A DNA stretch of 64,000 bases, from positions 62,001-126,000 of the forward strand of contig WGLV01000005.1 in assembly GCA_016125385.1 (NCBI GenBank). Reading direction: 5' to 3'. Numbering within the stretch: the stretch's first letter is position 1; every line of letters begins with the position of its first letter. The notes beneath the pieces are model-generated. The model did not search any database. It was given only the letters and a program-made list of their open reading frames with translations, and was not told the origin of the DNA. Shown in pieces: positions 1 through 64,000 of this stretch. This stretch comes from a bacterium (GTDB lineage Bacteria > Hinthialibacterota > Hinthialibacteria > Hinthialibacterales > Hinthialibacteraceae). The position numbers and the translations under genes are program-made.

Positions 1-455
1 CCACACGCTGGAAATCCAATGAAGCGCCGCAGATTCGTTCGAGCGCGGCGGTGGATCGTTGGCTGGGAGCGGTTCTGATCGCTCTGATCGTCTTTCAACT
101 GACGCTGGGCGCTGTATTACGGCATATCTCGGAAATGCTGATGGCGCACATCACGTTCGCGGGAATCGTGTATTGCGCCGCGCTGATTTTCGGCGTGAGA
201 ATCTGGGGATTTTACTCGGAAAAGCGCATCCTCGGGCGGCTTGGGCTGGGATTATGCGCGATCGTTTCCATTCAGTTGCTGCTTGGATTCGGCGCCCTCT
301 GGGCGATCAAACAACCGGGACAGCAGGCGTATTCCGCGCTGGAAGTTTTGTTACCCACCCTGCATCAGGGCGTCGGCGCACTGACGCTGGGCGCGGTTGT
401 TCTGGCATACGCCTGGACGTTGCGGTTGACCGCCAGCCCTGAGTCGGATTCATAA
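1..455 (+). CDS. COX15/CtaA-like heme A synthase, C-terminal part (5' end outside window)
   Basis: The frame is open to the left edge (first full codon at base 3), so the gene is 5'-truncated; about 150 codons are visible. It reads as four hydrophobic helices. Histidines lie where the COX15/CtaA family keeps its heme-binding ones: LGAVLRH at the end of the first helix, MAHITFAG at the next, and LHQGVGALTLG near the end. In that family (PF02628) the enzyme oxidises the C8 methyl group of heme O to give heme A for aa3-type oxidases, in the inner membrane. The visible part matches the second of the family's two four-helix halves. A GTG at 51 could serve as a start but would leave only half the protein, so truncation by the window is more likely. 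Fairly sure of the family, less of the exact reaction. Confidence 0.62.
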   Translation, partial: TRWKSNEAPQIRSSAAVDRWLGAVLIALIVFQLTLGAVLRHISEMLMAHITFAGIVYCAALIFGVRIWGFYSEKRILGRLGLGLCAIVSIQLLLGFGALWAIKQPGQQAYSALEVLLPTLHQGVGALTLGAVVLAYAWTLRLTASPESDS

Positions 456-509
456 CGAATCGCCGAATGAACATCGCCAAGGCCGGCCGTTCACGGTTCG
501 TTCAGTCCA

Positions 510-896
510 TTACCTGGGTATGACCGCCACGGCGTCCATCTCGACCTCGACGCCCTTGGGCAACGCCGCGACCTGCACCGTCGCGCGTGCGGGGCGGCTT
601 TCGCCGAAATACTCTTCATAAATCGCGTTCAGGTCGCCAAAACGGGCGATATCGGTCATGAAGATTCCAACCTTGACGACATCCTTAAGGGACGCGCCAC
701 CGACTTCGATCACGGATTTCAAATTCTCGAGCGTGCGTCGAACCTGCGCTTCAAAACTGTCCAGCACCAACTCCCCCGACGCGGGATCGAGTGGAATCTG
801 CCCCGATACGAAGAGGAAGCCGTTCGCTTCCACCGCGGGCGAGTAAGGGCCGACCGCTTTGGGGCCTGTTTCGGGAACAATTAATTTTTTCGACAT
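510..896 (-). CDS. ridA: RidA family enamine/imine deaminase
   Basis: A 128-residue protein, the normal length for the RidA/YjgF/UK114 family. RidA hydrolyses reactive 2-aminoacrylate and related imines released by PLP enzymes, protecting them in the cytoplasm; the active form is a trimer. The N-terminal VGPYSPAVEANG and FVSGQIPLDP match the family signature, and the C-terminal RATVQVAALPKGVEVEMDAVA carries the arginine that binds the substrate carboxylate (Arg105 in E. coli). The start is supported by GGGAGG about 6 nt upstream of the ATG. It converges on the COX15-like gene and is divergent from the glycoside hydrolase. Confidence 0.93.
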   Translation of the reverse strand: MSKKLIVPETGPKAVGPYSPAVEANGFLFVSGQIPLDPASGELVLDSFEAQVRRTLENLKSVIEVGGASLKDVVKVGIFMTDIARFGDLNAIYEEYFGESRPARATVQVAALPKGVEVEMDAVAVIPR

Positions 897-1035
897 GGGT
901 TTCCTCCCGATCTGTCGTGTAATTTGGTTTCAATTAATAATCCTCTATCAAACAACCTCACCGCATGATAGACATTAGTTCCAAATCGGAAAATGCCAAC
1001 TTGTCCATCTGAATTCAACGGGAGAAGCAAAGCCT

Positions 1036-2433
1036 ATGAACCGTCTTGCCATTGTCGCAATAGCGATCGCCCTGCTTTTTTCAGCCGCCGCTGCGGCGTT
1101 CTCATCTCCAGAGTATCCATTGAAAGCAAGTTCGAATCATCGGTATCTGGCCGATCAGAACGACGCGCCCGTTTTCATCAATGGCGATACGCCCTGGTCG
1201 CTCGCGGCCCAGGTCAGCGATGAGGACGTGGTGTTCTATCTGGAAAACAGGAAAGCGCTGGGAGTGAACTCGATCATTGTGACAATTCCCGAAGGCTATT
1301 ACTGCGATGGGTGCCGCGATGAAGATGGACCGCAGGATTATTACGGCAACAAGCCATTCACCACGAAAAACAAATTCACCACGCCCAATGAAGAATACTT
1401 CGAGCACGCGGACTGGATGATTCATAAAGCGGGAGAATATGGCATCCAGGTATTGCTGTGCCCCATGTACACTGGCTATAACCAGGGAGAAGACAAAGCA
1501 ACCGATGGATGGTATCTGCCCCTTTTTCAAAATAACAGCGTGGAGGATTGCCGCTGGTATGGAGAATGGATCGGCGAGCGATATCGGGATTTCCCCAACC
1601 TGATTTACGTAATCGGAAACGACCGGGAGCCGGGCGCACTGAGGGAAAAGATGAACGCCATCGCGGAAGGGATCCGAGCGCAGGACGGCGGAACTCACCT
1701 GATGACCTATCACGCCAGACCCGGTTTATCCGCGACCGAAGCCTGGCCTCCTAACGAATACCCCTGGATGACGGTGAACTGTACCTATCAGTACGGCGAT
1801 GTGTGGAAAAAATCGCTTGAAGACTATAACCGAAAACCCACCATGCCATTCTTTTTATTCGAATCGCGGTATGAAAACGAAAAGTTCGGCTCGAACCCGA
1901 TTGTTGGTACCGTGCTTCAGGTTCGGCGGCAGGCCTATGAATCGGTTCTGAGCGGATCATGCGGGCATCACTATGGCAACAGTCCAGTCTGGGCAATGAA
2001 CGCCGCCCCCTGGTACCCCAACGGAAAAGCGCCCTGGAAGGAAAGTTTGAACGATCCGGGAGCGACGAGCCTTCTTCCCAACATCAAGACGCTGTTTGAA
2101 TCGCGGAGATGGTATGATCTGGTTCCCGATCAGGGCCATACGGTGGTTACGAAGGGGTATGATACTGACGGGAATTACGTCCCCGCCGCGAGAACAGAAC
2201 ACGGAGAAACGGTGATCGCCTATTTTCCCGGTAAGCAGACGGTTTCGGTTGATATGGGGAGGATTTCAGGGGAGCTTGCTCAATGTGGATGGTTCAGTCC
2301 ACGCGATGGCGGATATGAATCGATTGGAGTCTTTCCCGCGGAGGGATCGAAAGAGTTCACGCCACCCACGGAGGATGACTGGGTATTGTTGATCGATGAC
2401 GCATCGAAGCATTTCCCTGCACCGGGCGAGTAA
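1036..2433 (+). CDS. Secreted GH140-like glycoside hydrolase (DUF4038 TIM barrel)
   Basis: A 465-residue protein with a clear Sec signal peptide in the first 22 residues (MNRLAIVAIAIALLF...AAAAAF). The barrel begins with the DUF4038-type stretch HRYLADQNDAPVFINGDTPWSL and continues through strand-like segments such as GVNSIIVTIPEGY and GIQVLLCPMYTGY. Candidate acid/base and nucleophile are Asp196 in YVIGNDREP and Glu276 in FFLFESRYE, which sit in the expected barrel strands; this assignment is inferred. After about residue 365 follows a beta domain ending PTEDDWVLLIDD, typical of the collagen-binding-like domain (PF12904) attached to these barrels. Characterised GH140 members are apiosidases acting on plant cell-wall pectin; the substrate here is unknown. 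The ATG is preceded by GGGAG at 11 nt. Confidence 0.8.
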   Translation: MNRLAIVAIAIALLFSAAAAAFSSPEYPLKASSNHRYLADQNDAPVFINGDTPWSLAAQVSDEDVVFYLENRKALGVNSIIVTIPEGYYCDGCRDEDGPQDYYGNKPFTTKNKFTTPNEEYFEHADWMIHKAGEYGIQVLLCPMYTGYNQGEDKATDGWYLPLFQNNSVEDCRWYGEWIGERYRDFPNLIYVIGNDREPGALREKMNAIAEGIRAQDGGTHLMTYHARPGLSATEAWPPNEYPWMTVNCTYQYGDVWKKSLEDYNRKPTMPFFLFESRYENEKFGSNPIVGTVLQVRRQAYESVLSGSCGHHYGNSPVWAMNAAPWYPNGKAPWKESLNDPGATSLLPNIKTLFESRRWYDLVPDQGHTVVTKGYDTDGNYVPAARTEHGETVIAYFPGKQTVSVDMGRISGELAQCGWFSPRDGGYESIGVFPAEGSKEFTPPTEDDWVLLIDDASKHFPAPGE

Positions 2434-2644
2434 ACCAATGCAGGGTTAGAGAGTTCGTCCGAATTCAACCCTAGAGAGACGGGCTGAGGTTTGGTTAGAT
2501 CTCCGTGTTGTTTCTAAAAATGGGTGGATTCGGTGGAATATGCAAAGATTTTTGTTTGTGATTCTGGAAAAATCCTATTGATTTTGTGATTCAATCGCGA
2601 GATAATAACGACTTGTAACTTATCATGGTTTCGGGGAGCAGGTC

Positions 2645-3244
2645 ATGAAAAAAGGGTTTACACTGATTGAATTGTTGATTGTTGTAGCCATTATCGGAAT
2701 TCTCGCCGCCATCGCCGTTCCAAACTTTCTGAACGCGCAGACGAGAGCGAGAGTCGCTCAGGTTGAAGCGAATTTCAAAGCGCTATCGACCGCGTTTGAA
2801 CTTTACCGAGTCGATCATAATTCATATCCGCTCCATGACCCGGCGCACGCGTACAATATTCTCAACAACTCGTTAACCACACCCGTCGGTTATATCGCCC
2901 GGGTTCCCATCGATATTTTCCAGCAAGCGACAATTTCCGTTACTAAAAGCATGGCGTCAAACGCGCCCATGGAACTGCACCCTGAGCCATTGTACGCTCC
3001 CGCTTACGGTAACGTCGCGATGGATAAAGAGAAATACACCAGCATTCCAAAACGTGGCAGCGGCGGCGATTTGACGATTCGCTTTAAAGATGATGCTGAG
3101 CAATACGCCAAGGCGCAGGGGATGTACCCCGAGGGACGATACGCGGTCAGCGTTGGCCCCGACCTCGAACATACCTACCCCGGCGTCTATAACGTGTCGA
3201 ATGGTTTGACCAGTCGGGGCGACATCATCCGCGTGTTCCCCTGA
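2645..3244 (+). CDS. Type IV pseudopilin (GspG/PilE-like)
   Basis: A 199-residue protein starting MKKGFTLIELLIVVAIIGIL, a textbook class III signal. Prepilin peptidase would cut after Gly4 and methylate Phe5, and Glu9 of the mature protein is present (FTLIE). The hydrophobic helix continues through PNFLNAQTRARVAQ. The globular part ends in VSVGPDLEH...YNVSNGLTSRGDIIRVFP, a C-terminal module shared with the second pseudopilin and with the 634-residue protein at 43.8-45.7 kb. No secretion or pilus ATPase, platform or secretin gene is in the window, so the assembly machine must lie elsewhere. The ATG is preceded by GGGGAGCAGGTC. A strong terminator follows 26 bp after the stop. Confidence 0.9.
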   Translation: MKKGFTLIELLIVVAIIGILAAIAVPNFLNAQTRARVAQVEANFKALSTAFELYRVDHNSYPLHDPAHAYNILNNSLTTPVGYIARVPIDIFQQATISVTKSMASNAPMELHPEPLYAPAYGNVAMDKEKYTSIPKRGSGGDLTIRFKDDAEQYAKAQGMYPEGRYAVSVGPDLEHTYPGVYNVSNGLTSRGDIIRVFP

Positions 3245-3269
3245 TTGGTGAAGCATAACGCGATCCTGA

Positions 3270-3297
3270 GGGCGTCTCGGTTGAGACGCCCTTTTTT
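3270..3297 (+). terminator. Rho-independent terminator of the first pseudopilin gene
   Basis: Perfect 9-bp stem GGGCGTCTC / GAGACGCCC (3270-3278 and 3283-3291) with a GGTT loop, followed by six T (3292-3297). It begins 26 bp after the pseudopilin stop on the same strand. Confidence 0.92.
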
Positions 3298-3299
3298 GT

Positions 3300-3545
3300 T
3301 CTCAGGCCCGATCAGCCCAGACTTGAAAGGCTGAGCTATAAGCATCCGTCCCTTCGGGACGTCGGCTGGACTTTGGAATAGGATTTTGATTGTCTGAATC
3401 AGGATGGACAGGATTGGAAGGATGAACAGGATAAATGCCTCTGCATAGAAATTAGTGTCGGATTGAATCACGAAAACGACAAAAAACACGAAAATAGGGC
3501 AAGCCGGAATTAGCCTCAGCCGGAGTTATAAGCACACGTCCAATT
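3300..3545. repeat. Non-coding interspersed-repeat-like segment
   Basis: Part of a roughly 450-bp gap between the pseudopilin terminator and the tRNA-Gly terminator with no convincing gene. It holds a small hairpin GTCCC-TTC-GGGAC around 3347-3361, a CAGCC/GGCTG inverted repeat just before it, and two related units, GAGCTATAAGCATCCGTCC (3333-3351) and GGAGTTATAAGCACACGTCC (3522-3541). Between them is a run of near-repeated GGATGGACAGGATTGGAAGGATGAACAGGAT type. Such short low-information modules recur in intergenic DNA of many bacteria. Calling it a dispersed repeat is inference; only copies elsewhere in the genome would prove it. Confidence 0.4.
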
Positions 3546-3703
3546 ACGCCGGCGAGGGAGCACATATTCGGAATGTGCGTATTATTGCGCGCATGTTGGC
3601 TCGGAAACGGTGAGATTGAGATACGCTTTTCGGAATCCTGATTCTTCAGGCAGGCGAAACAGGCGATTGGATGGTTGGGCCGGCAAGACGAGTGGTTCGT
3701 AAA

Positions 3704-3732
3704 TGAAAAAGGGCCTGACGAGTCAGGCCCTT
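3704..3732 (-). terminator. Rho-independent terminator downstream of tRNA-Gly
   Basis: Perfect 11-bp inverted repeat AAGGGCCTGAC / GTCAGGCCCTT (3709-3719 and 3722-3732). On the minus strand it is followed by TTTTTCATTT. It lies 15 bp beyond the 3' end of the tRNA. Confidence 0.88.
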
Positions 3733-3747
3733 GGTAGTTCGGCGAAA

Positions 3748-3820
3748 AGCAGGAGACGGGGTTCGAACCCGCGACCTTCTCGTTGGCAACGAGATGCTCT
3801 ACCAGCTGAGCTACTCCTGC
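3748..3820 (-). tRNA. tRNA-Gly (anticodon GCC)
   Basis: Cloverleaf readable on the minus strand: acceptor GCAGGAG/CTCCTGC, D arm GCTC...GAGC, anticodon stem TCTCG/CGAGA around loop TTGCCAA (anticodon GCC), and T arm GCGGG-TTCGAAC-CCCGT with one G-U pair. The discriminator is U73, as expected for bacterial glycine tRNA. CCA is not encoded. It is 73 nt long and followed by its own terminator. Confidence 0.97.
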
Positions 3821-3996
3821 GTTTATTCGGCTGCCAACCGAAAGAGAATATTAATCAAATCACCCTGAAAGTCAAGTTAACAGACGGTGGATTGTTTCTT
3901 TTTTCATATTTTTTCTTCTGTAATTTGATCCAGAAACCCGAGCAGAGCCCGGCGAGGCAAAAGGTTCAAAAAAATCAAGCGATTACGACGCTTCCA

Positions 3997-5304
3997 TCAC
4001 ACTTCGGGATAGGTCCAAGGAGCTCGGTATTCGCGGCGAAGCATTTGGTTGGCTTCTTCATCGCCAATGACTCTTTCTTTCTCTCCATCCCACTCGATGC
4101 CGCGGCCCAGTTTGTACGACAACATGCCCAGCATACTCAGGCTGGTCGATCGATGGCCGATTTCGATGTCGGAGACGGAGCGGCGCTGGTTACGAATGCT
4201 GTCGGTGAAGTTCGCCCACAGTTCCGGGATGTTCTGTTGATCCGGTTCATGGAGCTGAGGGGGAACGTTGATGATCTCGCGGTTTTTATTGGCCGGGTAG
4301 AAGGTGGTTCCATCGCCGACCCAGCCGATGTGAAGAGTTCCCTCGGTTCCGTAGAAATAGATGCCGAGCGGATGTTTTTCCGCATTGTTGGCGGCGTACT
4401 GGCGGTGTTCCCATACAGCGGTGAAACCATCGAACTCAAACTGAACGGTTTGAGTATCGGGCGCGTCGGTGTTGTCACGCTTGATATGGCGTCCCCCCAT
4501 CGACGAGATCCGTTTCGGGGTTTGATTGTCGCCGGCGAACCAGGTGATGTGATCCATCCAGTGGATGCCCCAATCGCCCAAGGTGCCGTTGGCGTAATTC
4601 AGAAAAGAGCGAAAACCTTTGGGGTGCATGCGCGGATTGTAGGGGCAAAGCGGAGCGGGACCGCACCACATATCCCAATCGAGGTATTCAGGCGGTTCTT
4701 CATCGGGAATGGGTTGTCCGGCTCCGCCTCCGGAATGGACGAAGGCGCGGATCATGCCGACCTTGCCAAGTTTGCCGCTACGGACGAAATCCATTCCCCA
4801 GACGTTGTGCGGCGAGACGCGGCGGTGAGTGCCAACCTGAACGACACGGTCATTGGCGCGGGCGGCGTTGACCATGGCGCGGCCTTCGAGCAGGGTGTGG
4901 CCGACGGGCTTTTCAACGTACACGTGGGCGCCGGCGTTGCAGGCGGCGATGGTGATGAGGGGATGCCAGTGGTCGGGCGTCCCGATGATGACGATCTCGG
5001 GTTTGGATTTTTCAAGCAGATCGCGGAAATCTAACCACATTTGTGGTTTTTTACCAGTCATGCCGGTGATTTCTTCGGCGGCGGCCTGAAGATGGCGCTT
5101 GTCGACGTCGCAGATGGCGACGAGGTCGGCGTCGCCGGACTGGATCGCGCAGCGGGTGATGTTCATACCCCACCAGCCGGTTCCGACGGTCGCGACGCGG
5201 AACTTTTTGTCACGGGGTTGAGTCATGACGGCGGGAGCCGCCAGCAAGGCGGTCACTCCAGCAGCGGATTTGACGAAATTTCTTCTTTGCAGGGTTGTGT
5301 TCAT
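3997..5304 (-). CDS. Tat-exported Gfo/Idh/MocA family oxidoreductase
   Basis: A 435-residue protein. It starts MNTTLQRRNFVKSAAG, a twin-arginine signal ending near APAVMTQ, so the enzyme is predicted to be periplasmic with NAD(P) loaded before export. The Rossmann fold shows as FRVATVGTGWWGMN, then AICDVD and the family EKP motif (residues 131-133). A C-terminal Gfo/Idh alpha/beta domain follows, with GTLGDWGIHWMDH supplying the usual D/H pair. Family members oxidise or isomerise sugars and inositols. The second ATG (5304) was chosen over 5319 because GGGGAG lies 7 nt upstream of it. It is divergent, across 102 bp, from another Tat-exported sugar-metabolism protein, a pairing common in PVC-type genomes. 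The substrate cannot be read. Confidence 0.88.
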   Translation of the reverse strand: MNTTLQRRNFVKSAAGVTALLAAPAVMTQPRDKKFRVATVGTGWWGMNITRCAIQSGDADLVAICDVDKRHLQAAAEEITGMTGKKPQMWLDFRDLLEKSKPEIVIIGTPDHWHPLITIAACNAGAHVYVEKPVGHTLLEGRAMVNAARANDRVVQVGTHRRVSPHNVWGMDFVRSGKLGKVGMIRAFVHSGGGAGQPIPDEEPPEYLDWDMWCGPAPLCPYNPRMHPKGFRSFLNYANGTLGDWGIHWMDHITWFAGDNQTPKRISSMGGRHIKRDNTDAPDTQTVQFEFDGFTAVWEHRQYAANNAEKHPLGIYFYGTEGTLHIGWVGDGTTFYPANKNREIINVPPQLHEPDQQNIPELWANFTDSIRNQRRSVSDIEIGHRSTSLSMLGMLSYKLGRGIEWDGEKERVIGDEEANQMLRREYRAPWTYPEV

Positions 5305-5406
5305 TTCAATTCTCCCCATAGGATCGCCGGAGCCATGACCGTAGGAAATCGGCGGTGATTATGAGACGATGCCGCTGGACATGATCCGTTGTGAAAGGAT
5401 AACAAA

Positions 5407-6315
5407 ATGGATACGAATCCCACAAGACGGCGGTTTATCAAAAGCGCCCTGCTCACAGCGGGGGCGGCGCTGACCATTACGCAAACCGGACAGGCCATTG
5501 AGCCGATCAAGCGATCATTCGGCGGCAAGCTGAAAAGCAGTTGTGCGGCGTATTCATACCGGAAATACCTGGGCGAAGATAAAAGCATGACGATGATGGA
5601 TTTTCTGGATGAATGCGCGAAGATGGGATGCGACGCGGCGGAGCCGACTTCGTATTATTTCACGGGAAAGGAAGACGAAGCGTATTGGATGCGCTTTCGT
5701 CAGAAAGCGTTTCTTTTGGGATTGGATATTTCAGGAACGGCGATCGGCAATACGTTCACTTTCCCCGCCGGTCCCGATCGAGAGAAAAACCTGGCTTTGA
5801 CGCGCATGTGGATCGATCATGCGTATTCAATGGGGGCTCCGGTGATCCGTATTTTCGCGGGGAAAGTCGATAAGGGGCAGACCCGCGAAGAAGCGATCAG
5901 GAATTCAATTGAAACGACGCGGATCGCGTGTGAATACGCGGGAACGAAGGGCGTGTATCTCGCGCTGGAGAATCACGGCGGGATCGTGGAACGTCCCGAT
6001 GAGATGCTGGAGATCGTGAAGGGCGTCGATTCGGAATGGTTCGGCGTGAATCTGGATAGCGGCAATTTTCACGGCGACGACCCGTACAAGGATATGGAAC
6101 AGATCGCGCCATATGCGGTCAACGCCCAAGTGAAGATTGCCATCCGACGGGCAAACGGCCAGCAGGAAGAGACGGATTACGATCGAGTGGTGGGAATTTT
6201 GATGGATAGCGGATACCGGGGCTACGCCGCGCTGGAATATGAGGGCGACGATGAGCCCAAGGAAGCGATTCCCCGCTACATGGAAAAACTGATGAAGGCG
6301 ATTGAACGGGTTTGA
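5407..6315 (+). CDS. Tat-exported sugar phosphate isomerase/epimerase family protein
   Basis: A 302-residue protein with twin-arginine signal NPTRRRFIKSALLTAG ending near QTGQA. The remainder is a xylose-isomerase-like TIM barrel (PF01261, AP endonuclease 2 fold). Metal-ligand strands appear as YLALENHGG, WFGVNLDSGNFHG and YAALEYEGDDEP. Members include IolE/IolI-type dehydratases and epimerases and 3-keto-sugar enzymes. It is divergent from the Gfo/Idh protein and shares its export route, so the two probably act on the same periplasmic sugar. AAAGGATAAC precedes the ATG. Confidence 0.87.
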   Translation: MDTNPTRRRFIKSALLTAGAALTITQTGQAIEPIKRSFGGKLKSSCAAYSYRKYLGEDKSMTMMDFLDECAKMGCDAAEPTSYYFTGKEDEAYWMRFRQKAFLLGLDISGTAIGNTFTFPAGPDREKNLALTRMWIDHAYSMGAPVIRIFAGKVDKGQTREEAIRNSIETTRIACEYAGTKGVYLALENHGGIVERPDEMLEIVKGVDSEWFGVNLDSGNFHGDDPYKDMEQIAPYAVNAQVKIAIRRANGQQEETDYDRVVGILMDSGYRGYAALEYEGDDEPKEAIPRYMEKLMKAIERV

Positions 6316-6475
6316 GGATGTTGAATGCAAAGTTTCTGGTTTATTTTGAGCCGAATTTCACAATGTTGTATTTCTTTGTAAAAAATGGTATTTTCTCCAT
6401 AATTTCAATTTACTTTCTGTTGGAATTTAGCTATTGTATTTAATGCTAATTTCGGGTGTAGGAAGAAGGAATGTT

Positions 6476-7045
6476 ATGAAACGAAAAAATGCATTTACCT
6501 TGATCGAATTGCTCATTGTCGTCGCCATTATCGGAATTCTCGCCGCCATCGCCGTTCCGAACTTTCTGAACGCACAGATGAAAGCCAAGATCAGCCGTGT
6601 TTACGCCGATCAGAAAGCGGTGGCCAGCGCGCTGGAGATGTACCGGCTCGACTGGAACACCTACGTCGAGGATCACGATTACCCCAGCGATCCGAGTCAG
6701 CGGGGATTGTTCCGGTTGACTCATCCCACCGCATACATGAGCTCGCTGCCGACCGATCCATTCATTTCGGCCGCCAAACAGAACGCGGAAAATAATCCGA
6801 ATTTTGAATTCGGATCGGGAAACAAAAACGGGGGGAACTGGCCCGCGCAGGCGTATATCATTATTTCGCCGGGGCCGGACCTGCAGGAACAGGTCGACGG
6901 AAATGATAATTTCCCCGTGAACGTGGTGATTTTTCAATACGATATCAGCAACGGGGTTGCGTCATCCGGCGATATCGTGCGTATGGGCGGAGATTATAAT
7001 TCCGGACGGATTCGAATGGATGGAAGGTGGTTCGTCGGAGGGTGA
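6476..7045 (+). CDS. Type IV pseudopilin (second copy)
   Basis: A 189-residue protein, MKRKNAFTLIELLIVVAIIG, with prepilin peptidase site after Asn5-Ala6 (A replaces the usual G before F; Ala is tolerated in some prepilins). Residue E5 of the mature chain is present. Over 54 nt (6524-6577) its coding sequence differs from the first pseudopilin at only two synonymous positions, while the rest has diverged. It ends SPGPDLQE...YDISNGVASSGDIVRMGG plus a Gly/Arg-rich tail, the same C-terminal module as the first. The start at 6476 was chosen because the signal peptide must be N-terminal and AGGAAGAAGGA lies just upstream; the in-frame ATG region at 6434 would add 14 residues before it. The upstream 160 bp is AT-rich. 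Confidence 0.88.
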   Translation: MKRKNAFTLIELLIVVAIIGILAAIAVPNFLNAQMKAKISRVYADQKAVASALEMYRLDWNTYVEDHDYPSDPSQRGLFRLTHPTAYMSSLPTDPFISAAKQNAENNPNFEFGSGNKNGGNWPAQAYIIISPGPDLQEQVDGNDNFPVNVVIFQYDISNGVASSGDIVRMGGDYNSGRIRMDGRWFVGG

Positions 7046-7142
7046 CGCTTGATAAGACGAAATATTGATATTCGAATACGGTGAGATGAATTCGTTGGTA
7101 TTTATATCGACGATGGAATCGAATTATTCCGTGGAATGAGGC

Positions 7143-9020
7143 TCAGTCGATATACTGACGATGCCATTCTTCCAGCATCAGCAGCGACCAGAGGTAATAA
7201 CCTCGGTCGCGTTTTTGTTCGTGTTCGTTCCAGAGGCGCTCGATGGCTTCGCGCCTGAAATAACCGCGCGACGCAAAGCGCTCGCCCAGCAGATAGTCTT
7301 TCGCCCACCCGCTCAGCTCTCCTAAAAACCACTCATGAATCGGGATTCCAAAGCCCATTTTGGGGAGGGTTAACAACTTTTCCGGGATGAGGTCACAGAT
7401 CGCTTTTTTGAAGATGTATTTTTTTTCTCCACCGCGAAGTTTGAGATCGATGGGGATGCGGGCGGTGAGTTCCATGAAGCGGTGGTCGAGCAACGGCGAG
7501 CGGCCTTCCATCGCGTGCGCCATGGTGGCGATATCCACTTTGGCCATCAGGTCTTCAGGCAGGTAGGAATGGAAATCGGCGAACAGGGCGCGTTCCAGAT
7601 CATCGCTCCCCGATCCAGTGGCGTCAAAAACCTGTTGCAGCCAGGCAAGCGGATCGACGCCCCCCACCCGAGCTCGAAACGCATCGCTGTACATTGGAGC
7701 GAAGCGTCCATAGTCGAAAAATCCGATCAGCATGAAATAAAACGGCAGCGGGTTGGATTGTAGAAGAGCCTGGCCCGCCTGAATCTTGCGGCCAAACGTG
7801 GCTGGAAGCATTCCCGCGGGAACAAGACGTGACAGCGATCCAAGACCGGTGGAACGCATGAGGCGCGTTTTATCGCGAAGCCGCTGGAAAATCGCGTAGC
7901 GCTCATAGCCCGCGAAGTTTTCATCGCCGCCGTCACCATTCAGCGCGACGGTGACGAATTTCCGGGCCATTTGAGCGAGATAGTACGTGGGTAAGGCCGA
8001 ACTGTCGCAATAGGGTTCTTCATACAAATTGACGAGCGTCTGAAAAATCTCGATCAGATTCCCGGGTTCAACCACGAACTCGTGATGCTCGGTCTGATAC
8101 ATTTCAGATACGAGACGCGCCTGAGGGAGTTCGTTGTATTTATCGACCTTGAATCCGATGGAAAAGGTCTTGAGCGGAGTCGATGACTCTTGCGCCGCCA
8201 AGGCGACGATCGCGCTGGAATCCAGCCCGCCGGAGAGGAAGACGCCCAGAGGCACGTCGCTGATCATGCGCAGGCGGACGGATTCACGCAGCGTATCGAG
8301 AATCGCGTCACGCCATTCGTCTTCCGAGCGTTCTTCTTTTTCCGCATAAGTGAGACGCCAGTACCGCTTGATGGAAAGTTCGCCGTTTTCGAGAAGCAGG
8401 TAATGCGCGGCGGGTAGTTTGTGGATTCCATCGAAGCCGGTATACGGCGGCGGGCAGTATCCGTAATTGATGTAGTGATGAATCGCCAGATCATCGACGC
8501 GGCGCGGGACGCCGGGATGGGTCAGGATCGCTTTCAATTCGGAAGCGAAAATGAAGCGCTTGCCATCGTAGAAATATTTGAAGGGCTTTTTGCCGATGCG
8601 GTCGCGCGCGGCGAACAGGCGCCGGCGACGTGCATCCCAGATGGCGAACGAGAACATACCGCGCAGATCTTCGAGGCAGTCGATTCCCTTCTCTTCATAC
8701 AGATGAAGGATGACTTCTGAATCGGTGTTGGAGACGAAACCGCGGCCTTTCGCCTGAAGACGTTCGCGGATGGACTGGAAGTTGTATATCTCCCCATTGA
8801 AGACCAGCGCCAGGCTTTTGTCATGATTGAACATGGGCTGGTTGCCGCAAGCGGAGAGGTCGATGATGGAAAGCCGACGATGGCCCAAACCGGCGGGTCC
8901 GCCGGTCCAGATTCCCTGGGCGTCGGGGCCGCGATGCGCAATACGTTTGGCCATGCGTTCCAACGCGGCGGCGTCCACCGGCTCGCCGTGGGTATGAACG
9001 ATTCCACAGATTCCACACAT
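7143..9020 (-). CDS. asnB: Glutamine-hydrolysing asparagine synthetase
   Basis: A 625-residue protein. It starts MCGICGIVHTHG: Cys2 is the N-terminal nucleophile of the class II glutaminase, followed by RHRGPDAQGIW-type and GHRRLSIIDLS signatures. The synthetase half has the PP-loop SGGLDSSAIVAL near residue 262, binding ATP to adenylate aspartate. Length fits the long AsnB form often found in polysaccharide clusters, where the enzyme may amidate a sugar or glycan precursor instead of free aspartate. It lies 49 bp downstream of a winged-helix regulator on the same strand. A classical Shine-Dalgarno is weak (GAG at about 14 nt). Confidence 0.93.
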   Translation of the reverse strand: MCGICGIVHTHGEPVDAAALERMAKRIAHRGPDAQGIWTGGPAGLGHRRLSIIDLSACGNQPMFNHDKSLALVFNGEIYNFQSIRERLQAKGRGFVSNTDSEVILHLYEEKGIDCLEDLRGMFSFAIWDARRRRLFAARDRIGKKPFKYFYDGKRFIFASELKAILTHPGVPRRVDDLAIHHYINYGYCPPPYTGFDGIHKLPAAHYLLLENGELSIKRYWRLTYAEKEERSEDEWRDAILDTLRESVRLRMISDVPLGVFLSGGLDSSAIVALAAQESSTPLKTFSIGFKVDKYNELPQARLVSEMYQTEHHEFVVEPGNLIEIFQTLVNLYEEPYCDSSALPTYYLAQMARKFVTVALNGDGGDENFAGYERYAIFQRLRDKTRLMRSTGLGSLSRLVPAGMLPATFGRKIQAGQALLQSNPLPFYFMLIGFFDYGRFAPMYSDAFRARVGGVDPLAWLQQVFDATGSGSDDLERALFADFHSYLPEDLMAKVDIATMAHAMEGRSPLLDHRFMELTARIPIDLKLRGGEKKYIFKKAICDLIPEKLLTLPKMGFGIPIHEWFLGELSGWAKDYLLGERFASRGYFRREAIERLWNEHEQKRDRGYYLWSLLMLEEWHRQYID

Positions 9021-9069
9021 GATTGGTTTTTACTCGGTCATCGAGGAGGAGGGCGACGAGAGTGGGAGG

Positions 9070-9660
9070 CTATTCAAGCGAGAAAAAGAGCATCCCGCGT
9101 TGATGGGCGATTTCTTTGAGTTCGGCGGTTTTTGAACTGGATTGTCCCTTGGATTTCAATTCAAGCAGCACGTCCGCCTGCGCGGGACCGCGCAGCCATT
9201 CGAGGTCGCGAATGACGTGATCGAGGCACTTCGCGCCTTCCGATCCGGGATCGACGATACCGGCGAGTTCCATGCCCAGTTCACGTATCGCGAGATAGGA
9301 CAGCTCAGCGACTTCACCGCTTCCATAGAAGATCACGCGGCGGCAGCCGTCGTGAGAAAGCGGCGCCAGAATGTCGCGGACCCGGGAGCGGACTTCCATA
9401 ATGTACTGATACGAGTATTCGAGAAATTCGTAGGTGAGGCGTGATTTTTCACGAATACCTGTGGGAGTCAGCAGGTATTTCAGCCGGCGGCGGTCAAGCT
9501 GTTTGGTTTTGACGTATCCCTTATAGATTACGCGCTTGAGATACGAATTCACCAAACCCACCGCGACGCCCAGCCGGGTAGCGAGGTCTTTCTGGGTCGT
9601 ATCGGGGCTTTCGTCAATCGCCTTGAGGAGGGTGAGGATCATCTGATCGTCACGGTCCAT
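9070..9660 (-). CDS. Winged-helix regulator with C-terminal Rossmann-like domain
   Basis: About 196 residues from the ATG at 9660. Residues 1-75 form a winged helix: TTQKDLATRLGVAVGLVNSYLKRVIYKGYVK then LLTPTGIREKSR. From about residue 105 a Rossmann-like half begins, CRRVIFYGSGEVAELSYLAI, followed by LAGIVDPG and LLEL strands, resembling CoA- or nucleotide-binding domains. It likely controls the adjacent asnB. The start is uncertain: the frame stays open to an ATG at 9795, but the added 45 residues look non-conserved and no clear ribosome binding site marks any candidate. A near-perfect inverted repeat lies upstream. Confidence 0.75.
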   Translation of the reverse strand: MDRDDQMILTLLKAIDESPDTTQKDLATRLGVAVGLVNSYLKRVIYKGYVKTKQLDRRRLKYLLTPTGIREKSRLTYEFLEYSYQYIMEVRSRVRDILAPLSHDGCRRVIFYGSGEVAELSYLAIRELGMELAGIVDPGSEGAKCLDHVIRDLEWLRGPAQADVLLELKSKGQSSSKTAELKEIAHQRGMLFFSLE

Positions 9661-9807
9661 GACGGTGTTATCTTTATCGTTCTGGTTTTCTTTATTCACG
9701 GTAGTTTTTTTGTGAGGGAGTAACGCCGGATTCGAGGCAGGCTTCGCCCCCGTCAGCGGACCGGAAAGGGCGCGAGGGGAGCAATCAAAATTCATACTAC
9801 ATATTTT

Positions 9808-9824
9808 GATATATACGTTATATC
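9808..9824. promoter_or_regulatory. Candidate operator upstream of the winged-helix gene
   Basis: Inverted repeat GATATA-TACGT-TATATC in an AT-rich stretch upstream of the winged-helix/asnB unit. Its position fits autoregulation by the winged-helix protein, but no binding data exist and the transcription start is unknown. Confidence 0.4.
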
Positions 9825-9863
9825 TACTGAAATGTCAAGCGGTTTTTCGTGATCGGTCATGAA

Positions 9864-9905
9864 AAACGAACGCCGGGAGGGTTCAAATTCAACCTCTCCC
9901 GGCGT
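9864..9905 (-). terminator. Rho-independent terminator of the PPC-repeat gene
   Basis: Stem AACGCCGGGAG / CTCCCGGCGTT (9869-9879 and 9895-9905). On the minus strand it is followed by CGTTTTTC. It begins 21 bp after the stop of the large secreted protein. Confidence 0.8.
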
Positions 9906-9926
9906 TAAACACTTTCGGGGATTTTC

Positions 9927-12900
9927 CTATTCGATCGCCAGATTGAACACGTCAGCCGTATAGGCTTCAGCCGGATCGAGCAGGAAGACTTCCAGTTTAT
10001 CCACCCAGACGGTCGCGGGTTCGGTCGCAACGGCGGAGGCCGCGATCTGGATGATGGGCGTAATGGAGATTTGAGGCGTTTCCATCGAACCCGTCTGGAT
10101 GTTGAGTTTCGGCGGATCAGCCGGGAACAGGGCGATTACGCGCTGAGGATGCTGACTGTAATCGACGGCGGTGGCCGGATTCGTGACAACCAGCGAGCCT
10201 TCAATGTCGAAGGTCTGGAAGTCGGCTTTCATACCCGCCAGATAGATCTGAACATCTTTCTGGTTGGCACGGCAGGTCATTCGAAGCAGGACGTGCTTGC
10301 CCTGAGTTTTTATGGCGGGCGCGCCAAAGAGGAAGGCGTATTCGAATTTTTCTCCCGCCGCGAAATTATACGGATTCACGGTGATTGCCAAGCCCTTCTT
10401 ATCCAGCGTTTTCGGAATGAAGGCGTCCATGAAGTTAATCAACTGAACCTGCCCGGGCGGATTTTGTTTGATCTCGCCCCATCCGCATGAGGCCAGATCG
10501 GTCTTGTCAAATTCATACACCATCGCGGGTTCCAATTTGGCTGGTGGTTGAGGCGTCGGCGTGGAGACGATAACCGGTACGGTTGGCGTCGGGATGGGCG
10601 TTGATACCGCTACCGTCGGCGTAGGAGTCGGCGCCTGCGGCGGCAGAGTTGGAGAAGGCGTCAACGTTGGCGATCCAGGAACCGGGGTGGGAGTCGGCGT
10701 GGGGATATCACCGTCGCCATAGGGGGTCAAAGTGATCGTCTTGCCCGCGCTCTCATTGCCGAATTTGTCGTAAACGGTCAGGCGCAGGGTAAGTGCGACT
10801 CCGGGCGTGACCTGATCAGAACGATAGTAAAACACGTTTCCGAGCTGCTGTTTTTCGCCATTGACATACAAGTTGTATCCGCCGCCGTCGGAGACGTCGG
10901 GGCTGATGGAGGGCGTCCAGAACAGGTGAATGTAATGCAGGCCCACGATGCCTTTGAAGTTTTCGACATCGGCGGGCGCGGTTGAATTGGTTTCTTCGAG
11001 TACCACGTTCAACGACGTTTTTTCGCCCGGTTTGATCTCGACGGTTCGAGTAATGGGGTAATACTTTGAGCCTTTGCTGAACGAGATCGGATAGTGGCCT
11101 GGAGGCAACGCGTCAAAGAGGTATTCACCCGCGAAGTCGGTTTGCGTGGATTGTCCAAAGACGCCTACGTTCACTTCGAAGATTTCGAGATTCTTCTTGT
11201 CGTAGACGATTCCTGACAATGAGCCGGTCGCGGAACCATCGGCCGAACCGATGCGCAGCGTGTAATCGCCGTACCCGCTATTGCGGACGCAATAGACGTA
11301 GTAATCACCCACCGGTAAGGTGACGTCTTTCTGCAACACCGTTGAACGGAAATAGATGCCATCGTTAAACAGGCGCTGCATGGTCTGAGCGTTATAGATC
11401 GCAACATCGGCCCAGAGAGTCGACTCGATCTGGTAACTGACCCGGTAGGATGCTTCAGTAGGCACGGAAAGCCGATACCAGTCGTAACTGTCGAAGGCCA
11501 GACGATTATTGAAGCCTAACGAACCTTGCGCGATCTGACCGAGGTTCAGCGCAGAGGCCACTGAGGTCATATCGTTCTGAGGGACGTCGGGGTAAGCGTT
11601 GGCTGTGAAACTCGCGCCCAGATGATAACAGCCGTAACCGGAATTCCGGTTCACAAGCAGGTAATACCGGCCCGGTTTCAGGTCAGCCGCGGTCATGGTC
11701 ACGGGGTCGAATTTAAAATACACGCCCGTGTTGATCACTTTTGTTCTGGCGTCGTCTTCATACAGATAGATGTCGAACCAGAGAGTGTTCTCGCTCTGAG
11801 CGTAAAGCGTCAGAGAACCTTCTTCCTGAAGATCGATGAAATACACATCGCCAGTATCGAGCCGGTAACCGCTGGTGAAACCAAGATGACCGGTCACCAT
11901 GTCATTTTTGAGCAACTGATTCGCATTGAACTGAAAATCATTGGGTTCAGCGTCGGTATTGTCGATGACGGTGTAATCGACATTCAACTCATAATTGCCG
12001 TAACCGGAATTGCGCGACACGTAGAGCAGGTATGAACCGGCTTTCATGTTGGGTTGAGTGAATGACGCGGAGACGGATGGATCTTTGAAATACAGACCGG
12101 TTTTCTGTAATTGTTTCCACTGGCTGGCCTGCTGGTCGACCAGGGCGACATCGAACCAGAGGGGGGCTTCGCCGGTGAAATCGACTCGCAAGGCGCCATC
12201 GCGCGGGAGGTTGATGCGGTAATAATCCATCACATCGGTCCAGCCGTTGCCTGAATACCCGAGGTGTCCATGAATGATCTGATCGACGCCCGGCAAGGGA
12301 GCGGTCTCAGACCAGATATCGTTTGATTCCGCATCATGATACAGCGCGGACTGATGAGTACTGGTAAAGCTGAGCGCACCTTCGCCGCTGAAATGGCTGA
12401 GCATGAAGACGTAATCGCCCGCGAGAATGTTGGGAATTTCGATCGTCACGCTTTCGTCTTTGAAATATAGGCCACCGTTCTTCAAGCGGGAGACGCCATC
12501 GGAATTATATATATTGGCTTCGAACCACAACGCGGCGACGCCCTGCACGGTAAATGAGATGCTTCCATCTTCGGGCACGTTGAACTTGTAGTAGGCGGTT
12601 TTGGAATCGTTGTTCAGAATAACGCCGGATACCTGTTGACCGAGAGTGTAAGATGCCGCGGGACCGGAATAGGGAACAACGGGATCGGCGTTGGCTAGCG
12701 AGGCGGTAAGCGTATACCCGCCAAAACGATCCTGCCGGTAGAGCTCGACGTAATATTTGCCCGCGGGGAGATTAAGAGTGATCTTGTTCTCGCCGGTTCC
12801 AGCCAGATAGCGATATTGAGCGTCAAAGACACTGCACGCGAGGTCCACGTTGTTACCAGCCGCCGTCGCGGCGTAATCCAATGTGAGTGCTCCGAATTCA

Positions 12901-13850
12901 TTCGTGGTGATGGAATAGAAATCGCGGTCATCCTGGAACTGTGAGCCGAAGTAACCAAGGCGCCCATTCACCGTCGCAGGAGATGACTTTGAAACCGTGA
13001 GCGGAACGGAACTGGTCTGTCGATTGTTGGGTTCGATGTCGGAGGCCGTCTGGCAGGGCCGGTGTTGTGAAGTCAGCGAGTAAGCGCCATACCCATCGAT
13101 GACATATACGCGGATGAAGTAGGTTCCCGCCGCAAGGTTGGAATAGACGATTTTTTCGGACTGGCCTTTTCCCTTTGCGTTGACTGACGCGATAGAATCG
13201 GTTCCAGTGGAATCAAAGAGAGCGAGATAGGCGTCAAGCGTGTCATCAGGGAATACGGTGACTTCGAGTTCGCCATCGTCAGGGACGCTGACGGTGAAAT
13301 AGTCATCGACGTCCGTATGCAATTGGCCGTGGAAACCGACGTTACCGACTGTCGAGCCGTTCGCCGCGATGGTATCGGCCTGGGATGGGGCGTCGTTAGG
13401 CTCGGCGTCAACCGATTCCGATTCGGAAAACCGCGCCTTGGCGGTATAGGTTCCCGAACCGGAAATCAGGTAGATCGCGCAATAATACTGACCCGCGCGG
13501 AGATTGGAATAGACGATGCCTTCGGTTGTTCCGGCGCCGCCGTCATTTTTAGAGGCGAGAACCGAATAGCCGTTGGAGTCGAGCAGTTCGACGCGAAGAT
13601 CGACCGCTGGATCAGGAACGACGCCGAAGGAGAAATATCCATTCTGCGGCAATGAAACCTGAAACACGTCGATCCAGTCAAATGGCGACTGGCTGCTTAG
13701 CGAACCGGCGTCATCGCCGGGCAACGATATCACACTCGCCGTGGCGACCGTATTATTGGGCTCGGTTTCCGAGAAAACCGGAAGGCTGGCGAATAAAATT
13801 GTGAGCAGAGAAAGGCAAGCGCAGGTTGACCATCGTAGCTTCCGAACCAT
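9927..13850 (-). CDS. Giant secreted protein with seven tandem PPC modules
   Basis: About 1307 residues from the ATG at 13850, which has GGGGGTG upstream; a GTG at 13874 is the alternative. A signal peptide (LSLLTILFASLPVFS) is followed by seven modules of roughly 110-130 residues of the pre-peptidase C-terminal (PPC) type. These are marked by EPNNTVA, EPNDAPS, EPNNRQT, ESNDIWSE and EPNDFQF starts and by closing Y-x-L-x-V-x-RNSGYG-x-Y sequences. Next come a carboxypeptidase-regulatory-like beta domain (SLSGIVYDKKNLEIFEV...), an FN3-like domain, a Thr/Pro linker (about residues 1070-1130) and a C-terminal beta domain of some 170 residues. No protease or other catalytic motif is seen, so it is probably structural or adhesive at the surface. 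It is monocistronic, with an AT-rich 222-bp leader region and its own terminator. Confidence 0.85.
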   Translation of the reverse strand: MVRKLRWSTCACLSLLTILFASLPVFSETEPNNTVATASVISLPGDDAGSLSSQSPFDWIDVFQVSLPQNGYFSFGVVPDPAVDLRVELLDSNGYSVLASKNDGGAGTTEGIVYSNLRAGQYYCAIYLISGSGTYTAKARFSESESVDAEPNDAPSQADTIAANGSTVGNVGFHGQLHTDVDDYFTVSVPDDGELEVTVFPDDTLDAYLALFDSTGTDSIASVNAKGKGQSEKIVYSNLAAGTYFIRVYVIDGYGAYSLTSQHRPCQTASDIEPNNRQTSSVPLTVSKSSPATVNGRLGYFGSQFQDDRDFYSITTNEFGALTLDYAATAAGNNVDLACSVFDAQYRYLAGTGENKITLNLPAGKYYVELYRQDRFGGYTLTASLANADPVVPYSGPAASYTLGQQVSGVILNNDSKTAYYKFNVPEDGSISFTVQGVAALWFEANIYNSDGVSRLKNGGLYFKDESVTIEIPNILAGDYVFMLSHFSGEGALSFTSTHQSALYHDAESNDIWSETAPLPGVDQIIHGHLGYSGNGWTDVMDYYRINLPRDGALRVDFTGEAPLWFDVALVDQQASQWKQLQKTGLYFKDPSVSASFTQPNMKAGSYLLYVSRNSGYGNYELNVDYTVIDNTDAEPNDFQFNANQLLKNDMVTGHLGFTSGYRLDTGDVYFIDLQEEGSLTLYAQSENTLWFDIYLYEDDARTKVINTGVYFKFDPVTMTAADLKPGRYYLLVNRNSGYGCYHLGASFTANAYPDVPQNDMTSVASALNLGQIAQGSLGFNNRLAFDSYDWYRLSVPTEASYRVSYQIESTLWADVAIYNAQTMQRLFNDGIYFRSTVLQKDVTLPVGDYYVYCVRNSGYGDYTLRIGSADGSATGSLSGIVYDKKNLEIFEVNVGVFGQSTQTDFAGEYLFDALPPGHYPISFSKGSKYYPITRTVEIKPGEKTSLNVVLEETNSTAPADVENFKGIVGLHYIHLFWTPSISPDVSDGGGYNLYVNGEKQQLGNVFYYRSDQVTPGVALTLRLTVYDKFGNESAGKTITLTPYGDGDIPTPTPTPVPGSPTLTPSPTLPPQAPTPTPTVAVSTPIPTPTVPVIVSTPTPQPPAKLEPAMVYEFDKTDLASCGWGEIKQNPPGQVQLINFMDAFIPKTLDKKGLAITVNPYNFAAGEKFEYAFLFGAPAIKTQGKHVLLRMTCRANQKDVQIYLAGMKADFQTFDIEGSLVVTNPATAVDYSQHPQRVIALFPADPPKLNIQTGSMETPQISITPIIQIAASAVATEPATVWVDKLEVFLLDPAEAYTADVFNLAIE

Positions 13851-14072
13851 TGTTTTGCACCCCCGTACAAACACGTTGCAGATATAGAATTGAGTTGTTA
13901 TTTCAGAACCATTTTAGTTTAAAATTAACCGGCGCTGATAATAAATTTTCCAAATAAAGGAAATAGTTTAGTAAAATTTTAAATGTTTATCTTATTTATC
14001 AATTAATATGTTTTCCATTTCCATCGGTGCTGAAAATTACGAAAAATTGATTTTTGCGGGTGCGAAAAAAAC

Positions 14073-15944
14073 TTACATTTGATCGAGATACGGTTTGAGA
14101 TCAGACGCTGTTTTTTCAAAAAGGCGTGAATGGATGCGCAGGCTATCAGCCAGATCGCGCATGAACTGGAGGTGGCGCTCCTGAGCACGGCGGCGTTCAT
14201 CGAGAGTCGCGGATGGAGAAAGGCGGGCGTCATCCTGCTTAGCGGTGAGCATTAAATAGGAACGCGGATGAAGCGATAGCGCCAGATTAACGAGCGCGAA
14301 ATCGTGGTGTAACGCACGTTGTGCGTTCATTAACAGGCGCTTCATCTCAGAGGGGAAAGCGGGATCGGAGGGATTGATACGCTCGACGCGTTTTTCAAGG
14401 CGGCGGATTTCAGTACGGATGCTTTCATAGCGCGCCGCCATTTGGGTGATCTGCGCTGACACCGATTCTGTATAACTGGAAAGACCAGGGCGGGCGGCGG
14501 CTTGGAGCCATTCTTTATTCAGAGGCGTTTGAGGAAGGTCATCGGCGATGTCTTCCAGCGGACGGAACGGACAACTTTCTATTGCGGCGCCATCGGGAGA
14601 AACGTTGACCGTCACGCCAGCGATATCTTTTATCAATTCGGTGAAGCCATCCAGATACAGTTTATACAAACCGTTGGTTTGAATGATGGAGCCATCGTTG
14701 GCCGGGACGTCGAGCAGTGGTTCCGTGTCGCGTTCGGGTTGATCGAGATCGTTCTGCATGGCGCCCGCCGCGTAGAACCGGCGGCCAGGGAATCCGAGGT
14801 CGTTTCCAATGAGGACGATGGGATTGCACCCCATCAAGCGGGCAAGATGGCAAGCGGCATGAGCGGTGGAGCCATACGAGATCAATTTTCCCAATGATGG
14901 AAGCGAAGTGAGGATGTCCCAGAACTGATTGGCGCCTCCACCATGGATCGACGCGGCGTGATCGTAGTAAAACGCGCGGCCTTCATATCGGAGGGGGATC
15001 GATGGATCGATCGCCGGAAAGGCAGCCAAGCAAGCGTTATGGTCTTCAACCCCTTCATAGTGACGCGCGTTCAGTTCAGTGAAATCGATGCTAACCACGA
15101 GGTCTGATTCGATTCCGTGTTTCATCAGGATGCGATGCGCGGTGTCAACCGCGATTAGCCAGACACGCGGCGCCAGTGTGCGAATCAGCGGGATGGCCCA
15201 TTCAAGCGACGGCCCCGGCGCGATTACGAAGGCGGGTTCATACACCGCCCGGTTCATCAGGCGCAGGATGGGGGCGCCGCGCAATACGGCAGGGAGATTG
15301 GCGAGAGAGTTTTTCAGAATGGTCTCGGCCTGCTCTTCCCACGTGCGGAATTTGAGTTTTTCCAATTGAATGGTCAGGGATAGTTCATGGCTGAAGCGCT
15401 GGATGTAATCGGGAAGCAGTTGTTTCGCGTAGGCGGGGACGGTCATCTGGACGCCCTGCGCTTGCAGACGATGCGCGGTGGGACCGGCGGCGATGCGTTG
15501 AACGGCTGCTTTTTCGGGGATGCCAACCGCGAAATGAACGCGAGGCGATTGAAACAGCGCGGTACAATCAAGCAGGTGAAGGGCCGCCTGAAAAAGATCG
15601 AGATGAGGCTCGACGATCCAGATCGCGGTTTCAGCGTCAGAGGCGTCGAACAGGGCCAGCGGATGATAGCCGGAACCAAAACCGAGCAAGACGACATGGC
15701 CGCCGGATGTGAAACCTGATCCCAGCGACTCGACCCAATGCGCGGCTTCGTCCCGAGGCGATTGAGGGTGATTGAGGGCGACCGGTTTCGTGCCATGCGT
15801 CACAACGCCGAGCAGTGGAGAGCCATCCCCCGCCCTGCCCGCGATGTAACGGCCGGACGGCGGCGCCGAGGCGATATGAAGCGCGAGATCAGGGTCGCGA
15901 GACCGCAGAGCCTTGAGATTGTTTTGCCAGGGGGAAGGCTGCAT
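14073..15944 (-). CDS. DUF115 / Maf-type (motility associated factor) glycosyltransferase
   Basis: A 623-residue cytoplasmic protein. The central MAF_flag10/DUF115 region runs from about residue 200 to 420: EPAFVIAPGPSLEWAI, VWLIAVDTAHRIL, DLVVSIDF, AFYYDHAASIHGGG and PIVLIGNDLGFPG. The N-terminal third contains GSGYHPLALFDA and IWIVEPHLDLF, the usual Maf N-domain. The C-terminal 130 residues are helical. Maf proteins transfer nonulosonic or other sugars to flagellin in several bacteria. The hook-filament junction genes flgK and flgL are 8-13 kb away on the same strand, and glycosyltransferases and a flippase are beside it, which fits surface or flagellar glycosylation. AAAGGA precedes the ATG at about 10 nt. 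Confidence 0.85.
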   Translation of the reverse strand: MQPSPWQNNLKALRSRDPDLALHIASAPPSGRYIAGRAGDGSPLLGVVTHGTKPVALNHPQSPRDEAAHWVESLGSGFTSGGHVVLLGFGSGYHPLALFDASDAETAIWIVEPHLDLFQAALHLLDCTALFQSPRVHFAVGIPEKAAVQRIAAGPTAHRLQAQGVQMTVPAYAKQLLPDYIQRFSHELSLTIQLEKLKFRTWEEQAETILKNSLANLPAVLRGAPILRLMNRAVYEPAFVIAPGPSLEWAIPLIRTLAPRVWLIAVDTAHRILMKHGIESDLVVSIDFTELNARHYEGVEDHNACLAAFPAIDPSIPLRYEGRAFYYDHAASIHGGGANQFWDILTSLPSLGKLISYGSTAHAACHLARLMGCNPIVLIGNDLGFPGRRFYAAGAMQNDLDQPERDTEPLLDVPANDGSIIQTNGLYKLYLDGFTELIKDIAGVTVNVSPDGAAIESCPFRPLEDIADDLPQTPLNKEWLQAAARPGLSSYTESVSAQITQMAARYESIRTEIRRLEKRVERINPSDPAFPSEMKRLLMNAQRALHHDFALVNLALSLHPRSYLMLTAKQDDARLSPSATLDERRRAQERHLQFMRDLADSLRIHSRLFEKTASDLKPYLDQM

Positions 15945-16041
15945 GCTAGCGGTTCCTTTCAGAATACCGGCGAGCCTTCATCTTAACGAAAAGTGTATCC
16001 GGCGCCAAACTTTCGTTCGAACTCAGCGTAGCGAAAGTCTG

Positions 16042-16251
16042 TTATTTCATGTGTTTTTCAACTATTGGTTCAAGGTCCAAACCCATCCCGATCTTGATCA
16101 TGGCAAACGTGAATAATTCAAAATCCGTATCGCTCGGCGTTTGGATGAAATCGGTGTAGGCTTTGGAGCGAACTTCACCCACTGAAATGAGATCATGCGC
16201 ATACTGATCATTGATAAAACGGCGGGATTGGAATCCTCGCACGAACGCCAT
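16042..16251 (-). CDS. Possible small hypothetical protein (doubtful)
   Basis: A short frame whose last 46 codons (from a GTG at 16182) read like protein: VGEVRSKAYTDF, then FELFTFAMIKIGMGLDLEP, ending in VEKHMK. No ribosome binding site is visible. The longer form overlaps the start of the GT4 gene on the other strand. It could be a small gene, a remnant or chance. No family is recognised. Confidence 0.2.
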   Translation of the reverse strand: MAFVRGFQSRRFINDQYAHDLISVGEVRSKAYTDFIQTPSDTDFELFTFAMIKIGMGLDLEPIVEKHMK

Positions 16252-17340
16252 CAGGCAATCGCCCGCGTTTCAGGCGTGAACCTGCATGTTCTGGGGCCTT
16301 CGGTCTGGATCGAAAACGGACGGCGTATCGTCTGGCGTCCCCGGATTGACGCACGATACACATGCCATCTCGGCGCGGTGTGGGGTAAGGGACATTACGC
16401 CCGGGTCTTTTATCGAAGCGGTATGGCGCGGGCGATGCGCGAGGCGCAACCCGATGTGATTCAACTGCTCGAAGAGCCGTGGTCGATCACCGCCGCACAG
16501 TGTCTGGCGTATGCGGCGGTGATCGCGCCGAACGCCCGCATTTGCTTCTATACATGGGAAAACATCGAGCGCGGTTGGAACTACCCCGCACGAGCCGCCG
16601 CGCTCTACGCGGCGATTGAGAAAATCATGCAGGGCCGGGCGGCGGGGGCGGTATGCGCGACGAACGGCGCGCGAGAGGTCATGCTGAAAAAGGGATTTTC
16701 TCAACCGATGGCGGTTATCCCGTACGGGATTCCATCGTTTTTCTTTGCCGCGAACGAATTAGAAAAAAATGAAGAGAAGCCGTTCACTATTGGTTACATA
16801 GGCCGCCTGTTAACGATGAAAGGCGTTGATATTTTATTGAACGCCGCCGCAAAGCTGGATGGTATTCAGCTGATTATGATAGGTGACGGCGAAGACCGGT
16901 ATGAATTTCAGAGGCTGGCGAGCGCTTTGGGAATCGAGAACCGGATACGATGGGTCGAGTCACAAGCGGAGCGAGCCATCCCGCGATGGCTGGCGCGAAT
17001 GGACGCGCTGGTATTGCCCTCACGCACTACGCCGGGATGGCGGGAACAACTGGGCCGCGTCGTGATTGAAGCCATGGCGGCGCGCGTCGCGGCGATCGGT
17101 TCGAGTTCGGGAGCGATTCCCGAGGTGATCGGCGACGCGGGCCTTGTCTTTGAAGAAGGCGACGCCGCCTCGCTGTGCGCGGCGATTCAGCGCCTGCGGG
17201 AGAATTCTTCCGAGAGAGAGACGTTTCGACGGCGAGGCCGGGAACGCGCGGAGCAGATGTTTCGATGGGACGCCTTCGCCGAATCACTGATTGATTTTTA
17301 CCGGAATCAAATGAATTTTGAGTCGAGCAGTCATGACTGA
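16195..17340 (+). CDS. Glycosyltransferase family 4 protein
   Basis: A 381-residue GT-B fold protein. The N-terminal domain starts MRILIIDKTAGLESSHERHQAIA. The C-terminal nucleotide-sugar domain shows FTIGYIGRLLTMKGVDILLNAA, IQLIMIGDGEDR, the DALVLPSRTTPGWREQLGRVVIEAMA motif with its E-x7-E type glutamates, and VIGDAGLVFEEGD. GT4 enzymes transfer sugars from nucleotide donors with retention at the cytoplasmic membrane face. Its last 8 bases overlap the flippase gene, so the two are translationally coupled. Likely role: building a lipid-linked surface oligosaccharide. Confidence 0.9.
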   Translation: MRILIIDKTAGLESSHERHQAIARVSGVNLHVLGPSVWIENGRRIVWRPRIDARYTCHLGAVWGKGHYARVFYRSGMARAMREAQPDVIQLLEEPWSITAAQCLAYAAVIAPNARICFYTWENIERGWNYPARAAALYAAIEKIMQGRAAGAVCATNGAREVMLKKGFSQPMAVIPYGIPSFFFAANELEKNEEKPFTIGYIGRLLTMKGVDILLNAAAKLDGIQLIMIGDGEDRYEFQRLASALGIENRIRWVESQAERAIPRWLARMDALVLPSRTTPGWREQLGRVVIEAMAARVAAIGSSSGAIPEVIGDAGLVFEEGDAASLCAAIQRLRENSSERETFRRRGRERAEQMFRWDAFAESLIDFYRNQMNFESSSHD

Positions 17341-18766
17341 GAGCGTCAACGCCGGCGTCGGACGGCGCATCACCCGGTATGGGACCATTCTTGCGATCAG
17401 CGGGGCGTTGTGCCACGTTCTGCGGCTGATCTATACCGTCATGGCGATCAACGTCTTGGGCGATGAGAAATTCGGTCGAATCGAATATTTCGTCGAGATG
17501 GCGGTGATTTTCACCGTTCTACTTGACTTCGGCCTCGAACAGACGATTACACGGGAGTTCGCGCGGCGAAAAGACCGGTTGTCGATCGAACTCACTTCGC
17601 TGCTCACCTATCGCATGGCGGCGACATTAATCGGCGCCACTGTGATGACGGGCTTTCTGCTGGCGATCGCCAAGCCGACGCACACGGTATCGATCATCCT
17701 CAGCGCGGCGGTTTATTTTACGATTGTATCGATGATTATGCTGGTCAGAGCGGTTTGCCGCAGCCATGAATGGCTTTCAATGGAAGGCGCGGCGAATTTT
17801 CTCGACAAATTTCTCCATATTGGAACCGCGCTGATTCTTTTGCGGTACTATCCCAGTCTTCCATTGCTTCTGCTCTGTTACAGCCTTGGCGCCGCCGCGT
17901 CGCTCATTGTGTATTCCACCGTTCTTTTCCGGCGAGTTCATCTTGAACCGGGACGCCACATCTGGCGAGTGGGCTGGAGCTGGCAGAAACACGCCGTACC
18001 GATCGGACTTTCGGCGGCGTGCGTTCTGTTGCTGCACCGCCAGGACACCGCGATGGTGAACTGGATTCAGGGCGACGCGGAAACGGGAGTCTACCGGGCG
18101 CCCTATCGATTTCTGGAGGGGCTTTTTCTGATTCCGCAGGTGATGGCGATCTCCGCGTATCCCGTCTTTTCCAAATTGTTTCATGAGGGGCGCCCGTTTT
18201 CAAAGACGGCGGCGACTCTGATGCGCGGATTAATTCTAATGAGTCTGCCGATGGCGGTGGGCGGTGCGTGTCTGGGGCATGCGATGATGTTATGGCTGGC
18301 GCCGAACCTGGGTTTACGCGGCGGGGACGTGTTTATCGTGCTGGTTTGGTCGCTGCCGTTCATCTATGTTAATTTTCTGCTGGGGGCGATTTTGAACGCC
18401 GCCGACCGGCAGTCATTGAATTTTCGCGCCAGCGCCTGGAGCATGGCGAGCAACCTGATTCTCAACATTCCCGCGATTTATCTGTGGGGCGCGCTGGGCG
18501 CCTCGCTGATGACGGTAATTTCGCAGGGGCTTTATACCGTGATGATGCTGTATCACACGAGGGATTTTCATTTTCTACAGGATGCACGGCGTTACGCGGC
18601 CATCGCCGCCTCATGTCTTATCATGGCGTTAACGATTATCTGGACGCCGTGGAACTGGATTATTGAAGTGCTGGCGGGCGCGACGGTTTACTTCGCATGC
18701 GTGTTTATACTTCAGGGTGTTTCGAGAGAAGAAATCCGAAACTTGAGAAAAGTCTTCAATCGGTAG
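17333..18766 (+). CDS. Wzx-like polysaccharide/oligosaccharide flippase
   Basis: A 477-residue polytopic membrane protein with about 12-14 hydrophobic helices. It opens with RRITRYGTILAISGALCHVLRLIYT and the MOP-superfamily sequence VLGDEKFGRIEYF. Members move undecaprenyl-linked oligosaccharide across the inner membrane. The ATG at 17333 overlaps the upstream glycosyltransferase stop by 8 bp; a TTG at 17318 would add five residues. Coupling to a GT4 enzyme supports the role. No polymerase (Wzy) or chain-length regulator is visible nearby. Confidence 0.85.
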   Translation: MTESVNAGVGRRITRYGTILAISGALCHVLRLIYTVMAINVLGDEKFGRIEYFVEMAVIFTVLLDFGLEQTITREFARRKDRLSIELTSLLTYRMAATLIGATVMTGFLLAIAKPTHTVSIILSAAVYFTIVSMIMLVRAVCRSHEWLSMEGAANFLDKFLHIGTALILLRYYPSLPLLLLCYSLGAAASLIVYSTVLFRRVHLEPGRHIWRVGWSWQKHAVPIGLSAACVLLLHRQDTAMVNWIQGDAETGVYRAPYRFLEGLFLIPQVMAISAYPVFSKLFHEGRPFSKTAATLMRGLILMSLPMAVGGACLGHAMMLWLAPNLGLRGGDVFIVLVWSLPFIYVNFLLGAILNAADRQSLNFRASAWSMASNLILNIPAIYLWGALGASLMTVISQGLYTVMMLYHTRDFHFLQDARRYAAIAASCLIMALTIIWTPWNWIIEVLAGATVYFACVFILQGVSREEIRNLRKVFNR

Positions 18767-18787
18767 AAAGAACGGGAACGAATGAAA

Positions 18788-18813
18788 AAAGGGCGGGAAT
18801 GTTCCCGCCCTTT
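18788..18813. terminator. Bidirectional rho-independent terminator
   Basis: Perfect 12-bp inverted repeat AAAGGGCGGGAA / TTCCCGCCCTTT (18788-18799 and 18802-18813). It has T-tracts in both directions (TTTT on plus; TTTTTT on minus, 18785-18790). It sits between the convergent flippase and secreted propeller-like genes and can serve both. Confidence 0.88.
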
Positions 18814-18846
18814 TCAGTGGATGCGTTCTATTTGCGGTTAATGCAA

Positions 18847-19890
18847 TTATTGCAGCGACCAGTCCGAAACCGAGGATGGAACCGGAACAAACGAGTGATC
18901 GAACAACTGCGTCGCAAGACCATCGGCGTCGCCGAAGCCTTCCAGACCCACGATCGGGATAATGTCGGGAATCGGCAGATCGTTCAGGTTGCTGGAGTCA
19001 TAGATGAAGATCTGGCTTTTGGAACCAGCGGGGCCATTGTGGTTCGTGGCGATAAATCGTTCCGAGCCGTCTTCCATCAGCGTAAAATTCCAGACGCCGC
19101 CCAAGCCGTCGAGGGTGAAATCAAACGTGCCGAGGACGGTTCCTTCCATGTTGATGCGGTCCACCGCGCTGTTATTGGGCAGGATGGCGAGCAGCTCATC
19201 CGACGCAGGGAGGTAAGCCAGTGAACTATAGGCTTTTCCCGTGGTGATTTCACCAACCGGATCACCGCCGTCTTGTGAATACACCTTAATATTCACATCC
19301 GATTCGCTGGGGATGAGAATGCGGCCATCCGGCAGTTGGAGCGCCTTGCCGCTGGCCAGGCTGCCGTTTGTTTTCACCGTGGCGCTCAGGTTGAACAACG
19401 TCGTGTTGGTCAGTTCGAGACCGGAAAATCGCAGGCGATACGATTGGCTGACCGGCTGATTACGCGTGTCGTTTGACATCATGAACACTTCATTCGCATT
19501 AAAGCTGCTGACCCAGGTCGCTTTGTTGACCTCGACGGGAAGCGTTTTGAAATCGATGCTCCCATCCGAGAAAATACGAAGAACTTCACCACGGCCGGAG
19601 GGAAATTCCACCGCTTCGGTTGCCGACGTGGGTACGCCGGTGACGCCGACATAGCATGTTCCGTTCGGGTCAAAGGCGACGCCCAGAGGACGGCGGCGGC
19701 TGGTATCGCCCAATGGCCATTTGACAACCTGTTGCACAACCGCTTGAGTTTCTTCAAGTTTGACTTCGATGAGCCGATCTTCGGCGGCATCGACGAGGAC
19801 CAGATTGCCAGGCGTAAACGGTTTGGATGGCTGGGCGAACACATTAGAACAAAGCACAACAAGGGTAAGGCAAAATAAGACTTTTTTCAT
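18847..19890 (-). CDS. Secreted beta-propeller-like protein of unknown function
   Basis: A 347-residue protein with a Sec signal (MKKVLFCLTLVVLCSNVFAQ). The mature part begins PFTPGNLVLVDAAEDRLIEVKL and has repeated short-strand units such as RPLGVAFDPNGTCYVGVTG, DGRILIPSESDVNIKVYSQDG and SSLAYLPASDELLAILPNN. These recall SMP-30/NHL-type propellers, but no catalytic residues can be assigned. It ends SSVSDWSLQ; the FG-GAP protein at 42-43.8 kb ends IGDWSLY. GGGAGGAAGAT precedes the ATG. Surrounding genes concern surface glycans, but no direct link is shown. Confidence 0.6.
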   Translation of the reverse strand: MKKVLFCLTLVVLCSNVFAQPSKPFTPGNLVLVDAAEDRLIEVKLEETQAVVQQVVKWPLGDTSRRRPLGVAFDPNGTCYVGVTGVPTSATEAVEFPSGRGEVLRIFSDGSIDFKTLPVEVNKATWVSSFNANEVFMMSNDTRNQPVSQSYRLRFSGLELTNTTLFNLSATVKTNGSLASGKALQLPDGRILIPSESDVNIKVYSQDGGDPVGEITTGKAYSSLAYLPASDELLAILPNNSAVDRINMEGTVLGTFDFTLDGLGGVWNFTLMEDGSERFIATNHNGPAGSKSQIFIYDSSNLNDLPIPDIIPIVGLEGFGDADGLATQLFDHSFVPVPSSVSDWSLQ

Positions 19891-20041
19891 ATCTTCCTCC
19901 CAAAGGATTCACCCGAAGGTGATTCAAAATTAAAAACAATCAATTCTGGATGGAAGAAAGAATGGAATCAATTCACCATTTCCTGATTTTTATGCAGTCG
20001 CAGGAGTCGCTCCGTTCAATTTCATCAGCCGGATCGTATTT

Positions 20042-20070
20042 AAAAAAAGAAGAGCGGGTTTGTAACCCGC
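20042..20070 (-). terminator. Rho-independent terminator of the inositol-monophosphatase-like gene
   Basis: Stem GCGGGTT / AACCCGC (20054-20060 and 20064-20070) with a 3-nt loop. On the minus strand it is followed by CTCTTCTTTTTTTA. Confidence 0.8.
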
Positions 20071-20115
20071 CCTCCGGTTTTATCGGCATGTATTCTATCT
20101 GAATCAAATCGTCAT

Positions 20116-20895
20116 TCAGCGTGCGATCAGTTCAAAAACGTTTCGTAATTGTTCGGCGTTATCGGGGTGGCCGATCGCCATTGCTTCACGGGTTTTAACG
20201 CCGAGACGGAGAGACCACAAATCGACGGGATCGCCGCCGAAATAGCGCAGTTCCCCACCCGCCGACTGGACGATTACGGCGCCGCCCGCGATGTCGTACA
20301 GGTTGATCGGTTCCATGATCGCGCCCTGCACCTTGCCGCGCGCCACGAAACACAAGTGAGCGGCCGCGCTGCCAAACGCCAGAGCGCGGCCCTGAAAAGT
20401 CGAATCGAAGCGGCGGAACGTGGCGCCGGGGGCCACGATGGTCGCTCCCTTCTTTAAGGGATGGGATTCAGCGACATGAATGATCTGATCGCCCAGATAG
20501 GCCGGACTTCCCTGCACCGCCCAGTACAACTGATCTATTGCGGGCAGGTAGACGAGCCCGACTACGGCGCCCTGCTGGCATACCAGGCCGATTGAAACCG
20601 CCCACACGGGAAGTTCAAGCACGAAGGGCTCGGTTCCATCAATGGGATCGATGGCCCAGACGTAATCCGCGTTTTCGATTCCGTGACTTCCGGTTTCTTC
20701 GCCATAAAAGGCATGATCGGGGAAGCGTTTTTTGATTTCGCCGTGGAGAAAGGCTTCCACCTCCCGGTCCGCGGCGGTGACATAGCTTTTATCCGCCTTC
20801 CTCTCCGCCTGAACGTTGCGGAAGTATTTCATGGCGATCTTGCCCGCTTCCAAAATTACGGGCTTCATTTCATTGGCGATTTCAAGGTAATTCAT
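20116..20895 (-). CDS. Inositol monophosphatase family phosphatase
   Basis: A 259-residue protein of the Mg2+-dependent IMPase fold. The three metal-site motifs are visible: YGEETG, then WAIDPIDGTEPF (family W-x-I-D-P-I-D-G-T), and DIAGGAVIVQSAGGE near the C-terminus. Relatives dephosphorylate inositol-1-phosphate, histidinol phosphate (HisN), 3'-phosphoadenosine phosphate (CysQ) or fructose bisphosphate. The sequence alone does not choose. Position between the propeller-like protein and GT39 suggests sugar-phosphate metabolism, but histidinol phosphatase remains possible. AAGGA precedes the ATG at about 7 nt. Confidence 0.88.
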   Translation of the reverse strand: MNYLEIANEMKPVILEAGKIAMKYFRNVQAERKADKSYVTAADREVEAFLHGEIKKRFPDHAFYGEETGSHGIENADYVWAIDPIDGTEPFVLELPVWAVSIGLVCQQGAVVGLVYLPAIDQLYWAVQGSPAYLGDQIIHVAESHPLKKGATIVAPGATFRRFDSTFQGRALAFGSAAAHLCFVARGKVQGAIMEPINLYDIAGGAVIVQSAGGELRYFGGDPVDLWSLRLGVKTREAMAIGHPDNAEQLRNVFELIAR

Positions 20896-20985
20896 GTGAG
20901 GATCCTTGCTCTGAGTCGTCGATCAATGCGCTCAATTCAACTCTATTCGAGAAATGTGAATTCTCAATGAGCGCGTCAGCGATTC

Positions 20986-22575
20986 TCAGAGACGGCCGCC
21001 GCGCACCCATTTCCAGATGGGTTCGCCGGAAGGTAAAAGAATGGATTTTTCAGGCTGAACGTGCGCGAGCTCGCCCGGGCGGGCAAGATAGAGCACGGGC
21101 GGCCCCTCATACGAATAACGTGAGTCAACGCCTACGCCCAGCGGGAGAAATTCGATGTTATCGATGCGGTGGTTGGATATCCATCGTGCGGGCGGAAATT
21201 TTCCATAAAACAGGAAGAAGACTTCCGGGTATTCCGCGATGCCCGATACAAGCGTGCGGGCGCCGGGGGCGTTTTGCTCACGCCACTGGATTGCATCCCG
21301 GTATCCGTATTCCCACGCGGGGGCGGATAACACCGGGTACCGAACGAAGAGTTGAAGGCCATACATCAGCGGTAAAAAGACAAGGCAGGCGATCCAGAAT
21401 AGCGCGGCGGCGCGAACCGCTCCCGGCGAGAGGCGTGATTCGAACCATGCGCGGTTTTCAATTAGTGCGATGAGTCCATACGCCGCGAGGAGATGGACCA
21501 CCGGGACCGCGTAGATCGACCGAAGCGCGTGAGGGATGCTTTCACGCGTGCAGGCGGCCGCAATGGGAAAGCAGAAGAACCACGCCAGCAACATTATGTC
21601 AATACGGGATCGTTTTCTTACGCATTGAAACAGACCCGCCAGAAGCAGAGGCGCGATGTACCAGTGAAGTTGTCCGAAGATCATTGCGTTATGGCGCGGG
21701 TTGGCATCTCCGGAAACAAAGAGAAAAACAGGCGACAGATGAAGAAGGTAATTCCAGAGGAATTCACGAATGAGGCTCAATAGCGGCTGGCCGTCAAAGA
21801 TTGAAATATTGGAAAGACGCGCGCCGCTCTGTTCTGGCTGAAGGAGGAGATGTTGAAGCAGGGGCAGCGCCCCCACGGCGAGCAGAGTCCAGAAAACGGC
21901 CAACGGGGGAAGCAGTCGGAGGCGGTTTTTTGAACAGAAAATCATCACGCCGCTGAACAGGAGGCATAGCAATGGAACGGTCAGACGCGCGGTGGCGTAA
22001 GTATACAGCGCGAGCAGGAAGAAAAACGCGGAAAAGATCGCGTCTTTTTTTGAGGGCGCGTCATCACGCCGGAACAGAAAAAACACCGCGAGTGGCATCC
22101 ACGCGGTGAGCAGAATCGACTGATTCGCCCAGCGGCTGAGCAGGATGCTCCAGGGAGACAATGCGACGAACAGCGCGGCCCATAACGCGGCGTTCGCGCC
22201 CCAGAATCGGCGGGCGAACAGCCATGCGGCGAAGACGGAGAGCGTTCCCGCAAGGCAGGCGGGTAACCGCACGGCGAATTCGGTTAACCCGAACAGCGCG
22301 ACGATGGGGATATCGAGGTATTGATAAAGCGACGACGTGGTAACCTTGAGCGCCTGAACAAAGACGGGCCAGCGGGCGCCGGTCTGATCGGTCCCGAGCG
22401 TCATCAGACACCAGGTGGTGTAGCCCTTGTCGGCTTCATCACGGAAAAAGCCCGCCGGAATGGATGAGAGGGCGGTATAACGGAACGCGAACCCCAGAAG
22501 GACGATCGCGATCAGCAGCAAGACGCGTTGGCGGTTTTCGGAGCCGGTGGACGGCATTATGAAGTTCCAATTCAT
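20986..22575 (-). CDS. GT39-type membrane glycosyltransferase (ArnT/PMT-like)
   Basis: A 529-residue polytopic protein with about ten to eleven transmembrane helices. The first periplasmic loop carries GFFRDEADKGY, the acidic motif typical of GT-C enzymes of the GT39/ArnT class, which use polyprenyl-phosphate sugars as donors. LFARRFWGANAALWAALFVALSPWSILLSRWANQ is the usual third-fourth helix signature. The C-terminal soluble part is about 150 residues. It probably glycosylates a lipid or protein on the periplasmic side. The first ATG was kept; an ATG at 22557 with GGAAC upstream is an equal choice. It shares direction with the IMPase-like gene 90 bp downstream. Confidence 0.85.
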   Translation of the reverse strand: MNWNFIMPSTGSENRQRVLLLIAIVLLGFAFRYTALSSIPAGFFRDEADKGYTTWCLMTLGTDQTGARWPVFVQALKVTTSSLYQYLDIPIVALFGLTEFAVRLPACLAGTLSVFAAWLFARRFWGANAALWAALFVALSPWSILLSRWANQSILLTAWMPLAVFFLFRRDDAPSKKDAIFSAFFFLLALYTYATARLTVPLLCLLFSGVMIFCSKNRLRLLPPLAVFWTLLAVGALPLLQHLLLQPEQSGARLSNISIFDGQPLLSLIREFLWNYLLHLSPVFLFVSGDANPRHNAMIFGQLHWYIAPLLLAGLFQCVRKRSRIDIMLLAWFFCFPIAAACTRESIPHALRSIYAVPVVHLLAAYGLIALIENRAWFESRLSPGAVRAAALFWIACLVFLPLMYGLQLFVRYPVLSAPAWEYGYRDAIQWREQNAPGARTLVSGIAEYPEVFFLFYGKFPPARWISNHRIDNIEFLPLGVGVDSRYSYEGPPVLYLARPGELAHVQPEKSILLPSGEPIWKWVRGGRL

Positions 22576-22742
22576 GGAGATGATTCACCCTCGTAAACAC
22601 GATCAGGATATCATGACCCGGTCTGACGCGGGAGACTTTTCGAGGCGCCTGATACTGGCTCGACACGATCGTAATGCTACACTGGTACATAGAGAAAACA
22701 GGTGAACCATACGTTAAGATTATTGAAAAGCGAGGATTCAGA

Positions 22743-23075
22743 ATGGCGGGCGACGTTTCTCCCAAACAACAGCACTACAATCAGGCCATGGATTATTATG
22801 GCGGCGGAAAATACCAGGAAGCGATTGATGAATACAAGAAGGCTCTGGAACACGACCCGGACGACGGCGAGTTGTATCTGGCGATTTCGATGGCTTACGA
22901 CCGAATGAAGGAGTTGGATTCCGCACTGGAATTCGCGCGCAAGGCGGTCGATTATATGCCGCGTGAAGCGCTCGCCTATACCAACCTGTCGCGTATTTTC
23001 CAGAAGAAGGGCATGATTCCCGAAGCGGAAGACGCGATGGCGATATCCCGGCAGATTTCATCGGGGATGATGTAA
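22743..23075 (+). CDS. Small TPR-repeat protein
   Basis: A 110-residue protein, MAGDVSPKQQHYNQAMDYYGGGKYQEAIDEYKKALEHDPDD, with about three tetratricopeptide units. The consensus residues (A8, G/Y11, Y17, A20, P32 spacing) are present in ALEHDPDDGELYLAISMAYDRM and DYMPREALAYTNLSRIFQKKG. TPRs mediate protein binding; no catalytic domain is attached. GAGGATTCAG 5' of the ATG at 22743 decides the start over an upstream ATG at 22674. It is divergent from the GT39 gene and converges on the STAS-like gene. The partner is unknown. Confidence 0.75.
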   Translation: MAGDVSPKQQHYNQAMDYYGGGKYQEAIDEYKKALEHDPDDGELYLAISMAYDRMKELDSALEFARKAVDYMPREALAYTNLSRIFQKKGMIPEAEDAMAISRQISSGMM

Positions 23076-23127
23076 GCGTAGCGGATCCGAGCAACGTTCG
23101 AGAGGCGGCGCAAGCCGCTTTTCGTTT

Positions 23128-23505
23128 TTATTGGCATAACCACCGCATGGCTTCAGCAAATGAGCGAAAGAGCCTGATTCTGATCGGATGTTTGTATATT
23201 TCCGTGTAATTTTCGACGATTCTTCCCACTCCGAATTCCATATCGCTGGAGGCGACCAGCGCCGTTTTTCCATCTGGCGCGCGGGTAGGAGAAAGGCTCA
23301 AAGACAGAGATAATATTTTTTTTACTTCATCGGATTTGATCTCTGACAAATCCGCATTGCGCAAATCCCACAAGAGGTTTTGGGTAGGGGTATTCTGATA
23401 GAAGCGTTTGATTTCCTCCTCAATCTGGAAAGCGGTTATATTTCCCGCGACGACATGAACGGTCAAATCTTTTTCCCGATCGGTTAACACGGTGATATCC
23501 GGCAT
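23128..23505 (-). CDS. STAS/SpoIIAA-like hypothetical protein
   Basis: A 125-residue cytoplasmic protein. It has alternating strands and helices: ITVLTDREKDLTVHVVAGN, NLLWDLRNADLSEI, GKTALVASSDMEFGVGRIVENY, IRIRLFRSFAEAMRWL. The order and lengths resemble STAS/SpoIIAA-like single-domain proteins, often used in signalling or membrane-associated regulation. The assignment is structural guesswork. The ATG at 23505 has GAGG 6 nt upstream; an in-frame ATG at 23604 would add 33 unlikely residues overlapping a palindrome region. It sits downstream of flgL on the same strand, separated by 182 bp. Confidence 0.6.
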   Translation of the reverse strand: MPDITVLTDREKDLTVHVVAGNITAFQIEEEIKRFYQNTPTQNLLWDLRNADLSEIKSDEVKKILSLSLSLSPTRAPDGKTALVASSDMEFGVGRIVENYTEIYKHPIRIRLFRSFAEAMRWLCQ

Positions 23506-23593
23506 CTGATCCTCACAGTCCGCCCGCGCGATCCAGGTTTTCTCAACGTTTTCCCATGCCTGTTGAAAGTCTTCCATTTTGAACGCAAACAAT

Positions 23594-23629
23594 GAAACCG
23601 CCATTACGCTATAGCATAATGGCGGTTTC
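23594..23629. repeat. 36-nt near-perfect palindrome between flgL and the STAS-like gene
   Basis: Arms GAAACCGCCATTA (23594-23606) and TAATGGCGGTTTC (23617-23629) are exact reverse complements. The centre CGCTATAGCA is palindromic apart from one C/A mismatch. As minus-strand RNA it would form a long hairpin after flgL, followed only by AUUGUUU, so it may be a weak terminator. As DNA it could be an operator for the gene downstream. Confidence 0.75.
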
Positions 23630-23687
23630 TGTAATGGGATGTTTTTAATTCAGGCAGTGACTTTTGCCCGGCATTTAGCCCAACAGA

Positions 23688-26420
23688 TCAGAGATAACTG
23701 AGCAACGATTGCTGAATGATGCGGGAGGCGGCTTGCAGTGAAGCGTTAAAGGCGTTTTGCGTCAGATTCAGATCGGTGATCAACTGCGCCAGATCGGCGT
23801 CTTCCACGCGCGACAGTTCCTGCTTCATAAAATCTTCGCTTTCTTTCAAGCGTGCTTCGGATGCGTCGAGACGGTTCACTCTCGCTCCCAGTTTTGTGCG
23901 CTGGTTGAGGATCGAGCCAAGGTCGACGTCAATGTCTTCCAGCGATTGCTGAATGCCTTCGGTATTGTCGGAGCGGAGCGAGCGTTCCAGATTTTTCAAC
24001 GTCTGGAAAATGTTGTGTTCTTCGACTTCATTCACGGTTCCGTTTGAGTTCAAACCGAGAATACTTGCGGTATCCTGCTGGCTAATATAAGGCTGAGGCG
24101 GATCGACGGATGTTTCGTCAACGGCGGTATACCCGGCGATGCCGGTTACGGTGGTGAACTGGCGCGTCGGGTCGGTTTCCGTCGTGTCTCTCGCGGGATC
24201 GATCACCAGCGTATGCCCGTCAAAATTGCTGACGACATTGATGACGCCATTGATGATATTCGCGGAGATGAGACCGCCGCCGGGGCCCGCCTTTCCATCC
24301 GCCGCATCAATTCGGGCGACGATATCATCGAGCGTGTCATTGGGATCGACATCGATCGCGTATTCTTCCAGCGTCGCGCCGCCGTTGTCGCGGACTTCGA
24401 TCACGAATTGTCCCGCGTTGGCATTGGGGGCCACACCGTTGACGAGATCGGTTCCCGCATAACCGGGGTTGGAGCGAAGGCGAACCGGCGCGGTGGGGGC
24501 GAAAAGGCCAAGATCGCGCGCGATGGTTCCATCGCCGACATCAACGACGCTGAGCGGTTCTGAAGAAAGCGCGGTGGAAAAAATATTGATCCCGGTTCCG
24601 CTCTGGTTGATCTCCGCCTGGACGGAAACGTCGGAATTGTTAATCGCGTCAAGGACATCCTGAATGGTGGAGGCTTCACGCAGGTCGATCGTCGCCGACT
24701 GACCGTTGTTATGGATGACGATCAGGCCTTCATTGGTGTTTCGAGGTTGACCGGCGGGTGGTGGAACCGGACGGCGGATGCCAAGACTTCCGGTTCCGGC
24801 CGAATCGATCAACGCGCCGGGCAGATCGTCAAGCAGAGTTTCAGCGGTGATGGGATCCGTTCGCGTGATGGTGCGATCGCCGTTGAGAGGATCGATGGCG
24901 ACCTGTGTGGTGATGTCGCGTCCAAACAGTTTACGGACATTTTCTACTTTCAAAACATCCGTGCTGTTCACCGCGGTGAAGCTGATGCCGGTTCCATCGG
25001 CGTTGATGTACGCCGTGGCGCGGCCTTTCAGGTCGGGATGATTGTTGATGAGCCCGAGCAAATCTTCGAGCGTTGAACCCGGCACATCATCAGCGTTGCC
25101 GGTGATGGCGTCAAAATCCTGGCCCTGGGTCAGGGCGCGAAGATCGATGTCAATCACCTGATCATCAATGGTCACACGGATGGCTTCAAGATCGTTGATG
25201 AATTCAGGCGTGGTGGCATTCAGGAACGCTTCCTTGCCGTTTTCATCCACGTTGGTCAGTGCGAGGTTATCGCCGATGGGGACGCGCGGGTCGTTGGCTG
25301 GCCCCGTGTTTGAGGCGGCGAACAGGAACGAATCGTTCTGGACGCGGACGACGGCGCGTTGAGGCGTGGGCACGGCGTTTGGATTGGTCAACGGATTCGT
25401 CGCCGGGTAGCCCATCGTCAGGAAACGGCTGCTATCGATGTGACGGTGCATGCCCAAGGCGCCGAGCAAATTGATTCCGAATGGCGGATCGGCTTCAAAG
25501 CCGATGGGATGGGCGCCGTCCTGAAGGTCGAGCGCGTCGGAACGTTTCGAGGTAATCACCAGCTGATTTTTATCATTGATCGAGGCTACAACGTCGCTTA
25601 CTTTAGCGTTGATGCGGTCTTTGACATCCTTCAGCGAGTCAGTGGTGAGATCGACTTTGATTTCCGTGCCATGAATGGTGAAACTCGCGAGGTTGTTGGG
25701 GTCGACTCCTGGATAGTTTTTTGAATTGGGAGATGGATCGACCGCCGCACCCGGCGTTTTTTCAGCGATCGGGGGCAGATTGGGAAAGTTCGGATTCGCG
25801 ATGCGCAACTGTTCGGAGAGAGGCCGGTTGATATTCTGAACGCCGACGGACGCCGTGATGGAATTGGGAGAACTCAAAAAGGTGTCGTATCCATTGAGGT
25901 TTGACGTAATACTCTGACCGTTGCTGAGTGCGACCTTTTGATTGTAGTTATCTCCCTGATAGACGACGGCTCCGTCTTTGTTGACGAACGCGGGAATTTT
26001 GGTCTGGCCGCCACCGAAGATGTATTTTCCATTGTAATTCGCGTTCGCCAGTTCCATGACCTGCTCGTACAGAATGCTGACCTGTTCGGCGATGGCCTGG
26101 CGAGATTCCGTATCAAAATCGCTGGCGCCCTGCACCGCCAGCGTGCGGATCTGCTGTATGACGTCTGTGGCGCTGCCCAGCGTGGTTTCGGTCAGTTCGA
26201 GATTCGAGCGGGCGCCCTGCGCGTTGGATTGATAGCTGCGGCCCAGTTGAAGCGAGGCGCGAAGGTTGAGATCGACGGGAAAATCAACGGGATCATCCGC
26301 CGCGCGATTGATGCGGCGTCCGGTGGAGAGTTGTTCCTGAATCGTCGACACGCGCACCATGTTGTTCTGGAGATTGAACAACGTTCTGTCATTAAGCATA
26401 TTGAGCGTAACGCGCACCAT
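23688..26420 (-). CDS. flgL: FlgL, enlarged hook-filament junction protein
   Basis: A 910-residue protein, two to three times the usual FlgL length (about 300-500). The N-terminal flagellin-like helices begin VRVTLNMLNDRTLFNLQNNMVRVSTIQEQLSTGRRIN, and GKYIFGG ends the conserved N-half. The C-terminal helices include EDADLAQLITDLNLTQNAFNASLQAASRI. Between them lie about four Flagellin_IN-type modules of 80-110 residues, for example TIDLREASTIQDVLDAINNS and YAIDVDPNDTLDDIVARID. These would form extra outer domains. FlgL joins hook to filament after export by the flagellar type III apparatus. It starts 14 bp after the flgK stop, and GGGAGACCATC precedes the ATG. Confidence 0.9.
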   Translation of the reverse strand: MVRVTLNMLNDRTLFNLQNNMVRVSTIQEQLSTGRRINRAADDPVDFPVDLNLRASLQLGRSYQSNAQGARSNLELTETTLGSATDVIQQIRTLAVQGASDFDTESRQAIAEQVSILYEQVMELANANYNGKYIFGGGQTKIPAFVNKDGAVVYQGDNYNQKVALSNGQSITSNLNGYDTFLSSPNSITASVGVQNINRPLSEQLRIANPNFPNLPPIAEKTPGAAVDPSPNSKNYPGVDPNNLASFTIHGTEIKVDLTTDSLKDVKDRINAKVSDVVASINDKNQLVITSKRSDALDLQDGAHPIGFEADPPFGINLLGALGMHRHIDSSRFLTMGYPATNPLTNPNAVPTPQRAVVRVQNDSFLFAASNTGPANDPRVPIGDNLALTNVDENGKEAFLNATTPEFINDLEAIRVTIDDQVIDIDLRALTQGQDFDAITGNADDVPGSTLEDLLGLINNHPDLKGRATAYINADGTGISFTAVNSTDVLKVENVRKLFGRDITTQVAIDPLNGDRTITRTDPITAETLLDDLPGALIDSAGTGSLGIRRPVPPPAGQPRNTNEGLIVIHNNGQSATIDLREASTIQDVLDAINNSDVSVQAEINQSGTGINIFSTALSSEPLSVVDVGDGTIARDLGLFAPTAPVRLRSNPGYAGTDLVNGVAPNANAGQFVIEVRDNGGATLEEYAIDVDPNDTLDDIVARIDAADGKAGPGGGLISANIINGVINVVSNFDGHTLVIDPARDTTETDPTRQFTTVTGIAGYTAVDETSVDPPQPYISQQDTASILGLNSNGTVNEVEEHNIFQTLKNLERSLRSDNTEGIQQSLEDIDVDLGSILNQRTKLGARVNRLDASEARLKESEDFMKQELSRVEDADLAQLITDLNLTQNAFNASLQAASRIIQQSLLSYL

Positions 26421-26434
26421 GATGGTCTCCCGTA

Positions 26435-29400
26435 TCAGCGGCCGATCTGATTTATGATGGTATTCAGCAGGTCGTCCACCGTGCTGATGACGCGGGCGGA
26501 AGCCTGAAACGCCTGTTGAAAGCGAATGATGTTGATGGATTCTTCATCGAGCGATACGCCCGAATTCTGTTCCTGGAAATTTTTCAGTTCGCGCAGCACT
26601 GAAGAATGGGTTTCATAAAACTGTTTGGCGCGGCTGCTCTCGATACCCATTTTAGAAATGGTGGAGCGGTAGTATTCGCCCAGCGTGTTTCCATCGAGAA
26701 CGCTTTCCGATTCGAGATTGGCTAATTTATACGCGGCCTCGTTATTGCCAGGCGTCCCATCGCCGGAAGCCGCAAGCAGGTCGTTGTTATCAATGATGTC
26801 CTGATTGACGCGCATGGAGCGGGAGTCTGTTCCATGGAAGAGACTGTTAATACCGGCCGCCGCGAGAAAGTTGCTTGTATCGCCGGTGAAGGTGATGCGT
26901 TCTTTGTTTGATGTTTCAATGACGATCTGGCTGTTATTTTCAACGTGCGCGCGAACCAGCGCGCCGATATCGTCGCCCAGTGTGACTGGAAATTCGGCGC
27001 CCTGAATGGGGTTGTCGCCGGTGGCATCGAGTAGAGGGCCGTCAGTAAAACCCAGAGCGGAGAGGATCGAGCTGTCGTCGCTACGGAAGGTAAACTCGAA
27101 GCCATTGCTGGCGGAAACAACAAGCTGGCTGCGATTTTTATTTTTGGGATCGGCTTCAATCGAGGCGGTGATAGGGACGTTCGCCGCACCGGTAGCGGCG
27201 TTAATGGCGTCAACGACTCCCTGTAAAGTCAACACGCCGCCCACGGTCGACGGATCGGCTTTGACAGGAACTTCGACGATATGGGTCACTTTTCCATTCG
27301 CGTCGCCAACCACGATTTCGAAACTTCCGTCGGAAAACGGCTGACCACCGATGTCGCCGAATCCGTTCAAATCTTTCAGCCCGAGCGCTTTCACAAGGCC
27401 AGTCCGATCGTTCTGGAAGAAGAAGCTGCGATTATTCGACGAAGTGATCTGCAACTCGTTATTCGCGGATATCTGGACGTTCAGATTCGGATCGGCCGCC
27501 TGGATCGCGGCGGCGACGTCATCCATCGTTTCCAAGGCGCCCGCCTGGACGGTGATCGTCGTGATGGTGGGAACGTTGTTGTTGTCCAGAACAACCAGAT
27601 CGAAACTGCCTTCGCTGATAACGGAAGGCGGCGGACCGGGAAACGCGGGCGAGAAAGCGGGGATGCCATTGCCGAGGAACGACTGATCGGAACGGCCAAA
27701 GAATTTTCCAGACGCTTCGGTGGCGTTTCCGCCGATGAGCGGAATGCTGGGATCGGTCGTTGGGAAATCAAAAGCCTGCATCAAACCGGAGGTGTCGTTC
27801 TGGATCGAGAAACTGGCGTTTTTGTCGATTGTTTCAATCTGAAGCACGCTGATGGCCGGGTCGGCGGCACTGGGGACGACCAGAGCGCGGATAAGACCGC
27901 CGCTGTTATTCTGGATCTGGTTCGCCAACTGATTCAGCGTCATCGTATCGTCAAAGTTGATGGTGAACGGCTCCACATCCGGCGTCGCCGAATTTGAATC
28001 GACCTCCGCTCCCGCCGCATTGTGAATGTGAATTTCCATGCTGTAGGCGCCGGGCGTTTCGGAGATCGGGGTACCGGCTGCGGCGTTGAGAGCGCCCAGA
28101 CCGGTATTGGTTTCCGCCGAGGATATTCCAACCGTCGCGGTGGCGCGGCGGACATAGACGGGGTCGAACGTATACGCGGAGCGCGCGGTCTGGACAATTC
28201 CATCGGTTCGATTGATGCGCTCAACGATGTCATACAAGGTATCGGTGGTTTTTACGTTGACGTCATACAGGTCGCGCGTCTGGTTGTCTTCATCCGTCAC
28301 GCGAATGGTAAAGGCGCCGTCCTGAACCGGATATGGATAACTGGAGAGCGGATCGGTGCTTTTCAGGCGCGGGTTATTGAAGACCTGATCGAGCGTCTGT
28401 GTTGAATTCGCCGCTGTGGATCCCGCCGGAATCGCAAAATGACTTTCAAGCGAAGTCTGACCGGTCAAGCCGGAAGCCTCGCTGTGGATCTTGTTGACCT
28501 CATAAATCACGCCGCGCGCCAAGGTGTCGACCTGGGTCCGCAACGAGGGAACGATCCGATCACGCGCATCGAGCACCGCACCCAGTTCGCCCTTTCGGAT
28601 CATTTCATCTTTCACGTCGAGGCCATCTTTGCCGATTCGAATCTGCATGATCGGCAATTGATCCGGGGTGTCCGTGGTGATTTTTACGAGTTGAGTGTTA
28701 TTGACGCCGTCGACGATCCGTTCCCCCGCGAGGTTTACATCGATCGCGCCATTACTCTGCTCGACCGTGGTGATGGGGATCAATTCGGATAATTGAGACA
28801 GCAGGCGGTCGCGCTGGTCGCGCAGGTCGTTGGCGTTTACGGCCGCGCCCACCTCGGAAACCGCGATTCGCCTGTTGAGCGAAGCGATCTCGCTTGTCAT
28901 CCGATTCACTTCATCCACCATCGTGGATGCGCGTTCATTCAGATCGGATTTCATTCCACGCAATTGATCGCCGACCAGATTGAAGGTTTCAGAGAGCGAA
29001 ACCGCGCTTTCAATCGCAGCGGATCGAAGCTCCGGCGCCTCGGGAGAAAGCGACAGGTCGTGCATCGACTGAAAGAAGCGGGAGAGGAGGTTATTGAGCC
29101 CCCCCGTGGAGGCGCCATCCAGAGAATCTGAAATCGATTGCAGCGGATCATTCAAGATCTGGTCGAGTTGGACGAAGATATTGTTCAGTTCCTCGTTATA
29201 GGAGGAGTCGCTGGCCGCTCCGCGAATCTGGCCTTCAAGGAAGGAATCGCGGATGCGCTCGACGGAAATCACGTCAACGCCCTGGCCGAACGCTCCGTTC
29301 GGCAGGACCAGGGGGCTGACGGCCTGCTGATCGACGCGCTGACGGGAATATCCTTCCGTATTCGCGTTCGCGATATTCTGGCCGGTGGTGTTGATCCCCG

Positions 29401-29458
29401 ACTGCGCCGCGCTAACCCCTCGCGCTCCTAGATTTAGGATTCCGTAAAGAGAGACCAT
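26435..29458 (-). CDS. flgK: FlgK, enlarged hook-associated protein 1
   Basis: 1007 residues from ATG 29458 (MVSLYGILNLGARGVSAAQSG). The FlgK signature GINTTGQNIANANTEGYSRQRV and the DDxTDFLARFFQS-like stretch SDSLDGASTGGLNNLLSRFFQS are present. The C-terminal helices NIIRFQQAFQASARVISTVDDLLNTIINQI match the family. E. coli FlgK is 547 residues; the excess is a middle region with about four repeated modules, two with the shared frame SF(D/E)(L/I)VV-D-N/A. The start at 29458 was chosen because FlgK begins at this methionine and AGGGCG precedes it; the frame continues to 29509. No other flagellar gene is in the window. Confidence 0.92.
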   Translation of the reverse strand: MVSLYGILNLGARGVSAAQSGINTTGQNIANANTEGYSRQRVDQQAVSPLVLPNGAFGQGVDVISVERIRDSFLEGQIRGAASDSSYNEELNNIFVQLDQILNDPLQSISDSLDGASTGGLNNLLSRFFQSMHDLSLSPEAPELRSAAIESAVSLSETFNLVGDQLRGMKSDLNERASTMVDEVNRMTSEIASLNRRIAVSEVGAAVNANDLRDQRDRLLSQLSELIPITTVEQSNGAIDVNLAGERIVDGVNNTQLVKITTDTPDQLPIMQIRIGKDGLDVKDEMIRKGELGAVLDARDRIVPSLRTQVDTLARGVIYEVNKIHSEASGLTGQTSLESHFAIPAGSTAANSTQTLDQVFNNPRLKSTDPLSSYPYPVQDGAFTIRVTDEDNQTRDLYDVNVKTTDTLYDIVERINRTDGIVQTARSAYTFDPVYVRRATATVGISSAETNTGLGALNAAAGTPISETPGAYSMEIHIHNAAGAEVDSNSATPDVEPFTINFDDTMTLNQLANQIQNNSGGLIRALVVPSAADPAISVLQIETIDKNASFSIQNDTSGLMQAFDFPTTDPSIPLIGGNATEASGKFFGRSDQSFLGNGIPAFSPAFPGPPPSVISEGSFDLVVLDNNNVPTITTITVQAGALETMDDVAAAIQAADPNLNVQISANNELQITSSNNRSFFFQNDRTGLVKALGLKDLNGFGDIGGQPFSDGSFEIVVGDANGKVTHIVEVPVKADPSTVGGVLTLQGVVDAINAATGAANVPITASIEADPKNKNRSQLVVSASNGFEFTFRSDDSSILSALGFTDGPLLDATGDNPIQGAEFPVTLGDDIGALVRAHVENNSQIVIETSNKERITFTGDTSNFLAAAGINSLFHGTDSRSMRVNQDIIDNNDLLAASGDGTPGNNEAAYKLANLESESVLDGNTLGEYYRSTISKMGIESSRAKQFYETHSSVLRELKNFQEQNSGVSLDEESINIIRFQQAFQASARVISTVDDLLNTIINQIGR

Positions 29459-29686
29459 ATCATCGCCCTGTTCAGCCGCCGCGCGCCGTTGGAACCGGCT
29501 TTGCGGCAATATTTTCCACTAAAAGCGTGGAAATCGGCCTTATTACCGTATATTGTGCAAAGCCTGTGCCGATCTCACATTTTGTAGACTCATTGTGCGT
29601 TGCATCCAATTCGTGTTAAATCAAATCCCGTTTCAATTTTCCTCCTGGACAAATCAAGACGTACATCGGTACGGACTGGAGTAACC

Positions 29687-30457
29687 ATGACATTCTGGAT
29701 ACTGGCTTCACTGGGCGTGATTCTGATCGGGGTCGCCAAGGCGGGATTCGGCGGCGGGGTTGGGATCGCGGCGGTTCCGTTGTTTATCTTCGCGGTGGGT
29801 GATACGAAGGCGGCTTTGGGGATGATGTTGCCCATTCTATGCGCCTGCGATCTGTTTTCGATTCTGCATTACCGGAAGACGTTCGATAAAATGAACCTGT
29901 TTTATATGTTGCCGGGTGTGGTGATCGGCATCGTGATCGCCAGTTTTTTTCTCGGCAAGTTTTCAGAAACGCAGATGAAATTCGGGATCGGACTGGTTTC
30001 GATTCTGTTCGTGCTGTTTCAGGTGTGGAAGACGTGGATCCTGAAAGAAATGGGCGCGTATGTTCCGAAAGCATGGCATGGCTGGCTGTTCGGCGGCGGG
30101 GTTGGATTGACCTCGACATTCGCGCACGCGGCGGGGCCGGTGGCGACAATGTATTTGCTTCCACAAAACATGGGGCGCCAGTTATACGTTGGCACCACGG
30201 TCTGGCTGTTCACTTTTGTGAACGCAATGAAACTGATTCCCTACGCGTATCTGGGGATGCTTAACGTGAATGGACTGGAGACCAGCGCCTGGCTTTTGCC
30301 TGTGGTTCCGATCGGGACCCTGCTGGGGGCCTGGATGAACAAGCACATCAATGAATTCGCGTTTAACGCGGTGATCTACGTCATTCTGTTTCTGGTGGGC
30401 ATCGAATATACCACGGGATTGAATATTTTCGGGTTTCTGCTTGGAGTGGCGGGATGA
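29687..30457 (+). CDS. TSUP family (TauE/SafE) membrane permease
   Basis: A 256-residue inner-membrane protein with 7-8 helices and the TSUP opening ILIGVAKAGFGGGVGIAAVPLF, then AALGMMLPILCACDLFSILHYRKTFD. The second half repeats the fold (VGLTSTFAHAAGPVATMYLL). Members export or import sulfite, sulfonates or related anions; the substrate is not deducible. ATG 29687 has GGAGTAACC immediately upstream. Its stop overlaps the tatD start (ATGA), indicating an operon, although the two products have no obvious shared pathway. Confidence 0.88.
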   Translation: MTFWILASLGVILIGVAKAGFGGGVGIAAVPLFIFAVGDTKAALGMMLPILCACDLFSILHYRKTFDKMNLFYMLPGVVIGIVIASFFLGKFSETQMKFGIGLVSILFVLFQVWKTWILKEMGAYVPKAWHGWLFGGGVGLTSTFAHAAGPVATMYLLPQNMGRQLYVGTTVWLFTFVNAMKLIPYAYLGMLNVNGLETSAWLLPVVPIGTLLGAWMNKHINEFAFNAVIYVILFLVGIEYTTGLNIFGFLLGVAG

Positions 30458-31215
30458 GCATTTTTGACAGCCATCTGCATCTCAATTCGCCCGAGTTTGA
30501 AGGACGAGTCAGTCAGGTATGGAATGAGGCGCGCGAAGCCGGCGTCAGCGAAGCCGTGGTGATCGGCTATAACCTGGAGACCAGCCGGAAAGCTGTGGAA
30601 ATCGCGCACCAGCATGATGGGCTTTATGCGGCGGTAGGCGTTTCGCCGCACGATATGCTTGAAGCCCCGGACGATTATATCGAGCAGCTTGAAACGATGG
30701 CCAGTGACGGGAAAGTCGCGGCCATCGGCGAGGCGGGGCTGGAATATCACTATCCCGTCGGACCGCGCGGGGTTCAGATTGAACGATTCCGCGAACAGAT
30801 CCGTCTGGCGAACCGGCTGGGCAAGTCGATCGTGATTCATCTTCGCGACGCGGACGCCGATTTCATGACAATTATGGATGAAGAGCCGCCGCAGTCGGCG
30901 ATTCTGCATTGCTTTACCGCGACGCTCGACCTGATGCGCGCGGCGGTGAAGCGAGGCTATTTCGTCTCGTTTTCAGGGATCGTCACGTTTAAAAAGGCGG
31001 TGGAGGTTCAGGAGGCGGCGAAGCTGGTTCCAGACGATAATCTGTTGATCGAAACGGATGCGCCCTATTTGGCGCCAACGCCGTTTCGAGGGAAAACCTG
31101 CGAGCCGAAAATGATCGTTCGCACAGCGGAGTTTGTGGCGAAATTACGCGGGGTGGAGATTGAGGCGCTGGCGGAGATCACGAAACGCAACGCGAAGAGG
31201 GCGTTTCAGGTTTAG
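30454..31215 (+). CDS. tatD: TatD family metal-dependent DNase/hydrolase
   Basis: A 253-residue TIM-barrel amidohydrolase. The metal ligands are in place: DSHLHL, GEAGLEYH, SIVIHLRDA, ILHCFTA and IETDAPYLAPTPFRGK. Family proteins are 3'-5' exonucleases or deoxyribonucleases implicated in DNA repair and turnover. It overlaps the TSUP gene by 4 bp (ATGA). Length is normal for the family (about 260). Confidence 0.92.
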   Translation: MSIFDSHLHLNSPEFEGRVSQVWNEAREAGVSEAVVIGYNLETSRKAVEIAHQHDGLYAAVGVSPHDMLEAPDDYIEQLETMASDGKVAAIGEAGLEYHYPVGPRGVQIERFREQIRLANRLGKSIVIHLRDADADFMTIMDEEPPQSAILHCFTATLDLMRAAVKRGYFVSFSGIVTFKKAVEVQEAAKLVPDDNLLIETDAPYLAPTPFRGKTCEPKMIVRTAEFVAKLRGVEIEALAEITKRNAKRAFQV

Positions 31216-31269
31216 AGCAATCTATTGGAACCAGAACTCAGAGCAAGAAACCTGAAGTGAAAGAAAGCG

Positions 31270-32145
31270 TCAGGAGGCGCCGTTCAGGCTTTCGATGAAG
31301 ATAGGGGCGCGTTCTTCAACCCGCAATTTGGCCTGTTCGGAAAAGATGTCGATGGAATCGCGATTGATAGCCAGCGTGTCGAGCACTTCGTCATACGCCT
31401 GGTATTTCATGGATTCAGCCTCGACGCCATACCCCAGTTGAAGGCAAATGCTGTCAGAGAGATGGACCACCGACGTCAGGAACGAAGGCGATTTGGCGGC
31501 GGATGGTTTGTGATGGTAACGGATGGCGTGAATCAGCTCATCCGGATAATTCCAGCGGTCGGCGACCACGCCGCCGAGTTCGTCGTGAGAGATGCCCACC
31601 ACCTGCCGTTCGGCGTCGTATTCAGGGATGTTGTTTTCTTCCATGATATCAAGAATGGTATCGCAGGTATCCTTGATGCTCATGGCGATAATCAGCTGGC
31701 CGATGTCATGCAGCAGCGCGGCGGTGAAAGCGGCGTCGCGCAGATCGGGCCGCAGTTTTTCGCAGATCAGTTCAGCGGTAATGGCGCTGGCGACGGAGTG
31801 AAACCAGAGCCCTCCCTCGTTGTAGCCATAGATCACGCGGTCGGATTCATAGAAGTTGCGCATGGAGCAAGTCAGCACCAGGTTGCGCACCGCGTAGAAG
31901 CCGAGATACATGATGGCCTGAGAGAGCGAGGAGACCACGCGCGGCAAGCCGTAATAGGCGGAGTTGCACAGGCGCAGGATGTTGCCGGTAAGGGCTGGGT
32001 CCTGCGTGATGACGTTGGTCAGTTCTTTCGCATTCGATTCCTGATCGCGCGTCAATTGAATGACTTTCACAACCACGTCCGGCAGTGGTGGAATCTGCTC
32101 GGTGCATCGTAAGATCGCTTCAGGAATTTGCTGAGATTCGCTCAT
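31270..32145 (-). CDS. HDOD domain signalling protein
   Basis: 291 residues. The HDOD domain covers about residues 12-210: IPPLPDVVVKVIQL, ITQDPALTGNILRLCNSAYYGL, SLSQAIMYLGFYAVRNLVL, and DAAFTAALLHDIGQLIIAM, which keeps an HD pair. HDOD proteins are HD-related domains, mostly without hydrolase activity, in bacterial regulation of motility, cell cycle and DNA damage. The C-terminal 70 residues are a helical tail. ATG 32145 has GGGTGAT close upstream, preferred to 32160. It lies 40 bp downstream of an HU gene on the same strand, so likely co-transcribed. Confidence 0.88.
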   Translation of the reverse strand: MSESQQIPEAILRCTEQIPPLPDVVVKVIQLTRDQESNAKELTNVITQDPALTGNILRLCNSAYYGLPRVVSSLSQAIMYLGFYAVRNLVLTCSMRNFYESDRVIYGYNEGGLWFHSVASAITAELICEKLRPDLRDAAFTAALLHDIGQLIIAMSIKDTCDTILDIMEENNIPEYDAERQVVGISHDELGGVVADRWNYPDELIHAIRYHHKPSAAKSPSFLTSVVHLSDSICLQLGYGVEAESMKYQAYDEVLDTLAINRDSIDIFSEQAKLRVEERAPIFIESLNGAS

Positions 32146-32185
32146 ATCACCCGACCGCATTCATTTTCATTCGCAATTCAAATCA

Positions 32186-32524
32186 CTACATTTCCGGCAT
32201 GGAGGCTTCGGCGGCGCGGGCGCGCGCTTCCTGCGCCTCGGCCTCGTCGTTGATCTTCTTTTTCATTTCCTGCCCCGGCTTGAAGCTGATGTGGCGCTTG
32301 GCGGGGACGGTGATGATCTCGCTGGTTTTTGGATTGCGCGCCTTGCGCGCGGGCGTGCTTTTCACCTTGAAGATGCCGAAGTTGCGGATCTCGATGTTGC
32401 CGTCTTTGGAGAGGCCCTCGCACATCGCGTCGAACATCGTTTGGACAATGTTTTTAACGCTCGAAATATCGAACCCCGTCCGCGCGGCAACTTCTTTTAC
32501 TATGTCTTTTTTCGTTGAAGTCAT
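32186..32524 (-). CDS. HU/IHF-type DNA-binding protein (copy 1, Ala/Glu tail)
   Basis: 112 residues. The HU fold runs from TKKDIVKEVAARTGFDISSVKNIVQTMFDAM through IEIRNFGIFKVKSTPARKARNPKTSEIITVPAKRHISFKPG, with the beta-arm R-N-P motif (KARNPKT) that wraps the minor groove. A charged tail of about 20 residues (EAEAQEARARAAEAS) extends past the usual end near residue 92. The start at 32524 is decided by GGAGGGCGCGTA and the family start. The 75-bp-longer frame upstream is not conserved. Nucleoid-associated; a second HU lies at 62 kb. Confidence 0.92.
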   Translation of the reverse strand: MTSTKKDIVKEVAARTGFDISSVKNIVQTMFDAMCEGLSKDGNIEIRNFGIFKVKSTPARKARNPKTSEIITVPAKRHISFKPGQEMKKKINDEAEAQEARARAAEASMPEM

Positions 32525-32799
32525 TACGCGCCCTCCGTCCGCGTCGATCTGGTGGTTCCGCGAGATCGTAGAGAATACGATTGAATTTAAGTGTAACGGT
32601 ATCAAAACTATACTGCATCCTTGATTCACAATCAAGGCAATTTTTCATCAAAATGAGGCCAACTGCTGAAAAAAACGAGTATCCAGGAAGCCGCGAAAGC
32701 CGCTCAATTCATGCGATTGCAAAATTTCAGGTCCGTTTGTATTGAATAGCCGAATCAATTTTACATCGCAAAGCGTTTCGCATTCATGCGCCAGAAAAC

Positions 32800-34758
32800 T
32801 CACGAGGGCTGAAAGTAATTGCGCATTAACGCTTCAACGCTGTCACGTTGTTTTGATTGTTCTAATTTCGCATCGGCTTTTTGAGTCAGCGCATGCTGGG
32901 AGAAGGTAATCAACACGCTCAGCATTCGCTTGTTTTCAGAGAAGGTGGATTCGATGCGGACTTTCAACTGGTCACGGACGCAGCGGAAAACGGAATAGCA
33001 AACGTCCCGTTCGAGGCGGTCGAGGGTGTAATGATTCCCTTTGTTGGAGTCGAACAGATCGCAGCGGTCTTCGATTACGTCCTGAATCAGCAAGGCGCGT
33101 TTCCGTGAAATAGAAGACATGGATATGGTGAGAACGGCTTTGCCGACTCCATCCACGGATGGGTGAAGGTCGACGACGTCATCCATCTCGACTTCGTCGT
33201 CGGGATAAAGACGGCCCATCATCGTAATCAGGCAGTCGATCAGTTCGGCGGCGGCTTTTTCGGGAACGCACAGATTCATATCGGAATCGCCGGGCTGAAT
33301 GTTGACATTCAAGTGATCGGAGAACAGATCTTCGGCGATAAAGCGATCGCGCAGCCAGCGTGAGAAACGGACCGACACGACCGGGCCGAGTTTGTTGCGT
33401 TCCAGTTCATGGTAAAAGACAATGCGTTTCAGACAGGTTTTGAAGCGGCGTTCGGCGTCACCATCGATCAGGGCGTCGCGGTCATCTCCGTGAAGGATGG
33501 GGAAAATTTCGTTTTTACTGGACAGCATTTCACGCAAGACGCGCTCTGAGAAGTAGGAAGAGCCGGATACGTTGGGGAAACCGCTTTCTTCGCGTAAGAC
33601 CACCGCGTATAGGTTTTCGTTTCCTTCAGTGGGGATCGGAACGGAACGAACGCGGCAGGAGAAAGTCCTCGTCACGCCGGGTTGAGGCCAGGAGCAGAGG
33701 TCATCGACTTTTTCCGCCGCGTTTTCGACGATCATCGGAGCGAGGCAACGGCGGAGGCGCTCGTCATCGATCAGGTTTTCGTTACGCTGAATCAGGCGGA
33801 GCAGGCGTTCGGCGGCGGAATTGGCGTAGTGAAGTTTGTATTCGGCGTCAACGATCATTACGCCGCACCAGTCCAGAGCGAAGATGGCTTTCAGCCCTTC
33901 ACGCATCTCTTTCCGCATGGATTCAATGCGATCGGTTTGAAGATCGACGGTCTTGCGTGAATCGGCGTAACTTCGCTCAACGTGACGCAAGGCGTCGTCG
34001 AGCACCGCGTTTTTATTTTTCTCTTCTTCCGCTTCTTTCAGAATGCGATTGATATAGATCGAAACGTCCGCCATCACGCCGCTGAACGACTTGGGATCGA
34101 TGCGCTGGGCATACCCGCCGCCCGCAGCCGTGCGAATTTCTTCAAACAGACGTTTCTGCTGGCGTTCATACGACCATTTCAGCGAAAAATAGACGAGAGT
34201 GAATACGCCGATGAACAACGCGGCGACCCCATGAAACGCGCCTTTTTTCAACAAATTGAAATATCCGGAAGTCGACTCAGGGCGCCAGCGTACCCGCAAC
34301 ACGCCCCAGCGCGTCTTCTCGTGAAATACGAGAGGAACAAAATATTCTCCGCTTTCCTGCGATAGTGCTGGACGGCCCGTGCTGATGATTTCATGCAGCG
34401 AAGGCGAGGCGCGTTTGACCGGCGCATGGGATGAACCTTCCTCTTCAGGGCGCGAGACTCGAACACGCATTTTGCCGAACGGATCAAGCAGCGACAGTTC
34501 TTCGAGGAACGGGTCGCCGTCGACCAGCTGATGAAAGGTGTTTTCGATGGCTTCCTGTGAGGGGGCGTCAGGCTGGTCTTCAACAAAAGCCCGAATGGCC
34601 TCATCGTCGCCGATCAACGATGCGACGTGTCCGGAATGAGAAGCCAGTTCCTGTATTCTATGTTCCTGCAGGAGCGCGATGCAGATCACGCAGAGCAGGA
34701 CGAGCAATAACGACGCGCAAAGCGCGGCCAGCAGTGAGACAAAGAAACGGAGTTTCAT
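32800..34758 (-). CDS. Membrane-bound PAS sensor with degenerate kinase-like C-terminus
   Basis: 652 residues from the ATG at 34758 (AGAGAGGGAA upstream; the frame stays open to 34797). A signal-anchor helix (LLAALCASLLLVLLCVICIALL) and a second helix near residues 172-194 flank an extracytoplasmic domain of about 145 residues containing FLEELSLLDPFGKMRVRV, like a Cache-type sensor. Cytoplasmically there is a HAMP-like or coiled-coil stretch, then a PAS domain from about residue 285 (FALDWCGVMIVDAEYKLHYANSAAERLL). The final 200 residues resemble a GHKL ATPase in outline, but no clear H-box, N-box or G-box can be read. It may be a non-catalytic sensor. No response regulator is adjacent. Confidence 0.7.
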   Translation of the reverse strand: MKLRFFVSLLAALCASLLLVLLCVICIALLQEHRIQELASHSGHVASLIGDDEAIRAFVEDQPDAPSQEAIENTFHQLVDGDPFLEELSLLDPFGKMRVRVSRPEEEGSSHAPVKRASPSLHEIISTGRPALSQESGEYFVPLVFHEKTRWGVLRVRWRPESTSGYFNLLKKGAFHGVAALFIGVFTLVYFSLKWSYERQQKRLFEEIRTAAGGGYAQRIDPKSFSGVMADVSIYINRILKEAEEEKNKNAVLDDALRHVERSYADSRKTVDLQTDRIESMRKEMREGLKAIFALDWCGVMIVDAEYKLHYANSAAERLLRLIQRNENLIDDERLRRCLAPMIVENAAEKVDDLCSWPQPGVTRTFSCRVRSVPIPTEGNENLYAVVLREESGFPNVSGSSYFSERVLREMLSSKNEIFPILHGDDRDALIDGDAERRFKTCLKRIVFYHELERNKLGPVVSVRFSRWLRDRFIAEDLFSDHLNVNIQPGDSDMNLCVPEKAAAELIDCLITMMGRLYPDDEVEMDDVVDLHPSVDGVGKAVLTISMSSISRKRALLIQDVIEDRCDLFDSNKGNHYTLDRLERDVCYSVFRCVRDQLKVRIESTFSENKRMLSVLITFSQHALTQKADAKLEQSKQRDSVEALMRNYFQPS

Positions 34759-35138
34759 TTCCCTCTCTTCCAAACGCCGGATATGGATTTCGCACAACTA
34801 TCCAATCGGATAGAGTGAGCCACGACCCGCTATCAAAACCACGGTTTTCTGCACGTATGGAGGGAGAGTTGGAATGAAGAGAAACTCTGCCCTCAAACCC
34901 TGAAATCAGAAATTACTTCAACAACCAATGTATAATTCGTGATATTAGCACGTCTTGCAAAAGCGGTAAATAGAATTTTACAAAAAAAGGCAAGATTAGG
35001 GGAGAATCATTGATTCGACTTCGAAGGGGGGTGACTGCACCACGCTTGCAGGGGGTGTTACGAGTGTGTATCCAGACATCAGATTTAAAAAGCAGCGGGA
35101 TGGAACGACGCTACATTCAATAAAAGAAGAAAAGAAAA
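34759..35138. other. 380-bp intergenic region
   Basis: No convincing gene on either strand. It is AT-rich towards the right and contains TATAAT on the plus strand at 34931-34936 with no good -35. It separates the divergent sensor-like gene and the broken hicB and presumably holds both promoters. Confidence 0.5.
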
Positions 35139-35534
35139 ATGAGTTATATCGCCGTGATTCATAAAGATAAAAATACGGTCTATGGGGCCAGCTTCCCTGA
35201 AGTTCCCGGCTGTACCGCCGTGGGAGATACGCTTGATGACGTGTTGAAACAGGCGCAGACCTCTCTTGCTCTCTATCTTGAAACGCTGGAGGCCAACGAG
35301 CGTCCAATCCCCAATCCGAAGGGGATCGAGTATGTAATGAAACAGTCGTATATAACGGGAATTGTTCTGACGGCGGTGATGCCCGCCCCAATAGAATAAA
35401 ATAACCGTGCGGATCAACTCACGGTTCCCGAGATTGAGTTAAAGAAGATCGATGACACGGCTCAAAAGCTGAATATGCCACGTTCAGCCTATATGACGTA
35501 TTCAGCACTGAAGACCGCTGAAGAAAACCATTGA
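35139..35534 (+). pseudogene. HicB-like antitoxin, interrupted
   Basis: The N-terminal 86 codons encode the HicB fold (VIHKDKNTVYGASFPEVPGCTAVGDTLDDVLKQAQ), ending at an in-frame TAA (35397-35399). The same frame resumes after the stop with LTVPEIELKKIDDTAQKLNMPRSAYMTYSAL, a HicB-type ribbon-helix-helix DNA-binding domain, to TGA 35532-35534. The missing linker KITVRIN is readable in the +1 frame at 35398-35418. One extra T at 35397 and one lost base near 35418 would therefore explain the break. No HicA toxin is seen on either side. If genuine, the product is a truncated antitoxin lacking its DNA-binding part; sequencing error is possible. Confidence 0.72.
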
Positions 35535-35535
35535 A

Positions 35536-36540
35536 TCATCTGAACTGGCGGAGAAATCGGACGTCGTTTTCGTAAAAGAGGCGGATGTCGCGAATGCCGT
35601 ATTTGATCATGGCGAAGCGCTCGATCCCGAGGCCGAAAGCGAAACCGGTGACTTTGGATGAGTCATATCCCGCCGATTCGAATACGGCTGGATTCACCAT
35701 GCCGCAGCCGAGAACCTCCATCCAGTCGCCTCCAGCGCGGCGCAGGTCGACTTCAGCGCTGGGTTCGGTGAACGGAAAGAAGGATGGACGCAAGCGAATC
35801 TCGATACTGTCTTCGAATACGTGTTTCAACAGGGCTTCTAGCGTTCCGATCAGGTGGCGGAAAGAGACGTCTTCGCCGACGACCAGCCCTTCGACCTGGG
35901 TGAACATGGGGGAATGGGTCACATCGGAGTCGCACCGGTAAACGCGGCCGGGCGCGATCATGCGCAACGGGGGCTGATGAGACTGCATATAGCGAATCTG
36001 AACGGGCGAGGTGTGAGTGCGCAACACGCCACCGTTTTTCATCCAGAAGGTATCCTGCATATCGCGGGCCGGGTGATCGGCGGGGATGTTCAGCGCATCG
36101 AAATTGTACCACTCCTGCTCGATCTCAGGGCCTTCAGCGATGTCATACCCCATTGAGTAGAAGAATTCTTCGATTTCTTCGAGCATCAGCGCCAGAGGAT
36201 GGCGGGCGCCGCGAACCGGCCATGTTCCCGGGAAAGAGACGTCGATTGAATCCTGCGCGAGTTTCGCTTCAGATTCGGAGCGCTTGAGAACATCGAGACG
36301 CGCGTCATAGACGATTTCAAGCGCATCGGCGACTTCATTCGCGATTTGACCGATGAGAGGGCGCTCTTCAGCGGACAGACCGCCGAGACCGCGCAGAATG
36401 GCTTTGACGGCGCCTTTCTTGCCCAGATATTTCGTTTTCGCTTCGTAGAGCGTTTGAGGCGAGTCAGCGGCGGCGAAATCGGCTTCGGCCTGAGCCTGGG
36501 CCTCTCGAAGTTGTTTTTCAATTTGTTCGCGGTCGGTCAT
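35536..36540 (-). CDS. pheS: Phenylalanine--tRNA ligase alpha subunit
   Basis: 334 residues, normal for PheS. An N-terminal coiled coil (EQIEKQLREAQAQAEADF) precedes the class II core: motif-2-like RVYRCDSDVTHSPMFTQVEG and motif 3 FAFGLGIERFAMIKYG. The alpha2beta2 enzyme charges tRNA-Phe; PheS holds the catalytic site. It is the last gene of the thrS-infC-rpmI-rplT-pheS run. pheT, which normally follows, is absent: the next minus-strand gene is the unrelated sensor. It ends 2 bp from the hicB remnant. Confidence 0.97.
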   Translation of the reverse strand: MTDREQIEKQLREAQAQAEADFAAADSPQTLYEAKTKYLGKKGAVKAILRGLGGLSAEERPLIGQIANEVADALEIVYDARLDVLKRSESEAKLAQDSIDVSFPGTWPVRGARHPLALMLEEIEEFFYSMGYDIAEGPEIEQEWYNFDALNIPADHPARDMQDTFWMKNGGVLRTHTSPVQIRYMQSHQPPLRMIAPGRVYRCDSDVTHSPMFTQVEGLVVGEDVSFRHLIGTLEALLKHVFEDSIEIRLRPSFFPFTEPSAEVDLRRAGGDWMEVLGCGMVNPAVFESAGYDSSKVTGFAFGLGIERFAMIKYGIRDIRLFYENDVRFLRQFR

Positions 36541-36588
36541 CTGTTTTCCTGTTTCAAGCGAGATCCATGGTGAGTTCGATAAACACGA

Positions 36589-36612
36589 AATGCGGAGCCG
36601 GAGCCCCGCATT
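36589..36612 (-). terminator. Possible attenuator/terminator between rplT and pheS
   Basis: Stem AATGCGG / CCGCATT (36589-36595 and 36606-36612) around a GC-rich loop in the 115-bp rplT-pheS gap. On the minus strand the tail is only TCGTGTTTATC, so termination would be weak. pheS operons are attenuated in enterobacteria; here no Phe-rich leader peptide was found. Confidence 0.35.
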
Positions 36613-36655
36613 ATCGTTTCAATCAATCGGTTGGATCAGGGGATCCGGACGACGA

Positions 36656-37015
36656 TCAGGCGGCTTGAGCCTGGCGCGCGGTTTCGACGAGAGAACGAAA
36701 CGCTTCCGGATCGCTGATAGCCAGTTCAGACAGGACCTTTCGGTTGATGTCGACGCCGGCTTTGATCAGTCCGCCCATGAGAACGCTGTACGAGATGCCT
36801 TCCATTTTGGCGGCGGCGGCGATACGAGTGATCCACAGCGCGCGGAATTCACGCTTGCGGTTGCGCCGATCGCGATAGGCGTACTGAAGGCCTTTGAACA
36901 CGCCGTTGCGGGCGGCGCGAATCTGAACGCGGCGGCCCTGGCGCGAGCCTTTGGCCATCTTAAGAATTTTTTTACGGCGCTTGCGCGACGTACTCTGGTT
37001 CATTGCGCGCGGCAT
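36656..37015 (-). CDS. rplT: 50S ribosomal protein L20
   Basis: 119 residues, typical of L20. It contains RKKILKMAKG, the QYAYRDRRNRKREFRALWITRI signature and GISYSVLMGGLIKAGVDINRKVLSELA. L20 binds 23S rRNA early in 50S assembly and, in E. coli, represses rpmI-rplT translation. AAGGAGTG lies upstream of the ATG at a good distance. It is separated from rpmI by 124 bp, a longer gap than usual. Confidence 0.98.
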   Translation of the reverse strand: MPRAMNQSTSRKRRKKILKMAKGSRQGRRVQIRAARNGVFKGLQYAYRDRRNRKREFRALWITRIAAAAKMEGISYSVLMGGLIKAGVDINRKVLSELAISDPEAFRSLVETARQAQAA

Positions 37016-37139
37016 GATGCAGCACTCCTTTTACAGGCATTCAGCCCCGCGCGGATACGCAATACGGGACCGTGGGGATTGTACTTGTCAATCGGGGGGC
37101 GAGCCACCCTTCCGAACGGAAAAATCGAACCGGCGAGGC

Positions 37140-37343
37140 TCAGACCACCAGCATGCGGCGGACGCGCTTTTCTTCCGAACCGGAGACGATCGTCTGGTGA
37201 CGCAAACGGCGTTTCTGTTTGGCGTCTTTGCTTGAGCGCAAGTGACGCAGGTAAGCGCGTTCACGCTTGAACTTGCCCGATTTGGTTTTGCGGAACCGTT
37301 TGGCGGCGCCGCGATTGGATTTCATTTTGGGACCGGAAGCCAT
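37140..37343 (-). CDS. rpmI: 50S ribosomal protein L35
   Basis: 67 residues, [26 protein letters not shown], then [17 protein letters not shown] and a C-terminal VRRMLVV: the full L35 pattern. It lies 12 bp after infC, in the conserved infC-rpmI-rplT order. Confidence 0.97.
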
Positions 37344-37355
37344 GTTGTACCTCGT

Positions 37356-38018
37356 TTATTCAGTCGGCGCCGCTTGATCTTCCTGAATTTCGCTATCCAC
37401 ATCATTTTCATGACTGGAATCGGCCATTTCAGGGTCGTCGGCGCCGCCGTCGGTATCTTTGGATTTCTTTTTCGGTTTGGCGCTCGGGGTCAGGATCATG
37501 TTCATGAACCGCCCCTCCTGCCGCGGCGACTGTTCAACCACCGCGAGACCTTCGAGCTCGGCGATCACTCGTTCAAGCACTTTGTGACCGAGATCTTTAT
37601 GGGCCATTTCACGGCCCCGGAACTGCATAATGAAGCGAACTTTATCACCGTGTTCGAGGAACTTGATCGCGTGATTGATTTTAAACTGATAATCATGCTG
37701 ATCAATGCGCGGACGCATTTTTATGTCCTTAACGACGATCTGTTTCTGTTTCTTTTTCGCTTCTTTCTGTTTTTTGGCCAATTCATACTTATATTGGCCA
37801 TAGTCCATAATGCGGCAGACATGCGGCTTCGACTTGGCGCTGACTTCGACCAAGTCAAGGCCTGCTTCCTCCGCGCGTTGCAACGCGTCACGAATAGCGA
37901 CCACGCCCGCGTGTTCACCCGCAGCGTCGATTAACCGCACTTCAGGTTCGCGAATGGCGTCGTTGATCCGGGTTGTGTCGCGAGGCTGCGAGCCTCGTCC
38001 AAACGCTCCTCTTTTAAT
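37356..38018 (-). CDS. infC: Translation initiation factor IF-3 with predicted AUU start and acidic tail
   Basis: IF-3 prevents premature 50S joining and checks the start codon. Conserved sequence begins TTRINDAIREPEVRLIDAAGEH, upstream of the first GTG (37940), so the gene must start earlier. The only sensible start is ATT at 38016-38018. This encodes MKRGAFGRGSQPR..., matching the E. coli MKGGKR... start that is also AUU. AGGAG is at 38030-38034, 11 nt away. The product is 220 residues: IF3-N, the KPHVCRIMDYGQYKYELAKK linker, IF3-C, then about 40 acidic residues (DGGADDPEMADSSHENDVD) not in E. coli IF-3. An AUU start permits autoregulation by IF-3. Confidence 0.93.
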   Translation of the reverse strand: MKRGAFGRGSQPRDTTRINDAIREPEVRLIDAAGEHAGVVAIRDALQRAEEAGLDLVEVSAKSKPHVCRIMDYGQYKYELAKKQKEAKKKQKQIVVKDIKMRPRIDQHDYQFKINHAIKFLEHGDKVRFIMQFRGREMAHKDLGHKVLERVIAELEGLAVVEQSPRQEGRFMNMILTPSAKPKKKSKDTDGGADDPEMADSSHENDVDSEIQEDQAAPTE

Positions 38019-38062
38019 ACTTTTTCACGCTCCTCTCGATGCCGGCGGCGCTTTCTCTTTTA

Positions 38063-40015
38063 TCAGACCGTATCTGGCGCCGGGGCCGCCGCTTTGGATT
38101 GTACGTATTCGATGGCCTCTTGAAGGCTCATGGTTCCAACATCCACCCGCCCCCGTTCACGAACGGAGACGAGGTTATCCGAGGCTTCTTTCTTACCAAC
38201 CACCAGCATGACCGGGATTTTCTGCGCCTCGGCTTCGCGAATCTTATACCCGATTTTTTCATTGCGGTCGTCGAGTTCAACCCGAACATCGGCCGCAAGC
38301 AAGCGCTGGCGCACCTGGCGCGCATAATCAAGGGAATCGTCGGTGATAGTCATCACCTTGACCTGAACCGGCGCCAACCACATGGGGAAAGCGCCCTTGT
38401 AGTGTTCAAGCAGATTGCCCATGAATCGTTCCATCGATCCCAGTACGGTGCGATGGATCATGACGACGCGCTTCTTGTCTCCGTCGCTGTCGATGTAATC
38501 GACGTCAAAGCGCTCCGGCAGGTTGAAATCAAGCTGGAAGGTCGGGCCCTGCCAGTCACGACCCAACGCATCCACAAGCTTAACGTCAATTTTGGGTCCA
38601 TAGAAGGCCCCGCCGCCGTCTTCGACTTCAAAGGGTCTTCCCAGACCTTCTAAAACCTTGCGTAACGCGGCGATGGAGAAGTCCCATACTTCGTCGGAAC
38701 CGATGGATTTTTCAGGACGCGTCGCAAGGCTGAGTTTATAATCAAAGCCAAACGCGCGCATCATATAATCAGCGAGATCAATGACGCCCTGAATTTCCGC
38801 TTCGAGCTGATCGGGCCGGCAGAAGATGTGTGCGTCATCCTGCGTGAAGCCGCGAACGCGGAGCAGGCCATGCAACACGCCGGAACGTTCGTAACGATAA
38901 ACCGTGCCAAGTTCGGCGTAGCGAATGGGAAGCTCACGGTAACTGTGGAGCTGGTTTTTGTAAATCAGGATATGCCCCGGGCAGTTCATCGGCTTGGCGT
39001 AATAGTTCGAGCCGTCGATCTCCATGGGGGCGTACATGTTCTCTTTGTAGTTCTCAAGGTGCCCCGACTGGCGGAACAGGTTTTCGCGCTGAACGTGAGG
39101 GCCGTAGACCAGCTCGTAACCGCGACGATAGTGTTCGGTCCGCCAGAAGTTTTCGATGATGTTGCGAACGCGGGCGCCCTTGGGATGCCAGAAGACGAGA
39201 CCGGGCCCCGCTTCTTCGTGGATGCTGAACAGGTCGAGTTCCCTGCCCAGTTTGCGGTGATCGCGTTCTTTGGCTTCTTCGAGTTTGTGAAGATAAGCCT
39301 CAAGGGCTTCTTTGGAGGGGGCGGCGGTTCCATAGATGCGCTGGAGCATCGGGTTATGTTCATCACCGCGCCAGTAAGCGCCCGCGCTGTTAAGCAGCTT
39401 GAAGTGTTTCAGGTAGCCGGTATGAGGAATATGAGGCCCCCGGCAGAGGTCGGTGAACTCAGCCTGCTTGTAGAAACTCACCGTATCGTCTTCGAGTTCT
39501 TCGAGAACTTCGACCTTGTACGGATTGCCTTCTTTTTTAAAAAGTCCGATGGCGTCGAGACGAGGCATTTCAAAGCGTTCAACAGGGATTCGCTGTTCCG
39601 CTTTTTTGCGCATCCTTTTTTCGATTTTGGCGAGGTCATCCGGAGTGAACGGTTTGGGCACGTCAAAATCGTAGAAGTAACCCTCTTCAATGGGAGGGCC
39701 GATGGTCGGCTTGGCGTCAGGGAACAGTTCCATGACGGCCTGAGCCATCAGGTGAGTGCAGCTGTGATAGTAGACTTCGCGGCCGGCTGGATCGGCCCAA
39801 TCGAGAAACTCAACCTGCTCGCCCGCTTCAACAGGGCGTTTGAGATCGATCACTTTGCCATCGAGCCGGATCGCCACCGCATCTTTGGGAAGATCGGGAT
39901 AATCTTCAAACCAGTCAAACGCACAGGAACCGACCGCAACCTCAAGCGGCTGCTCGCGGCCCGCGACCTGTAACGTAAGTTTTTGAGTGGACGTCGTACT
40001 CATAATTTTTATCAT
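38063..40015 (-). CDS. thrS: Threonine--tRNA ligase
   Basis: 650 residues from the ATG at 40015 (GGCGAG upstream); 40003 and 40048 are alternatives. Domains: TGS (residues about 5-65, VGSCAFDWFEDYPDL), editing domain with HSCTHLMAQAV and FTDLCRGPHIPHT, class II catalytic core with AKPMNCPGHILIY (zinc Cys), VLHGLLRVRGFTQDDAHIFC and IHRTVLGSMERF, and a C-terminal anticodon domain (LAPVQVKVMTI...). It charges tRNA-Thr and clears Ser mischarging. It heads the minus-strand translation cluster, with 44 bp to infC. Confidence 0.97.
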   Translation of the reverse strand: MIKIMSTTSTQKLTLQVAGREQPLEVAVGSCAFDWFEDYPDLPKDAVAIRLDGKVIDLKRPVEAGEQVEFLDWADPAGREVYYHSCTHLMAQAVMELFPDAKPTIGPPIEEGYFYDFDVPKPFTPDDLAKIEKRMRKKAEQRIPVERFEMPRLDAIGLFKKEGNPYKVEVLEELEDDTVSFYKQAEFTDLCRGPHIPHTGYLKHFKLLNSAGAYWRGDEHNPMLQRIYGTAAPSKEALEAYLHKLEEAKERDHRKLGRELDLFSIHEEAGPGLVFWHPKGARVRNIIENFWRTEHYRRGYELVYGPHVQRENLFRQSGHLENYKENMYAPMEIDGSNYYAKPMNCPGHILIYKNQLHSYRELPIRYAELGTVYRYERSGVLHGLLRVRGFTQDDAHIFCRPDQLEAEIQGVIDLADYMMRAFGFDYKLSLATRPEKSIGSDEVWDFSIAALRKVLEGLGRPFEVEDGGGAFYGPKIDVKLVDALGRDWQGPTFQLDFNLPERFDVDYIDSDGDKKRVVMIHRTVLGSMERFMGNLLEHYKGAFPMWLAPVQVKVMTITDDSLDYARQVRQRLLAADVRVELDDRNEKIGYKIREAEAQKIPVMLVVGKKEASDNLVSVRERGRVDVGTMSLQEAIEYVQSKAAAPAPDTV

Positions 40016-40189
40016 TCTCGCCGGATCGGTTCGGCGCGACTCGCTCAAGCACGCGCAAATCGGATGCGCTCAAATCATGCGGAGTCAGGGGTCGATTCGG
40101 CGGCTTTGATACAACGACGAAAAAAGAGACAAGCCGGGTCCCTTTCGGCGACTCTCAATCGTTTGTCAGACCGGGGATTCGAGACGAAA

Positions 40190-40263
<74 letters not shown>

Positions 40264-40590
40264 TCTTTGCTGACCCGTACCAGTATATTCAGCCCAGGCC
40301 CCCTGTCAACGCCAGATATCGGAACCGGGCGGCCTAAATCTTTCAAAAAGAGGGATATGGGCAGGTATTCCGGCTTTGCATACGTCCGATGGATTCATGA
40401 TGGAACGCTAACCAGCGGATTACGCAAGACCGAATGAGAAGCGTAGCGCCGACCCATAGGATTCGCAAGCGGTTCGACGCGATTTTTCACAAATTTCAGG
40501 CAGTATAATCTGAAACATCGCGACTCAATGGAATCAACCGGTTATACTGGAAGAAAAGAGCCACTGATTTATCGAGAGGAGCATTTATTG
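40264..40590. other. 327-bp intergenic region with a candidate promoter
   Basis: No gene found. A consensus TATAAT lies at 40504-40509 on the plus strand, with a poor TTTTCA upstream at short spacing. It is placed to transcribe the 55-residue Cys-rich gene at 40591. Confidence 0.4.
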
Positions 40591-40758
40591 ATGAGCGACT
40601 GGATGACGCGGCTGAAAACGTGGTGGTCGCGCGCGATTTCCATATCAAAGGGCGACGCGTTTCTGTGCGATTCGTGTAAATGGAATTACGGCAGCATCTG
40701 CACCCGGCCAGAGAGGCCTAACGCCAAGAAGTGCCCCGATTATACAGGGAAAGGCTGA
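40591..40758 (+). CDS. 55-residue four-cysteine protein
   Basis: MSDWMTRLKTWWSRAIS then FLCDSCKWNYGSICTRPERPNAKKCPDY. Cysteines are spaced C-x2-C-x7-C-x9-C, suitable for one zinc or a small Fe-S site. Most of the second half is cysteine, charged and aromatic residues. AGGAG lies 11 nt upstream of the ATG; a promoter-like TATAAT is 80 bp upstream and a hairpin ends it. I cannot name a family. It is flanked by tRNA-Val and coaC on the opposite strand, so it is an independent transcription unit. Confidence 0.65.
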   Translation: MSDWMTRLKTWWSRAISISKGDAFLCDSCKWNYGSICTRPERPNAKKCPDYTGKG

Positions 40759-40792
40759 AGCACTGTTCAGTAAAACAGTAAACCTTCAGTTT
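40755..40792 (+). terminator. Hairpin terminator of the four-cysteine gene
   Basis: Two nested stems, CTGAAG / CTTCAG (40755-40760 and 40784-40789) outside ACTGTT / AACAGT, followed by TTTAAT. The outer stem starts in the stop codon. Moderate strength. Confidence 0.45.
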
Positions 40793-40811
40793 AATACGAA
40801 CCTCGCCCGTA

Positions 40812-41375
40812 TCACAAATCTTCAAGAAACGCGAGGATGGTTTCGGGTTCGGGCATGCGGCCGGGGCCGACATCGCCGGAAGCCAGTTCACCCTCGTCGG
40901 GCGGGATGACATGGGCGCCGAATTCACGCAACGTATGCAGGTTGCGTTGAGTTGCGGGGTGGTTCCACATCTGGTGGTGCATGGCGGGAGCGTAAACCAG
41001 AGGGCATTGCAACGCCAGCAGGATGCTGGTCAGTAAATCATCCGCGATTCCCGCGGCGGCTTTGGCGAGAACGTTCGCGGTCGCGGGGGCGACGACCGCC
41101 ATGTCCGCCCAATCAGCCCATGCAATGTGACGCACTTCGTGATGCGACGCCGGGTCGAACAGATCGAGACCGACTTCATGTTCGGATAACGCCGCCAGCG
41201 TCAGAGGGGTTATGAACTCCTGAGCCGCACGCGTCATAACGACCCGGACCTCGGCGCCCTGCTTTCGCAGCAGCCGGATCAAATGAGCCGATTTATACGC
41301 GGCGATTCCGCCGGAAACTCCAACGAGAACGTGTTTATCTTTCAATACCAATTGAGGTTCATCCCTTCTTTTCAC
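40812..41375 (-). CDS. coaC: Phosphopantothenoylcysteine decarboxylase (stand-alone CoaC)
   Basis: 187 residues of the HFCD flavoprotein family: HVLVGVSGGIAAYKS, the catalytic-site stretch HIAWADWADMAVVAPATANVLAKAAAGIADDLLT (PASANT-type), and PLVYAPAMHHQMW. It uses FMN to decarboxylate 4'-phosphopantothenoylcysteine in CoA synthesis. In most bacteria CoaC is fused to CoaB; here CoaB is the separate upstream gene, 43 bp away. The start is unclear: GTG 41375 has no ribosome binding site, while a TTG ten codons later follows GAAGGG. Confidence 0.88.
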   Translation of the reverse strand: MKRRDEPQLVLKDKHVLVGVSGGIAAYKSAHLIRLLRKQGAEVRVVMTRAAQEFITPLTLAALSEHEVGLDLFDPASHHEVRHIAWADWADMAVVAPATANVLAKAAAGIADDLLTSILLALQCPLVYAPAMHHQMWNHPATQRNLHTLREFGAHVIPPDEGELASGDVGPGRMPEPETILAFLEDL

Positions 41376-41417
41376 GCCAGAACAAATCGATGGCCGCCGC
41401 GCATCATCGTTTGCGGA

Positions 41418-42125
41418 TCAAACCGCTTTTTGCGATAATTTTATCGTCAGGCGCTCGGCGAGGCGCGCGGCGATCTCTTCTCTGCCCTGAATGGGGCCGA
41501 TGCGCTGGTTGAGTTCGCGGCCTTCTATAATATAGGCGGCATGCGCCGTGGATGAAACCTGCTCCTGAAGATTGGCGACCACCAGCGCGGCTCCGGATCG
41601 GTTCATGAGGTCTGACGCGCGGGCGTGCAACTCATCCACCGTGATGCGGCTTTCGAGTTTGAAACCGACCAGCATCGCATCTGGAGCCCATTCGTGAATC
41701 CGTTCGATCAGTTTTTCGCCACGCCTGAAAACCACAGTCCATTGCTCATCGGATGAACGGCGTTTGCCTTCGACGATCTCAGCGGGGACGTAATCGAGAA
41801 CGGCGGCGGCCATGAGGATAATATCCACCTGAGGCGCTTCACGCATCAACAACGCTTTGAGCTCATCCACGGTTTCAAATGAATTTACGCGATACCGGGA
41901 TTCGTCGAGGCTGGAGCGCAAATCGTGAGCCGTCAGACTCTGCTCGCCTTGCAGGTGAACGACCAACGCGCCCAGGTCGAAAAAATTTAGAGCGAGCGTT
42001 GCGCCGAGGCGTCCGGATGAGCGATTGGTGATACGCCGGACGTCATCCAGAGGCGCGGAGGTTGGACCGGAGGCGATCAGGACGCGTTTTCCAACCCATG
42101 TAAATGAATACGATTCAGGTACCAT
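41418..42125 (-). CDS. coaB: Phosphopantothenate--cysteine ligase (stand-alone CoaB)
   Basis: 235 residues: RVLIASGPTSAPLDDVRRITNRSSGRLGATLAL is the CoaB signature, with MAAAVLDYVPAEIVEGK and DAMLVGFKLES following. It condenses phosphopantothenate and cysteine with CTP. The frame runs to 42404 but that would cross the start region of the divergent FG-GAP gene; ATG 42125 follows GGAAG and begins the conserved domain. It precedes coaC, reversing the domain order of the fused protein. Confidence 0.88.
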   Translation of the reverse strand: MVPESYSFTWVGKRVLIASGPTSAPLDDVRRITNRSSGRLGATLALNFFDLGALVVHLQGEQSLTAHDLRSSLDESRYRVNSFETVDELKALLMREAPQVDIILMAAAVLDYVPAEIVEGKRRSSDEQWTVVFRRGEKLIERIHEWAPDAMLVGFKLESRITVDELHARASDLMNRSGAALVVANLQEQVSSTAHAAYIIEGRELNQRIGPIQGREEIAARLAERLTIKLSQKAV

Positions 42126-42218
42126 AACGGCTTCCACGGCTGTCAGTCGACGGACGAACGTTCCGTTCCATGATACAGTGAATAACAATATGGGGTAATC
42201 CGTTCTGGAGTTCTTGTC

Positions 42219-43793
42219 ATGAAACGATTTGTATTTTCCGTATTGGTTGGATTTCTGTTGACCACATTTCTTCCGCCCAGTCAGGGGCAATCGATCGATC
42301 TGGCGGCACCGCCCGCGAAGACGGTTGAAATACTGAGCGGATTCACGGTCGATAACACTCCGCTGATGGGGTATTACTTTAAAAACGTTGGAAACGCCGC
42401 GCAAAGCGGGATCGATGATTTTACCATCAGCCTGCCGTTTAATGATGATGATCTACTATTTAAAGACTCTATCTACCTGATACAGGGAGAATTTATTCTC
42501 GATAACGCCACTTTTGTGAAAATCGTGGCGGGCGTCAATGAACTGCCGTCACGTGTATTGAAGATTCATGGATACGACGATACGCGATTTGGATCCAGCG
42601 TGGAGCGCGCGGGGGATTTCGACCGCGATGGAATCAATGAAATCGCGGTACTGGCCCCGCTGGATGGTGAAGGCGGCAAGATTTATGTGATTCGGGTGGG
42701 TCTGTTGCCGCCGAATCCAGCACTGATCGATTTTGGTCTGCCCGGCGATTATGAAGAATATACCTTGCTGACGATCGAGGGCACGGTCGAAAAACCCGTC
42801 CGCGAACCTATGCAGCCCTGTGGCGATATCGATGGAGACGGATACTCGGATATTCTGATCGCCGCTCCTCCCTTCACATTCAGCAGCGACGGTTCCGAAA
42901 TTCTGGGATACGTGATTTACGGCGGCGAGGATCTTTCGCGGCAGACCATCAAGATGGGCGAACTCGATTCCGAACAGACGCTGACCGTGCTGATGCCTGA
43001 CGGTGACAATCCCAATATCGTATCTAAACGAATTTTCCGTAACGCGGGTGACGTAACCGGCGACGGCGTCAACGATCTGCTGATTTCTTTAGGCTACCGG
43101 AGCGTGGAACCGTACGCTTCTGAAATGCTGGTCGTTCCTGGCGGCGTCAGGCGAACCGGTATGATGAAAACCACGGACCTGGCGCAGAGTGGAGTCAAGA
43201 TTCGTCTTACGTTTTTTTCAGGAGAACAGGATTCCGAGTTGAGTTCTATCGCGACCGGCGACGCGGACGGCGACTCGATCAGCGATATCGCTCTCGGATA
43301 TGGAAGCGCCTCACTGATCGATTCAGCCACGCCGACCGGGGTCATCGCGCTTGTGCATGGCGGATTCACGGTTCCTTCCACGCTTGAGCTGGATGGAAGC
43401 GTGGATGAGCCGCTCACTATTCTGGGCCATTCGCAGCCCGGCGCCCGATTCGGGGCGTCCATGGCGGCTCGTAATGGTCGGTTGCTGGCAGGCGCTCCCG
43501 GCGTAACCGGAGCGTTGTTCACCCGGGAGCAAAGCGGAGCGGTGTATGAATATTATCCAGACCAGCTGAAGAAGGGATTGGTCAGCGATACGGCAGGTCC
43601 GCTTGCCCGGAGGGTGATCGTCGGGGCTTTTACCGATCAACAGATCGGTTCTTCGGTCGCTTATTTCGTCGGGCGCAACGGGATGCAGTATATTCTGACC
43701 GACGCGCTCGGAAACTCCGCCAAACCGGACCGTCTCGGGTATTTGATTCCAAACACCAGCAATACGGATATCGGCGACTGGAGCCTGTATTAA
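42219..43793 (+). CDS. Secreted FG-GAP repeat protein
   Basis: 524 residues with signal peptide MKRFVFSVLVGFLLTTFLPPSQG. Four or more FG-GAP/integrin-alpha-like blades carry Ca2+-binding D-x-D-x-DG loops: GDFDRDGINEIAVLAP, GDIDGDGYSDILIAAP, GDVTGDGVNDLLISL and GDADGDSISDIALGYG. Such propellers mediate adhesion or polysaccharide binding. It ends TDIGDWSLY. It is divergent from coaB across 93 bp and converges with the HAAS-like gene. Confidence 0.85.
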   Translation: MKRFVFSVLVGFLLTTFLPPSQGQSIDLAAPPAKTVEILSGFTVDNTPLMGYYFKNVGNAAQSGIDDFTISLPFNDDDLLFKDSIYLIQGEFILDNATFVKIVAGVNELPSRVLKIHGYDDTRFGSSVERAGDFDRDGINEIAVLAPLDGEGGKIYVIRVGLLPPNPALIDFGLPGDYEEYTLLTIEGTVEKPVREPMQPCGDIDGDGYSDILIAAPPFTFSSDGSEILGYVIYGGEDLSRQTIKMGELDSEQTLTVLMPDGDNPNIVSKRIFRNAGDVTGDGVNDLLISLGYRSVEPYASEMLVVPGGVRRTGMMKTTDLAQSGVKIRLTFFSGEQDSELSSIATGDADGDSISDIALGYGSASLIDSATPTGVIALVHGGFTVPSTLELDGSVDEPLTILGHSQPGARFGASMAARNGRLLAGAPGVTGALFTREQSGAVYEYYPDQLKKGLVSDTAGPLARRVIVGAFTDQQIGSSVAYFVGRNGMQYILTDALGNSAKPDRLGYLIPNTSNTDIGDWSLY

Positions 43794-43834
43794 AGATTTA
43801 GCGAATATGCGGCGCCCAATTTAAACAACACAAC

Positions 43835-45739
43835 CTACTTTTCCATCGGGAGCGACCAGATTACGTCTCCCCGGCTGACGAGCCCATTCGTGGCGTCATA
43901 GGAAGGTCCGCCGAATTTTTGATCGGGCCCCGCGCCGCGAAGTTCCACCTGTGTTGATTCGATACTCCACCGCATTCCTTGATCCTGAAACGGATCGTCG
44001 ATCCGGATGGATTTCAGCGAATCAAGCGCTTCGCCCGCATCGATAACATTTATCATTCCCCGTGCGAGAGCCTGGTTGGAGCGGACGACATTGATCCGCT
44101 TGAGCACGTTATCGAAATTCGGTTCGGCGATTTTCGTCAGCATTACGCTCAGGCTGATCGGGTAGAGATTTTTCAGCGCCTCATATCGCCGATACCCGCG
44201 CGATTCATGAGAATAAAACAGCTGCATATGGGAACACTGGACGCGGAATAGAGCGAAGTGGGAAAAGCCGATCGCGATCTGGTCCGACCGTTTGGGCATC
44301 ATGTTGAAGGGATTGAAATCTTTCGCATCGGAACCGGATCGATCCTGCTGTTTTAATTCTTCAGGCCACAGCGAACTGACTTTATCGAAATCAATGGATG
44401 CGAATTCGTTCAACGCATCTTTGTAACGAGACAGGTCCGCCCTGGATTCGATAAATGATTGAAGCATGGTGATAACGCGGCGGGCTTCGCCATCGAGAAT
44501 TAACCAGTCCATCATGGGTTCGGGCGCGGAATCGATGACGCCGGCGAACAGACGAGTCCAGCGGGCGTGCGCGGCGATAAGTTGCGGTCCGCGCTCCTGA
44601 CCGATGTAACACGACGGATCGAGTACGATGTTTTCTCTTTTGGGGTCTACTTCGCCCGGTGACGGAAAATACAGTACTTCGGCGATGTGATAAAACCGTG
44701 TCGTGTACTGCTGCGCGGCGAACAGTTCCTTCACGCGCCGGATGGTATCTTCGAGTGAAAAATCATCCGGCGTGGGGAAGCGGGTATAGACGCTCAGTGA
44801 GTTGAACAGCGCGCTTTTCCACATCCATTCATATTGACCGGAAGTCATATCTTCCTGACCGCGCGGAATCTGGAATGGTTCTTTTTTCGCGATCCCGTCC
44901 ATTATCGATTGAGCGAGTTCGATGTCTTCCGGCGTAACTTCAGGCTTCGGAAAGCGGATAATCGCATCGGATGGAATGTTGGTGAACAACTGGTATAGCC
45001 GATCGAAATCCCGCGCCGGCATGGCGGCAGTTTTGACTGGCTCGCCGCGTTTGTTTAAAAGCCAGAGGCGTTCGGCTTCGGCTGGGTCATAAGGAACTCC
45101 ACCCGGCATGGCGCCCATCCCTTCCGTCATGGGGGCCATGAATTCACGCCAATACGCGATCAGGATTTCGTCTTTTGTCGCGCCCGTGATTCCATCGGCG
45201 ACGGCCTGTTGACGGCGGGTTTCAAGAGTCTGATTCAGCGCTTCTTCTTTTTGATGGTAATAATCATCGAGAATGGTTTGCGCCTGCTGAAGCCGGTCAA
45301 GCAGGTTGCGTGATTCATCGCCGGGTTCGATCCACTTCAGCTTAATTGGCTTGGCCTGAAATACGGCGACGACTTGATCCGCCGCGTTTTGTTTGTCGAC
45401 CGCGTCCCGCCAGGCCTGAGGGATGGGATACAGCCACAGCACCCACAAATCAAAGGCTATCAGCAAGGCGAACGCGAACGCCGCGAGGACGGCGCACCAT
45501 TTCAGGACGCGCATCCACCACGGAAGCCCGCCTCGGATGAACATTTTTCGCAACTTGCGCGGAGGGCCGATTTTTTCGCGCAGGGAGGCGTCAGTCCACC
45601 GATCGATTTTGTTTTCTTCAGCGGCGTCTTCGATGTGATCGAGGATCTCACGGCGGGCTTCACGGCGGCGGTTCGGCCATATCCATAATCCGCGAGTGAC
45701 TTCATCGGCGAAGCGTTCTTCCGGTTGTTTGAATGTCAT
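43835..45739 (-). CDS. PadR-linked membrane protein with pseudopilin-like C-terminal motif
   Basis: 634 residues. The N-terminal 75 residues are acidic-helical (RREARREILDHIEDAAEE...) like the HAAS/DUF1700-type domain that accompanies PadR genes, followed by one membrane helix (VLKWCAVLAAFAFALLIAFDLWVLWL, residues about 82-108). The remaining 520 residues are extracytoplasmic, mostly helical, with no recognised catalytic motif. It ends GPDQKFGGPSYDATNGLVSRGDVIWSLP, matching the C-termini of the two pseudopilins at 3.2 and 7.0 kb. It starts 20 bp after padR with AGGAG upstream, so the two form an operon. Function unknown. Confidence 0.7.
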   Translation of the reverse strand: MTFKQPEERFADEVTRGLWIWPNRRREARREILDHIEDAAEENKIDRWTDASLREKIGPPRKLRKMFIRGGLPWWMRVLKWCAVLAAFAFALLIAFDLWVLWLYPIPQAWRDAVDKQNAADQVVAVFQAKPIKLKWIEPGDESRNLLDRLQQAQTILDDYYHQKEEALNQTLETRRQQAVADGITGATKDEILIAYWREFMAPMTEGMGAMPGGVPYDPAEAERLWLLNKRGEPVKTAAMPARDFDRLYQLFTNIPSDAIIRFPKPEVTPEDIELAQSIMDGIAKKEPFQIPRGQEDMTSGQYEWMWKSALFNSLSVYTRFPTPDDFSLEDTIRRVKELFAAQQYTTRFYHIAEVLYFPSPGEVDPKRENIVLDPSCYIGQERGPQLIAAHARWTRLFAGVIDSAPEPMMDWLILDGEARRVITMLQSFIESRADLSRYKDALNEFASIDFDKVSSLWPEELKQQDRSGSDAKDFNPFNMMPKRSDQIAIGFSHFALFRVQCSHMQLFYSHESRGYRRYEALKNLYPISLSVMLTKIAEPNFDNVLKRINVVRSNQALARGMINVIDAGEALDSLKSIRIDDPFQDQGMRWSIESTQVELRGAGPDQKFGGPSYDATNGLVSRGDVIWSLPMEK

Positions 45740-45759
45740 GACGCCGGCTCCTGTGAATG

Positions 45760-46107
45760 TTACGCGAACGCCGCCGCAGGCTCGGGACCAAGGACGCGCG
45801 TGATGGCCTGGCTGGTTTTGCGCCAGGTTTGTTTGCAGGATTCAAGATGTTTGAGCCCGGATTCGGTGATCTGGTAATAGCGTCGTTCTTTTCCGCTTTC
45901 AGCCGATTTACGGCTGCTTTCCACAAAGCCCTGCTCTTCGAGTTTGTAGAGCAACGGGTAGACGGTTCCCTGCCCGAACTGTAATGCGCCCGCGCTACGG
46001 TTTGCGATTTCTTTGACGATTTCGTATCCATACGCCTCTCCACCGCTGAGAATCTCCAGCAGCAGAATGGGTACGGTTCCTTTGGTAAGCGATTGTTTCA
46101 GGTCCAT
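45760..46107 (-). CDS. PadR family transcriptional regulator
   Basis: 115 residues with a PadR winged helix: VPILLLEILSGGEAYGYEIVKEI, LQFGQGTVYPLLYKLEEQGFVESS, RYYQITESGLKHLESC. PadR proteins are dimeric repressors, often controlling the membrane protein encoded next to them, here the HAAS-like gene. GGAGGATC precedes the ATG. A 23-nt inverted repeat lies just upstream. Confidence 0.92.
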   Translation of the reverse strand: MDLKQSLTKGTVPILLLEILSGGEAYGYEIVKEIANRSAGALQFGQGTVYPLLYKLEEQGFVESSRKSAESGKERRYYQITESGLKHLESCKQTWRKTSQAITRVLGPEPAAAFA

Positions 46108-46126
46108 AGTTTGATCCTCCAGCCAT

Positions 46127-46149
46127 AATGCTATTCTAACAATAGTATT
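46127..46149. promoter_or_regulatory. Candidate PadR operator
   Basis: Inverted repeat AATGCTATT-CTAAC-AATAGTATT with one mismatch, 20-42 bp upstream of the padR start. Its position suits autoregulation; no binding evidence. Confidence 0.45.
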
Positions 46150-46271
46150 GTGTCAAGTAATTTTTGATGAAAGATTCCGATCGCGATTGGGGTACGTTAT
46201 ATAAAGAGCGTGAAGCTTTTTTTGTGGGGCGGGCGTCTTATACAATAAACGCCCATACGGAAGAGTTAGCG

Positions 46272-46532
46272 ATGAGTCTTTCAGCCAACGAGGTTTTGAA
46301 CATGGATCTGAAGAAAGTCGTATTGGCGTTGGTTATTGCGGTTGCGGGCGTATCGGCGGGGAGCGTACTGTCGGACGTGCTGCTCAAGCCGCGCATTCAG
46401 CGGGCTTACTTGGGCCCGGACGCGGCTCGGCTGAGAATCGCTTCAGAGCCACGCGCGAACGATGAGAAAATGGAAAAAACTCACGGCATCAATCATGCAA
46501 CACTGCAGGACGCGACGGTGGCGCAGCCGTAA
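46272..46532 (+). CDS. Small single-pass membrane protein, hypothetical
   Basis: 86 residues from ATG 46272 (GGAAGAG 6 nt upstream). One hydrophobic helix (VVLALVIAVAGVSAGSVLSDVLL) with a basic tail LKPRIQRAYLGPDAARLRIASEPRAND. No family recognised. A 5'-extended frame to 46164 lacks a ribosome binding site. Confidence 0.45.
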   Translation: MSLSANEVLNMDLKKVVLALVIAVAGVSAGSVLSDVLLKPRIQRAYLGPDAARLRIASEPRANDEKMEKTHGINHATLQDATVAQP

Positions 46533-46875
46533 GTGGTTTATACATCGGCTGGTTGCATAACCCGCCGGAAGCAGCACCAGAAGAAATTGCCAGTTATTCG
46601 CGTGAGCCCGGTTTCTATACCGGTTCCCCCAAACCCATTCCCGAGATCGGGCTTCACGCGATGTTCCATACCCACCGGGGGGGGAGCCGCCCCACGGCTC
46701 CCCCCCAAGCCCATTTAGTCTACTCACAAACAAAAAATTAATAAAAAAATGGTTGACGCATTTCATGACATATTCTTAAATATCTCAGAGTCAATTCATG
46801 ACCTCTTTTTTTAGATTTTATACACATTTTATCGAGAAACAGTTCGGAAATAGCGCATCAGCAAGGGAGCGAACC
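46533..46875. other. 343-bp intergenic region with GC hairpin
   Basis: No supported gene. An open frame at 46553-46741 reads HNPPEAAPEEIASYSREPG but has no ribosome binding site or family. The region ends in an AT-rich stretch that marks the left edge of the low-GC block. Confidence 0.4.
46678..46706. repeat. 11-bp G/C-rich inverted repeat
   Basis: GGGGGGGAGCC (46678-46688) and GGCTCCCCCCC (46696-46706) with a 7-nt loop. No T-run follows on either strand, so it is not a standard terminator. Confidence 0.5.
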
Positions 46876-47688
46876 ATGAAACACGCCGTGCTAATTGTGA
46901 GCTTTATTGTTGGGATGGGTTGCTTGAAGGGAGATTGTACAGGAATCGCTAATCTTTGGTGCACTGTAACAAATTCTAGATATGAAGTTGTGTCTATATA
47001 TGCGAAACCTGGAAGCCCACATATTACGAGTGCACAAGCAGATTCCTTGATTTCTTCCTTCGAATATAATTTGCAAATCGTCGCCCATTTAACGTGGGAT
47101 TTATACGATAAGTATTTCGAAGATTCGGAACGCAACTATTTCAGTGAATCGAAGGGAATATGTGCTCTAGTAACTGTTGATCACAAAGACCTGTCATTTG
47201 ATGCCATTGATAACGTTACGTTTTCAACTGGAGCAGATGTTGCCAGTATTTTGGACTCATTAGATGGTTATGATAACCCATATAAGATTCACATCTTGAT
47301 TGTCAGTAACAATGAACCTGTGTTTAATGGAGGCCGTGTTGCGGTGTCATATCCATCTTATGGTGTTATTTTAATAAAGAAATCAACCGTACAAGGTGAT
47401 TCAGGGTTTGCTGCATCAGTTTTAATGCATGAGTTCGGCCATTTAAAATACGACCATAACTCAATTGCTCAACCTGGACCCGGCGAGTACAGTTGGCCTA
47501 CCTGGGAACATTGGCACTATGGAGAATATGGCATTTATTCTGAACCGAAAGAGTTTCTGTTCAACGCCATGTGGTGGATGTCTGGAGGCGGTTCAGATGT
47601 TGATGCTCGGTACAAGAATTCCAAATACCCATGGGATGATTTACCTTATGTGAGCAGTCGGCCCATATTCAATGATTTTGGATATTAA
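46876..47688 (+). CDS. Secreted HExxH protein, metallopeptidase-like, unassigned
   Basis: 270 residues from ATG 46876 (GGGAGC upstream). Signal peptide MKHAVLIVSFIVGMG, possibly a lipoprotein. At residues 185-194 it has HEFGHLKYDH. HEFGH fits the gluzincin/metzincin zinc motif, but the third His is at +9 from the first, not the +10 of HExxHxxGxxH. Downstream EHWHYGEYGIYSEPKEF may supply a ligand. About 38% GC by eye, against 55-58% around. Enzyme activity is inference. Confidence 0.6.
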   Translation: MKHAVLIVSFIVGMGCLKGDCTGIANLWCTVTNSRYEVVSIYAKPGSPHITSAQADSLISSFEYNLQIVAHLTWDLYDKYFEDSERNYFSESKGICALVTVDHKDLSFDAIDNVTFSTGADVASILDSLDGYDNPYKIHILIVSNNEPVFNGGRVAVSYPSYGVILIKKSTVQGDSGFAASVLMHEFGHLKYDHNSIAQPGPGEYSWPTWEHWHYGEYGIYSEPKEFLFNAMWWMSGGGSDVDARYKNSKYPWDDLPYVSSRPIFNDFGY

Positions 47689-47712
47689 CCCCACTTCTGT
47701 AGAGGTGATAAA

Positions 47713-48483
47713 ATGAAAACCTTCCTGACTGTTTTTACATATTTCTCTCTTTTTCTGTTGTTTGCTACGTCAAGCGCAAATTGTCAATCAGATTCGACTA
47801 CTTTAATTAATAAATATCTCGAATTGCGCGACCAGCGCATCAATTATTCACAAATTATTAATAGGCTGGAAAGTGAAAAACCTGGAGCAATAGACCGTTT
47901 GTATAATACTGTCGCAGAAAGCCCTTTGTATTCAGAGTACTTGATTGATGTTTTGTACTTAAACGCCCATAAGTATCAAGAGGATCCCAATCGTATTTTG
48001 GCATTTGCAAGTAACTTTGTTTTGAGAAAAGAATCTTCCGCAGATGATAAAATTCTCAATGGGAAAAGCGCATCTATGTTTTTCATCTATGACATTCTGC
48101 GTCCTGTCTATGTGGACAAAATGAAAAAAGCGGGGACTTATGAGTCCTTTCTTAAATCCACCGTCACGTTTTTTGACGATTTGCAACGAAAGATAGACGT
48201 CAATTATGAAGGAGACATAAAATTTTTAGCAAAGCAAGATCAAGAAAATAATTCCCCAAAAATCGGAAAATGGCTTATTGGGCTTAAACGTGAATTTCTC
48301 AAACTGGCAATAAACCTGTATTTTGTCACTGAAGACGAACATTTTCATAAAATAGTTGTTGATTATACTAACTGCAATGTTCCAGTATTAGAAAGAACAG
48401 CCGACTTTCTTTTGTCAGAAAGATATTATACATTATGGCTAAATGAGACGAGAAAATTGTATGATCATGGCGGTATAGAGTAG
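47713..48483 (+). CDS. Secreted helical protein of unknown function
   Basis: 256 residues with a signal peptide (FLTVFTYFSLFLLFATSSANC). The mature part is mostly helical and charged: LINKYLELRDQRINYSQIINRLESEKPG, then FLKSTVTFFDDLQRKID. No catalytic motif or family seen. It starts 24 bp after the HExxH gene with AGAGGTG upstream, so it is probably co-transcribed. Low GC: one 60-base line (47761-47820) has 19 G+C. Confidence 0.55.
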   Translation: MKTFLTVFTYFSLFLLFATSSANCQSDSTTLINKYLELRDQRINYSQIINRLESEKPGAIDRLYNTVAESPLYSEYLIDVLYLNAHKYQEDPNRILAFASNFVLRKESSADDKILNGKSASMFFIYDILRPVYVDKMKKAGTYESFLKSTVTFFDDLQRKIDVNYEGDIKFLAKQDQENNSPKIGKWLIGLKREFLKLAINLYFVTEDEHFHKIVVDYTNCNVPVLERTADFLLSERYYTLWLNETRKLYDHGGIE

Positions 48484-48595
48484 CAGCAATTTTGATTCAC
48501 TTTTTAAAATTTAACTATGGGCACTGAAGGTGCGTTTTAAGCTAAATGGACGCACCTTTTGTTTTTTTGCTAGAAAATCAGGGCGCGGTGTCATC

Positions 48596-51007
48596 ATGAA
48601 TCCACGTGGATTATCTGAGTGGTCTTTTATATCAATTGCGGTAATATTATCTGTCCTGATCTTTGGATTTGTTTTTCTTAGTCGTAATGAAGAGAGCCAA
48701 AATTTAATTCCTCCCAAAGAGCCATTGCCCACACCTACTTTTCCCATGAATTTTTTTCAGGAATCGCAATCGCCGACTCCTTTCCCAACACTCGTGACGG
48801 TTGAAGCACCGGATGAAACGGCTCATATTTATCATTTTTTCATTTCTTTTTACGATGCGGAAGCGGAGCCGTTAGAACTCAGTCTGATGTTTTACAATAC
48901 CGTTGGCGATGCTCTGTATACCGATCATGAGACCATGCAACTTGCGCTGGAACCGATTAACGTGGATATACCCGGCGAGATATCTTCGAAGATCGTTGCT
49001 TTCGAAATTTCTTCCCCGGGTTTTGTAAGTACAAAAATGAAATTCAACCCGAGCAAAAGCGAATATATTGTCCGGTTGTCCAGAAAATACTTGATTGATT
49101 GGATCCTTAACAATCGATCTCAACTTAACATTCACGACTTGTCGCTGAACGTTTCGCAAGAGGGAGCGCTGTTCGCGGTAAAAGAAAGTATTACCAGTGT
49201 GACAGGCATCGTCGCTCTGGAGCGTGAGGGCGTGTACCGCTTCGATGTGCTCGATCCTCAAGAGGTGGTAGTCTGCTCCCAGATGCAGCGGATCGATTCG
49301 AATCCCAACACACTGACTTTCACCATTGAAAATCAAGGCTTACTGGAAGGTAAATTGACGCGGGAGCGCGGCGAGGAGACGGAAGGGATTACGCTTTCCG
49401 TGTATGACGCGGCGGGCGGGTTGATTCAGGCGGCTTCGCTGGACGCGCAAGGGCGATTCCGAATTGAACACCTTCCCTACGGCGAGGCGCTTTACCAAAT
49501 GACCGGCGAAGAGGGCGACGCGCTGGGAGTACGGCTCGCCAGCGATCCCGGCATGGCGGCCAATCGCGGCAAGCTGAGTCTCTTTTTCACGGCGGAGAAG
49601 CGCCGCGTGTATCTCGACCTGGTCGAGCCCGGCGCCGTGGCGATCACGGGCTACGTGGTCAGCGAAGACGGCCTACCCATACCAGACGCCGTCGTGGCCC
49701 CTTACTGGCTGGGGCCGCGCAATCATGTGGTGGGGTTCGCCGCGAAGTCCACGCACAGCGACGCCAACGGCGAGTTTCAAATCAGCGCATATCCCGAGCA
49801 GCGTAGCAACGACATCCGATTGTTCGCCGTGCATCCCGATTTTGAGGATCAATTCCTCGACGTGAAAGACGTGTTCAGCGGAGTCGGACGGCAGACCATC
49901 GTCATGAAGCAAACCGGCAAGATCAAGTTGACGTTGCATTTCGTCGATGAGGAGGGGGCGAGCCTACCGGGACTGACGTTTTATTTTTCATCCGCGGCGG
50001 CTTCGTACTTTCATGAGCCGAAAACCAGGATGGCCGCCGATGAAACGGGGACGGCGACGATTCCAATCAAGAAGGACGTGTACGTCGTCGAGCCGCACGA
50101 GAGACGGTATTCCATTCAAGAGAAGCGGATCGACGTCCGCGACGCGACGGAGAGCGCGAGCGCACGCATCATGGTCAATACCGCACGTGAAGGATTCATC
50201 GCTGGGGTCGTGTACGCGAGCGACACAACGTATCCATTACACATGGCGAACGTCACTCTCACGGATCATCAGGGGAAATTCATCTCCGCCACCAGCACGA
50301 AAGAAAACGGTTCGTTTCAACTCGCCATCCAGCGGCGGGACGACTCCAAGGAATTCACGCTGGAGGTTGGGCATCGCCTCTACCATCCCCAATCGATCGC
50401 GCTCGTCGTCGAAGATTCGACGGACGCGGTTCACGTCGTGCTGGAAAAGAAGGACAACTACACGATTTATACGACGATTATGAACAAGCAGAAGAATGAA
50501 GACGTTCAAGTCTCGCTTACCGGCCGTAGGCCACCGCAGAATTTGAGCAATCCCGTCTATTTACAACGCGATGCTCGCAGCACATCGTTTGACAATCTCG
50601 ACGCCGAGATGTTCCCGTTGCAACTCTACGCGCAAGCCGGCAAGAAAGTCGGATTCAGGATCATCACACAGGACGATTTCAAAGGGGAAAAGCAGTTACA
50701 GGCCGATCTTGAACTGGGCGACTCGTTCTTCAACGAGCGCGATCTTCACTTTCTCGTCACGGACCGCGAGGGGAAGCCTATCAAGGCCGCGACGATCGAA
50801 CTGCGCTTTTATGAACTGATGCCGCAGGACGCTTTTGTTCAACGGAGCAAAAAGCGGGTGACGGACGCGGAGGGGCTGCTGACAATCCCCGGATTCAAGG
50901 CGGGTTTTTTCTGGATGACGGTTACGCATCCATTTCATGAGAGCGTCACCCTGCACAGTGAAGAGATTCCCATCGAAGGGGACGTTTATCACGTCATCCT
51001 GCAATAG
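48596..51007 (+). CDS. Membrane-anchored protein with several CarboxypepD_reg-like beta domains
   Basis: 803 residues from ATG 48596. N-terminal anchor helix (FISIAVILSVLIFGFVFLS), a Pro/Thr linker (PLPTPTFPMN...SPTPFPTLV), then beta domains. Carboxypeptidase-regulatory-like folds begin near residue 345 (VAITGYVVSEDGLPIPDAVVA), 531 (FIAGVVYASDTTYPLHMANVTL) and 717 (FLVTDREGKPIKAATIELRF). Likely an extracytoplasmic structural or adhesion protein. The first quarter is AT-rich like its upstream neighbours while the rest is GC-rich, so the gene may be a mosaic. The frame extends to 48530, but the added residues precede the anchor. Confidence 0.6.
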   Translation: MNPRGLSEWSFISIAVILSVLIFGFVFLSRNEESQNLIPPKEPLPTPTFPMNFFQESQSPTPFPTLVTVEAPDETAHIYHFFISFYDAEAEPLELSLMFYNTVGDALYTDHETMQLALEPINVDIPGEISSKIVAFEISSPGFVSTKMKFNPSKSEYIVRLSRKYLIDWILNNRSQLNIHDLSLNVSQEGALFAVKESITSVTGIVALEREGVYRFDVLDPQEVVVCSQMQRIDSNPNTLTFTIENQGLLEGKLTRERGEETEGITLSVYDAAGGLIQAASLDAQGRFRIEHLPYGEALYQMTGEEGDALGVRLASDPGMAANRGKLSLFFTAEKRRVYLDLVEPGAVAITGYVVSEDGLPIPDAVVAPYWLGPRNHVVGFAAKSTHSDANGEFQISAYPEQRSNDIRLFAVHPDFEDQFLDVKDVFSGVGRQTIVMKQTGKIKLTLHFVDEEGASLPGLTFYFSSAAASYFHEPKTRMAADETGTATIPIKKDVYVVEPHERRYSIQEKRIDVRDATESASARIMVNTAREGFIAGVVYASDTTYPLHMANVTLTDHQGKFISATSTKENGSFQLAIQRRDDSKEFTLEVGHRLYHPQSIALVVEDSTDAVHVVLEKKDNYTIYTTIMNKQKNEDVQVSLTGRRPPQNLSNPVYLQRDARSTSFDNLDAEMFPLQLYAQAGKKVGFRIITQDDFKGEKQLQADLELGDSFFNERDLHFLVTDREGKPIKAATIELRFYELMPQDAFVQRSKKRVTDAEGLLTIPGFKAGFFWMTVTHPFHESVTLHSEEIPIEGDVYHVILQ

Positions 51008-51037
51008 TTTGAATTACACGTCCGGTAAACCTTCGAA

Positions 51038-51529
51038 TCAGCGGCCGTGGTCACCTTCGGGTTCAGGGACGGCGGGAACGCCCTTCGAGTTCCATTTGAA
51101 CACGAAAAAAGTCAACGGTTCATCGCCAGTGTTGAGCAGACCGTGCATCGCCCACGGTTCGACGTATAAAACGTCGCCTTCCTTCGCCGGGAATTCCTTC
51201 CCGTTCAGGCGCCACATCCCGGAGCCTTTGGCGAGGACGAGATACTCTTCCTCCGCGTGACGATGCGCTGGGTGAACCGCCATGCCGGGCTTTACCACTG
51301 CGGCTGCCGCGAGATTCTGAGTGGTTCCGTAGGTCTCCCCTTCTCCGAAGATTCGCATTTCGCCCCAATCGCCCTCTACCACGCGCGCGTCATCCCATGA
51401 GATGACGCCAGTGGGGACGTCGAACGTGGTTTTCGCCACGCTGGCGTATACGAACACACCCAGCGAAAAGCCCGCGGCGAAGATGAGTCCGGCGCCCAGC
51501 GCCGCAATCGGTTTGATTCTCTGAAGCAT
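51038..51529 (-). CDS. Secreted/anchored cupin protein
   Basis: 163 residues from ATG 51529 (GGGAGAAAAAAAC upstream; a TTG five codons earlier is possible). An N-terminal helix (PIAALGAGLIFAAGFSLGVFVY) anchors or exports it. The cupin core has both motifs: MAVHPAHRHAEEEYLVLAKGSGMWRLNG and GDVLYVEPWAMHGLLNTGD. These contain the His/Glu metal ligands. Substrate unknown. It faces the beta-domain gene convergently. Confidence 0.82.
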   Translation of the reverse strand: MLQRIKPIAALGAGLIFAAGFSLGVFVYASVAKTTFDVPTGVISWDDARVVEGDWGEMRIFGEGETYGTTQNLAAAAVVKPGMAVHPAHRHAEEEYLVLAKGSGMWRLNGKEFPAKEGDVLYVEPWAMHGLLNTGDEPLTFFVFKWNSKGVPAVPEPEGDHGR

Positions 51530-51587
51530 GTTTTTTTCTCCCAATTTCTATGAATATAAAACAAATACATGTGAAAGCCAATTCTGT

Positions 51588-52886
51588 TTATACCGGGCGG
51601 GCGATAAGGCGGCCTTTGTCGACGCTTTCGACGCGCACCGTGACTTCGCCGCCGCGTTGGACGGATTCATTCGCGGGGAATTCAGCGCGGAGGTAGTTTT
51701 CGGTATACCCGGTTACGCGGTCTTCATCACGCGTTTCGCATAGCACGCGCAAAGTCCGGCCGATGTATGATGATTTAACCACGTCCGCCGTTTCACGGGC
51801 GACGCGGTCCAACTCAATGCGGCGCGATTTGATGAGCTCGGGCGGCAGGTGATTTGTCATGCGAGCGGCGGGCGCTTCATCCCGCACGGAAAACGGGAAG
51901 GAATGAACTTTGTTAAATCGGCTGATTCGGACGGCTTGAAGCGTTTGTTCAAAGTCGTCTTCGGTCTCATCCGGAAAGCCGACCATGATGTCGGTCGAGA
52001 CTTCGAAGTCAGGCAGCATCCGGCGCGCTTTTTCGATCGTCTCGAAAAAGGATTCGATTTTATATGGGCGCTTCATGCGGCGCAGGATTCGATTGGAGCC
52101 GCTCTGAATGGGCAGATGAAGATGAGGACACGCGGCCTCGCTATCCGCCATGACCCTCAGCAATTCATCATCGACGTCCTGCGGTTCCAATGAAGATACG
52201 CGAATGCGCTTTACGCCGGGCAAGGCGTTCAGGCGGAGGATGAGGTCCGGCAGGCCGAAATCCAATCCGCGGCCATAGTGACCGATGCAGATGCCGCACA
52301 GAACGAGCTCGGGGTATCCACGATCGATCATGTCGCGGGCTTCATCGAGGATTTCATCGACGGGGCGGCTACGGGCTACGCCACGGCTGGCGGGGATGCT
52401 GCAGAAAGTGCATTTGAGGTCGCAACCGTCTTGAATCTTGATGAACGCTCGGGTGTGTTCCTGAAAGATTTCGATGCCCGCGCCCGGCGTCCACAAATGG
52501 CTCTGATCGGCGCACCCCCAGCCGAGCTCCTCCGCGAGGCGCGCGGCCCAGGCATCCTGATCCTGAATCGCGACGATTTCATCGACTCCTTCAATCGAGC
52601 CGATTTCAAGCGGTTTGCGTTCGGCATAGCAACCAGTCACCATAACGCGCGCTTCGGGATGGCGGCGGATCATCTTTCGGATCAGTTGGCGCCCCTTGCG
52701 GTCGCTTTCCGATGTCACCGAGCAGGTGTTGACCACGATGACGTCGGGAGAGGAGTTGTCGTCTTCGCCGAGGCTTTCAAAGCCACGTTGAAGCAAACGG
52801 GTGCGAATCCGCTCGGAATCGTATTGATTGACTTTGCAGCCCAGGGTATGAATGGAAAAGCGCGGAGCGCGCGTCTCTTTGGTCAT
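51588..52886 (-). CDS. mtaB: tRNA ms2t6A methylthiotransferase
   Basis: 432 residues of the radical SAM methylthiotransferase class. UPF0004 domain cysteines: TLGCKVNQYDSE, VNTCSVTSES, VTGCYAE. Radical SAM cluster: QDGCDLKCTFCSIP (C-x3-C-x2-C). C-terminal TRAM domain (YLRAEFPANESVQRGGEVTVRVESVDKGRL). MtaB adds a methylthio group to t6A37 of ANN-decoding tRNAs. The LGCKVNQ opening fits MtaB better than MiaB or RimO. It follows rsmE on the same strand, 124 bp downstream. Confidence 0.9.
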   Translation of the reverse strand: MTKETRAPRFSIHTLGCKVNQYDSERIRTRLLQRGFESLGEDDNSSPDVIVVNTCSVTSESDRKGRQLIRKMIRRHPEARVMVTGCYAERKPLEIGSIEGVDEIVAIQDQDAWAARLAEELGWGCADQSHLWTPGAGIEIFQEHTRAFIKIQDGCDLKCTFCSIPASRGVARSRPVDEILDEARDMIDRGYPELVLCGICIGHYGRGLDFGLPDLILRLNALPGVKRIRVSSLEPQDVDDELLRVMADSEAACPHLHLPIQSGSNRILRRMKRPYKIESFFETIEKARRMLPDFEVSTDIMVGFPDETEDDFEQTLQAVRISRFNKVHSFPFSVRDEAPAARMTNHLPPELIKSRRIELDRVARETADVVKSSYIGRTLRVLCETRDEDRVTGYTENYLRAEFPANESVQRGGEVTVRVESVDKGRLIARPV

Positions 52887-53010
52887 CGGCTTTTTTATCT
52901 TTATTCATGTCAGAGGCGTTCGAGGGCGTATGATTCCGAGGAGGATGTTCGCCATTCGTCTATCACGAGGCAATAGTATAGCCGCCTGTGCGTCGTTTGA
53001 TGAGTGCGAA

Positions 53011-53730
53011 TCATATCAGCAGCACTCTACGTTTTTGTTGAATCAGCGTGGTTCCCACCACTACCGCCAGCTCGCTGCGCAGGATGCGGGCTCCCAGCCC
53101 GGACATCGGGATGCGATTTTCACGAGCCCAATCGATTTCACGTGTACTGAAACCGCCTTCCGGGCCGAAAATCAGCGTATCGACGTTCGCGTCGGCGCTC
53201 AACTCATTTTTACGACCGGCGAGGTTTTCCCAGAAAAGCAACGTGTTGGCTGGTTCGCCAGCGAAGGATTGATCCAACGGTTTATCAATCACTTGTACCT
53301 CAGGGATCGTCGACCGGCCGCTCTGGCGGCATGATTCGATCGTGATCTTATGCAGGCGTTCCTGCTGTTTGGGTTCAGGCTTTCGGACGGAACGGTCGGC
53401 GGTGAAGAAGATGAGTGCAGTGACGCCCAGCGGTGTAAGGTCGCGTACCATTCGATCGAGATTTTTCCCCTTTGAGGCGGCGATCCAGAGATTTAGCGGT
53501 CGCAGTTCGTCGGATGGGTTCGGATGAGATTCGATCAGAGAGGCGCCGATATCGTGGCGGTGTACGTCATCGATCCGGTACAGATGCTCGTTTCCATCTC
53601 CATTGAAACAGGCGATCACGTCACCCGCCGCCAGACGCAAAACCTTCGCAACGGCGCGAGCATCTTCATCATCAAGGCGTAATGGCGATGCGCCCGCACG
53701 AGGATGGTAAAGGCGAGTTCTGATTTTCAT
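53011..53730 (-). CDS. rsmE: 16S rRNA (uracil(1498)-N3)-methyltransferase
   Basis: 239 residues, SPOUT fold. N-terminal PUA-like part (VAKVLRLAAGDVIACFNGDG) and C-terminal knot: LIFGPEGGFSTREIDWARE and SGLGARILRSELAVVVGTTL, with the SAM-binding residues. Modifies U1498 in the decoding region. ATG 53730 chosen; TTG 53736 is the alternative. Confidence 0.92.
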   Translation of the reverse strand: MKIRTRLYHPRAGASPLRLDDEDARAVAKVLRLAAGDVIACFNGDGNEHLYRIDDVHRHDIGASLIESHPNPSDELRPLNLWIAASKGKNLDRMVRDLTPLGVTALIFFTADRSVRKPEPKQQERLHKITIESCRQSGRSTIPEVQVIDKPLDQSFAGEPANTLLFWENLAGRKNELSADANVDTLIFGPEGGFSTREIDWARENRIPMSGLGARILRSELAVVVGTTLIQQKRRVLLI

Positions 53731-53954
53731 TATCAATCGCTTTCAAACCGTTTTGCCGGATATCATTCGCAAGTATCTGTATTTTCGCAGGAGGCGAAAG
53801 CGCCAACCGAATTCAAAACCAGTTTCGAGTGATAAGCAAGATGAAATCAGGATGTTTTAACCCTTGCGTATCCGGCGGTCAAACCGTATGCTAATTGGTT
53901 GCGGAACGTCGCCGCACGAATCGAACATTTCAACGAGATCAAAGGAGAGCAGCA

Positions 53955-54128
53955 ATGGCTGAACGAGTCAGCGATGAACGCCGGATGGAGATCGTCGCCA
54001 TGATCACCTCTTCCTACATCAGCGCCTTTAACGGCGAGGACATGCGTCCCCCGGACTCGATTACGGTGGCTCGTTTTATCGACGACATCGTAAACAAGAT
54101 GGACGAAAAATTCCCCCGGCCCGAGTAA
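53955..54128 (+). CDS. 57-residue small conserved-looking protein
   Basis: MAERVSDERRMEIVAMITSSYI then TVARFIDDIVNKMDEKF: two amphipathic helices, no membrane segment or cysteine. GGAGAGCAGCA precedes the ATG and a terminator begins in its last codons, so this is a complete small transcription unit. I do not recognise its family. It lies 100 bp ahead of the zinc-ribbon gene. Confidence 0.6.
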   Translation: MAERVSDERRMEIVAMITSSYISAFNGEDMRPPDSITVARFIDDIVNKMDEKFPRPE

Positions 54129-54145
54129 TCGGAGCGGGGGTTTTT
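54113..54145 (+). terminator. Rho-independent terminator of the 57-residue gene
   Basis: Stem CCCCC...CCGA / TCGG...GGGGG around the stop codon with a GTAA loop, followed by TTTTTC on the plus strand. Confidence 0.75.
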
Positions 54146-54227
54146 CAGCCGTACTCGACAGGATTTTCACCCGGTTATACGGGTGGTTTATTGAGCGAAA
54201 CCAAAACGTTTTTTCAGGCAGGTTTGT

Positions 54228-54962
54228 ATGGACCCGAGGCTTTCCCAATTACTTGAACTTCAAGAAACGCTGAGCGAACAACGCGAAATTGAAAACGAAT
54301 ATCAATTGATTCCCCAGCGTCAGGATGAAATCAACGCCATCCTGAATGGAATCGAGCAGCAGATCGAGGCCGCCAGGGCGAAGATTCTGGAATGTGAGAC
54401 GGAGCAGAAAACCCGCGAGCTCGATCTTCAATCGAACCAGGACAAGCGACTGAAAAAAGAAGCCCAGGTCCTCACCATCAAGAATAAAAAAGAATACGAC
54501 GCCTCCATGTCGGAAATCGATACGCTGGACAAAAAGAACCAGCGGATCGAAGCCCGGTTGATGGAGTTGATGGAAGAAATCGAAAAAAACAAGAAAATCA
54601 TCGAAGAAAAAGAGAGCGAGCTCGAGGCCAAGCGCAACCAGTACAGCGGAGAGCTCGACCATCTCGCCAAACGCGCCGATGAGATGGGCGCCGCGCTGAA
54701 TGGCGCCAAATCGGTTTCAGACGGCGTGATTCAGAAGGTTAACCCCAACCTCTATCAACGCTTCGCCCGCGTCTTCAGCATGCGGGGCGGGCTGGCGGTG
54801 GCGCCCGCCAACTCGGGGCACTGCGGCGGATGTAACATCAAGCTCACGCCGCGGCTGATGCAGCTGGTCAAGCGGGGTCAGGACATCGTTCAGTGCGAGT
54901 CTTGCCACCGCTTTCTTTACTGGGAAAACGAGACGCTCGCGGAGGATGACGACATTCTCTGA
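54228..54962 (+). CDS. Coiled-coil zinc-ribbon protein (DUF164 family)
   Basis: 244 residues. A long coiled coil (about residues 20-165, rich in E/K heptads) is followed by a C4 zinc ribbon: GHCGGCNIKLTPRLMQLVKRGQDIVQCESCHRFLY. This is the DUF164/zf-RING_7 organisation. Relatives are small coiled-coil proteins of mostly unknown function, widespread in bacteria. It precedes an exporter-like membrane gene by 20 bp, so the pair probably forms an operon. Confidence 0.9.
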   Translation: MDPRLSQLLELQETLSEQREIENEYQLIPQRQDEINAILNGIEQQIEAARAKILECETEQKTRELDLQSNQDKRLKKEAQVLTIKNKKEYDASMSEIDTLDKKNQRIEARLMELMEEIEKNKKIIEEKESELEAKRNQYSGELDHLAKRADEMGAALNGAKSVSDGVIQKVNPNLYQRFARVFSMRGGLAVAPANSGHCGGCNIKLTPRLMQLVKRGQDIVQCESCHRFLYWENETLAEDDDIL

Positions 54963-54982
54963 GCGCGGCGGGAGGCCGGCCC

Positions 54983-56677
54983 TTGTTCACCCCGCAGGAT
55001 CGATGGCTATTTCGCGTCAAGCGGCTTCGAGCACTTCGCACCTGGCGGCGGTTTAACCTCGACGCCATTCTTCAGGCGACCGCCTTTCTTCTTTTACTGG
55101 TGTTTTTCTGGCTGTTGTGTTTTATCGGCGTCAGCCGGCTCTGCACCGACCTGAATTCCAAAGACGTGATCGGCCCCATCATTCTGGGCCGATTTTTGTC
55201 TTTCGGCTTTTTCGCGGCCATGCTGGTGGTCGGCATGGGGCACGTACTCACCGCCTACGGTTCGCTGTTCCGCGGATCCGAACTGCCTCTACTGGTTATC
55301 TCCCCTTACGATCAACGGCGTATATACCGGATTCAGTGCATTGAGGCGCTGTATCGCGGCGGCTGGGGGCTGGCTTTATTCTGCCTGCCCGTGCTGCTGG
55401 CGTATGGATGGACTCTGAGCGCCCCCTGGTATTATTACCCTATCGCCCTGATCGGCATGTTTGGTTTCTGGGCGATCGCGGGGCTGTATGGCGTCGTCAT
55501 GATGCTGTTGATCTCGCGCTGGATTCTGGGACGCCCATGGCGGACGTTGTTCGGTTCAATGGCGGTGTTGGGATTCGGTGCGTTTACGGTGGTATACCTG
55601 GCCTATACGAACAGCGATCTGTTCGTGAACGTAGATCCTGCCCGGCTTGGCGAGCGGCTGGCCAACCTGCGCGTTTCGTCATCGGACTATCTGCCTAACC
55701 AATGGATGGCCGGACTTCTGATCGCGGCGTCGAAGGGCGATCTCTATCACGTTGGGTTGAATCTGTTGCTGTTAATCGGCGGCGCGTTTCTATTCTGGCA
55801 GATTGCGGTCGAACTGGGCGACCGGTGGTATCAGGACGCATGGCTGTGGGCTCAAGAACGAACCCGGTTCAGCCGGCCGCACGAACACAGGCCATTTCAT
55901 CCGCGCGGGCTGCGGAATATTCCCCTGATGCCCAGAGCGTCCGGTTCGATTTTGCTGAAAGAACTTCGTCTTTTCTCACGCGATTTTTCGCAGTGGGGGC
56001 AGTTGGTTCTCATCATGGCGCTGGTACTGTTTTATATCGCCAACATGCAGAATTTTTCATACGATACGCCCGAGACCCGGCAGAACACGTATTATCTCGT
56101 TTTCTTTAACATGATTCTGCTGGGATTCATTCAGGCAACGCTGTCGCTGCGCTTTACGTTTCCTTGCATCAGCCTGGAAGGCCGCTCGTTCTGGCGCGTG
56201 ATGAGTTCAGGCGTGGGGATGCCGCGATTTTTCTTTTCAAAGTATTACCTGCATGCGTTCGTTCTGCTGATTTTCGGCGAAAGTATGCTGTATCTGCTGA
56301 ATTCAATACTGAACGCCGACGCAACGCTGTGGGTAATCAGCTCGATCGTGCTGCTATTGTTTTCGTTTGGATTCACCAGCTGGACGATGGGGCTGGGCGC
56401 GGTATTTCACAAGTTTGATGCGGTTACCGCCGCCGACGTCAGTTCTAACACCGGGGCGTTGGCCGCGATGATTCTGACAATGATCTATTTCGGCGTGAGC
56501 GCCGCGCTTCTGGCGACTTTCGCCTTCCGCCACACCCCCGGGGTGAGTTTCTCAACCCTGCTCGCCATTGAACCCAACCTGATCACCTGGGTGACGCTGT
56601 TTCTGTTATGGCAGACTTGCGCCATCCTGCTGCCTGTCGCATACGGCCTGCAAAAACTTGAAGAACTTGAGTGGTGA
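54983..56677 (+). CDS. ABC-exporter-like polytopic membrane protein
   Basis: 564 residues with about 12 transmembrane helices. The arrangement, with a long soluble loop between two six-helix halves (around residues 285-330), resembles the putative ABC exporter family PF16949. The second half begins ILLKELRLFSRDFSQWGQLVLIMAL. The start is TTG 54983, with GGGAGG upstream. No ATP-binding subunit is adjacent on either side, so the partner would be encoded elsewhere. Substrate unknown. Confidence 0.7.
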   Translation: MFTPQDRWLFRVKRLRALRTWRRFNLDAILQATAFLLLLVFFWLLCFIGVSRLCTDLNSKDVIGPIILGRFLSFGFFAAMLVVGMGHVLTAYGSLFRGSELPLLVISPYDQRRIYRIQCIEALYRGGWGLALFCLPVLLAYGWTLSAPWYYYPIALIGMFGFWAIAGLYGVVMMLLISRWILGRPWRTLFGSMAVLGFGAFTVVYLAYTNSDLFVNVDPARLGERLANLRVSSSDYLPNQWMAGLLIAASKGDLYHVGLNLLLLIGGAFLFWQIAVELGDRWYQDAWLWAQERTRFSRPHEHRPFHPRGLRNIPLMPRASGSILLKELRLFSRDFSQWGQLVLIMALVLFYIANMQNFSYDTPETRQNTYYLVFFNMILLGFIQATLSLRFTFPCISLEGRSFWRVMSSGVGMPRFFFSKYYLHAFVLLIFGESMLYLLNSILNADATLWVISSIVLLLFSFGFTSWTMGLGAVFHKFDAVTAADVSSNTGALAAMILTMIYFGVSAALLATFAFRHTPGVSFSTLLAIEPNLITWVTLFLLWQTCAILLPVAYGLQKLEELEW

Positions 56678-56696
56678 AGATGGATTCCCATCATCC

Positions 56697-57464
56697 TTAT
56701 TGCTGGCCCTCCTCTTTTGCGACACGGACGATTTCGGCGATGCGGGAGGCGTCAGTCACCAGACGCTCGTATTCAGGGAGGCCGGGGGTCCCCATATAAA
56801 CGTTGGGATTACGGAATCGCATGGCGCTTTCGATGCTTTTACGGCAGGAGACATGATATTCGAGGGCGCCTGTCATCCTGATAACATCCGACAGGTTGTC
56901 TTCGTTGATTCCACAACCGGGCATGATGATGATCCGCTCATTTGCTTGTTTGACCAGTTCGGCAAGCAGTTCGGCGCCCTGCGGGACGGAATCGCGCTGG
57001 CCCGAGGTCAGAACGCGATTAACGCCCAACCCGATCAGAGTTTCTAACGCGGCTTGGGGATCGAGGGTCATGTCGAACGCCCGGTGGCAGGTTACGCTCA
57101 TGGGACGCGCGAGATCGATCAGCTCACGCATGCGTTCGGCGTCAATGAGTCCATCCGGTGTCAACAATCCGAACACCACGCCATCCGCCCCCAGCGATTG
57201 AGCGATCTGAACATCGCGCCGCATCATTTCGAATTCTTCATCCGAATAGTAGAAATCACCACCTCGCGGCCGAATCATCACCATCAGCCCCAAGGCTAAT
57301 CGCTGACGCGCAACGGCGATAGCGCCCGCGCTGGGCGTGGTTCCACCTTCCATCAGGTTATCACAGAGCTCAACGCGATCGGCTCCACCCCGCTGGGCTT
57401 CGATGGCGGAATCGACCCCACCAACGCAGACTTCAATCTGAATTTGTTTTACGGCGTCGTTCAT
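56697..57464 (-). CDS. cutC: CutC family copper-homeostasis-like protein
   Basis: 255 residues forming a TIM barrel: EVCVGGVDSAIEAQRGGADRVELCDNLMEGGTTPS, MIRPRGGDFYYSDEEF, VTCHRAFDMTLDP, NRVLTSGQRDSVPQGA and IIMPGCGINEDNL. The conserved Cys and His residues are present. CutC was linked to copper tolerance in E. coli; the direct role is disputed. It converges on the ABC-exporter-like gene with a 19-bp gap. Confidence 0.9.
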   Translation of the reverse strand: MNDAVKQIQIEVCVGGVDSAIEAQRGGADRVELCDNLMEGGTTPSAGAIAVARQRLALGLMVMIRPRGGDFYYSDEEFEMMRRDVQIAQSLGADGVVFGLLTPDGLIDAERMRELIDLARPMSVTCHRAFDMTLDPQAALETLIGLGVNRVLTSGQRDSVPQGAELLAELVKQANERIIIMPGCGINEDNLSDVIRMTGALEYHVSCRKSIESAMRFRNPNVYMGTPGLPEYERLVTDASRIAEIVRVAKEEGQQ

Positions 57465-57546
57465 GCAAGATTCCTCTGTTCCGTTTCAAATCTTACAACG
57501 TCATTGATTTTATCCTGGGAACGTTGAAAGTTTATATTCTGGAATG

Positions 57547-57579
57547 AAAAAAGGGGGCAAGGCGTTTCGCCCTGCCCCC
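57547..57579 (-). terminator. Rho-independent terminator of the 1268-residue gene
   Basis: Stem GGGGGCA / TGCCCCC (57553-57559 and 57573-57579), extended by GGCG/CGCC, followed on the minus strand by TTTTTTC. Confidence 0.88.
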
Positions 57580-57602
57580 TTCGCAATGCGGGGTGTTTCG
57601 TT

Positions 57603-60600
57603 TTACTTCAACGTCTGCGCGGTGAACTCAAGGTCACGCGCGATATCGAAGCCCAGGAACGGCGTATCTTCGATGGGGGTGGCGCCATTCACTGCGTGAA
57701 CTCCACCATAGCCATCAAGGATGTAATAGCCGTCATGCCAATCGATCTGGCCGTCTTCGTTTACATCGACCGGGCTCAAACGCATGTCGCGGGCGATGTC
57801 GAAGTTGAAGCCCGGAGCTTTGAACTTACCGGACAGGTTGCCACGGTTTTCAGGATCTTCAGCAGGACCGGCGCCCAACAAGCCGCCCGGAGCCGCGAAG
57901 AGCTGGCCATAGCCGTTCAAGGTAATGAAGTCGACGATCTTAGAAGAAGTCGAATCGGATTTAATGACCAGTTCCAGATCGCGGAAGATATCATCCGCCG
58001 AGAAGCCGTTGGTCAGCGTGACGTTGTTGATCACTTCTTCACCGTAACCGGAACCGAAGGTCCAGAGGACGCCGTTGCCATCAAGGATGACGTAACCAGC
58101 GACGGAACCATCCGGATTCACGACGACTTCGAGGTCGCGGGCGATATCCTGTGAGAAGCCCAAACCGATGTTAGAAGGATCGATTTTGGGTTCCTGATCC
58201 AGTTTACCGTTGCCGTTCGCATCTTCCAGATTCAGGAAGTAAGGCGGATACGGAACGCTAATCTGATCGAGCTTTCCGTTTCCATTTTCGTCTTCATTGT
58301 CATACACGCCGTTTCGGTTCAAGTCATCAAACAAGACGCTTGAGCCGGGGATACGGAGGCGAGGCGTCGTGTCCTGAACCAGGCCGCTAGGCGTGGTGGG
58401 GCTATCCGGCGAGAAAGGCTTGTTAGTGTATGACAAAGTAGAAAGGTCGCCATAGAACGGAGCGTTGCCGTAAGGAATGACCACACCGTTTCCGAGCAGG
58501 ACGTAGCCGGAGAACGGACTGGATTTGACGACTTCAATGTCACGCGCGAAGCGGCCCGAGACGGTAATCTGTTCACTGGGCAGCGGCGCGTCTCCGGTCG
58601 AACCGATCTTCACAACCGCGCCATCATCGTTCAGCACATAGAGCGGTGAGCTGGCAGCCAGTTTTGACCCGGTAACGTTTTCAACGCCCGCGAACGCCTG
58701 TGCGGAATCCGACGTGGTGAGGTTGCTGGAGACGGTCTGGTTGGGAGTATGAAGCAAGCCAAAACCATCCAACATCACGTACTGCGGTTCCATGACCGGA
58801 TTTTCGACTTTCAGTTTCACCGGGTTGCTGGTGTTGCCCGCGGCGTCACGCGAAAGGACATACACTTCTTTCTTCTGAATCGAGAGGCCGCCAAAGTAGA
58901 AGGCGCCCACATCGTTCGCATCCGTTGAAGCGATGCGTCCGCTCTTGTCGGCGTTTTCATACAGGACGACGTGAGAGTTTGCTTCCACCGCCGCGGTTAC
59001 GCCGTAGATAGTCGTACCGGAAGCGGTAATAGCCGACTTGTCCGGATCCTGAACGGTGACGTCGAGTTCAACCGCAATGGGGTTCGGGCTCAGGTTGCCA
59101 TACTGGTCGATAAGGCTGACGAAGACTACTGAATGACCGTAGACCGATTGGGTTTCGGCATCCCAATAATTGTCGCCCAGATTCAAGCCGTTGACGCCCG
59201 GAATCGGCAGCATGTTGTAGCCACCGGCATACTGGGTGTACAAGACCTGATTCAGCGGTTTGAAGTCAACGATCTGAATGTTGGGGTTGTTGACGTCAAT
59301 CTGGTTATCGTCATTGTCATCCGCGAGGACGACGACGAACGGAAGAGCATCCGCCGGCAGGTTGGAAACGTAAATCCGGCCGATATTCATTATGTCGGAG
59401 GTTCCCTTGCCGCTTTCAACCAGTTGAATGTCATCCGCCAGCGGCGCAAATGAAATTGTGGGCCCCACGCGATCAAAGCCGTCAGAGGCATCAATTTTCT
59501 CAAAGCTGAGAACGAAAACCGTGTCATCCGGCAAAATGCCCAGCGCTACGACAAAGCAGTCAGCGACAAATTCGCCCCCCAGCTGGTCGTAATTGGGGAC
59601 CCGCAGGCTAAAGGCGCCAGTTGACGGAGTCTGGCCAATGGTCAGTTCATTAATGAATGGGAATGGTGCAGAGGGATTGGGATCCGCAGTTTTGTAGGCG
59701 GTAACGACTACGTCAATCACCGTGCCGTTGGTTAAGGTGTATGTTCCGGTTGATGGTGTTTCGGAACCATCCGCATTGACCTGGTACAATGTTCCGTTCA
59801 CGAGGTCAACCGAGGTTGCTCCACCACGCAGGTTGTTGGTGATTGAATTAACCGCAATACGCCACGGACCGCCCGTGTCAGGCGTGGAGCCGGGTTCGAC
59901 ACCGCGAAGGTCAACAACGACGTACTGACTTTTGTGACCATAGGAATCGATGGCGTCCACTGCAACGAGGCGGCTGATGCCGGTAGGCAGTTTGAAAGAG
60001 AAAGTACCGTCGGCGGCCGCTTTGACTCCTGCGTAGAAATACGCTTCCGCAGGGAGATCATCCAACGTTTCTGGAAGTTGATCCGGAATCTGGTAATCGC
60101 TCGGAACCGCCCACAAGCGGATATTGGCGCGGCTTTCGGCGACGCCTGAAACCTGGAAGCCGGAGGGGAAGACGGCGGTTTTGGAGGTAATCTGAGGATT
60201 AACCGTGCCATCGTCGATCACAACTTCGATCAGGTTCGCGTTGGAATTATTGAAAGGATCCTGCACGAGGACGTATACGCTGCTCTGCATAACCGGGAAC
60301 CCGTCCGCGTCGTAAGCGGGGGGAACCAGCATGGAGAAGGAGCCGTCCGCGCCGGCGCGAACGCTGGCCAGAACCGCGGAGGTTTTATCATTAGCGGCAT
60401 AGGCCGTCACGATCGCATACGGATCAGCGGTTCCATTCACGATGGCGTTATTGACGCCGTTGGGGGAATGGATGACTTCGGTCACGTTGAATTCGACTTC
60501 AACGTCGCTGGTGATCTGAGCCCAGAAGGGCTGGAAGGCGACGGGGCTTTTCGTGCTGGTGACGCGCATGCTGATCACCGGGCTGAAGGTCGCCGTGTTT

Positions 60601-61409
60601 CCGCTATTGGAGTCACCCACGCCGAACGGGAAGAAATAGCCGTTACTGACGATAATCGGGTTGCCATTGGCGTCACGAGCCGCTTTGCCGGTTCCGTCGG
60701 TAAGGAGTCCTTCGGTGCGGATCACCTGGACGAGTTTTCCGGCGGGAGCGGGATTGTTCGCGTCATAAGCGCCGCGATAAACCTCGATCTGGGCGAAATC
60801 GGGCAAACTCTGCTTGACCGAACCCGCGTCGCTGGCGATGCCCTCGTATTCATCAATGATCGAGGTGGAGCCACCAGACGAATTCAATTTTTGAGAAAGA
60901 AGAACATGCCCGACCAGCGATTCGTTATCAGGATTGGTCGCCTTGATATCGAGAATCTTGCTGGGTGGGATGGTCTTTTTTTCAAGCGCGGTTAAGACGG
61001 AGGCGTCCTGCACGTTCAGCGTGAAGGTTCCGTTGGCAATCGAGCCGTTAGGCCGCGCCACCGTCACGCTGGCGACCATTTCGGAGAGGCCGGCGACATT
61101 GAACTGAAGCGACTCGCCGCTCACGATGGGGAAATTGCCGAAGGCGGACGCGGTGGTGGAGCGGGTCTGGGTTCCCGCCGCAATGGTCACGACGCTGTAA
61201 GGAGGCACTGCACTGGCCAACCCGTAAACCGTCACGTTGTCGCCGTCTTTGATCAAAAGCACCTGTTTCAGCGATGAGGTGGAGCTGTTAATCGCAACGC
61301 GAGCGGAAGTGTCGCTCTGTGCGAAAACAGCACCTGGCAGGGCCAACAACAGAAGCAAAACAGCCAATGCTTTGAACAAAGACAAAAGCCCTTGAGTTTT
61401 GAACATCAT
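57603..61409 (-). CDS. Giant secreted protein with Ig-like and DIARD/DGYGG repeats
   Basis: 1268 residues; signal peptide SLFKALAVLLLLLALPGAVFAQ. The first two-thirds are Ig-like beta domains (for example GTADPYAIVTAYAANDKTSAV and GVAESRANIRLWAVPS). From about residue 870 come five or six repeats combining a (D)IARDLEV element with a YVxLDGxGxxH element, such as GYVILDGNGVLWTFGSG and GYYILDGYGGVHAVNG. These match the GYVLDGYGGVHPFG repeat seen in many surface proteins; a propeller fold is likely. Dockerin-like Ca2+ loops also appear (VNEDGQIDWHDG, NRNGVYDNEDENGNGKLD). ATG 61409 with GAGGAGG upstream; the next codon is also ATG. Confidence 0.8.
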   Translation of the reverse strand: MMFKTQGLLSLFKALAVLLLLLALPGAVFAQSDTSARVAINSSTSSLKQVLLIKDGDNVTVYGLASAVPPYSVVTIAAGTQTRSTTASAFGNFPIVSGESLQFNVAGLSEMVASVTVARPNGSIANGTFTLNVQDASVLTALEKKTIPPSKILDIKATNPDNESLVGHVLLSQKLNSSGGSTSIIDEYEGIASDAGSVKQSLPDFAQIEVYRGAYDANNPAPAGKLVQVIRTEGLLTDGTGKAARDANGNPIIVSNGYFFPFGVGDSNSGNTATFSPVISMRVTSTKSPVAFQPFWAQITSDVEVEFNVTEVIHSPNGVNNAIVNGTADPYAIVTAYAANDKTSAVLASVRAGADGSFSMLVPPAYDADGFPVMQSSVYVLVQDPFNNSNANLIEVVIDDGTVNPQITSKTAVFPSGFQVSGVAESRANIRLWAVPSDYQIPDQLPETLDDLPAEAYFYAGVKAAADGTFSFKLPTGISRLVAVDAIDSYGHKSQYVVVDLRGVEPGSTPDTGGPWRIAVNSITNNLRGGATSVDLVNGTLYQVNADGSETPSTGTYTLTNGTVIDVVVTAYKTADPNPSAPFPFINELTIGQTPSTGAFSLRVPNYDQLGGEFVADCFVVALGILPDDTVFVLSFEKIDASDGFDRVGPTISFAPLADDIQLVESGKGTSDIMNIGRIYVSNLPADALPFVVVLADDNDDNQIDVNNPNIQIVDFKPLNQVLYTQYAGGYNMLPIPGVNGLNLGDNYWDAETQSVYGHSVVFVSLIDQYGNLSPNPIAVELDVTVQDPDKSAITASGTTIYGVTAAVEANSHVVLYENADKSGRIASTDANDVGAFYFGGLSIQKKEVYVLSRDAAGNTSNPVKLKVENPVMEPQYVMLDGFGLLHTPNQTVSSNLTTSDSAQAFAGVENVTGSKLAASSPLYVLNDDGAVVKIGSTGDAPLPSEQITVSGRFARDIEVVKSSPFSGYVLLGNGVVIPYGNAPFYGDLSTLSYTNKPFSPDSPTTPSGLVQDTTPRLRIPGSSVLFDDLNRNGVYDNEDENGNGKLDQISVPYPPYFLNLEDANGNGKLDQEPKIDPSNIGLGFSQDIARDLEVVVNPDGSVAGYVILDGNGVLWTFGSGYGEEVINNVTLTNGFSADDIFRDLELVIKSDSTSSKIVDFITLNGYGQLFAAPGGLLGAGPAEDPENRGNLSGKFKAPGFNFDIARDMRLSPVDVNEDGQIDWHDGYYILDGYGGVHAVNGATPIEDTPFLGFDIARDLEFTAQTLK

Positions 61410-61588
61410 GCATCCTCCTCTATTGGCGCCGACCGCGGCGTTCCGCGAGACGGTTTTTAGAAGGTTTTTTAGTCTTGATTACCAACCGAAATCCGGATCG
61501 GAGACCCGGGATGATTGTCGACTTTTTTCAGATGAAACTATAACAAAACCAGCCGAAACATCCGGCTTAATTCACTTTTTCGTTCGCG

Positions 61589-61981
61589 TCACGAGGGAGG
61601 AATCAGTTCCGCCTCGGCGGCGGCCGGCTGGAGATCGGCGACCAGAATGTTAACGCTCTGGACGCTTTGCCCCGTCATTTCTTCCACGACGCTTTTCACT
61701 TCCCGCTGTATGTGTTCGGCGACCTGGGGGATCGGGAACCCTTCTTTCATGATGACGGTCATGTCGATCGCGACGTCGTCTTCAATGGTTGTGACTTTTA
61801 CGCCGCGAGCGGCTTCGCCACGGCCCCAGACCTTTGACAAACTGTCAACCAGACCTTCTGAACTTTCGATCCCCACAACACCGGCGATCTTTTGAGTGCA
61901 TATCAAGGCGATGCTTTCAAAGACTTCGTTTGAAACGCCTATATCGCCCCACTCTTTCGATGCCTGCCCTGATGACGTCAT
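61589..61981 (-). CDS. Asp23/Gls24 family protein
   Basis: 130 residues: GDIGVSNEVFESIALICTQKIAGVVGIE, GVKVTTIEDDVAIDMTVIMKEGFPIPQVAEHIQREVKSVVEEMTG, VQSVNILVADL, the Asp23/Gls24 (PF03780) fold. In Firmicutes it is a membrane-linked stress protein; its role elsewhere is unclear. Its start codon overlaps the HU stop (ATGA), giving tight coupling. Confidence 0.9.
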   Translation of the reverse strand: MTSSGQASKEWGDIGVSNEVFESIALICTQKIAGVVGIESSEGLVDSLSKVWGRGEAARGVKVTTIEDDVAIDMTVIMKEGFPIPQVAEHIQREVKSVVEEMTGQSVQSVNILVADLQPAAAEAELIPPS

Positions 61982-62271
61982 GGTTGAGCGGGTTCCTCTT
62001 TCGCCACCAGTTCTTTCATGTATTTACCCGCCTTGAACTGGATGATGTTGCGAGCGGGCACGTCCGCCGCTTCTTTGGTGACGGGATTTCTGCCGACGCG
62101 CGCCGGCGTCCGCTTGACTTTAAAAACGCCGAAGTTTCGCACCTCGATGCGCTTTTCCTGAGCCAGAATTTCGATGAATACATCCAAAACGCACTCAACA
62201 ATCGCCTTGGTGAGGTTTTTGTTGAGGTTTGTGCGTTCCGCGACGATTTCGATAATTTCTTTCTTAGTCAC
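61978..62271 (-). CDS. HU/IHF-type DNA-binding protein (copy 2)
   Basis: 97 residues, TKKEIIEIVAERTNLNKNLTKAIVECVLDVFIEIL, then IEVRNFGVFKVKRTPARVGRNPVTKEAADVPARNIIQFKAG. The RNP arm tip is intact. Start is GTG 62271 with GGGAG 10 nt upstream. It lies between initiator tRNA-Met and the Asp23 gene on the same strand. Shorter tail than the copy at 32 kb. Confidence 0.93.
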   Translation of the reverse strand: MTKKEIIEIVAERTNLNKNLTKAIVECVLDVFIEILAQEKRIEVRNFGVFKVKRTPARVGRNPVTKEAADVPARNIIQFKAGKYMKELVAKEEPAQP

Positions 62272-62387
62272 GCGGCTCGTCTCCCGATCGTTTACAAAAA
62301 CAGATTTAAACGCCTGTTCAGCTTATTACACTAACGCGGCGCAGGCCGATCCATCGCCCTGTTCGCCGCGGGACGTCGCCTCGTATA

Positions 62388-62459
<72 letters not shown>

Positions 62460-62648
62460 TCATTTCCCATTTATTTGACACAACAAGCCTTATAAGCCCA
62501 AGCTACGTTAACCGATCCCTTGTAGGTTGTCAAGGAAATTTCAATGTTTTTATCAAAATCACGCTCTGAAACCTGTTGGTTTCACCATAGTTGAGAATTC
62601 GAAGACGAAATGCGGCCGAATCTCAATATTTATCAAATTTACAGGGTC

Positions 62649-62948
62649 TCACTGGGGCGCGAACGTCACCAAGACTTCATCGGGGCCCAGATAATTCATT
62701 TTTTCACGCGCGACCTGTTCCCAAGCAGAAGGATCGGTTTGAAGCCGCTCGAGCCAGGCGTCTTTCTGATCTTTTTCCAGTTGGAGTGCGACGAGGTCGC
62801 ACTCCAACTGGTAGAGCTTAAGTTTATACTGATCAACCCTGTCGTATCGATGAACGAGCATCGATGCGCAGGCCGCGAGCGTCATGCAGAGGGAGAAAAG
62901 CAACCCCCAGGAAATCGGATCACGCAAAAACGCCCGCATCAGTCTCAT
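62649..62948 (-). CDS. ftsB: FtsB/DivIC-type septum initiator
   Basis: 99 residues from ATG 62948. A membrane helix (ISWGLLFSLCMTLAACASMLV) is followed by a leucine-rich coiled coil (VDQYKLKLYQLECDLVALQLEKDQKDAWLERLQ) and the tail VAREKMNYLGPDEVLVTF, in which REK-x-Y-x-x-P-x-E is typical of FtsB. In the divisome FtsB pairs with FtsL and FtsQ. It starts 13 bp after eno; the eno-ftsB order is common. Confidence 0.9.
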   Translation of the reverse strand: MRLMRAFLRDPISWGLLFSLCMTLAACASMLVHRYDRVDQYKLKLYQLECDLVALQLEKDQKDAWLERLQTDPSAWEQVAREKMNYLGPDEVLVTFAPQ

Positions 62949-62961
62949 GACGGTTTCCGTT

Positions 62962-64000
<1,039 letters not shown>

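Follow-up and report, generated by a model that had tools for sequence, protein, structure and literature searches.

GspG-type pseudopilins (TIGR01710, PF08334) carry a prepilin signal and an N-terminal fibre helix, followed by a head in which the start of alpha1-C, a DPF or DPW position and a GPD terminal loop with a DI-like end element succeed one another. The GspG loop binds calcium. In HAAS-PadR pairs (PF22564 / DUF1700), a PadR gene lies beside the gene for a membrane protein with a cytoplasmic HAAS N-terminus. The accessible text of PMC11237479 proposes that such pairs act in place of two-component systems and that their sensor domains are attached to HAAS; it places a GxP motif in the third HAAS helix, and names Toastrack, PspC, FtsX/MacB, FtsW/RodA and others among the fused domains. 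Autoregulating PadR repressors that control their own operon together with a membrane protein are described in Listeria (PMC6624303, accessible text).

Here we analysed a 64-kb stretch of DNA (the window; G000:C13:62001-126000) from a genome of 5.53 Mb in 77 contigs, in which a PadR gene precedes the gene of a 634-aa membrane protein with a pilin-like ending. The locus resembles HAAS-PadR pairs in that its PadR gene adjoins that of a membrane protein whose cytoplasmic N-terminus is HAAS-like and is followed by an extra domain of the kind presumed to act as a sensor; it differs in that its HAAS match is below the cut-off and that a pilin head is not among the fused domains named in the accessible text of PMC11237479. 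With GspG, the 634-aa protein has in common the alpha1-C start, the DPF/DPW position and the GPD terminal loop with its DI-like end element, but it lacks the prepilin signal and the N-terminal fibre helix, about 430 residues separate its membrane helix from its head, and its YDxSNGxxS stretch is absent from two operonic GspGs of the same genome (ending GPDG..GGDDDITNW and GPDG..GTDDDIGNW). The Listeria repressors are alike in controlling their own operon with a membrane protein, whereas the target there is an FtsW/RodA homologue and the accessible text of PMC6624303 mentions no pilin head. In the literature on HAAS with PadR, pilin-like domains on sensors, pseudopilin expansions and the pilins of this lineage, mostly papers available without subscription, we found no pilin head described on a PadR-linked membrane protein.

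Anatomy of the PadR operon

The 634-aa protein (43835..45739, minus strand) combines a HAAS-like N-terminus, a single membrane helix, a helical middle and a C-terminal pseudopilin-like head, an arrangement read from the ORF and its orthologs. The HAAS-like cytoplasmic region spans residues 10-63 (45551..45712, minus strand), with three predicted helices and GPP at residues 58-60. The membrane helix, recognized by hydropathy at residues 75-107 (45419..45517, minus strand), is the only one, in agreement with the first-pass annotation. It is followed by an extracytoplasmic middle (residues 108-530; 44150..45418, minus strand) predicted with low confidence to be helical, the last part of which, from residue 409, is common in profile-profile comparison to proteins of other class genomes that likewise combine a membrane helix, a helical stretch and a head. 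The head itself, delimited by profile searches and the ortholog alignment, occupies residues 531-634 (43838..44149, minus strand) and comprises the alpha1-C start IAEPNFDNVLKRINVVR (537-553), IDDPF (580-584) and GPD...YDATNGLVSRGDVIW (604-628). The terminal motif, from GPD to the end, lies at 43838..43930 (minus strand), and the protein ends in GPDQKFGGPSYDATNGLVSRGDVIWSLPMEK.

The HAAS-like character of the N-terminus, already suggested by the first-pass annotation, is borne out in position but weak in score. PF22564 scored 16.0 bits on the protein, against a curated cut-off of 27 (19.7 bits in the genome search), and this was the sole HAAS-like match in the G000 genome at E<=0.1. The orthologs in genomes G001 and G004 matched at the same position with 14.2 and 14.0 bits, both below 27, so that the curated score is reached in none of the three; an NCBIfam prefix model gave 0.0025 for the 634-aa protein, 0.87 for one ortholog and no match for the other. 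At the aligned position of the GxP motif the three proteins read GPP, GPP and GSA. Their N-terminal 75 residues contain many invariant positions, and the HAAS-like region is the best-modelled stretch of an otherwise poor full-length model. We infer that the first ~65 residues form a divergent cytoplasmic HAAS domain.

No prepilin signal was found in the protein with PF07963, as had been noted before; it lies outside the 104 matches of this model in G000. The first half of the pilin helix, comprising the signal and the fibre-forming part, is absent, and the membrane helix of the family is unlike the pilin helix.

The linkage to PadR noted in the first pass is confirmed: the gene that precedes the 634-aa gene by 20 bp (45760..46107, minus strand) encodes a 115-aa regulator matching PF03551 at 8.6e-23. 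A search of 97 other genomes gave orthologs of the 634-aa protein in two, G001 at 38% identity and G004 at 33%, and in all three genomes having the gene the PadR gene lies directly upstream, that is, as a standalone winged-helix gene beside a membrane protein gene, as in HAAS-PadR pairs. In a collection of genome contigs, a single-protein scan returned no relative, and an alignment scan returned only QZKN01000061.1 (SURF_12), which is the same sequence as G004. According to PMC10066038, the OLB16/SURF_12 lineage was earlier classed in error as Omnitrophica; since G004 belongs to the same family as the window, the latter probably falls in candidate phylum OLB16. The operon is present in 3 of the 14 class genomes, and is therefore dispensable where pseudopilins abound.

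Upstream of PadR, a promoter TTGACA-17-TAGCAT (46128..46156, minus strand; -35 at 46156-46151, -10 at 46133-46128) has its spacer filled and its -10 covered by a 21-bp imperfect dyad, ATACTATTGTTAGAATAGCAT (46128..46148), our proposed PadR operator. The comparison of the three genomes recovered the dyad upstream of PadR in each, as ATACTATTGTTAGAATAGCAT, ATACTATTCTTAGAATAGCAT and ATACTTTTTTTAGAATAGTAT, and by eye the other two genomes have the same promoter-dyad layout. At up to 3 mismatches it is the sole site in the 64-kb window (expected 0.00) and occurs once in each of the genomes G000, G001 and G004 (5.1–6.9 Mb), at the operon (control 0). Across the 14 class genomes the only extra site was one in G002 with 3 mismatches; the control for that genome likewise gave 1, and no PadR gene was found within ~3 kb of the site. 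A dyad so placed in the promoter would look like the layout expected of a self-repressing PadR. A PadR regulon extending over the pilins was considered and rejected, as no further dyad exists at up to 3 mismatches (the G002 site equalling its control); with no dyad at any pilin gene, there is no sign of pilin control by PadR.

The surroundings of the operon vary. An FG-GAP repeat protein with an apparent signal peptide is encoded at 42219-43793, convergent with the 634-aa gene; we rejected it as part of the unit, since no relative was found in the ortholog loci of G001 (5.0 kb) or G004 (9.6 kb). Beside the G004 ortholog (L051 6870-7794, minus strand), a CpaA-type prepilin peptidase and a Flp-type pilin were recognized by eye; they were not seen at the other two orthologs.

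The shared ending and the pseudopilin-like head

Two pseudopilins of the window carry the same terminal motif, as identified from their ORFs and family profiles. The first (2645..3244, plus strand) ends in GPDLEHTYPGVYNVSNGLTSRGDIIRVFP; in the second (6434..7045, plus strand) GPD...YDISNGVASSGDIVR is followed by 20 further residues, so that of the two proteins said earlier to end in the motif one does and the other runs on beyond it. Both are GspG-like and fall under the equivalog cut-off (TIGR01710 63 and 62 bits vs 88.85). The sequence searches confirm the terminal likeness first noticed among these three proteins and place it well beyond what chance would give: when the whole genome was searched with a profile built from 7 pilin ends of G000, the 634-aa protein, which had been left out of it, was detected at E=1.0e-7.

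That profile gave 96 matches at E<=10 in G000, 89 of them on 87 of the 104 PF07963 pilin loci. The other seven comprise the 634-aa protein, a pilin on contig C29 missed by PF07963, four short signal-less single-helix proteins (two on C26, one each on C2 and C22) and, on C17, a 49-aa frame, perhaps what is left of a pilin. Short single-helix proteins that resemble pilins deprived of their prepilin signal stand at loci L045, L046, L047 and L048, three of them clustered in L045. Across 26 otherwise divergent pilin ends (26 of 39 ends found; 1 of 40 pilins lay outside the motif pattern), GP, Y, NG, S and G are strongly invariant.

The first-pass annotation had interpreted the ending as a separable terminal tag or partner-binding module. 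This is not supported, because the module comes with alpha1-C and DPF in front of it. Similarity between the 634-aa family and pilins starts ~65 residues ahead of GPD: in the alignment of the three orthologs, IAxPNFxNxxxR stands ~65 residues before GPD and is followed by (I/D)DPF and then the terminal motif, and pilins have the same order of elements (IAVPNFLNAQTRARVAQ..., DPF, GPD). A body profile built from 40 G000 pilins from IAVPNF onwards, with the signal and membrane half removed and loci L049-L051 excluded, detected the window protein at 4.1e-6 and its orthologs at 4.3e-9 and 2e-8, and none of 3000 shuffles did better than 0.32. The matches in both orthologs consist of two colinear segments; in the window protein the C-terminal segment alone scored, the alpha1-C segment being called in the orthologs only. 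In the reverse direction, a profile of the three orthologs found pilin-sized frames in G000 and 11 other class genomes (part of the loci were read, the others classed by frame length), with matches at two separate regions, ~532-564 and ~600-638, corresponding to alpha1-C and the end. The sequence features of a GspG pseudopilin head, namely alpha1-C, DPF and the GPD loop, are thus all found in the family, with alpha1-C scored in the orthologs.

The last ~105 residues resemble a whole GspG-type pseudopilin head devoid of prepilin signal and fibre helix. As the module is accompanied by the rest of this head, common descent of the domain explains the shared end, which looks like the last loop of the pseudopilin head, in the form that the GspG terminal loop has taken in this lineage. 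The residues R, DPF, GP, Y, NG, S and GD are invariant over six long carriers; that the invariant residues of the head are kept in orthologs only 33-38% identical and across long families indicates that it is under selection.

Two AlphaFold models, from alignments of 4 and 2 rows, had pLDDT values of 54.8 and 45.4. In both of these low-confidence models the head consists of one helix and then three strands, which agrees with a pilin fold but says nothing more. Foldseek searches of the PDB with the models gave no match at E<=0.001, and given this and their low confidence we made no use of structure as support. A PDB profile search with six heads alone found no pilin; a PDB sequence search with an alignment of four rows matched pilins and GspG, which is not independent evidence since two of these rows are pilins with their membrane helix.

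Carriers of the ending in the class

All 14 class genomes contain the end module, at 33-134 matches per genome (E<=0.01), and most carriers are true pseudopilins. In G000, orphan pilins end GPD...YDxSNGxxSxGDI, whereas operonic GspGs keep a plain GPDG..DDDI.NW; the two GspGs whose genes lie next to T2SSF genes, on C53 and C2, terminate in GPDGRTGGDDDITNW and GPDGQEGTDDDIGNW. The alignment of DDDI.NW in canonical GspG with GDI.W in the module is ambiguous: the two may be equivalent, or the module may be an extension. Within 3 kb of a T2SSF match lay 8 of the 17 signal-bearing loci that lack the module, compared with 2 of the 87 counted as carrying it (Fisher p=3.6e-6), and one of these two (C53:24479) is the canonical GspG, whose GPD part gave just a weak match. 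The pseudopilins marked by the module are thus scattered orphans. The accessible text of PMC5131608 attributes calcium binding by the GspG loop to a citation; for the GspG-type loops of the present proteins, such binding could be supposed by analogy.

At G000:C71:56739-61650 (L104 6740-11651), apparent ECF sigma and anti-sigma genes, recognized by eye, are followed by a module-bearing pilin and a T2SSF gene, and further on by a multi-helix protein with a minor-pilin-like end part and more pilin-like genes. This cluster is a possible cognate machine for module pilins.

The module is not confined to GspG-like pseudopilins: as proposed in the first pass, a membrane protein that is not a pilin carries it, as do unrelated long proteins of G002 and G013. 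Among the best 150 module matches (weaker-scoring carriers may be missing), there are at least three further long single-helix proteins with head and module, one in G002 (429 aa) and two in G013 (477 and 700 aa); Pfam and NCBIfam returned no name for any of the three. The 700-aa protein (L073 1164-3350) has two copies of the module, one internal and one terminal. The expectation that many unrelated extracytoplasmic proteins would share the ending did not hold in G000, where it falls overwhelmingly on pilin loci and on one long protein.

With BLASTP, the C-terminal ~105-113 residues of the G001 ortholog alone aligned to the G002 protein (34% over 113 residues, 1.5e-8) and to the 700-aa protein (32% over 107, about 2e-7). 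Profile-profile comparison of the 634 family with the G002/G013 pair of 429 and 477 aa covered 209 columns (E=8.8e-9), so the family and this pair have part of the helical middle in common as well. Searching 98 genomes with the pair gave matches in 9, eight in the class and one outside (G088). These proteins, including those at the G012, G011 and G088 loci, resemble the 634 family in the order of their parts (single helix, helical middle, GspG head) and in the profile match, but no HAAS-like N-terminus was recognized in them, and the ending of several long relatives is a plain, GspG-like GPDG(R/K)DD that lacks the NG stretch.

Candidate roles of the PadR pair

In our preferred reading, the 634-aa protein and PadR would form a self-contained pair that regulates its own expression, with the former as the membrane arm. 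An outside change, such as a pseudopilin or a pseudopilin-bound partner meeting the head, would pass through the membrane helix to HAAS and then to PadR, which would leave its operator so that more membrane protein is made. For the proposed anatomy and autoregulation together with HAAS-PadR signalling we estimate a probability of about 0.6. The anatomy and the autoregulation are likely right; signalling from HAAS to PadR is an even bet. That the head senses pseudopilins is unlikely. The fuller version, in which free pseudopilins or their uptake machine bind the head, a pilin mimic, or face it as a competitor while HAAS reports to PadR, is likewise unlikely.

Another account would have PadR repress the operon until it responds directly to a small molecule or a stress signal, the membrane protein being an effector with an envelope job and an N-terminus that does not signal. 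The HAAS scores below the cut-off, the restriction of the dyad to the operon and the autoregulating PadR repressors of membrane proteins described in the accessible text of PMC6624303 would all fit, but PadR adjacency and a HAAS-like match at the same place in 3/3 orthologs, along with an N-terminal 75 residues rich in invariant positions, make it rather unlikely. The long protein could also have arisen by growth instead of fusion, from a pseudopilin in which the signal disappeared and a helical stretch was inserted between the membrane helix and the head, leaving the head as a roleless leftover. Pilins, short signal-less proteins and long carriers, all with an N-terminal membrane helix and a C-terminal head, do resemble such a series; we nonetheless judge this improbable, as the selection apparent on the head at 33-38% ortholog identity and across the long families is not that of a leftover, and the membrane helix of the 634 family is unlike that of pilins.

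The module may instead be a recognition or assembly interface for one common partner of pilins and non-pilins alike, be it a pseudopilus machine, a sorting factor or a surface receptor. Such a partner would account for the invariance of the 26 divergent pilin ends, the 33-134 copies per genome throughout the class and the presence of the module on several long proteins, and the module-bearing pilin adjoining a T2SSF gene at C71 might point to its machine. However, on long carriers the module is never alone but preceded by the rest of the head, a buried or metal-binding loop would give equal invariance, and with carriers that are mostly pilins descent suffices; we consider a common partner distinctly improbable. 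That the likeness is due to chance or low complexity, to which the shortness of the motif might lend itself, has next to no probability and is already refuted by the whole-genome detection at E=1.0e-7, conservation in the orthologs and the success of the reverse profile search.

Should the 634-aa protein indeed be a pilin-mimicking sensor, the state of secretion or of a pilus would be read by a non-polymerising decoy subunit, a one-operon switch would replace a two-component system, and pseudopilin heads would be portable domains on regulatory membrane proteins. With its two genes and single operator, the locus would offer a compact PadR switch in a lineage that is uncultured and whose genomes contain the pilin-end motif in up to ~130 copies; it may also serve in studying how so many orphan pseudopilins are sensed or controlled by one cell.

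What the first reader, a model, noticed from the sequence alone, without database searches (positions are those of the whole stretch)
46760..49340. AT-rich insert with two secreted proteins and a mosaic third gene
From about 46.76 kb the composition drops sharply (19 and 22 G+C in the 60-base lines at 47761 and 47821, against 35 in the line at 49561). The block holds an HExxH secreted protein, a secreted helical protein 24 bp later, and the first quarter of an 803-residue membrane-anchored protein. The change back to high GC falls inside that last gene. This fits recent acquisition of a small extracellular module with recombination into a resident beta-domain gene.
Basis: partly seen in the sequence, partly recalled or inferred. 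Interest (0 to 1): 0.6.

Follow-up and report, generated by a model that had tools for sequence, protein, structure and literature searches.

The report
AT-rich secreted zinc-motif protein gene cassette
Three neighbouring genes (a secreted protein with a zinc-protease-type motif, a secreted helical protein and a membrane-anchored beta-domain protein) form a rapidly evolving gene set that recurs in the same order in three genera of one uncultured bacterial family, so the low-GC patch is a real, unnamed extracellular module and not a chance insertion into a resident gene.

Summary
A 2.5 kb block (46,713-49,194) is 38-39% G+C in a 56.7% G+C genome; it is the lowest 2-kb stretch in 1.29 Mb sampled. 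The third gene has a significant internal composition step near 49.13-49.19 kb. The same three genes, in the same order (A: secreted HExxH protein; B: secreted helical protein, often duplicated; C: membrane-anchored CarboxypepD_reg protein), occur at three further loci in two other genera of the family. Each locus has unrelated neighbours, and A and B are AT-rich at all four. A and B matched no curated family and were found nowhere else (386 sampled genomes; plasmid, phage and viral collections). Protein distances give the same order for all three genes, so they travel as a unit. The GC-rich body of C groups with the other cassettes' C proteins (96/97), not with the genome's own CarboxypepD_reg protein, so 'recombination into a resident beta-domain gene' is not supported. 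'Recent acquisition' is unproven: the proteins are only 19-25% identical between genera, and no mobile element, flanking repeat or empty site was found. Likely role: an envelope-anchored secreted metallopeptidase module. The group is OLB16/Hinthialibacterota-like (inferred).

The parts
46713..49194 (.). AT-rich block (38-39% G+C)
   Evidence: binary segmentation of base composition; lowest 2 kb in 1.29 Mb of this genome
46753..46781 (+). possible sigma-70-like promoter of the cassette (TTGACG-N17-TTAAAT); TTGACA/TTGACT boxes also stand upstream of A at the other three loci
   Evidence: read by eye; not in the scan list, low confidence
46876..47688 (+). gene A: secreted HExxH (HEFGH) zincin-like protein, 270 aa from the ATG after AAGGGAG (longest ORF starts at 46798)
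   Evidence: leave-one-out profile from the other loci finds it at E 1e-14
47713..48483 (+). gene B: secreted all-helical solenoid-like protein, 256 aa; one copy here, two at two of the other loci
   Evidence: leave-one-out profile E 1e-12
48526..48568 (+). terminator-like hairpin followed by a T run, between B and C; not seen at the other loci
   Evidence: fold -18 kcal/mol, z -2.9; junctions of relatives
48596..51007 (+). gene C: N-terminal signal anchor, Pro/Thr-rich linker, CarboxypepD_reg/Ig-like beta domains, 803 aa
   Evidence: leave-one-out profile E 1e-37; groups with cassette C proteins
49133..49194 (+). composition switch inside gene C (codons 179-200), private to this genome

Best explanation
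Genes A, B and C form a lineage-restricted, mobile or frequently relocated gene cassette that encodes an extracytoplasmic module. Shown: order A-B(1-2)-C at four loci in three genera; export signals on A and B; a single N-terminal anchor and beta-sandwich repeats on C; HExxH kept in all four A proteins; B predicted as an all-helical solenoid; proteins diverging much faster than a housekeeping neighbour; composition of A and B below that of the host at all loci. Inferred: A is a secreted zinc-dependent (HExxH) peptidase, C is an envelope-anchored beta-rod that holds or displays the complex, and B is the helical partner that binds A or C (chaperone, inhibitor or adaptor; its duplication and fast divergence fit a partner-binding role). 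The composition step in C is the edge of the AT-rich module or a local change within a cassette-type gene, not a fusion to an unrelated resident gene.
For: Same order at G005:C30, G004:C83 and G004:C35 with short or overlapping junctions. A and B occur only there among 14 genomes of the phylum and 386 sampled genomes, never apart. Profiles built without the window find window A, B and C (1e-14, 1e-12, 1e-37), with no second A or B in the whole own genome. Pairwise protein identities give the same order for A, B and C: G005 nearest G004:C35, then G004:C83, with the window's the most distant. Invariant in A: HExGH, two Cys, G-x-Y-x-W, YG preceded by His (Glu in one), N-x-M, G-x-D-x-D. B model pLDDT 80.6, 13 helices. 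C matches CarboxypepD_reg at 1.7e-22. GC of A/B is 35-44% at all four loci. The GC-rich body of C alone clusters with cassette C proteins, 96/97.
Against: No enzymatic family is matched and the AlphaFold model of A is poor (pLDDT 39), so peptidase activity rests on the motif. No interaction among A, B and C is shown. A terminator-like hairpin lies between B and C here, so C may not be co-transcribed with A-B in this genome. The composition step in C is absent in relatives and is not fully explained. C_G000 sits on a long branch (3.1-3.2 changes per column), and its leave-one-out score (129 bits) is only modestly above the best generic CarboxypepD_reg protein (108 bits).
Confidence: 0.55

Rival explanations
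1. Recent horizontal insertion of an AT-rich two-gene block (A, B) that recombined into a pre-existing GC-rich resident beta-domain gene, giving a mosaic C.
For: Sharp composition edges; significant GC3 step inside C that relatives lack; no detectable match of C residues 1-199 to the C profile when tested alone; terminator between B and C.
Against: The GC-rich body of C is itself cassette-type (96/97; 124.6 bits against 29.7 for the own-genome paralogue). In the full-length C, the homology starts near residue 138, before the composition step. C follows A-B at all four loci. The anchor/linker part of C is variable in all loci.
Confidence: 0.12
2. Effector-immunity or enzyme-inhibitor system: A is a secreted metalloprotease effector, B its cognate neutralising partner encoded directly downstream and duplicated, C the surface docking or delivery component.
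For: B directly after A at all four loci, duplicated at two (74% and 63% identical copies); A and B strongly divergent between loci; patchy distribution; two different cassettes in one genome.
Against: No secretion-system marker domain or known immunity fold; no PADLOC match; B has its own export signal; C is no more slowly evolving than A and B.
Confidence: 0.2
3. A is not a peptidase but a secreted structural or binding protein in which HExGH serves another metal role.
For: No peptidase family reached significance; the metzincin third-ligand motif HExxHxxGxxH is absent; other HEXXH enzymes are not proteases (PMC12636437, abstract).
Against: HExGH is invariant in four proteins only 21-40% identical, with a nearby invariant Met and a candidate third ligand.
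Confidence: 0.13

Closest known systems
Metzincin-type secreted zinc peptidases (Pfam Reprolysin_3 PF13582, Peptidase_M43 PF05572)
   Same: secreted; HE[FWY]GH after several predicted strands; an invariant Met some 40-60 residues downstream
   Different: no HExxHxxGxxH; only a sub-threshold Pfam match (E 0.17); profile alignment with metzincins of the same class covers only 17 columns around the motif
CarboxypepD_reg (PF13620) / prealbumin-like beta-domain surface proteins (NOMO, SdrD B-type)
   Same: gene C carries several such domains behind an N-terminal anchor; such proteins are common throughout this phylum
   Different: cassette C proteins form their own group of 803-816 aa, always behind A-B
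ARM/HEAT/TOG-like helical solenoids
   Same: B is predicted as a chain of antiparallel helices
   Different: no significant Foldseek match (best E 0.09; TM of the best matches below 0.45) and no Pfam family

Membership tests
Metzincins | HExxHxxGxxH/D zinc-binding motif | tested here: not met
   HExGH kept in 4/4, but the residues after it (LKYDHN, TYEPYF, TDDSRT, CFEPEC) hold no conserved third His/Asp at the right spacing
Metzincins | Met-turn after the zinc motif | tested here: inconclusive
   invariant N-x-M (NAM, NIM, NYM, NIM) downstream, but no reliable structure
Zincins (HExxH metallopeptidases in general) | HExxH with a third ligand, on a zincin fold | tested here: inconclusive
   motif met in 4/4; His (Glu in one) before the invariant YG is a candidate third ligand; AF2 model pLDDT 39
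Zincins (HExxH metallopeptidases in general) | metal-dependent proteolysis | not testable with these tools
   needs purified protein
CarboxypepD_reg proteins (PF13620) | match above the gathering score | tested here: met
   80 bits against cut-off 32.3; relatives 106-131 bits
The A-B-C cassette defined here | A, B and C homologues adjacent, in order, same strand | tested here: met
   4 loci, 3 genera; leave-one-out profiles
Integrated mobile element / genomic island | integrase or transposase, flanking repeats, tRNA target or empty site | tested here: not met
   no such gene among the neighbours scanned, only weak 14-18 nt repeats, no tRNA between 40.3 and 62.4 kb; empty site unresolved because flank genes are not contiguous in the nearest relative
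Known anti-phage defence system | PADLOC model match | tested here: not met
   no match at E 0.1

The most novel reading that the evidence does not exclude
A and B are two unnamed protein families confined to this uncultured bacterial lineage that together make a new secreted zinc-effector/partner pair, displayed by an anchored beta-rod, and exchanged between sites as a unit like a polymorphic effector-immunity cassette.
Probability: 0.18. Interest if true: 0.6.

Novelty: new variant of a known kind. Interest (0 to 1): 0.42.

Why it matters
It turns a composition oddity into a defined gene cassette with two families that match nothing in Pfam, NCBIfam or PADLOC, in a phylum (OLB16/Hinthialibacterota) known mainly from uncultured genomes. 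Its patchy, relocated, rapidly diverging pattern suggests a role in interaction with other cells or substrates, and gives three concrete proteins to test.

Tried and rejected
Fold searches with B gave only weak solenoid resemblances. Plasmids, phages and IMG/VR gave no A, and IMG/VR no B. The flanks (46,530-46,800 and others) are not repeated in about 490 kb of this genome. No empty site: in G001 the MiaB-like flank gene stands next to sigma/anti-sigma-like genes and the PadR/HAAS pair lies at a contig end. Profile-profile comparison of A with metzincins aligned only the motif. A paper search for a described cassette of this kind gave nothing relevant.

Full report
Observation. The window (G000:C13:62001-126000 of a 5.53 Mb genome in 77 contigs) has a single deep GC minimum at 46.7-49.2 kb. 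Segmentation gives edges at 46,713 and 49,194. To judge whether this is unusual, I sampled 1.29 Mb of the same genome: mean 2-kb GC 0.568, sd 0.037, and the 2 kb at 46,701 (0.377) are the lowest of 11,700 windows, the next minimum being 0.427. Among 753 ORFs of at least 200 aa, B is the most AT-rich and A the fourth. The composition step inside the third gene is also real.

Genes. A (46,876-47,688; the ATG after AAGGGAG is a better start than 46,798) has a signal-type N-terminus and HEFGH. B (47,713-48,483) is a secreted helical protein. C (48,596-51,007) has an N-terminal anchor, a Pro/Thr-rich linker and CarboxypepD_reg/Ig-like domains. A terminator-like hairpin with a T run (48,526-48,568) stands between B and C.

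Relatives. A search of the phylum's 14 held genomes found A at four loci: the window, G005:C30, G004:C83 and G004:C35. At each, A is followed on the same strand by one or two B genes and then C. G004:C83 has an additional DUF1573-domain gene between B and C. Junctions are short or overlapping. Neither A nor B was found in any of the other genomes among 386 sampled relatives; A was not found in plasmids or phages, nor A or B in viral contigs. Leave-one-out profiles, built without the window's proteins, find them at E 1e-14 (A), 1e-12 (B) and 1e-37 (C). Pairwise identities rank the loci identically for A, B and C, as expected of a unit. The proteins are mostly 19-25% identical between the window and the other genera (one B at 15%), against 59-64% for the neighbouring MiaB-like protein in the same two genomes.

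Composition across loci. A and B are AT-rich at all four loci (35-44% G+C). C is 43-47% and even along its length in the relatives, while the window's C starts at 40% and rises to 51-66%. AT-richness therefore belongs to the cassette; the step within C is private to this genome.

Is C a mosaic with a resident gene? CarboxypepD_reg proteins are common in this class, and this genome has another at C52. I scored the GC-rich body of C (residues 200-803) alone: 124.6 bits, one colinear match to the cassette-C profile, against 107.6 for the best generic protein and 29.7 for the own-genome paralogue. In a tree it groups with the cassette C proteins at 96/97 (full-length tree 94/93). In the full-length protein the homology begins near residue 138, upstream of the composition step. 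The body is therefore cassette-type. Homologous recombination with another cassette C of higher GC, or loss of AT bias in the conserved part, remains possible. Caveat: the branch of C_G000 is long.

Mobility. The three loci elsewhere have unrelated neighbours, so the cassette moves or is often lost and regained. No integrase gene, tRNA target or convincing flanking repeat was found, and no empty site could be reconstructed.

Function. HExGH is invariant in A, together with two Cys, a His/Glu before YG, N-x-M and G-x-D-x-D. The metzincin third-ligand motif is absent and no family model is matched, so A is best called zincin-like. B is modelled as a 13-helix solenoid (pLDDT 80.6) with no significant structural relative. 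Most likely (inference) A is a secreted zinc peptidase, C its envelope-anchored display or docking rod, and B the helical partner that controls or bridges A.

Organism. G004 appears to be SURF_12: contig QZKN01000176 has 32,049 bases, the same length as G004:C83. Its lineage is OLB16 (PMC10066038), named Hinthialibacterota/Urusiota, with genomes of 3.4-7.5 Mb and 49.7-65.0% G+C (PMC11382960). The window's genome is in the same family as G004. Placement is inferred through SURF_12.

Noticed in passing
46599-46712: A 68% G+C patch with a long hairpin (GGGGGGGGAGCCG/CGGCTCCCCCCC) directly before the AT-rich block; not repeated in about 490 kb of this genome that was checked.
   Followed up: partly
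L009 (G005:C30), roughly 8875-8960: Five near-identical tandem copies of a 16-bp unit (TTAAGGCGTTGTTTTA) upstream of gene A in G005.
   Followed up: no
L010 7830-8900 (G004:C83): An exported DUF1573/HYDIN-type Ig-domain gene lies between B and C in one cassette.
   Followed up: partly
L063 5803-8225 (G005:C150): Three to four tandem, very similar 186-aa genes (Uma2/DUF820-like by recall) next to the MiaB-like gene.
   Followed up: no
L009 6114-7907: The two B copies in G005 end in the same 26 residues while overall they are 74% identical, suggesting gene conversion.
   Followed up: no
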